Positions 1-20,519 of a DNA stretch of 20,519 nt are shown piece by piece. The translations under genes and the position numbers were made by a program. The DNA comes from a virus, in the IMG/VR virus record IMGVR_UViG_3300044858_001925, positions 1 through 20,519 of that record; one strand, written 5' to 3'. Below the pieces are notes generated by a model that saw only the letters and a program-made list of their open reading frames with translations, was not told the DNA's origin and did not search any database. Within the stretch, counting starts at the first letter, position 1. Each line of letters opens with the position of its first letter.

Positions 1-123
1 GGTCACGATTTTAATTTCTATCTAGACTGGGATATCAACCGTGGTATCGTCAAGGAAATTTACGAGAATCCATTCCAAAAAGATGAACCACAAACAGATA
101 AAAAGATTTCAAGTAAGGGTTGA
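1..123 (+). CDS. 3' end of an unidentified protein
   Basis: The first frame is open from base 1 to a TGA at 121-123, giving the last 40 residues of a protein whose start lies outside the window. The segment begins GHDFNFYLDWDINRG and ends in a charged, lysine-rich tail (KKISSKG). No domain can be assigned from so short a piece. Its place directly upstream of primase, SSB and polymerase genes makes a replication protein such as a helicase likely, but that is inference from position only. It overlaps the start of the next gene by about 40 bases. Confidence 0.55.
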   Translation, partial: GHDFNFYLDWDINRGIVKEIYENPFQKDEPQTDKKISSKG

Positions 124-382
124 GTTTGCTGACGACTCTGGTATACCTAGATTAAAATACCAGTACGAAAGCATGCTTACTCACGATATGAGAAGCAAAG
201 GTTATGCTAGAGTCCTTGACATAGACACTAGTTTTTCGGTAGAATTTGACGGACAAACGTGGGTGTTCTTAATGACACTCTACGGAGTATACGTAGGAAA
301 GAAGAAGGCATGGCTATCAGAGGGTATAACGCAAGGAAAATTGATTCCACGCAATATGCGCCCAACCATATCAAGTCGGTAG
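83..382 (+). CDS. Small phage protein of unknown function
   Basis: A 100-residue protein if read from the ATG at 83. The frame also has a GTG/TTG-type start further upstream, but the ATG gives a sensible N-terminus (MNHKQIKRFQVRVEF) and a shorter overlap with the preceding gene. It alternates beta-like hydrophobic stretches (RFQVRVEF, FSVEFDGQTWVFLMTLYGVYVG) with charged turns, suggesting a small soluble alpha/beta protein. No catalytic motif is visible. It sits between the end of an unidentified gene and the primase gene, and its last 73 bases overlap the primase N-terminus in another frame. The ribosome binding site is weak, so translational coupling is likely. Function unknown. Confidence 0.6.
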   Translation: MNHKQIKRFQVRVEFADDSGIPRLKYQYESMLTHDMRSKGYARVLDIDTSFSVEFDGQTWVFLMTLYGVYVGKKKAWLSEGITQGKLIPRNMRPTISSR

Positions 383-1308
383 TAAAAGCTTTAGGTTTAG
401 ATGTAGTTGCGGAACCAGGCAATGAGGTTATGTTTTACTGCCCGTTTCATTCCAATAGACACACTGCAAGTTGTTGCATAAACAAATCATCAGGTGCATG
501 GCTATGCTTTAATCCATCATGTGGAGAGTCTGGAACATTAACTGAGCTAGTTAGACGTGTGCTACACAAGAATGACTTTGAAGCAATTAGATTTATTGCA
601 ACACAAGAGCAAGCCGCTCTTAATAATTTTGATGAGATTATGGCAGATATGTTTGAAGAAAAGCCAGACTTCGAAGAGTTTTCCCAAGAAACTTTAGATA
701 GACTTCATACAGATCTTTTAGCAAGCCAAAGCGCAAAAGACTATCTTAAATCAAGAAGTATTAATGAGGATTCTATGAACCATTTTGGATTAGGATACTC
801 TACTTCAATGAATATGGTTATTACTCCTGTGCATAGTCCAGACGGAACACCGATAGGTCTAGTGGGAAGATCAATCGAGGGCAAGTCATTTAAAAATAGT
901 ACCAACCTGCCTAAGAGCAAAACATTATTTAACGTTCATCGTGCAAAGAAAATTGGCGAGAATGTTATTGTGGTTGAATCCAACTTTGATGCAATTAGAA
1001 TACATCAAGCTGGGTTTCCAAATGTGGTAGCCGTCCTTGGCGGTATATTATCCACAGAACAGCAAAAGCTTTTAAATAGATATTTTAATAAAATAACTGT
1101 AATGACAGACGCAGATTTGGCTGGCAGAGAGCTAGGCTTAAGCATAGCCAGTAGATTAAAAAATAAAGACCTCTTGTGGGCTTCCTATGAATATGGTAAG
1201 ATATATCCACATGATGCAAAAGATGCTGGCGACATGACCGATGAGGAAATAAAGACCTGCATTAAAAATTCTGTATCCGACATTGAATACAGATCCTGGA
1301 ACTCGTGA
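310..1308 (+). CDS. dnaG: DnaG-type DNA primase (CHC2 zinc finger + Toprim)
   Basis: Makes RNA primers for replication. Numbered from the ATG at 310 (332 residues), the N-terminus carries a CHC2-type zinc site, C44-x2-H47 then C66-x4-C71. The Toprim core shows the acidic residue E223 in VVESNFDA and the D267-A-D269 metal pair in MTDADLAGRE, as in DnaG and phage primases. The protein is much shorter than bacterial DnaG (about 600 residues), and no C-terminal helicase-binding domain is obvious. An upstream GTG at 259 extends the frame by 17 residues, but the ATG at 310 has the better ribosome site (AGGAAAG, 295-301, eight bases away) and is preferred. Its stop codon overlaps the extended -10 of the promoter for the next gene. 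Confidence 0.9.
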   Translation: MAIRGYNARKIDSTQYAPNHIKSVVKALGLDVVAEPGNEVMFYCPFHSNRHTASCCINKSSGAWLCFNPSCGESGTLTELVRRVLHKNDFEAIRFIATQEQAALNNFDEIMADMFEEKPDFEEFSQETLDRLHTDLLASQSAKDYLKSRSINEDSMNHFGLGYSTSMNMVITPVHSPDGTPIGLVGRSIEGKSFKNSTNLPKSKTLFNVHRAKKIGENVIVVESNFDAIRIHQAGFPNVVAVLGGILSTEQQKLLNRYFNKITVMTDADLAGRELGLSIASRLKNKDLLWASYEYGKIYPHDAKDAGDMTDEEIKTCIKNSVSDIEYRSWNS

Positions 1309-1314
1309 TATAAT
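1306..1314 (+). promoter_or_regulatory. Extended -10 promoter for the SSB gene
   Basis: TGATATAAT is a perfect extended -10 (TGn plus TATAAT). It starts on the stop codon of the primase gene and predicts a transcript start near 1321, 42 bases before the SSB ATG, with AAGGAG at 1351-1356. Only a poorly spaced TTGAAT (1283-1288) could act as -35. SSB is needed in large amounts, which fits a dedicated promoter. Confidence 0.6.
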
Positions 1315-1362
1315 AAAAATACAGATGGATATATACCATCAACTACAAACAAGGAGATACAT

Positions 1363-2031
1363 ATGAGTATAGTAAAGGGTCTAAAGGACCTAAACAAAGC
1401 ACTAGATAAGCCGTCATATTCTGGCGGAGACGAAAACAAAGGCCGTTGGCTAAAAGTTGAAGACGGCGAAAGCGTAAAGATTAGATTCCTTCAGGAGCTT
1501 GATCCAGATTCACCAACATATAATGATAAGCTTGGTTGCGGATTTATCGCATTAGAGCACACTAACCCAAAGGATTATCGTCGCAAGGCTCTAGATACAA
1601 TGGAGTCAGAGGGACGTGACTGGGCAAACGAACAACATCGCAAGGATCCAAAGGCTGGCTGGAAGGCCAGGACCCGCCTATATATCAACGTCTTGGTAGA
1701 CGATGGTAAAGAAGAGCCATATGTTGCAATTCTTTCACAAGGTACAAGCGGTAAAACAATTACACCTACCTTAATTGAATACGCTGGCGAAATGGGAAGC
1801 ATTACTAACTTGATGTGGAGAATTAAGCGCAATGGTTCAAAGACAGACACAAGTTATACAATTATTCCATTAGCAAAAGACGAAACGCCATTTGATTTCA
1901 CTGCGCTAGAATTGTATGACCTAGAAAAAACAGCAGTACGCCACGTTACATATGCAGAGCAAGAAGCTTTCTATATGGGCGAAGGTGGAAATAATGAAGA
2001 GTCTACTTCTTCAAGTAGCATAGACTGGTAA
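1363..2031 (+). CDS. ssb: Single-stranded DNA-binding protein, gp32-like
   Basis: Coats single-stranded DNA at the replication fork. The 222-residue product starts with a basic segment (MSIVKGLKDLNKAL), has a beta-rich core with GESVKIRFL and RTRLYINVLV strands, and ends in an acidic/serine tail (NNEESTSSSSIDW). Such an acidic tail ending in an aromatic residue is typical of SSB proteins that recruit partners. The overall pattern matches phage gp32-like proteins rather than bacterial SSB. Strong ribosome site AAGGAG at 1351-1356. It lies between primase and polymerase and has its own promoter. Assignment rests on the fold-like pattern, tail and context, since this family has no catalytic signature. 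Confidence 0.8.
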   Translation: MSIVKGLKDLNKALDKPSYSGGDENKGRWLKVEDGESVKIRFLQELDPDSPTYNDKLGCGFIALEHTNPKDYRRKALDTMESEGRDWANEQHRKDPKAGWKARTRLYINVLVDDGKEEPYVAILSQGTSGKTITPTLIEYAGEMGSITNLMWRIKRNGSKTDTSYTIIPLAKDETPFDFTALELYDLEKTAVRHVTYAEQEAFYMGEGGNNEESTSSSSIDW

Positions 2032-2054
2032 TAGGTTAAGAGGCGGAGAGTTAA

Positions 2055-5000
2055 ATGAAATTTACACACTTACATGTGCATTCCTACTATTCTTTAATGG
2101 ATGGGCTTAACTCTCCCCTCGAACTTGTTCAAGCGGCAAAAGCGGCGGGACAAACAGCAATAGCAATTACAGATCACGGAACATTATCATCACACCGTGA
2201 AATGCAAATTGCGTGTAGAGAAGAAGGCATAAAGCCAATCCTTGGAGTAGAAGCATATATATCTCCAACAGATAGATTTGATAAGTCTTCTAAAACAGAT
2301 AAGTCTACTCAGGCATATAACCACATCATTCTGCTGGCGAAGAACAAAAAGGGATTAGAGAATATTAATGCTCTCCAAGAGCTTGCTTGGAACGAAGGCT
2401 TTTATCATAAGCCAAGAATTGACAGAGAAGTATTAGATCAATATAGCGAAGGCATCATTGTTTTAAGCGGATGTCTTAATGGATTAATTAGTAAGGCTAT
2501 CGATAGAGGCAGTCTCGATGAGGCTAGAACTCTACTTGAAGGATTTAAGAAGACCTTTGGCCCAGACTTTTATGTTGAGGTTCAATCACATAACCCTGAG
2601 CCAATTAATTCTGCCCTATTAGAATTAGCGGATGAACTTAAAATTAAGGCGGTGGCAACAGGAGATGCTCACTTTGCTAAAGAAGAAGATAGAGTATTAG
2701 AAGAAGCAATGCTCATATTATCAACATCTCCTAAGATGGATAAAGATGCTGACTTTGAGATGTCTAGACAGATTAAAGATATTAATGAAAGATTAAATTA
2801 CCTATATCCAGACCGTAGAATATCATTTCAAGACTACAATTTATTTATCCAATCACGATCTGAAATTGAGGCTGACTTTAATAAAGCTGGAATTACTCGT
2901 ACAGATATATATGAGAATACAATTGAGATTACAGACAAGGTTAAGGAATATGACTTTAACAGCGGCTTAGACCTTCTCCCAGTACCGAAGACGGATGCCG
3001 ACGAGAAACTGGCTCAGATGGCCTCTGAAGGCCTTAAAGGGCTAGGTCTGGCAGAGTCTCAAGTTTACATTGATAGGCTTAATGAAGAGTTATCTGTGAT
3101 TAAAGATAAGTCATTTGCATCCTACTTCTTAGTTGTTGCAGATATGATTAACTGGGCTAAAGAAAATAATATTATGGTTGGCCCTGGCCGTGGTTCCGCA
3201 GCTGGATCTTTAGTTTGTTATACATTAGGAATTACTGATGTGGACCCAATAAAGTATGATTTACTGTTCTTCCGTTTTATTAATCCAGAACGTAATGACT
3301 TTCCAGATATTGATACGGACTTTGAAGACCGTCGTCGTAAAGAAGTTAAAGATTATTTAAAGAAGAAGTTTAAGCACGTTGCGTCTATTTCTACATACAC
3401 TTACTTTAAAGATAAGGGTGTAATTAGAGATGCTGCTCGTGTATTCATGGTTCCACTTTCAGATGTTAACCGTGCAATGAAATCTATTGATACTTTTGAA
3501 GACTTTGTTGAGTCACCAAATACTAAGGAGTTTAGAACCAAATACCCTGAAGTCTTGTGGCTTGCAGATAGACTTCGTGGAAGAATTAGATCTGTTGGGG
3601 TACACGCTGCAGGTGTTGTAGTTGCAAAAGATGATTTAAGAAAATATGCTCCTGTTGAATCAAGAGCGGACGCAAGCGATTTAGTATCAGGTAGAATTCC
3701 TGTCGTCGCATACGATATGGATACGGTTGCAGATATAGGTCTTATTAAGCTAGATGCACTAGGTCTTAAGACTTTATCTGTGATCTCAGATACACTTGCT
3801 TCGATTAAAAAGCGCTCAGGCAAAGATATTAATCTTTCAGAGTTGACACTTGACGATCCCGATGTTTATAAAGTTCTAAGCGAAGGGTATACAAAGGGAG
3901 TATTTCAAGCAGAAGCAACCCCATATACTAATTTGCTAATCAAGATGGGTGTAGATAAGTTTGAAGACCTTGCTGCATCAAATGCATTAGTTCGTCCAGG
4001 AGCCATGAATACAGTGGGTGCTTCTTATATTAAGCGTAAACACGGTAATGAAGCAGTCCAGTTTATTCATCCAATTATGAAGCCTTTTACCGAGAATACA
4101 TATGGTGTTATTATATATCAGGAGCAGGTTATGCAGGCATGCGTACACCTGGGCGGTATGACTTGGTCAGAGGCTGATAAGGTCCGCAAGATTATTGGAA
4201 AGAAGAAAGATGCAAAAGAGTTTGACCAATTCAAAGATAGGTTTATTGCTGGGGCTTCAAAACACATTTCTAAGAAGCAAGCCGAAACGCTCTGGCATAC
4301 TTTTGAAGCGCATGCTGGTTATTCTTTTAACCGCTCCCATGCTGTTGCTTACTCTATGCTTAGTTATTATACTGCTTGGCTTAAGTTTTATTATCCACTT
4401 GAGTTCATGTTTTCGATTCTTAAAAACGAAAATGACAAGGACAAAAGAACAGAGTATCTGATTGAGGCTAAGAGATTAAAGTTAAGTATTAAGCTTCCAC
4501 ATATCAATGAGTCTGATGTATTCTTTTCTTTAAAGGAAGACTCGATTAGATTTGGTCTCGGAGAAGTAAAGTTTATTTCAGATAGTATTGCAAACAAAAT
4601 TATTGACCAGAGACCGTTTGCTTCTTACTCAGAGTTTATTGACAAGGCTTCTAAAAAGGGTAGCGGAATAAATAGCCGTGCTATCTCTGCTTTAAATGCA
4701 ATCGGTGGAGCGGCATTCCCAGACAATCCTAGAAGCGGAAATGAAAAGGATAGTTACTACGAGTATTTAGGTATACCTACATTTAACCTAGAGGGAATTC
4801 CACCACGCATTAAATCACAGGCAAGACCTATTGAAGAGTTTGAAGACCTCGGATCATTTGTTATGTTTGGTATGGTTAAATCAATTAAGCGTGGTAATGG
4901 TTGGGCACGTATAGAATTAGTAGATGAAACTGGATCTATTGGTCTATTCCATACGGAGCAGACTCAGATAGAGACAGGACAGATGTATTTTATCCTTGTA

Positions 5001-5324
5001 GGTGATAACAGAATTGCTCGTTATGTAAAGGTTAGCGATATTGATCCATCTGGGTCTAATTCATTTGTAGATTACCTGTATAAAAAGCAATACGATCTTG
5101 ACGAAGACGAGTATATTGTAGTAGACTTTACTCCGTATGTAACAAAAGCTGGAAAAACAATGAGTCATATAGTTCTTTCAAACGCACAAAAAGAATTAAC
5201 TAGAGCAATTGCTTTCCCCACAATGTATAAAATGTCCCTTGCTAAAATGCGAGAAGGAATGAAATGTAAGGTTGTTCTATCTACTTTAGATGATGGAACT
5301 TTAATGGTAAAGGAAATAAAATGA
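2055..5324 (+). CDS. dnaE: DNA polymerase III alpha subunit, DnaE-type replicase
   Basis: The phage's replicative polymerase (1089 residues; bacterial DnaE is about 1160). The N-terminal PHP domain keeps the usual metal ligands: H7 and H9 (HLHVHS), D40-H41 (ITDHG), E66, H90 (YNHI), C140 (LSGC), D204 and H206 (GDAHF). The family-C core shows PGRGSAAGS, the catalytic pair D418/D420 in PDIDTDF and the third aspartate D567 in KLDALGLKTL. Thumb and finger motifs such as YQEQVMQACV, EADKVRKIIGKK and HAGYSFNRSHAVAYS follow. A C-terminal OB-fold is suggested by FVMFGMVKSI...WARIELVDETGSIGLF near residues 935-975. No clamp, loader or DnaQ is in the window. The intact PHP site suggests built-in proofreading. 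Ribosome site GGCGGAGAG; the stop overlaps the next ATG by four bases. Confidence 0.96.
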   Translation: MKFTHLHVHSYYSLMDGLNSPLELVQAAKAAGQTAIAITDHGTLSSHREMQIACREEGIKPILGVEAYISPTDRFDKSSKTDKSTQAYNHIILLAKNKKGLENINALQELAWNEGFYHKPRIDREVLDQYSEGIIVLSGCLNGLISKAIDRGSLDEARTLLEGFKKTFGPDFYVEVQSHNPEPINSALLELADELKIKAVATGDAHFAKEEDRVLEEAMLILSTSPKMDKDADFEMSRQIKDINERLNYLYPDRRISFQDYNLFIQSRSEIEADFNKAGITRTDIYENTIEITDKVKEYDFNSGLDLLPVPKTDADEKLAQMASEGLKGLGLAESQVYIDRLNEELSVIKDKSFASYFLVVADMINWAKENNIMVGPGRGSAAGSLVCYTLGITDVDPIKYDLLFFRFINPERNDFPDIDTDFEDRRRKEVKDYLKKKFKHVASISTYTYFKDKGVIRDAARVFMVPLSDVNRAMKSIDTFEDFVESPNTKEFRTKYPEVLWLADRLRGRIRSVGVHAAGVVVAKDDLRKYAPVESRADASDLVSGRIPVVAYDMDTVADIGLIKLDALGLKTLSVISDTLASIKKRSGKDINLSELTLDDPDVYKVLSEGYTKGVFQAEATPYTNLLIKMGVDKFEDLAASNALVRPGAMNTVGASYIKRKHGNEAVQFIHPIMKPFTENTYGVIIYQEQVMQACVHLGGMTWSEADKVRKIIGKKKDAKEFDQFKDRFIAGASKHISKKQAETLWHTFEAHAGYSFNRSHAVAYSMLSYYTAWLKFYYPLEFMFSILKNENDKDKRTEYLIEAKRLKLSIKLPHINESDVFFSLKEDSIRFGLGEVKFISDSIANKIIDQRPFASYSEFIDKASKKGSGINSRAISALNAIGGAAFPDNPRSGNEKDSYYEYLGIPTFNLEGIPPRIKSQARPIEEFEDLGSFVMFGMVKSIKRGNGWARIELVDETGSIGLFHTEQTQIETGQMYFILVGDNRIARYVKVSDIDPSGSNSFVDYLYKKQYDLDEDEYIVVDFTPYVTKAGKTMSHIVLSNAQKELTRAIAFPTMYKMSLAKMREGMKCKVVLSTLDDGTLMVKEIK

Positions 5325-5605
5325 CAGAAGAAGTGCAGCACGACATTAATCAAATACAGGCTTCACTAACTGCAAGCAAGGTTCTTGTTGCAATTCTTGA
5401 GACCCTCGGTGAAGTTAGAGTAGAAACAAAAACATTGGTAGGAGCGGAAAATAAAGACAAAGAGCTCATTGTAGATTACGATGAGAATGGACCATCTTTT
5501 ATTTTTAGACTTCCACGCCCAGGTGATTTTGAATTTAATGCAGATCTAATTGAAGAAGCAAATATAACTCAAGAAGACACGGATCTAATTAATGACTTCG
5601 AATAA
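5321..5605 (+). CDS. Acidic protein of unknown function
   Basis: A 94-residue acidic protein starting in an ATGA overlap with the polymerase stop, so probably translationally coupled to it. The first half is predicted helical (INQIQASLTASKVLVAILETLG). A beta-like middle follows (VRVETKTLV, ELIVDYDENGPSFIFRL), then an acidic tail rich in E and D. No known motif is recognised. Its position between polymerase and a nucleotide pyrophosphatase suggests a role near replication, but this is context only. Confidence 0.7.
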   Translation: MTEEVQHDINQIQASLTASKVLVAILETLGEVRVETKTLVGAENKDKELIVDYDENGPSFIFRLPRPGDFEFNADLIEEANITQEDTDLINDFE

Positions 5606-5939
5606 TTTAGTTACGGAATACGGACTAGACGCCCTAGCAGCCATATTACACGAAACAGCAAAAGAAAAAGGGTTTTGGGAGCCTCCGTATTCTTATGACA
5701 AGATAGGAAGCAAACTTGCTTTAGTACATTCAGAAGTTACAGAGGTATTAGAGGCTATTAGAAAAAATAAAGGCTCTGAAGAAATTGTAGAAGAGATAGC
5801 AGATGTATTAATTAGAACTTTAGATATTTATGCTGCTTTAAGAAATAAAGATGAGGTACAACACAGCCTTGATGAGATACTAGAGGCTAAAATTAATAAA
5901 AATAAAGAACGACCAAAGCTTCACGGCAATTTATTTTAA
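5592..5939 (+). CDS. mazG: MazG-like nucleoside triphosphate pyrophosphatase
   Basis: Probably hydrolyses (d)NTPs to monophosphates and pyrophosphate, cleaning or reshaping the nucleotide pool; phage MazG proteins have also been linked to lowering host (p)ppGpp. The 115-residue protein carries the all-alpha MazG magnesium motifs: E48-x2-E51 in LVHSEVTEVLEAIR and E68-x2-D71 in VEEIADVLIRTLD. The C-terminus has the RPKLHG segment seen in small MazG-like enzymes. It is single-domain, unlike E. coli MazG, which has two. It overlaps the previous gene by 14 bases, and its stop codon abuts the promoter of the recombinase gene. The exact substrate cannot be read from sequence. Confidence 0.88.
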   Translation: MTSNNLVTEYGLDALAAILHETAKEKGFWEPPYSYDKIGSKLALVHSEVTEVLEAIRKNKGSEEIVEEIADVLIRTLDIYAALRNKDEVQHSLDEILEAKINKNKERPKLHGNLF

Positions 5940-5948
5940 TGCTATACT
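5940..5948 (+). promoter_or_regulatory. Extended -10 promoter for the recombinase gene
   Basis: TGCTATACT forms an extended -10 just after the MazG stop codon. No good -35 is seen. The predicted start near 5955 leaves a 14-base leader with GAGAGAG ahead of the ATG at 5969. The same TGCTATAnT string occurs at 14232 and 14894. Confidence 0.55.
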
Positions 5949-5968
5949 ATAAAAAAGAGAGAGTATAA

Positions 5969-6973
5969 ATGAGCGTAGATATCGATAACATATTAGCAAA
6001 GCTAGACCCTAAAACAAGAGCAAGAGTTCAATCTGCACAGGATGTACAAGTTGAAAAACAACTTACTCCAAGTATTGGACTAAACTTTGCATTACGTGGG
6101 GGGTTAGGATACGGTAGGCAAGTACTTGTATGGGGCAACAAGTCCGCTGGTAAATCTTCTTTTTGCTTACAAATGATCGCTCTTGCACAAAAAGAAGGTA
6201 AGACCTGTGCTTGGATTGATGCAGAAGCATCGTACGATCAGTCTTGGGCCGAGCAACTAGGAGTAGATTCATCTTCCCTTATTTACTCTCCTGCAAAAAC
6301 CGTTAATGATATGGTTGATGTAGCTACCAAGTTAATGGATGCAGGTGTTGATCTTATTGTTGTAGACTCTATCTCTGCATTACTTCCTGCTATTTATTTT
6401 GAAAAAGACGGAAATGAAATGAAGGATTTGCAAGATACAAAGCAAATCGGCGCTGAAGCAAAGGATATGACCCACGCAGTCAAGATGTTAAATTATGCAA
6501 ACAAAAACACACTACTTGTTCTCATCTCACAACAACGAAATCAATTTGGATCTATGCATGCTAGTCACATCCCCACGGGCGGCATGGCTGTCAAGTTCTT
6601 CTCTTCCACAGTTATCAAACTCTGGTCTTCTGAAGCTGAGGCTAATGCTATCAAAGCTGGCATTAAAGTTGGCGACAAAATTATTGAACAAAGAGTTGGC
6701 AGGCCAGTTAACTGGATTGTTGATTACAACAAGCTCGGCCCCCCAAATTTATCGGGACAATACGACTTCTACTACCAAGGGAGTGTTCTTGGTGTAGACA
6801 GTGTCGGAGAAACTTTAGACGTTGCAGAAATGTGCGGCATAGTAGAAAAAGGTGGAGCATGGTATACAGTAAATGGAGAACGTTTTCAAGGACGTGCAAA
6901 GGCTGTAGCATACTTAAAGGAAAATCAAGATGTTGTAGACAAATTAATAGGAGAAATAAATGCCAAACATTAA
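5969..6973 (+). CDS. recA: RecA/UvsX-like recombinase
   Basis: ATP-dependent strand-exchange protein for recombination-dependent replication and repair. In the 334-residue product, Walker A is GNKSAGKS (residues 56-63), where RecA has GPESSGKT. Walker B is LIVVD (129-133), followed by SISALLP. The motif LISQQRNQFGSM and the glycine-rich PTGGMAVKFFSS match the RecA strand and DNA-binding L2 region. It lacks the long C-terminal extension of bacterial RecA and is closest in style to phage UvsX/RecA. It has its own promoter and overlaps the following zinc-ribbon gene by 14 bases. It likely acts with the SSB, the Cas4-like nuclease and the RuvC-like resolvase encoded nearby. Confidence 0.93.
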   Translation: MSVDIDNILAKLDPKTRARVQSAQDVQVEKQLTPSIGLNFALRGGLGYGRQVLVWGNKSAGKSSFCLQMIALAQKEGKTCAWIDAEASYDQSWAEQLGVDSSSLIYSPAKTVNDMVDVATKLMDAGVDLIVVDSISALLPAIYFEKDGNEMKDLQDTKQIGAEAKDMTHAVKMLNYANKNTLLVLISQQRNQFGSMHASHIPTGGMAVKFFSSTVIKLWSSEAEANAIKAGIKVGDKIIEQRVGRPVNWIVDYNKLGPPNLSGQYDFYYQGSVLGVDSVGETLDVAEMCGIVEKGGAWYTVNGERFQGRAKAVAYLKENQDVVDKLIGEINAKH

Positions 6974-7148
6974 TGAGTTTCTTAATAAACCAGAGCGCAT
7001 CTTCCCTTCGGAGCTTGAAAGAATAGGCGGAGTAAAGCCTTGCAGTAAGTGTGACAAAGATTCTACAGAGTATTTTTGGGATGCATCTACAACAACTATA
7101 TCCTGGGAATGCCCTGACGGACATAAAAACTCTTACTCGGTGGGATAA
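6960..7148 (+). CDS. Small zinc-ribbon protein
   Basis: A 62-residue protein with one probable zinc site, PCSKCDK (C-x2-C) and ECPDGHKN (C-x3-H), about 20 residues apart, framing a short beta-hairpin. Such ribbons bind nucleic acid or proteins. It begins inside the end of the recombinase gene in another frame and ends one base into the next ATG (TAATG), so the three genes are probably co-translated. ATG with AGGAGAAATAA just upstream. No specific function can be named. Confidence 0.75.
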   Translation: MPNINEFLNKPERIFPSELERIGGVKPCSKCDKDSTEYFWDASTTTISWECPDGHKNSYSVG

Positions 7149-7450
7149 TGTCAGAAAGATCAGAAGTAAAACGTGACGGGGCCAAGGCTCAAAAGAATAG
7201 CGGAAGAGGAGATTATCAAAAGGGTGATGCTCAATGGAAGCAATTCCTTGTAGATTATAAAGAGGCTGGAACATCCTTTACTTTAAACAAAGATAACTGG
7301 GCAAAGATATGCACGGATACTTTTAAAGTAAATAGAGATATGTATCCAGCATTAAAGATTATTATAGGAGCAGAGTCTAAGGTTAGACTAGGCATTATTG
7401 AGTGGTCAGTTCTTGAAGAGCTGATCCAGTTTTATGAGGAGAACCACTAG
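7148..7450 (+). CDS. Small PD-(D/E)XK-like protein, possible nuclease
   Basis: A 100-residue protein with a glycine-rich, basic N-terminus (KAQKNSGRGDYQKGDA) followed by FLVDYKE. The spacing D27 ... D36-x-K38 resembles the PD-(D/E)XK nuclease core found in Hjc-type resolvases and VRR-NUC-like proteins, and the GRGDYQKGD turn fits the approach to the first acidic residue. The rest is helical, with FTLNKDNWAKICTDTF and a final LGIIEWSVLEELIQF. Placement next to the recombinase supports a DNA-processing role. Family assignment is by motif only and a degenerate, non-catalytic copy is possible. Confidence 0.65.
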   Translation: MSERSEVKRDGAKAQKNSGRGDYQKGDAQWKQFLVDYKEAGTSFTLNKDNWAKICTDTFKVNRDMYPALKIIIGAESKVRLGIIEWSVLEELIQFYEENH

Positions 7451-7557
7451 TGGAACTATTTTTAATTTGCGGTATTGCAATAGGATTTTTGATCGGCTAC
7501 CCACTGGGTTTATTTATAGACAAACTAGATAAGGATATTAAAAATGACGCAAGATAA
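7450..7557 (+). CDS. Small single-pass membrane protein (35 aa)
   Basis: Starts at GTG 7450, overlapping the previous stop by one base (TAGTG). It encodes a hydrophobic helix (LFLICGIAIGFLIGYPLGLFI) with glycines spaced as in packed transmembrane helices, then a charged tail (DKLDKDIKNDAR). It ends 14 bases inside the next gene. The tight overlap at both ends and the clean membrane-plus-tail layout support a real gene. Function unknown. Confidence 0.55.
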   Translation: MELFLICGIAIGFLIGYPLGLFIDKLDKDIKNDAR

Positions 7558-7882
7558 AAATACTCTTGAGCTAATCAGCGAAATAACAGAGTTTAATGAT
7601 CTTCATGAGTTTATGAAGGATGAGCACTTAGATAAAGCTTTGGCGATTGTTGTAAAGCTTCTTATGAACCCCGATGTGCCTTCGGCAAAGGCTCCTATGC
7701 TTATTATGGAACTACAGGCTATGTCAACTAAGTTTGCAGTAATGTCTTCTATCTATTCAACTATTGCTAAGGATAAAGCGGGCACAGTAAATAACAATAA
7801 AAAGAACGTGTATTATTCAGCAAAGGAGTCTATAGACAAACTTGTAGATGCGCTTAAGTATGTTGTTAGGTATAACTCATGA
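7544..7882 (+). CDS. Helical phage protein of unknown function
   Basis: A 112-residue, largely alpha-helical soluble protein. Recognisable segments are NDLHEFMKDEHLDKALAIVVKLL, a short PDVPSAKAP turn, a long helix LIMELQAMSTKFAVMSSIYSTI, and a C-terminal KKNVYYSAKESIDKLVDALKYVV. The look is that of a conserved phage hypothetical protein, but I cannot give a named family or function. It overlaps the preceding small membrane protein and the following secreted protein (ATGA), so it is part of the same translational unit. Confidence 0.75.
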   Translation: MTQDKNTLELISEITEFNDLHEFMKDEHLDKALAIVVKLLMNPDVPSAKAPMLIMELQAMSTKFAVMSSIYSTIAKDKAGTVNNNKKNVYYSAKESIDKLVDALKYVVRYNS

Positions 7883-8328
7883 TTCAAAAAAGAATTATGT
7901 TTTTGTTTATTTTTATTGGCTCGGCAATGGGCTTGTTTGTTTTAAATTCTAATCAACCAGAGTGCATTAACCTATATGTAGACTACGGAAATAATTCTAC
8001 AATAGAAAAGAAATGCGTCAGTGCCAGTGGTAAAGTTAATTCTTTAGATCTATTAAAGACACATGGGTATAATATAGAGGGAACAGTAAAGTATGGAAAT
8101 GCTGTTGTCTGCAGAGTAAATAATTTTCCCAACAACAGTGTTGAAAAATGCCAAGACATGCCACCAGAAAATGCATATTGGGCCGTGTTAGTAAAAAAGA
8201 ATCAGGTCTTGCCATTTCCAAGAAATGAATGGGGCTGGGCACAAAAGGGAATTAATGAAACTTTTGTCGAACCAGGAGACCACCTCGGCCTAGTATTTTC
8301 TACTAAAGGAGAAGTAAGATGGCCGTAG
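7879..8328 (+). CDS. Secreted DUF4430 (transcobalamin-C-like) protein
   Basis: A 149-residue protein with an N-terminal signal/anchor helix (about residues 5-22, FLFIFIGSAMGLFVL) and an extracytoplasmic domain. C29, C46, C78 and C90 could form two disulfides, expected outside the cell. The order of motifs matches secreted actinobacterial DUF4430/transcobalamin-C-like domains: INLYVDYGN, a conserved C46, SLDLLKTHGY, VVCRVNNFP, C90-x-D-M-PP-ENAYWAVL, then GWAQKG and EPGDHLGLVF. In bacteria this domain is often found near cobalamin or cobalt uptake genes. Here a cobalamin adenosyltransferase gene follows 133 bases later, with one tiny membrane gene between. A role in B12 capture is inference. 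Family call is from remembered pattern and needs a profile search. Confidence 0.65.
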   Translation: MIQKRIMFLFIFIGSAMGLFVLNSNQPECINLYVDYGNNSTIEKKCVSASGKVNSLDLLKTHGYNIEGTVKYGNAVVCRVNNFPNNSVEKCQDMPPENAYWAVLVKKNQVLPFPRNEWGWAQKGINETFVEPGDHLGLVFSTKGEVRWP

Positions 8329-8462
8329 AATTATTAGAAGAAAAGGTTAAGAATAAATCTTTTCCAGTATTAATTATTGCTCAGCTTTTTATAACAGTTG
8401 TTGCTTTGTCTGTAGTTAATGAAATTGCAGTAGATGTTTGGCGTTCTTTAAGGGGTCACTGA
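8319..8462 (+). CDS. Small single-pass membrane protein (47 aa)
   Basis: Reads from ATG 8319 (AAAGGAG at 8305-8311) to TGA 8460-8462. One transmembrane helix, PVLIIAQLFITVVALSVV, lies between a charged N-terminus (VELLEEKVKNK) and a short tail ending in RSLRGH. It overlaps the DUF4430 gene by 10 bases and shares TGATG with the adenosyltransferase start, so it is locked between the two and is probably made with them. Function unknown. Confidence 0.65.
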   Translation: MAVELLEEKVKNKSFPVLIIAQLFITVVALSVVNEIAVDVWRSLRGH

Positions 8463-8959
8463 TGGTAATACTAAGTAAAATTTATACTAAAACTGGCGAT
8501 GATGGGCAAACTTCTAACGCTAATAACGAAAGGGTGTCTAAGACTAGCCCTATAATGGAAGCGATAGGTGCTGTAGATGAGGCAAACTCTGCTATTGGAA
8601 TGGCAACCGATGAGTACAATGATGTTATTGAGAGAGTTCAAAGTGACTTATTTGATCTCGGTGCAGAACTTGCAGGTGCCCCAACAATAACAATATCTGA
8701 AAACAGGGTGACATACTTAGAAAATGTAATTGATGATTACAATGAATACCTAGAACCACTCAGGTCTTTTGTTTTGCCAACAGGCCCTTTGCATAACGCA
8801 AGAACTGTTGTAAGAAGGGCAGAACGTGAGGTTTGGAAGATCGAAAATATAAATCCAAACATTGCTAAATATTTAAATCGTCTATCAGACCTGTTGTTTG
8901 TTATGGCTAGATATCACAATAAAGGAAAAGAAAAATTATGGGTGCCAAGTAATGGCTAG
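8462..8959 (+). CDS. pduO: PduO-type ATP:cob(I)alamin adenosyltransferase
   Basis: Transfers the adenosyl group of ATP to cob(I)alamin, making adenosylcobalamin. The 165-residue protein contains the PduO/MMAB signature in order: KIYTKTGDDGQT (6-17, ATP loop), RVSKTSPIMEAIGAVDEANSAIG (24-46), LFDLGAELAG (63-72), FVLP, HNARTVVRRAER (111-122) and YLNRLSDLLFVMARY (137-151). The usual FxLPGGSxxAAxLHxAR segment is shortened by about five residues to LPTGPLHNAR, and the protein is a little shorter than typical (about 180-200 residues). Catalytic arginines and the NRLSD motif remain. The start at 8462 (TGATG overlap) is preferred to an ATG at 8438. It is an auxiliary metabolic gene in a phage, linked to a DUF4430 gene, and probably supports a B12-dependent enzyme. 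Confidence 0.92.
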   Translation: MVILSKIYTKTGDDGQTSNANNERVSKTSPIMEAIGAVDEANSAIGMATDEYNDVIERVQSDLFDLGAELAGAPTITISENRVTYLENVIDDYNEYLEPLRSFVLPTGPLHNARTVVRRAEREVWKIENINPNIAKYLNRLSDLLFVMARYHNKGKEKLWVPSNG

Positions 8960-9743
8960 AGAAATTGTAAGAAACCTTAAATTTAAAAAGCACACAGGAA
9001 AGTTTTTTGATCCTGAGTTGTTTGCTCAGTTACTTGATGAGTCATATCGTAATACTAAACGAGCAGACGGAGAGATGACCAAGAAGTCGTTTAGTCCAAG
9101 CTCACTTGGTTATGGTCATGGTAAGTGTCCTAGATACTGGTACATGGCATTTTCTGGCGCAGTCTTTATTGATGATAACGATGCAGTTGCTGTTGCTAAT
9201 ATGGCACAGGGAACTCAGGCGCATGAGCGACTACAGAAGCTTATTTCTACTATGCCAGAGTGGAGAGCGGAAGAAGAAGAAATTATTAATGAGTATCCAC
9301 CAATCAGAGGCTTTATAGATCTTATTATGGAGTACGATGGCGAGACAGTAATAGGTGAAATTAAAACGGCTAAGCAAGAAGTTTGGGATGCCAGACAATC
9401 AGAGATGAAGCCTACAGACAACCACATGCTACAACTTCTTACCTACATGAAACTGAAGAATGCTAAAGAAGGATTCTTTCTGTATGAGAATAAGAATACT
9501 CAAGAAATCCTAGTTATTCCAATTTCTATGAACGAAAAGAATACAAGGATTATCGAGGAGACCTTTGCCTGGATGTGCGAAGTCTGGGATAATTTTAAAG
9601 ATGGGGATCTTCCAAAAAGACCTGAAGGTGCTACTAAATCAAAGATGCCTTGTACTTACTGCCCAGTTAAGAAGGAGTGCTACGCAAAGGGTGGACCTGT
9701 AGGCACTGTTGAAATTGATTTGTTTTCGGTATCTAATATATGA
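8952..9743 (+). CDS. Cas4/RecB-like PD-(D/E)XK nuclease with Fe-S cysteines
   Basis: Probable exonuclease that trims DNA ends for recombination. Numbered from ATG 8952 (263 residues), it has H91 (AHERL), D123 (RGFIDLI), E136-x-K138 (IGEIKTA) and the QLLTYM helix (161-166), all of the RecB/Cas4 core. C59 in KCPRYW with C234, C237 and C243 in CTYCPVKKEC are placed as the four ligands of a [4Fe-4S] cluster, as in Cas4 and AddB. No CRISPR array or cas1/cas2 is present, so it is a stand-alone phage nuclease. It overlaps the adenosyltransferase stop by eight bases; a longer reading from 8898 would run 62 bases into that gene and is less likely. Confidence 0.9.
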   Translation: MAREIVRNLKFKKHTGKFFDPELFAQLLDESYRNTKRADGEMTKKSFSPSSLGYGHGKCPRYWYMAFSGAVFIDDNDAVAVANMAQGTQAHERLQKLISTMPEWRAEEEEIINEYPPIRGFIDLIMEYDGETVIGEIKTAKQEVWDARQSEMKPTDNHMLQLLTYMKLKNAKEGFFLYENKNTQEILVIPISMNEKNTRIIEETFAWMCEVWDNFKDGDLPKRPEGATKSKMPCTYCPVKKECYAKGGPVGTVEIDLFSVSNI

Positions 9744-10018
9744 TTTGCGCTAACTCTGAATGTAAAAAAGATTTTGTGCCTAAGACGCACAATCAAAAAT
9801 ACTGTACAGATGAGTGTTGCCGTGTTGCAACCAACAGAAGAATTATGGAAAAGTATTACGAAAAAAAAGCCATTAGGGGCGGTGCTGCAAGGCCTTGCTC
9901 AAAATGTAAAGCTCAGTTAAGCAGGTATAACAATTCAATGCTATGCTCAACTTGTGAGAAAAGCATTAACATAGATAATAAAAATAAGTTATTTAGGATG
10001 ATCGATGACGTTAGCTAG
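9740..10018 (+). CDS. Double zinc-finger protein
   Basis: A 92-residue basic protein with two probable zinc sites. The first is CANSECKKDF with KYCTDECC; the second is RPCSKCKA with MLCSTCEK. Between them lies a positively charged helix (TNRRIMEKYYEKKAIRGG). This layout is common among small phage DNA-binding or replication-associated proteins. It starts in ATGA overlap with the Cas4-like gene and overlaps the RuvC-like gene by 14 bases, which places it in the DNA-processing operon. No precise function can be named. Confidence 0.75.
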   Translation: MICANSECKKDFVPKTHNQKYCTDECCRVATNRRIMEKYYEKKAIRGGAARPCSKCKAQLSRYNNSMLCSTCEKSINIDNKNKLFRMIDDVS

Positions 10019-10571
10019 TTTAAAAAAGACACAGGCAGACAGAGTTCTTGGCATAGATGCCTCAACAAACTCTATTGCTTTTTGCTTGATGGAAAATGAT
10101 GTCCCATTAAAGTGGGGAAAGATTGAACTGCGTGGCCTTGATATATATGAAAAGATACACGATGCAAAGAATAAAATGCATTCAATGCTTGAAGAGTTAA
10201 GATCAGATTATATTGTTGTTGAAGGTGCGGTGTTTGTAAAGTCTGCAGATGCTGTAATTAAACTATCATATGTTTATGGAGTTGTTATAGCAGAGTTGAT
10301 GTCTACTGGAGCGAAGGTTATTACAATAGCCCCATCCTCTTGGCAGGCATACATAGGCAATAAGAACCCAACCAAAGAAGAGAAGCAGGCAATAAAAGCA
10401 CTTAACCCAGGCTATGCTGACTCTTGGTATCAAAACAAATTAAGGAACATGAGGAAGCAGAGAACTGCTGACTACTTTAACAGGAAGTATAATTTAAATG
10501 TGGTGGATTTTGACGTTGCAGATAGCTTTGGTATTGCACATTATGCTAACAAAGTACTAACAGAGCGATGA
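10005..10571 (+). CDS. RuvC-like Holliday junction resolvase
   Basis: Probable endonuclease that cuts four-way or branched DNA before packaging. The 188-residue protein has an RNase H/RuvC fold signature: D18 in LGIDASTNSIAF, E73 in DYIVVEGAVF, and the C-terminal acidic pair D170/D173 in DFDVADSFGIAHYA. The loop APSSWQAYIGNK and the helix ending NKLRNMRKQRTADYF resemble RuvC and phage resolvases of this class. It sits beside the Cas4-like nuclease and upstream of the terminase. The stop overlaps the next ATG (ATGA). Substrate is inferred from the family. Confidence 0.88.
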   Translation: MTLASLKKTQADRVLGIDASTNSIAFCLMENDVPLKWGKIELRGLDIYEKIHDAKNKMHSMLEELRSDYIVVEGAVFVKSADAVIKLSYVYGVVIAELMSTGAKVITIAPSSWQAYIGNKNPTKEEKQAIKALNPGYADSWYQNKLRNMRKQRTADYFNRKYNLNVVDFDVADSFGIAHYANKVLTER

Positions 10572-10714
10572 AGTTATATCAAAGTAAAGATTGGCTACAT
10601 AGAAGATATGTAGTTCAAAAGAAAACGGTAACCGAAATTGCCGATGAGTGTAAAGTCTCTGCTATGACCATACAGAGATACCTAGAACAGTTTCAATTAA
10701 TTAGGAGAAGATAA
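10568..10714 (+). CDS. Mini helix-turn-helix protein (48 aa)
   Basis: Reads ATG 10568 to TAA 10712-10714. It is basic and nearly all one HTH: TVTEIADECKVSAMTIQRYLEQF has the helix-turn-helix spacing of homeodomain-like or resolvase-type DNA-binding domains, followed by IRRR. It is joined by ATGA to the RuvC-like gene and by TAATG to the next gene, so it is probably translated. It could be a small regulator or a DNA-binding accessory of the resolvase. The sequence does not say which. Confidence 0.65.
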   Translation: MKLYQSKDWLHRRYVVQKKTVTEIADECKVSAMTIQRYLEQFQLIRRR

Positions 10715-11043
10715 TGCTAAAGGCGGTATTTGGAGATGTCAACAATTTTAATTGCAGTGACTTATATTTAAAATCAGTAGGCGCACCTGCAGGTAATAAG
10801 ATCTGGGGAGCATGCCACGAAATTGCACACATGTTAATTGAAAAGAATATCTCGTACGGCAACTCTGCCCTTGAGCCAGCAAGAATATTTTCAACGGCGG
10901 ACTCAACAGAGCAATTAAAAGTTCGTATTGATGATAAATTAAATAGGGTAAAGAATAACCAAGGATATGCTGGAGACAACGATATTGATGATTTAATTGG
11001 ATATTTAGTCCTATATAAGATTGCCAGGGCTAATTCTGATTGA
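10714..11043 (+). CDS. DUF1599/Nmad1-like protein, nucleotide-related
   Basis: A 109-residue protein with a pattern seen in phage Nmad1/DUF1599-type proteins: EIAHMLIEKNISYGNSAL, a PARIFS segment, VRIDDKLNRVKN, and DNDIDDLIGYLVLYKI. The acidic residues in E-x-N-x-x-Y-G and in DIDDLIGY recall the all-alpha MazG-like metal site, so a nucleotide or modified-base role is plausible. Family function is not firmly established. The gene ends just before the terminase promoter; its last codons and stop lie on the TTGACA box. Confidence 0.6.
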   Translation: MLKAVFGDVNNFNCSDLYLKSVGAPAGNKIWGACHEIAHMLIEKNISYGNSALEPARIFSTADSTEQLKVRIDDKLNRVKNNQGYAGDNDIDDLIGYLVLYKIARANSD

Positions 11044-11068
11044 CATTTTAGTCGACTGAAAGTATACT
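11040..11068 (+). promoter_or_regulatory. Consensus promoter for the terminase genes, leaderless
   Basis: TTGACA (11040-11045) and TATACT (11063-11068) are separated by exactly 17 bases. Counting seven bases from the end of the -10 puts the transcript start on the A of the ATG at 11075. No Shine-Dalgarno sequence lies before that ATG. Both facts point to a leaderless mRNA, a common arrangement in Actinobacteria. Confidence 0.75.
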
Positions 11069-11074
11069 GTATTA

Positions 11075-11611
11075 ATGAGCGAAATAGAATTGTCAGAACG
11101 TTTTGACAGAATGAATAGGGTAGTTGAAGAACTTCTAAAAGGAAGCACACCCACACAGATTTCCACAATTACAGGAATACAGCGCAAGGAAGTCCTTGAG
11201 CTAATCGATGACTGGAAAGACGTTGTCCATAATGATAGCAACATCAGAGATCGTGCCCGAGAAGCCATCTCAGGGGCGGATCAACACTATGCCATGCTTA
11301 TCAAAGAAGCGTGGAAGACCGTAGAAGATGCAGATCAATCTGGACAGTTAGCAGTTAAGTCTGGTTCACTAAAGCTTATTGCAGACATAGAGACTAAAAG
11401 AATTGCAATGCTTCAATCAATTGGAGTACTTGAAAATAATGAAATTGCATCTCAAATTGCAGAGACAGAACGCAAGCAAGACATTCTTGTTAAGATTTTA
11501 AAAGAAACTACATCAACATGCCCTAAGTGTAAGATGGAAGTTGCAAAGAGATTATCCCAAATAACTGGAGTAATCGAGTCAGTACCAGTAGAGGAAGCCG
11601 ATGTCGTTTGA
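11075..11611 (+). CDS. terS: Terminase small subunit
   Basis: Recognises phage DNA for packaging and hands it to the large subunit. The 178-residue protein has an N-terminal HTH (VVEELLKGSTPTQISTITG, then RKEVLELIDDW), a central helical region (SGADQHYAMLIKEAWKTVEDA, AVKSGSLKLIADIETKRIAML) likely for oligomerisation, and a C-terminal CPKCKMEVAKRL segment. That last CxxC is a single half zinc knuckle. Size and position immediately before the large subunit support the call. The start is fixed by the promoter geometry, as no ribosome site exists; the end overlaps terL by 11 bases. Confidence 0.8.
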   Translation: MSEIELSERFDRMNRVVEELLKGSTPTQISTITGIQRKEVLELIDDWKDVVHNDSNIRDRAREAISGADQHYAMLIKEAWKTVEDADQSGQLAVKSGSLKLIADIETKRIAMLQSIGVLENNEIASQIAETERKQDILVKILKETTSTCPKCKMEVAKRLSQITGVIESVPVEEADVV

Positions 11612-13403
11612 GTTTACCGACCTTATCGACATGCTTGATGGAGAGGAGTTCGATGAAAAACCAGTCGATCTTAAAACGTTTGTTAGAAGTCCAGAATACC
11701 TTGGGCTTCCAGAACTTTCCGACTATCAGTACACGCTTATCGAAAAAAGCTCGCAAATTTATAAAGACTCAACCCTTATTAAATTATTTGGAGAAGAAGA
11801 AGGAAGAATAAGATTTAAGCAAACTGCAAATGAAGTAGTTGCTCAGCTTGGCAAAGGTTCAGGAAAAGATTACTGCTCAACAATTGCAGTTGCCTATATA
11901 GTATATTTACTATTGTGCTTAAAAGACCCAGCCACATATTACGGAAAGCCTCCAGGAGATAGCATTGATATCATTAATATTGCTATTAACTCTCAGCAGG
12001 CAAGCAACGTATTCTTTAAAGGATTTAAAACAAGAATTGAAAAATCCCCTTGGTTCGCAGGAAGATACACAGACAAAGCAGCAGAAGTTAAGTTTGATAA
12101 AGCAATAACAGTACACTCAGGCCACTCAGAGCGTGAAGCCTGGGAAGGATATAACGTTATCGTTGTTATCCTAGATGAGATTTCTGGCTTTGCAATTGAA
12201 AATACAACAGGGCACGACCAAGCGAAAACAGGTGCGGCTATATATGACATGTATCGTGCATCAGTAGACTCTCGTTTTCCAGACTTCGGCAAAGTTATTT
12301 TGCTTTCATTCCCCAGATACAAAAACGATTATATTCAGCAAAGATACAATGCCGTCGTAGCTGACGTTGAAACAGTTGTTCGTGATCATCGGTTTAAGAT
12401 GGATGAAGATCTACCAGATGGAACAGTAGGAAATGAGTTTGAGATTCAATGGGAGGAAGACCATATCCTTTCATATAAAATTCCTAGAGTATACGCTTTA
12501 AAGAGACCAACTTGGGAAGTTAATCCAGTAAGAAAGATTGATGACTTTAAGGTTGCATTTTTTACAAACCCTACGGACGCTTTATCACGTTTTGCATGTA
12601 TGCCACCTGATGCAGTTGATGCATTCTTTAAGTCAAGAGAAAAGGTTGAGAAGGCTTTTAATAAAGCCCACCTAGCAGTAGATAACTTTGGTAGATTAGA
12701 AGAATGGTTTATACCAGATCCAGATAAAGAATACTTTATACACGTTGACCTTGCTCAAAAACATGACCACTGTGCAGTTGCAATGGCTCACGTTAACAAA
12801 TGGGTTAACATAAAAGTAACAGATACCTATTCACAGCCTGCACCAATTATTGAGATAGATGCAGTAAGATTTTGGACACCAACAAAAGATAAGTCTGTAG
12901 ACTTTACAGAAGTTAAAGACTATATTCTTTCATTAAAAACACGAGGATTTAAAATTCGTGTATGTACCTTTGACAGATGGAATTCACATGATATGATGCA
13001 ACAACTAAAACAATACGGCATCAATACAGAAATTCTATCTGTCGCTAAAAAGCATTACGATGATATGGCAATGGTTGTTGCCGAAGAAAGAGTAGTCGGA
13101 CCACACATACCATTGCTTATAGACGAGCTATGCCAGCTTAGAATTATGAGAGACAAGGTTGACCACCCAAGAAAAGGCTCTAAGGACTTGGCGGACGCAG
13201 TGTGCGGATCAATTTATAATTCAATAAGCAGGAGCAAATTTGATTCCAATCAGGAAGTTAATATACACACCTATGAGTCAATGAGTTACGACAATGATTT
13301 TGGAACAGAGGCAGACGGAGAAACAAATTCTTATAATATGATTAGGGCTCCGAGAATGCCAGAAAATTTAAAAGACGCAATGGACAGGATGCAAATAATA
13401 TGA
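11601..13403 (+). CDS. terL: Terminase large subunit
   Basis: The packaging motor and headful/cos nuclease. In the 600-residue protein, the ATPase has Walker A QLGKGSGKD (82-90, K89) and Walker B VVILDE (D192-E193). The RNase H-like nuclease has D383 in FIHVDLAQKHDH, D458 in CTFDRWNSHD and D532 in KDLADAVCG. These are the expected three acidic residues, and the length is normal. GAGGAAG at 11591-11597 is a good ribosome site for the ATG at 11601. It is transcribed with terS and overlaps the next small gene by four bases. The C-terminal 60 residues are acidic and variable. Confidence 0.96.
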   Translation: MSFEFTDLIDMLDGEEFDEKPVDLKTFVRSPEYLGLPELSDYQYTLIEKSSQIYKDSTLIKLFGEEEGRIRFKQTANEVVAQLGKGSGKDYCSTIAVAYIVYLLLCLKDPATYYGKPPGDSIDIINIAINSQQASNVFFKGFKTRIEKSPWFAGRYTDKAAEVKFDKAITVHSGHSEREAWEGYNVIVVILDEISGFAIENTTGHDQAKTGAAIYDMYRASVDSRFPDFGKVILLSFPRYKNDYIQQRYNAVVADVETVVRDHRFKMDEDLPDGTVGNEFEIQWEEDHILSYKIPRVYALKRPTWEVNPVRKIDDFKVAFFTNPTDALSRFACMPPDAVDAFFKSREKVEKAFNKAHLAVDNFGRLEEWFIPDPDKEYFIHVDLAQKHDHCAVAMAHVNKWVNIKVTDTYSQPAPIIEIDAVRFWTPTKDKSVDFTEVKDYILSLKTRGFKIRVCTFDRWNSHDMMQQLKQYGINTEILSVAKKHYDDMAMVVAEERVVGPHIPLLIDELCQLRIMRDKVDHPRKGSKDLADAVCGSIYNSISRSKFDSNQEVNIHTYESMSYDNDFGTEADGETNSYNMIRAPRMPENLKDAMDRMQII

Positions 13404-13648
13404 GCACGTATCAAGAAAAAGCAAAAGAATGTAAGTGCTGTGGAAAACACGTACCACTACCCACTGTATTAAAAGAATATAATGGAATAGTTCTTTGCCC
13501 GACTACATTTTCTAATGTAATCGAATATAAAAGAATATGGAAACTCGCTGGCCACAGGCCAATGGGTAACATAAGAAAACATTTTTCAGATTATGTTCAG
13601 CAAATAGTAGAAGAAACTATTGACAAAAATGAAGACGGCACGTTATAA
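13400..13648 (+). CDS. Small putative zinc-binding protein
   Basis: An 82-residue protein beginning in ATGA overlap with terL. The N-terminus has CKCCGKHVPLP and, twenty residues later, GIVLCPTTF, so one incomplete zinc site with up to four cysteines may form. The rest is helical and basic (NVIEYKRIWKLAGHRP, NIRKHFSDYVQQIVEETI). Its 3' end contains the consensus promoter of the tRNA gene. Conserved position after terL suggests a packaging or head-completion accessory, but that is inference. Confidence 0.7.
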   Translation: MSTYQEKAKECKCCGKHVPLPTVLKEYNGIVLCPTTFSNVIEYKRIWKLAGHRPMGNIRKHFSDYVQQIVEETIDKNEDGTL

Positions 13649-13649
13649 T
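13620..13649 (+). promoter_or_regulatory. Consensus promoter for the tRNA block
   Basis: TTGACA (13620-13625) and TATAAT (13644-13649), spacing 18, lie wholly or almost wholly inside the preceding coding sequence. The predicted start near 13656 is four bases before the first tRNA, so the leader would be very short. Both boxes are perfect matches to the sigma-70 consensus. Confidence 0.7.
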
Positions 13650-13659
13650 AGACAACTAG

Positions 13660-13733
13660 GCAACAATAGCTTAGTTGGTTAAAGCCCCGAACTCATAATT
13701 CGGTAATCGTAGGTTCAAGTCCTACTTGTTGCA
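13660..13733 (+). tRNA. tRNA with CAU anticodon (Met elongator or Ile2)
   Basis: A full cloverleaf of 74 bases. The acceptor stem GCAACAA/TTGTTGC is seven pairs; the D stem is GCT/AGC; the anticodon stem CCGAA/TTCGG holds loop CTCATAA with CAT at 13694-13696; the T arm is GTAGG/CCTAC with TTCAAGT. Discriminator A; CCA is not encoded. The first pair is G-C and the anticodon stem lacks three G-C pairs, so it is not an initiator. A CAU anticodon can be elongator Met or, if modified to lysidine, Ile(AUA). The sequence alone does not decide. Confidence 0.93.
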
Positions 13734-13745
13734 CAGGGAGACAAT

Positions 13746-14066
13746 ATGACAGAAGACGAAGCAAATGATGCAAGGCTTGCATACTACTTAGAAATAGGTG
13801 CCGTAAGTTTTGAAGGTGTTGATGAAAGCGGAGAAATAATTTATTCAATTAGTGATAGTGCAAAAGAGTTGGCTCCAGAGCTTTGGCAATCACATATAGA
13901 ATATGTAGATAAGTCTTTAATGGATTTGTATGAAAAAGGTCTTGCCCATATTGAGTACAATGAAGATTTAGAAGCAATTATTAGCTTAAGCCCAGAAGGC
14001 CAAAAGCTTGCAAAAGAAATGGGATTGATTGAAATGGATCTGGATCGAGATATTCCAAATGATTAG
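13746..14066 (+). CDS. Acidic protein of unknown function between tRNAs
   Basis: A 106-residue acidic protein starting 12 bases after the first tRNA, with GGGAG (13736-13740) as ribosome site. EIIYSISDSAKELAPELW, DKSLMDLYEKGLAHIEY and AIISLSPEGQKLAKEMG read like a small winged-helix domain with a beta wing, but without the usual basic surface. The function is unknown. It is separated from the second tRNA by only five bases and is probably made from the same transcript as the tRNAs, which must then be cut out. Confidence 0.7.
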   Translation: MTEDEANDARLAYYLEIGAVSFEGVDESGEIIYSISDSAKELAPELWQSHIEYVDKSLMDLYEKGLAHIEYNEDLEAIISLSPEGQKLAKEMGLIEMDLDRDIPND

Positions 14067-14071
14067 TCTAT

Positions 14072-14144
14072 GCCTTCGTAGCTCAGGGGATAGAGCGAGA
14101 CTCTTCTAAGGTCTGCGTCGCAGGTTCGATTCCTGCCGAGGGCA
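14072..14144 (+). tRNA. tRNA-Arg(UCU)
   Basis: A 73-base cloverleaf. Acceptor GCCTTCG/CGAGGGC (one T-G pair), D stem GCTC/GAGC, anticodon stem AGACT/GGTCT (one T-G pair) with loop CTTCTAA and anticodon TCT at 14105-14107, T arm GCAGG/CCTGC with TTCGATT. Discriminator A, no encoded CCA. It reads AGA and AGG, and AGA is used heavily in the genes around it, so it probably helps phage translation in a host poor in this tRNA. Confidence 0.95.
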
Positions 14145-14148
14145 CAAT

Positions 14149-14219
14149 GCGGATGTTGCATATTGGTAGTGCCTCTGCCTTCCAAGCAGAAGGGGTGAGT
14201 TCGATTCTCATCATCCGCT
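14149..14219 (+). tRNA. tRNA-Gly(UCC)
   Basis: A 71-base cloverleaf. Acceptor GCGGATG/CATCCGC, D stem GCA/TGC, anticodon stem TCTGC/GCAGA with loop CTTCCAA and anticodon TCC at 14181-14183, T arm GTGAG/CTCAT (one G-T pair) with TTCGATT. Discriminator T, usual for tRNA-Gly; CCA is not encoded. It reads GGA, a frequent glycine codon here. It lies four bases after tRNA-Arg. Confidence 0.94.
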
Positions 14220-14231
14220 CAAATAAAAAAA

Positions 14232-14240
14232 TGCTATACT
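14232..14240 (+). promoter_or_regulatory. Extended -10 promoter after the tRNA block
   Basis: TGCTATACT, identical to the recombinase-gene box at 5940. Predicted start near 14247, 28 bases before the ATG at 14275, with AAGGAG at 14263-14268. No -35 is visible; the region upstream is tRNA-Gly. Confidence 0.6.
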
Positions 14241-14274
14241 AATCATAAGCAGTACAAAAAATAAGGAGAACAAG

Positions 14275-14472
14275 ATGAACGTTTTAAAAAAGCTTAAGGA
14301 TTTTTTTGGAGTTAAAGAAGATGTCTATTCTGTAAACATAGATGAGATTTTAGCACCAGCCAAGAAAGCTCCAGCAAAGAAGGTAGCCAAGAAGGCTCCT
14401 GCAAAAAAGACAGCTAAAAAGGCACCAGTCAAGAAGGTGGCTAAGAAAGCGCCAACTAAGAAGGCTAAGTAA
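14275..14472 (+). CDS. Small protein with histone-H1-like Ala/Lys/Pro tail
   Basis: A 65-residue protein. The first 27 residues (MNVLKKLKDFFGVKED...) form a short amphipathic segment. The rest is a low-complexity tail of APAKK, VAKK and APVKK-type units, almost only A, K, P and V/T. Such tails occur on actinobacterial HU (HupB/Hlp) and on histone H1, where they bind DNA through charge. No HU core is present, so this is a free tail-like DNA-binding peptide; binding to nucleic acid or to the phage genome in the head is inferred. Own promoter and AAGGAG. The stop shares TAATG with the nuclease gene. Confidence 0.8.
   Translation: MNVLKKLKDFFGVKEDVYSVNIDEILAPAKKAPAKKVAKKAPAKKTAKKAPVKKVAKKAPTKKAK
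14354..14469 (+). repeat. Short in-frame repeats coding for Lys/Ala/Pro units
   Basis: Degenerate 12- to 18-base units (GCTCCAGCAAAGAAGG-like, with AAGAAGGCTCC and AAGAAAGCGCC variants) encode repeated APAKK/VAKK blocks. Third-position changes between units show the repeat is held at the protein level. Unit number may vary between related phages. Confidence 0.75.
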
Positions 14473-14876
14473 TGTTTGAGTACTACGTTAAAAAGGTTAC
14501 AAAGGTTGTAGACGGAGATACCATCGATGTAGATATTGATCTTGGATTTGATATCTCATTTAGCTCACGAGTTAGGTTAGCGGGAATAGATACTCCTGAA
14601 AGCCGTACCACAGACAAAATGGAAAAAGCGCTTGGCCTTGAATCTAAAGAGTATTTAAAGAAAGCAATTGATGCATCTAAGACTGTTGTTATTAAAACAG
14701 AAAAAATGGACTCATCAGAAAAATACGGGCGTATTCTTGGGTGGTTATTCCTAGACGGATCTAAAGTATCAGTCAATGAACAAATGATTGCCGATGGATA
14801 TGCTTGGGGATACCTAGGGGATACCAAGGTAAAGGACTTTGAAGCACTTGCTAAAGTAAGGGCTAAGAAGAAATAG
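14472..14876 (+). CDS. nuc: Staphylococcal-nuclease-like (SNase) protein
   Basis: A calcium-dependent DNA/RNA nuclease family member of 134 residues. Seen are VVDGDT (12-17), RLAGIDTPES (R35, D40, E43), KYGRILGW (R87) and NEQMIADGYAWGY. R35, E43 and R87 correspond to the catalytic trio of staphylococcal nuclease, so the enzyme should be active. There is no signal peptide, so it acts in the cytoplasm unless released at lysis. It follows the Lys-rich tail protein by a one-base overlap. Host DNA or RNA breakdown to feed nucleotide synthesis is a reasonable inference. Confidence 0.9.
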   Translation: MFEYYVKKVTKVVDGDTIDVDIDLGFDISFSSRVRLAGIDTPESRTTDKMEKALGLESKEYLKKAIDASKTVVIKTEKMDSSEKYGRILGWLFLDGSKVSVNEQMIADGYAWGYLGDTKVKDFEALAKVRAKKK

Positions 14877-14902
14877 ACAAGATATAAATATTTTGCTATA
14901 AT
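14874..14902 (+). promoter_or_regulatory. Promoter for the small heat-shock gene
   Basis: TAGACA (14874-14879, one base from consensus) and the extended -10 TGCTATAAT (14894-14902), with 17 bases between hexamers. Predicted start near 14909, within the left arm of the inverted repeat at 14902-14938. Confidence 0.65.
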
Positions 14903-14963
14903 AGTATACGGACTGCTCAATAGAGGGTCCGTATATTAATTTATTCGCTTGAAAGGGGAATAA
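14902..14963 (+). promoter_or_regulatory. Two hairpins in the heat-shock gene leader
   Basis: First, TATACGGAC (14905-14913) pairs with GTCCGTATA (14927-14935), a perfect 9-base inverted repeat that grows to 12 pairs with one G-U. It overlaps the transcript start, so it may be an operator, or its inner CGGAC/GTCCG may cap the mRNA 5' end. Second, TTATTC (14941-14946) pairs with GAATAA (14958-14963), placing the ribosome site AAAGGGG (14952-14958) in the loop directly before the ATG. A weak AU helix around a ribosome site of a heat-shock gene suggests an RNA thermometer, not proven. Confidence 0.45.
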
Positions 14964-14964
14964 C

Positions 14965-15381
14965 ATGGTAACACAATTCGCAATGGATCTATTTAATGAT
15001 CCTTTTTTTATTGGCTTTAACAGGGACCTAGCCCGTCTAAATAGTGCACACAAAATCAACTCTCAATCATATCCTCCATATGATCTTCTTAAATTAGATG
15101 AAGATACATATAGGTTATCGCTTGCTATTGCAGGATTTACCAAGGAAGATGTCAGTGTTTCAGTAGAAGATGGAACGCTTATCATTAAGGGTGAAATTGT
15201 AGAGGTTACAGATGCAGAAATTGTTCACAAGGGTATTGCTGGTAGAAAGTTCGTCAGATCTTTTGCTCTAGGTGAATACATGGAAGTATCTGGTGCAGAG
15301 CTAAAGGACGGCATGCTACATATTAATGTTGATCGCATTGTTCCAGAAGAAAAAAAGCCTAAAGCAATTAAAATCAAGTAA
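14965..15381 (+). CDS. ibpA: Small heat-shock protein (Hsp20/IbpA-type)
   Basis: A holdase chaperone that keeps unfolding proteins soluble. The 138-residue protein follows the bacterial IbpA/class-A pattern: N-terminal FNDPFFIGFNRDLARLN, then YPPYDLLKLDEDTYRLSLAIAGFTKEDVSVSVEDGTLIIKGE, VHKGIAGRKFVRSFALGEYMEVSGAELKDGMLHINV, and a C-terminal KKPKAIKIK carrying the I-x-I motif. The alpha-crystallin domain is complete. Hsp20 genes are known in some phages, notably cyanophages, where they may help head assembly or keep the host alive under stress. Good ribosome site AAAGGGG, possibly masked in a hairpin. Confidence 0.92.
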   Translation: MVTQFAMDLFNDPFFIGFNRDLARLNSAHKINSQSYPPYDLLKLDEDTYRLSLAIAGFTKEDVSVSVEDGTLIIKGEIVEVTDAEIVHKGIAGRKFVRSFALGEYMEVSGAELKDGMLHINVDRIVPEEKKPKAIKIK

Positions 15382-15392
15382 GGTATAATAGA
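15379..15392 (+). promoter_or_regulatory. Promoter with 14-base motif shared with 17872
   Basis: TAAGGTATAATAGA begins with the Hsp20 stop codon and contains the -10 TATAAT (15384-15389). The same 14 bases recur at 17872-17885, again on a stop codon and again driving the next unit. Predicted start near 15396, at the 5' edge of the structured RNA. No clear -35. Confidence 0.6.
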
Positions 15393-15394
15393 AA

Positions 15395-15475
15395 TCTGCA
15401 CCCCGTCACTGGGAAGTCGCAGATAGCGGGCCGTTACCCGCAGGATGGACCTGAGTATGTCCCGAAACTGCTCAT
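15395..15475 (+). ncRNA. GC-rich structured RNA candidate, unassigned
   Basis: About 80 bases with a markedly higher GC content than the AT-rich surroundings, between the Hsp20 stop and the FmdB-like gene. Helices seen: TCTGC/GCAGA (15395-15399 with 15419-15423) enclosing CCC/GGG (15402-15404 with 15411-15413); GCGGG/CCCGC (15426-15430 with 15437-15441); GGAC/GTCC (15447-15450 with 15459-15462). GCAG (15440-15443) can also close on CTGC (15468-15471). Loop TGAG (15452-15455) could pair with CTCA (15471-15474) as a pseudoknot. A promoter starts at its 5' edge and a ribosome site (AAAGGA, 15483-15488) follows, so it may be a cis-acting leader such as a riboswitch, or a small RNA. It matches no class I recall with confidence. 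Confidence 0.6.
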
Positions 15476-15493
15476 TATAATTAAAGGATAAAA

Positions 15494-15682
15494 ATGCCAG
15501 TATACGAATACAAATGTTCATACGATGATGCACATCCAACAATGTCAGTACATAGATCTATTAATGATAATGATCCAGGATACACATGCGTAGAGTGTGA
15601 AGCAAATATGACAAGACACTTTACACCGTTCGGCATACAGTTTAAAGGTAACGGGTTTTATAAAACAGACAATCCTAAATAG
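15494..15682 (+). CDS. fmdB: FmdB-like zinc-ribbon protein
   Basis: A 62-residue protein beginning MPVYEYKCSYDDAHP, the typical FmdB/CxxC_CxxC_SSSS-family opening, then VHRSIND and YTCVECEANMTRHFTPFGIQFKGNGFYKTD, the usual ending. Typical members have two CxxC pairs; here the first pair is reduced to a single cysteine (KCSYDD), while the second (CVEC) is kept. The role of this family is poorly known; regulation has been suggested. It follows the structured RNA leader and has its own ribosome site. Next is the promoter of the PA14 protein. Confidence 0.82.
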   Translation: MPVYEYKCSYDDAHPTMSVHRSINDNDPGYTCVECEANMTRHFTPFGIQFKGNGFYKTDNPK

Positions 15683-15687
15683 TTCAA

Positions 15688-15696
15688 TGATATAAT
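15688..15696 (+). promoter_or_regulatory. Extended -10 promoter for the PA14 protein
   Basis: TGATATAAT, the same nine bases as in front of the SSB gene. Predicted start near 15703, and AGGAG at 15723-15727 sits six bases before the TTG start codon. A weak CAGACA lies 19 bases upstream of the hexamer. Confidence 0.6.
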
Positions 15697-15733
15697 TAAC
15701 TAAGCAGACATAGTGTTTGTTTAGGAGTTATAG

Positions 15734-17677
15734 TTGACTAGGACTAAAGCATGGAGATTATCATTAGCATTCATTTTAATGTTTGGATGGCTATTTCTCA
15801 CACCTGCTTATAGCGATGATCCACTTTCAGTTGCCGCTGAAGAGATAGCAGAACTAAACGAAAAGGTAACAAATCTTACAGAAGAGGCAGATACTAGAGC
15901 CTTAATAGATATAGCAGAAGACAAATACGATGCAGCAGTAGCATCAAAATCTGCTAGGGATAGCGCATATGCTGCATATAATGAGGCGGTAGAAGCAGAA
16001 ACAACAGCATTGTCTGAAAAAACAACAGCTCAATCAGCAGTAGATGGGCAAACGGTAACAGTTGCTACAGCCTTAGAAGATAAAAACGATGCTCAAGATG
16101 TATTAGATATAGCAAACATAAATCTACAAACAACGCAATCTACTGTTCAATCCGCTGGTAATCAGGGACTGGAATATACTGTTTATACCTTATTAAGAAA
16201 TGGTAGCCAAGCAGTGACTGGATCTGTTATATGTACTGGTATATGGAATTCAAATTCAATGAACCTCCCAGTTTGCGGATATTACGAAGATATCATTGTT
16301 AAGTTTACTGGAAAAATTACAGTTCCTTCAGACTGGACTTCAGTATATTTTGCAGGATATACAGATGATGGTTTTAGGATGTATGTGGACGGAAACCTTG
16401 CCGTTGATAACTGGGTAGAACAAGGATCGACATGGAGTCCTTACTCACCAGTTTATGATGTTAGTCAAGATAAAACTTTAGATGTAGAAATATGGTGGTA
16501 TAACGGTGGCGGCCCAGGCTCGTATCACCTTGGCTGGTCAATTCCAGGCGGGTGGACTGGTGCGGGATGTGCTTATACTGGAGGATGGGGTATAGGATTT
16601 AGTTGTAATTTAAATACATTTTCTTATGGCGTAGGTGCAACGCAATCACAAATTGATGCATACAATGCAGCAATAACTGCACAGGCGACGGCACAGACAG
16701 ATTACAATACTAAGCTTGCTACATACAATACAGCAAATTCTACATTAACCACATACAGTCAAACATTAACAACTAAGACTAATACCTATAATACTGCAGT
16801 AACAAATACAGCAAATGCATTAGCTGCTAAAAATAATACACAGTCAACTTATGATCAATCTATTATTAATTTAAATAATGCAATAGATGATGCATGGGAA
16901 TTATATAATGAAACTTGGCAATTTGAAGAACAACAAAGAGTTGCTGCAGCAATAGCTGCTGCTATGGCAAATCAACCGCAGCCAACTCCAGATGCAACAA
17001 CTGATCCTACGCCTGAACCTTCTCCTGAGCCATCACCTGAACAAACTGAACCAGACGATTCCACTCCAACTCCAGATTCTGAAACCACAGATGAACCGAC
17101 ACCAGATCCAACTCCTGAGACAGAGCCCACTGATGAGCCTTCACCAGAGCCTTCACCTCAGCCATCGGATATAGATCAAGAGCCAACTCCTGAACCAGAG
17201 CCAACTCCTGCTGAACCTTCTGAAGAACCATCTACCAATACTATCACAGAAGAGACAGCAAACCTAATTGCAGATTTAACAAGCAAAGATACATTAACTA
17301 AATTAACTCCAGAACAAAAAGCGGCTGTTGCGGAAGGACTTGGAATTAGAGCATCAGAAATAGCAAAGGTGGCAGCATTAGCTGCTACTGATAAAAATTT
17401 AGCAACAGCTCTAGAAGAATTCGGTGATAGAATTAAAGAAAACGCTAGTGCTCCAATGCCATATACATTAGCAGATGCAACAACAGAGGTTGCCACAGAA
17501 GCATTTTTATCAGACCCAATTGGAGCTATTACGGATATTGATTTTGAGAAATTATTTAGCCCATCAGAATGGGGTAAAGATATGACGGATGATCAAAGAG
17601 AAAAAGCACAAGAGGTTGTAGTGCCAGTAATTATTGCAGGAAATATAGTGGCAGCAGCCATGACAAGGAGGATATAA
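15734..17677 (+). CDS. Secreted PA14-domain protein with coiled coils and Pro-rich linker
   Basis: A 647-residue exported protein starting at TTG with a strong ribosome site. Residues 1-27 are a signal peptide (basic start, LSLAFILMFGWLFL, cleavage likely after PAYS). A coiled-coil region rich in A, E and K follows (about 30-140), then a PA14-like beta-sandwich (about 145-280: VYFAGYTDDGFRMYVDG, DVEIWWYNGG, SYHLGWSIPGGW). A second alanine/threonine-rich coiled coil follows (305-400), then a Pro/Thr/Glu/Ser linker (about 415-505), a helical domain, and a hydrophobic end (VVVPVIIAGNIVAAAM) that may anchor it. PA14 domains bind carbohydrates. A signal peptide is unusual for a virion protein, so it may act on the host surface or in the envelope before lysis. 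Role unknown. Confidence 0.82.
   Translation: MTRTKAWRLSLAFILMFGWLFLTPAYSDDPLSVAAEEIAELNEKVTNLTEEADTRALIDIAEDKYDAAVASKSARDSAYAAYNEAVEAETTALSEKTTAQSAVDGQTVTVATALEDKNDAQDVLDIANINLQTTQSTVQSAGNQGLEYTVYTLLRNGSQAVTGSVICTGIWNSNSMNLPVCGYYEDIIVKFTGKITVPSDWTSVYFAGYTDDGFRMYVDGNLAVDNWVEQGSTWSPYSPVYDVSQDKTLDVEIWWYNGGGPGSYHLGWSIPGGWTGAGCAYTGGWGIGFSCNLNTFSYGVGATQSQIDAYNAAITAQATAQTDYNTKLATYNTANSTLTTYSQTLTTKTNTYNTAVTNTANALAAKNNTQSTYDQSIINLNNAIDDAWELYNETWQFEEQQRVAAAIAAAMANQPQPTPDATTDPTPEPSPEPSPEQTEPDDSTPTPDSETTDEPTPDPTPETEPTDEPSPEPSPQPSDIDQEPTPEPEPTPAEPSEEPSTNTITEETANLIADLTSKDTLTKLTPEQKAAVAEGLGIRASEIAKVAALAATDKNLATALEEFGDRIKENASAPMPYTLADATTEVATEAFLSDPIGAITDIDFEKLFSPSEWGKDMTDDQREKAQEVVVPVIIAGNIVAAAMTRRI
16977..17245 (+). 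repeat. Degenerate Pro/Thr/Glu/Ser-coding repeats
   Basis: Short in-frame units such as CCTTCTCCTGAGCC and CCAACTCCTGAACC, repeated with silent variation, encode TPEP, SPEP and TDEP blocks. They form an acidic, extended linker between the second coiled coil and the C-terminal domain, as in bacterial cell-wall-spanning segments. Copy number may differ between relatives. Confidence 0.75.
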
Positions 17678-17874
17678 TGAAAATAATTAAAGGTTTCTTT
17701 AATTGGATATGGGAAGCAGTAAAGGAAAGCATAGCCCAACTATGGACCCTCCTTGGGTTCTTTATAGCCTGGCTAACCCTTACAGGGACAGCACAGGATG
17801 TAGTCGGCATAGCAACAGTAATAGTCACTGTAATTTGGCTAATTACCATACCTCTCAGAAAAGACGAAGAATAA
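17677..17874 (+). CDS. Small membrane protein, holin-like
   Basis: A 65-residue protein with an amphipathic start (MKIIKGFFNWIWEAVKESI) and two hydrophobic helices (LWTLLGFFIAWLTL and VVGIATVIVTVIWLITIPL), ending in a charged RKDEE. This is the size and shape of a class II holin. It overlaps the PA14 gene by one base (TAATG), with AAGGAGG just upstream, and starts a run of membrane genes leading to the endolysin. Holin function is inferred from topology and position. It could also partner the PA14 protein. Confidence 0.65.
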   Translation: MKIIKGFFNWIWEAVKESIAQLWTLLGFFIAWLTLTGTAQDVVGIATVIVTVIWLITIPLRKDEE

Positions 17875-17885
17875 GGTATAATAGA
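17872..17885 (+). promoter_or_regulatory. Promoter for the lipoprotein gene, leaderless
   Basis: TAAGGTATAATAGA contains TATAAT at 17877-17882; seven bases further is the A of ATG 17889. The only purine-rich string (AGAGG, 17883-17887) is one base from the ATG, too close to act as ribosome site. Same 14-mer as at 15379. Confidence 0.6.
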
Positions 17886-17888
17886 GGT

Positions 17889-18107
17889 ATGAAAAGAATA
17901 ACTGCTATTGCTTTATCAGGGCTATTAATGCTATCATTAACTAGCTGCGGATATCAAGGTTTTTACAGATACCCATGCCAAAACCCTGATAATTGGGAAA
18001 AAGCTGAATGCAATCCTCCAATTTGTGAAGCGACAGGCACATGCACTAAAGATGTAATTGGTAAAGATCCAATTGCAGAAGACAAGACGGGTACACCAAA
18101 TGGCTAA
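17889..18107 (+). CDS. Small lipoprotein
   Basis: A 72-residue protein with a textbook lipoprotein signal: MKRITAIALSGLLMLSLTSC, with lipobox LTSC and the acylated cysteine at position 20. The mature part is short, rich in cysteine (C31, C40, C46, C52) and proline, and ends in a polar tail (DKTGTPNG). It would sit on the outer face of the cytoplasmic membrane, with possible disulfides. Among lysis genes it could be a spanin-like or superinfection-exclusion protein; neither can be shown. The start is set by the lipobox and the leaderless promoter. Confidence 0.75.
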   Translation: MKRITAIALSGLLMLSLTSCGYQGFYRYPCQNPDNWEKAECNPPICEATGTCTKDVIGKDPIAEDKTGTPNG

Positions 18108-18510
18108 AGAAAGACTAAGTCCACAGGATCTAGATGCTAGATTAAAATTTATTTTAGGAATTACATTAGGCACAATTCTTTTGTGCACATCATTGGGCAT
18201 TTTGTATGCTTTAATTTTCGTAACACAACCAATTGGCGGACAGTCAGAGAACGATAAGATGTTCTTTAATGTGCTTGGTTCTGTTGCAACATTTATTACA
18301 GGAACACTTGCAGGCCTATTGATTGGTCAATCTGGTGCTAAGGATATCATGTCAGCACAGTTGGCTAACAAGGAAATGGATGCAAAGAACACACAGGCAG
18401 ACAAAAAGCTTGAAGCAGAAATTGATGCAACTGCAGCACGTTTAGCAGCAAAGCCAGATGGAGCAATGCCAGCAGAACAACCAGTTGATGCAGATTGGGA
18501 TAAAGACTAA
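18100..18510 (+). CDS. Two-helix membrane protein, possible holin
   Basis: A 136-residue protein from ATG 18100, which overlaps the lipoprotein stop by eight bases; a start at 18058 would lie deeper inside that gene. Two transmembrane helices are clear: FILGITLGTILLCTSLGILYALIFV and MFFNVLGSVATFITGTLAGLLIG. A long, charged, alanine-rich cytoplasmic helix follows (AQLANKEMDAKNTQADKKLEAEID) and an acidic tail. A gene pair of this kind just before the endolysin suggests a holin or holin-like partner. Confidence 0.7.
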   Translation: MAKERLSPQDLDARLKFILGITLGTILLCTSLGILYALIFVTQPIGGQSENDKMFFNVLGSVATFITGTLAGLLIGQSGAKDIMSAQLANKEMDAKNTQADKKLEAEIDATAARLAAKPDGAMPAEQPVDADWDKD

Positions 18511-18734
18511 TGAAGATGAAAGATAAGTTAATGTGGGTTATCACCCTCGGAATACTTGGCTTCATTGGCTTAGTAGTTCTTGGTGAATACGCTTCAATGC
18601 TTGCACAACAGTTTACTTCAGGTGAAAAATATGGAACCAATGAAGACGCAATTGCCCTAGTGCAGAATGCACTTGTAGGACTTATAGGAATTATCGGCGG
18701 ATATTTTGCTGGTAAAAGTAAAGGTGATGAATAA
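18510..18734 (+). CDS. Holin-like small membrane protein
   Basis: A 74-residue protein with two transmembrane helices, LMWVITLGILGFIGLVVLGEY and ALVQNALVGLIGIIGGYFAG, a short polar loop between them and a basic end (KSKGDE). This is typical of phage holins, which open the membrane so the endolysin can reach the wall. It is joined by single-base overlaps to the genes on both sides, the downstream one being the endolysin, which makes it the best holin candidate. Confidence 0.75.
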   Translation: MKMKDKLMWVITLGILGFIGLVVLGEYASMLAQQFTSGEKYGTNEDAIALVQNALVGLIGIIGGYFAGKSKGDE

Positions 18735-19333
18735 TGTCGCAAGATTTTCCAGTACCAGCAGAAACAGCAAAGGCACCTAAAGGTAGCGTTGCTAGATTAA
18801 TTCAAATTGCTAAATCTCAAGTAGGATACATTGAAGGTCCTAAAGATAACGAAACCAAGTACGGCGCTTACACAAAGGCTAACTTTCAACCATGGTGTGG
18901 TTCTTTTGTAAACTGGTGTGCTAATGAAGCAGGAGTTAAAATTCCTAATACAGTTTATACCCCAGGTGGTGCAGCAGCATTTAAAAAAGCTGGTGCATGG
19001 ATTGACGGAGACATTGCAGATCCAGAGCCAGGAGATATTGCCTATTTTGATTTCCCTTCAGATGGTGTCGATAGAATTTCTCACGTAGGAATTGTTATTG
19101 AAGATAACGAAGATGGAACAGTCTGGTGTATCGAAGGAAATACTTCTTCAAAGAAGTCGGGAAGCCAAAGAAATGGCGGAGAGGCTTGCAAGCAACTTCG
19201 TGCATTTAAGAAAAATAAAGCAGGAGTAATGGTTTCTATTGTAGGATTTGGTCGCCCAAAGTTTAAATCTGGAGGAGCAGCAAAGACAGCAGCAACATCA
19301 GCTACTGGAGTTTGCCCAACCTGCGGTAAGTAA
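18734..19333 (+). CDS. CHAP-domain endolysin
   Basis: A peptidoglycan hydrolase (amidase or endopeptidase) for host lysis, 199 residues. The CHAP catalytic residues are C55 in PWCGSFVNWC, H117 in SHVGIV and probably E134 in IEGNTS. The opening ARLIQIAKSQVGYIEGPKDN-like segment and GDIAYFD are standard. There is no signal peptide, so it needs a holin. After the CHAP domain (to about 175) comes an Ala/Thr/Gly linker and a terminal CPTCGK, a lone CxxC knuckle instead of a known wall-binding domain. It is last of the linked lysis genes. Confidence 0.9.
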   Translation: MSQDFPVPAETAKAPKGSVARLIQIAKSQVGYIEGPKDNETKYGAYTKANFQPWCGSFVNWCANEAGVKIPNTVYTPGGAAAFKKAGAWIDGDIADPEPGDIAYFDFPSDGVDRISHVGIVIEDNEDGTVWCIEGNTSSKKSGSQRNGGEACKQLRAFKKNKAGVMVSIVGFGRPKFKSGGAAKTAATSATGVCPTCGK

Positions 19334-19477
19334 ATGAAAAATTACAAAGTAAAGCTTGAAATAGAAGCAGAGGTAGAAGCCTTTGATCAAGACGATGCTT
19401 TAGATTACGCCAATGACATATTTGGTGTAGATGATGAAATTAAAAGCGTTAAAGTAATTAGCGTAAAGGAGAAATAA
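19334..19477 (+). CDS. Small acidic protein (47 aa)
   Basis: Reads ATG 19334 to TAA 19475-19477, beginning two bases after the endolysin stop. It has a beta strand (YKVKLEIEAEVEAF), an acidic helix (DQDDALDYANDIFG) and a second strand (EIKSVKVISVKEK). This beta-alpha-beta layout resembles small DpnD/PcfM-like or ferredoxin-fold domains common in phages. Function unknown. AAAGGAGAAATAAC at its end serves as ribosome site for the next gene. Confidence 0.65.
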   Translation: MKNYKVKLEIEAEVEAFDQDDALDYANDIFGVDDEIKSVKVISVKEK

Positions 19478-19478
19478 C

Positions 19479-20207
19479 ATGGCCAAAGAAGGATACAAAC
19501 CAACGTCAGGAATGCAATCAGCAGCCCGTCGTGCTATTAAATTAAAAGAGCAGGGTAAAGCAAAAGGTGCGGGAACAGCAGTAGGTTGGACTCGTGCAGG
19601 GCAGCTTGCTAGAGGAGAAACTCTAAGTCTTTCTACGGTCAAGCGTATGTATTCCTATTTTTCTCGTCATGAGGTAGATAAAAAAGGTAAAGACTGGGAC
19701 AACTCAGAAAACCCTTCAAACGGAAAGATTATGTGGTTAGCATGGGGTGGAGACGCAGGATTTTCTTGGTCCCGTAAAATAGTTAATAGGGAGAAAAATA
19801 TGAAAAAGTCATTAGAAGTACAAGAAGTAATAGAGGAAATTAAAGACATGCTTGAGGATGTAGTTAATCCAGTAGACACAGTCATTGAAATTCCAGAGGA
19901 CGTTCTTGAAAAGAAATATACAGGATGCGGTTGCGAGACATGTAAATCAATGGATGTTGCTTGTAAAGACTGCCCAAAGTGTTCAGAAGAAGAAATGAGC
20001 AAAAACTATGAGTCTGATAATGAAGACGAAGACAAATGGGACAATATGGAAAAGGCCTGCTGGTCAGGATATACTCAAAGAGGCATGAAAGAAAAGAATG
20101 GCCGAATGGTACCTAATTGTGTTCCAGTCGAAAAGTCATATAATGAAGATGAGAAGCCAAAGAAAGAAATGAAAAAGTCCATATGGGATGGTGCTTTTCT
20201 TAAATAG
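19479..20207 (+). CDS. Two-domain phage protein, possibly from the structural region
   Basis: A 242-residue protein. The N-terminal half (about 1-105) follows a pattern I know from phage proteins: YKPTSGMQSAARRAIKLKE, GTAVGWTRAGQLARGETLS, STVKRMYSYFSRHEVDKKG and IMWLAWGGDAGFSW. A variable helical and acidic middle follows, with a cysteine cluster (CGCETCKSMDVACKDCPKC). The C-terminus has CWSGYTQRGMKEKNGRMVPNCVPVEK, a module also found at the ends of other phage structural and head-maturation proteins. A second small module, KSIWDGAFLK, ends the protein. The function is not established; a role in head or packaging is a guess. GGAGAAATAAC precedes the ATG. Confidence 0.7.
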   Translation: MAKEGYKPTSGMQSAARRAIKLKEQGKAKGAGTAVGWTRAGQLARGETLSLSTVKRMYSYFSRHEVDKKGKDWDNSENPSNGKIMWLAWGGDAGFSWSRKIVNREKNMKKSLEVQEVIEEIKDMLEDVVNPVDTVIEIPEDVLEKKYTGCGCETCKSMDVACKDCPKCSEEEMSKNYESDNEDEDKWDNMEKACWSGYTQRGMKEKNGRMVPNCVPVEKSYNEDEKPKKEMKKSIWDGAFLK

Positions 20208-20210
20208 TCA

Positions 20211-20240
20211 TTGACATAGCCGTAGTGCTTGCTGTATAAT
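20211..20240 (+). promoter_or_regulatory. Consensus promoter inside an inverted repeat
   Basis: TTGACA (20211-20216) and TATAAT (20235-20240) are perfect boxes 18 bases apart, four bases after a stop codon. Predicted start near 20247. Together with the flanking repeat it may be a regulated start of the next, possibly late, operon. Confidence 0.7.
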
Positions 20241-20261
20241 ATATATCAGTGGGTGCTACGG
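20220..20261 (+). repeat. Inverted repeat CCGTAG/CTACGG around the -10
   Basis: CCGTAG (20220-20225) in the spacer and CTACGG (20256-20261) after the transcript start are exact reverse complements 30 bases apart. They may be two half-sites of an operator flanking the -10 box. A six-base match can arise by chance. Confidence 0.35.
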
Positions 20262-20278
20262 TTTATGTTTAGGAAATA

Positions 20279-20506
20279 ATGTTAAATCTAACAGAACTGG
20301 GTGTAGAAGTCTTTATGAAAAAGGCTAAGTATGTCACCCCATTTTGGGACAATTACGATCTAGTAATTTGGAAAAAAGATATTAATGGATTCACAAATGT
20401 AAAGGGCATGTTCAAAGAGAACACATGGGGGACAGCAGAAAGAATTTCTGTTGACAGTGACGGAATATGGAAGTTGCCCACAAAGCATGTCAAACATTTT
20501 AAATGA
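20279..20506 (+). CDS. Small phage protein of unknown function
   Basis: A 75-residue protein. It is rich in aromatics and beta-like (TPFWDNYDLVIWKKD, GFTNVKGMFKENTWGTAERISVDSDGIWKLP), suggesting a small beta-barrel or SH3-like domain. The ATG at 20279 is preceded by AGGAA only three bases away, so the ATG at 20315 (MKKAKYVTPFW) is a reasonable alternative start. It is the first gene of the unit from the promoter at 20211. No function can be named. Confidence 0.65.
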   Translation: MLNLTELGVEVFMKKAKYVTPFWDNYDLVIWKKDINGFTNVKGMFKENTWGTAERISVDSDGIWKLPTKHVKHFK

Positions 20507-20519
20507 TTTAGGCATAGAT

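Follow-up and report, generated by a model that had tools for sequence, protein, structure and literature searches.

A phage gene trio predicted to capture and activate vitamin B12 for deoxynucleotide synthesis

Three overlapping genes on a viral DNA record very probably form an operon by which a phage acquires and activates vitamin B12 for dNTP synthesis, with binding, transport and catalysis as the presumed functions of the products. The window analyzed here is the whole stretch of that record, 20,519 bases long and evidently a fragment; relatives reach 115 kb. The original prediction had read the trio as a B12 module and this reading is supported. The overlapping open reading frames, the secreted-type first protein with four cysteines and the 47-residue membrane protein that it described were all confirmed (Table 1). 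The hosts of these phages, we infer, are freshwater Actinobacteria of the order that includes Candidatus Planktophila.

Table 1. Genes of the overlapping block that contains the trio (window positions).
Gene	Position	Strand	Features
Upstream context gene, phrog_9818, unknown phage gene	7544..7882	+	4 bp overlap with first gene
First gene	7879..8328	+	149 aa ORF; one N-terminal hydrophobic stretch; four Cys
Membrane gene	8319..8462	+	47 aa ORF; one hydrophobic stretch
Adenosyltransferase (ACAT) gene	8462..8959	+	165 aa from ATG; compact phage form
Downstream context gene, Cas4/RecE-like PD-(D/E)XK exonuclease	8952..9743	+	overlaps ACAT gene end

Since each gene overlaps the start of the next from 7544 to 9743 on the plus strand, the five genes form one block. 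An ATGA overlap joins the upstream gene to the start of the first gene, and an alternative TTG start of the ACAT gene, at 8438, is also open. Genes for a DnaG-like primase, RecA, MazG, a RuvC-like protein and the Cas4-like exonuclease make up the neighborhood. The named phages nearest to the window by DNA were 35 Streptomyces phage records, and the ten of these that were listed match it over about 700 bases, with about 70% identity, in a region annotated as terminase in those phages. No permease or transport ATPase was identified among the window genes that were family-searched, from 5969 to 10571. The trio itself encodes no permease. In relatives the neighboring genes were judged by eye.

By profile, the third gene certainly encodes a PduO-type cob(I)alamin adenosyltransferase, as had been proposed. 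The product matched PF01923 with E 2.9e-50 (171.1 bits, cut-off 24) and TIGR00636 with 155.3 bits (cut-off 108.45). Its best PDB sequences were 2g2d and 6wgs (E about 1e-31), which we take to be from Mycobacterium tuberculosis. The motifs YTKTGDDG, VDEANS, RRAER and YLNRLSDLLFV, presumably with catalytic roles, are invariant in 12 diverse phage copies, window included, and align with these two solved enzymes; a divergent phage copy (L296) has GDAG in place of GDDG. In a tree of 47 rows, a long branch bears a clade (100/99) of 13 compact phage enzymes, that of the window among them, and four longer phage copies (L107, L186, L211 and L220) grouped closer to enzymes of Actinobacteria. Support is weak (71/84) at the forks that join phage to bacterial rows, and the program warned of long branches meeting. 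It is possible that all phage copies share one origin, and adenosyltransferases of more than one lineage may have come to occupy the ACAT position of the operon. Among the best 80 rows listed for a host-like phage copy, the best bacterial matches were Actinobacteria, mostly metagenome-assembled genomes (MAGs), and the enzyme of Candidatus Planktophila versatilis was 72% identical. The adenosyltransferase of L315, titled a Bifidobacterium breve MAG, groups among freshwater Actinobacteria, and this label may be wrong. Only 15 of 50,697 phage records matched the window enzyme, each below 60% identity, and neither Streptomyces nor Mycobacterium appears in their names.

A class II ribonucleotide reductase had been suggested as the B12-dependent enzyme, encoded elsewhere in the genome. 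The window record, being a fragment, has no such gene of its own; an RTPR-type reductase is found in long relatives, and in many relatives its gene lies directly before the trio. Within the clade of the window, 7 of 13 long records carry an RTPR elsewhere in the genome. In six of the seven it lies about 59-70 kb upstream; in G003, perhaps a circularly permuted record, it lies 47 kb downstream. The six records without it end, by coordinates, before its expected place, G011 only just. Scores against TIGR02505 (cut-off 340.05) were 356 bits for the L144-type reductase, above the cut-off, and 303 bits, below it, for the L141-type reductase of the window clade. The latter matched the ribonucleoside triphosphate reductase 1l1l with E 1.9e-45 and retains the residues that align with C119, C408 and C419 of that enzyme, which is presumably B12-dependent and of Lactobacillus origin and whose three cysteines we take to be in the active site. 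TIGR02505 was also run on 17 records, six of them searched before, and matched three (G023, G026 and G027) at 249-254 bits, below the cut-off; seven of the 17 carry the first, membrane and ACAT genes in order without an adjoining RTPR, and it was three of these seven that matched.

Relatives of the RTPR occur in 1,191 phage records, with about 66% identity in the best of the Streptomyces phages; Streptomyces make B12. None of the 50,697 phage records matched the first protein at E <= 1, with the window, a divergent phage and a host sequence as queries. Because the reductase is thus widespread in this phage collection, ACAT matches are few and the first protein had none, the B12 genes are, within the collection, an addition in the freshwater relatives.

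The first gene product is predicted to be a membrane-anchored or secreted protein with one extracytoplasmic transcobalamin-beta-like (SLBB/DUF4430-type) domain that captures B12. The likeness to DUF4430 and the transcobalamin C-terminal domain that had been claimed for it held in the modeled fold but not in the Pfam profile: PF14478 (DUF4430) had no match to the window protein at E <= 1 and none among 26 first-protein sequences, window included, at E <= 10. No credible family was found for the first protein in Pfam, NCBIfam and PHROGs searches, the SCO2322 family (NF040672) had no NCBIfam match at E <= 0.1 to either the window protein or a host copy, and the first-protein profile run against PDB sequences returned chance-level rows only. 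The window query found relatives at 58 viral loci, and a profile found them in 146 stretches, of which the best 80 were kept. None of the four cysteines varies among 26 diverse sequences, that of the window among them.

An initial structure model built from 12 sequences was dropped (pLDDT 60.4). A 26-sequence model of the mature domain, residues 25-149, reached a pLDDT of 90.5 and a pTM of 0.85. Foldseek's own matches to this model were re-aligned (hereafter VIA), and the top 14 entries were all beta domains of transcobalamin, haptocorrin or intrinsic factor, or 3u7z, which we take to be a DUF4430 member, with Z 9.8-10.9 over 93-96 residues. Below these 14 entries the scores dropped to Z 5.8, with ferredoxins and ubiquitin-like proteins. 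The same proteins led the Foldseek search itself, in which the best E was 8.5e-3 and none was at or below 0.001, and the best match in a viral structure library had E 0.43. A beta-hairpin inserted after a helix is described as a mark of the transcobalamin-like SLBB fold (PMC1796856). The predicted strands 42-45 and 49-56 directly follow helix 31-37, so that the model has this inserted hairpin. The 149-residue protein amounts to the beta domain alone, lacking the N-terminal alpha/alpha toroid of transcobalamin and intrinsic factor.

Homologues of the first gene were found with a 26-domain phage profile in six of 151 genomes from the order of Ca. P. versatilis, with E 1.6e-37 to 6.4e-42. A peptide-pattern scan of host DNA with the first protein had shown no relative; the whole-genome profile search then found these copies. 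PF14478 gave two weak matches in five host-lineage genomes, none above cut-off. All six homologues lie at the same conserved site of the chromosome, each followed by a gene encoding a one-span protein of 53-56 residues, and a riboswitch at gathering score lies directly upstream of the pair. Five of these riboswitches are of the AdoCbl type (RF01482, 56.8-62.1 bits) and one is of the Cobalamin type (RF00174, 38 bits). In five of the six genomes the riboswitch of the pair is the sole RF01482 match at E <= 0.01. These riboswitches are evidence beyond the basis of the original prediction. In G046, G048 and G056 the pair locus lies on a contig of 1.16-1.24 Mb; the completeness of the six genomes was not reported. 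A second AdoCbl-type match in G056 (G056:C1:253658-253798, L410; 46.0 bits, below gathering score) lies upstream of the class Ib nrdHIEF genes, and in this genome, which also has class II NrdJ, it suggests a possible B12-controlled switching of reductases. Among the phages, RF00174, the sole model searched there, was absent from 15 long records, and no Rfam riboswitch was found in the window, so that riboswitch control of the phage genes is unsupported.

The host riboswitches bear on what the first protein binds. It is unlikely that the beta-grasp fold has been reused for another ligand or for bare cobalt, with only the ACAT and RTPR being B12-related. Such a reading would fit the title of 3u7z, one of the best structural matches, as a putative metal-binding protein, as well as the missing alpha toroid and the conserved tryptophan and acidic residues, which could hold a different ligand. 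Yet AdoCbl or cobalamin riboswitches precede the host homologue, and the transcobalamin beta domain by itself is described as binding CNCbl and was crystallized with cyanocobalamin (PMC5599065). Cobalamin capture is the preferred reading of the modeled domain.

The pair is missing from Ca. P. versatilis, where the single riboswitch leads an operon for an SCO2322-family secreted protein and the T, ATPase and S genes of an ECF transporter. This operon occupies the same chromosomal site as the host pair, judged by neighboring genes in one relative, and shares its riboswitch control. Aligned by hhalign with the C-terminal half of SCO2322 proteins, the first half of the phage domain scored 28.8, above the highest score of 100 column shuffles at 21.4; the second half scored 11.9, below the best of 100 shuffles at 16.0, and its W/G motifs were seen at the SCO2322 N-terminus (L409:2956-3492 and L434-L453 compared). 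The two proteins may be related by circular permutation, with significance in the first half only. The SCO2322 operon differs in that its domain halves stand in the other order and a complete transporter is present.

The ECF-T of the SCO2322 operon was found in 100 of the 151 genomes overall and in none of the six with the pair (Fisher p 0.0012, the genomes not being independent), and FecCD permeases were found in none of the six as against all three comparison genomes. PF02361 in any form was above cut-off in one of the six (G155) and weak in G056; for this reason a full absence of B12 importers from these genomes is weakened as a reading. The importer families covered in the six were FecCD, the SCO2322-type ECF-T and PF02361. 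Class II NrdJ was above cut-off in all nine host-lineage genomes tested. Candidatus Planktophila has been treated as dependent on partners for B12 in a published survey (PMC7527133). Because the pair stands alone behind its riboswitch in six genomes in which neither FecCD nor an SCO2322-type ECF-T was found, yet class II NrdJ is present, we tentatively raise the idea, doubtful as it is, that the pair alone constitutes an undescribed B12 import route that phages have adopted to pull B12 into infected cells.

Another use of the phage ACAT would be regulatory, mainly through an increase in AdoCbl that shuts host genes controlled by AdoCbl riboswitches. Such riboswitches exist in these bacteria, including the one below gathering score before nrdHIEF. 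However, only one or two RF01482 matches per genome were found in the seven host genomes searched, and B12 uptake would fall as a result, contrary to what the first two genes appear to be for. We regard this explanation as extremely improbable.

The membrane protein has a single span and a conserved C-terminal W-R-x-x-x-G-H tail, shared by all 13 of the diverse phage copies compared. The host one-span proteins have a similar tail, W-R-x-W-G-(G/A)-(H/C), with one more tyrosine in two copies. Overall, the host and phage proteins are weakly alike (hhalign probability 10%; hmmsearch E 4e-4 to 0.09, with six targets). The membrane protein is predicted to be a partner of the first protein.

Conservation of the trio in relatives, which the original prediction had proposed, was borne out. 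Many of the 274 loci fetched came from the same contigs, and at the DNA level they reduced to 76 distinct forms of the first gene, some of which are truncated where the contig ends. The membrane gene adjoins the first gene in 73 of the 76 loci, and in the other three the stretch ends inside the first gene. The ACAT gene adjoins the pair in most loci. The order RTPR, first gene, membrane gene, ACAT was found in 43 of the 76, and the same order without an adjoining ACAT in three, so that an RTPR lies just upstream of the first gene in 46. The distance from the RTPR stop to the first-gene start is within about 50 bases in 44 of these 46; L107 and L108 have a gene-sized gap there, which in L107 holds a WhiB regulator. 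The window-type order, in which recA and the phrog_9818 gene precede the trio and the exonuclease follows it, was found in 14 loci, and with some flanking genes missing in a further one, four and three. Eight had the trio and no RTPR in the stretch. ACAT was absent altogether from 4 of 13 records searched, which are fragments.

Conversely, the ACAT gene occurs without the first gene at 32 of 134 loci. At 25 of these 32 a phrog_9818-type gene directly precedes ACAT, which starts 3 nt after the last aligned codon of that gene; two others have the phrog_9818-type gene further off and five are cut off just upstream. Between the window and L010, L005, L052 and L026, dS was 0.03-0.17 for the pair and 0.41-0.52 for ACAT. 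The low-dS contrast was confined to the membrane gene in L039 and was reversed in L002. Because dS of the pair is so far below that of ACAT, and because the pair is absent from some ACAT loci, the pair can be read as moving between phages as a cassette. Against six chosen close relatives, NG86 dN/dS of the window genes was 0.11-0.31 for the first gene, 0.11-0.58 for the 47-codon membrane gene, which has few sites, and 0.03-0.09 for ACAT.

A two-gene cassette gained and lost as a unit, with a first protein that diverges faster than ACAT, could also point to superinfection exclusion, in which the anchored protein would block or occupy a host B12 receptor or importer used by rival phages and the adjoining ACAT would be incidental. 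Exclusion factors are commonly small exported proteins. Nevertheless, the host lineage keeps its own copies behind a B12 riboswitch, and the phage pair stands between RTPR and ACAT in 43 of the 76 distinct loci, making exclusion a very unlikely account of the pair.

Under the preferred reading, B12 acquisition and activation, the first protein would be anchored in the host membrane with its modeled transcobalamin-beta-like domain outside, where it may bind cobalamin. Because the two proteins are constantly paired in phages and hosts, the membrane protein probably acts with the first, docking it to a B12 membrane route or helping to form one. Inside the cell the PduO-family enzyme would convert cob(I)alamin to adenosylcobalamin, which would feed the phage's own class II RTPR-type reductase and probably also host NrdJ.

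The set most like this one is the nrdJ-cbrS-cbrT-pduO cluster of the B12-auxotroph Lactobacillus delbrueckii (ECF-CbrT), in which an AdoCbl-dependent reductase, B12 uptake components and PduO are likewise clustered (PMC5997447). That cluster is bacterial, and its uptake part is described as an ECF S-component that functions together with an ECF module (PMC5997447), whereas the phage set has a transcobalamin-like domain and a one-span protein, with neither a permease nor an ATPase beside them. What is new relative to the Lactobacillus cluster is that the uptake component differs and the set is phage-borne. The first protein also resembles the transcobalamin-like clade of the SLBB beta-grasp superfamily in fold, in predicted extracytoplasmic location and, in hosts, in B12-linked regulation, and bacterial secreted members of that clade were proposed as B12 scavengers (PMC1796856). 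The phage protein differs in having no PF14478 match and no alpha/alpha toroid, in being phage-borne and in not lying beside CbiO/CbiQ. DUF4430 is presumably a member of the same clade.

Aquatic phages with B12-dependent ribonucleotide reductases have been described as common in the ocean. Phage class II RTPRs, including those of cobaviruses, share the AdoCbl-dependent reductase with the phages analyzed here, but no phage B12 uptake or adenosylation genes are described with them in the available text of PMC10547690 and PMC6775973. That RTPR viruses might regulate or enhance B12 uptake has been raised as a possibility (PMC10547690). Consistent with the earlier claim that no described phage system has this composition, the literature search, over listings and selected passages of open-access papers, turned up no description of comparable phage genes for B12 uptake. 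If the present reading is correct, B12 supply is something that a virus actively manages during infection, with an extracellular vitamin-capture protein that the virus itself carries, and a riboswitch-controlled gene pair of an abundant freshwater bacterial order gains a candidate function in B12 uptake. The way in which RTPR phages secure B12 becomes testable with named genes.

Several other genes were observed near the trio or in the window. A 480-residue cytochrome P450 (L182:3276-4718; PF00067, E 1.2e-72) is encoded near an RTPR and the gene pair on a viral contig. An S-adenosylmethionine decarboxylase family gene (L186:9369-9752; PF02675) lies near the trio in another locus, and open reading frames resembling it occur in L181 and L227, the PF02675 match being from L186 only. 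In the window, positions 15734-17677 encode a long protein, possibly a surface-binding one, whose N-terminus is hydrophobic and whose tail is rich in proline and acidic residues; its match to PA14 is weak (E 1.2e-5). A small heat-shock protein, HSP20, is encoded at 14965-15381 (E 3.9e-18), and three tRNA genes lie at 13660-14219.
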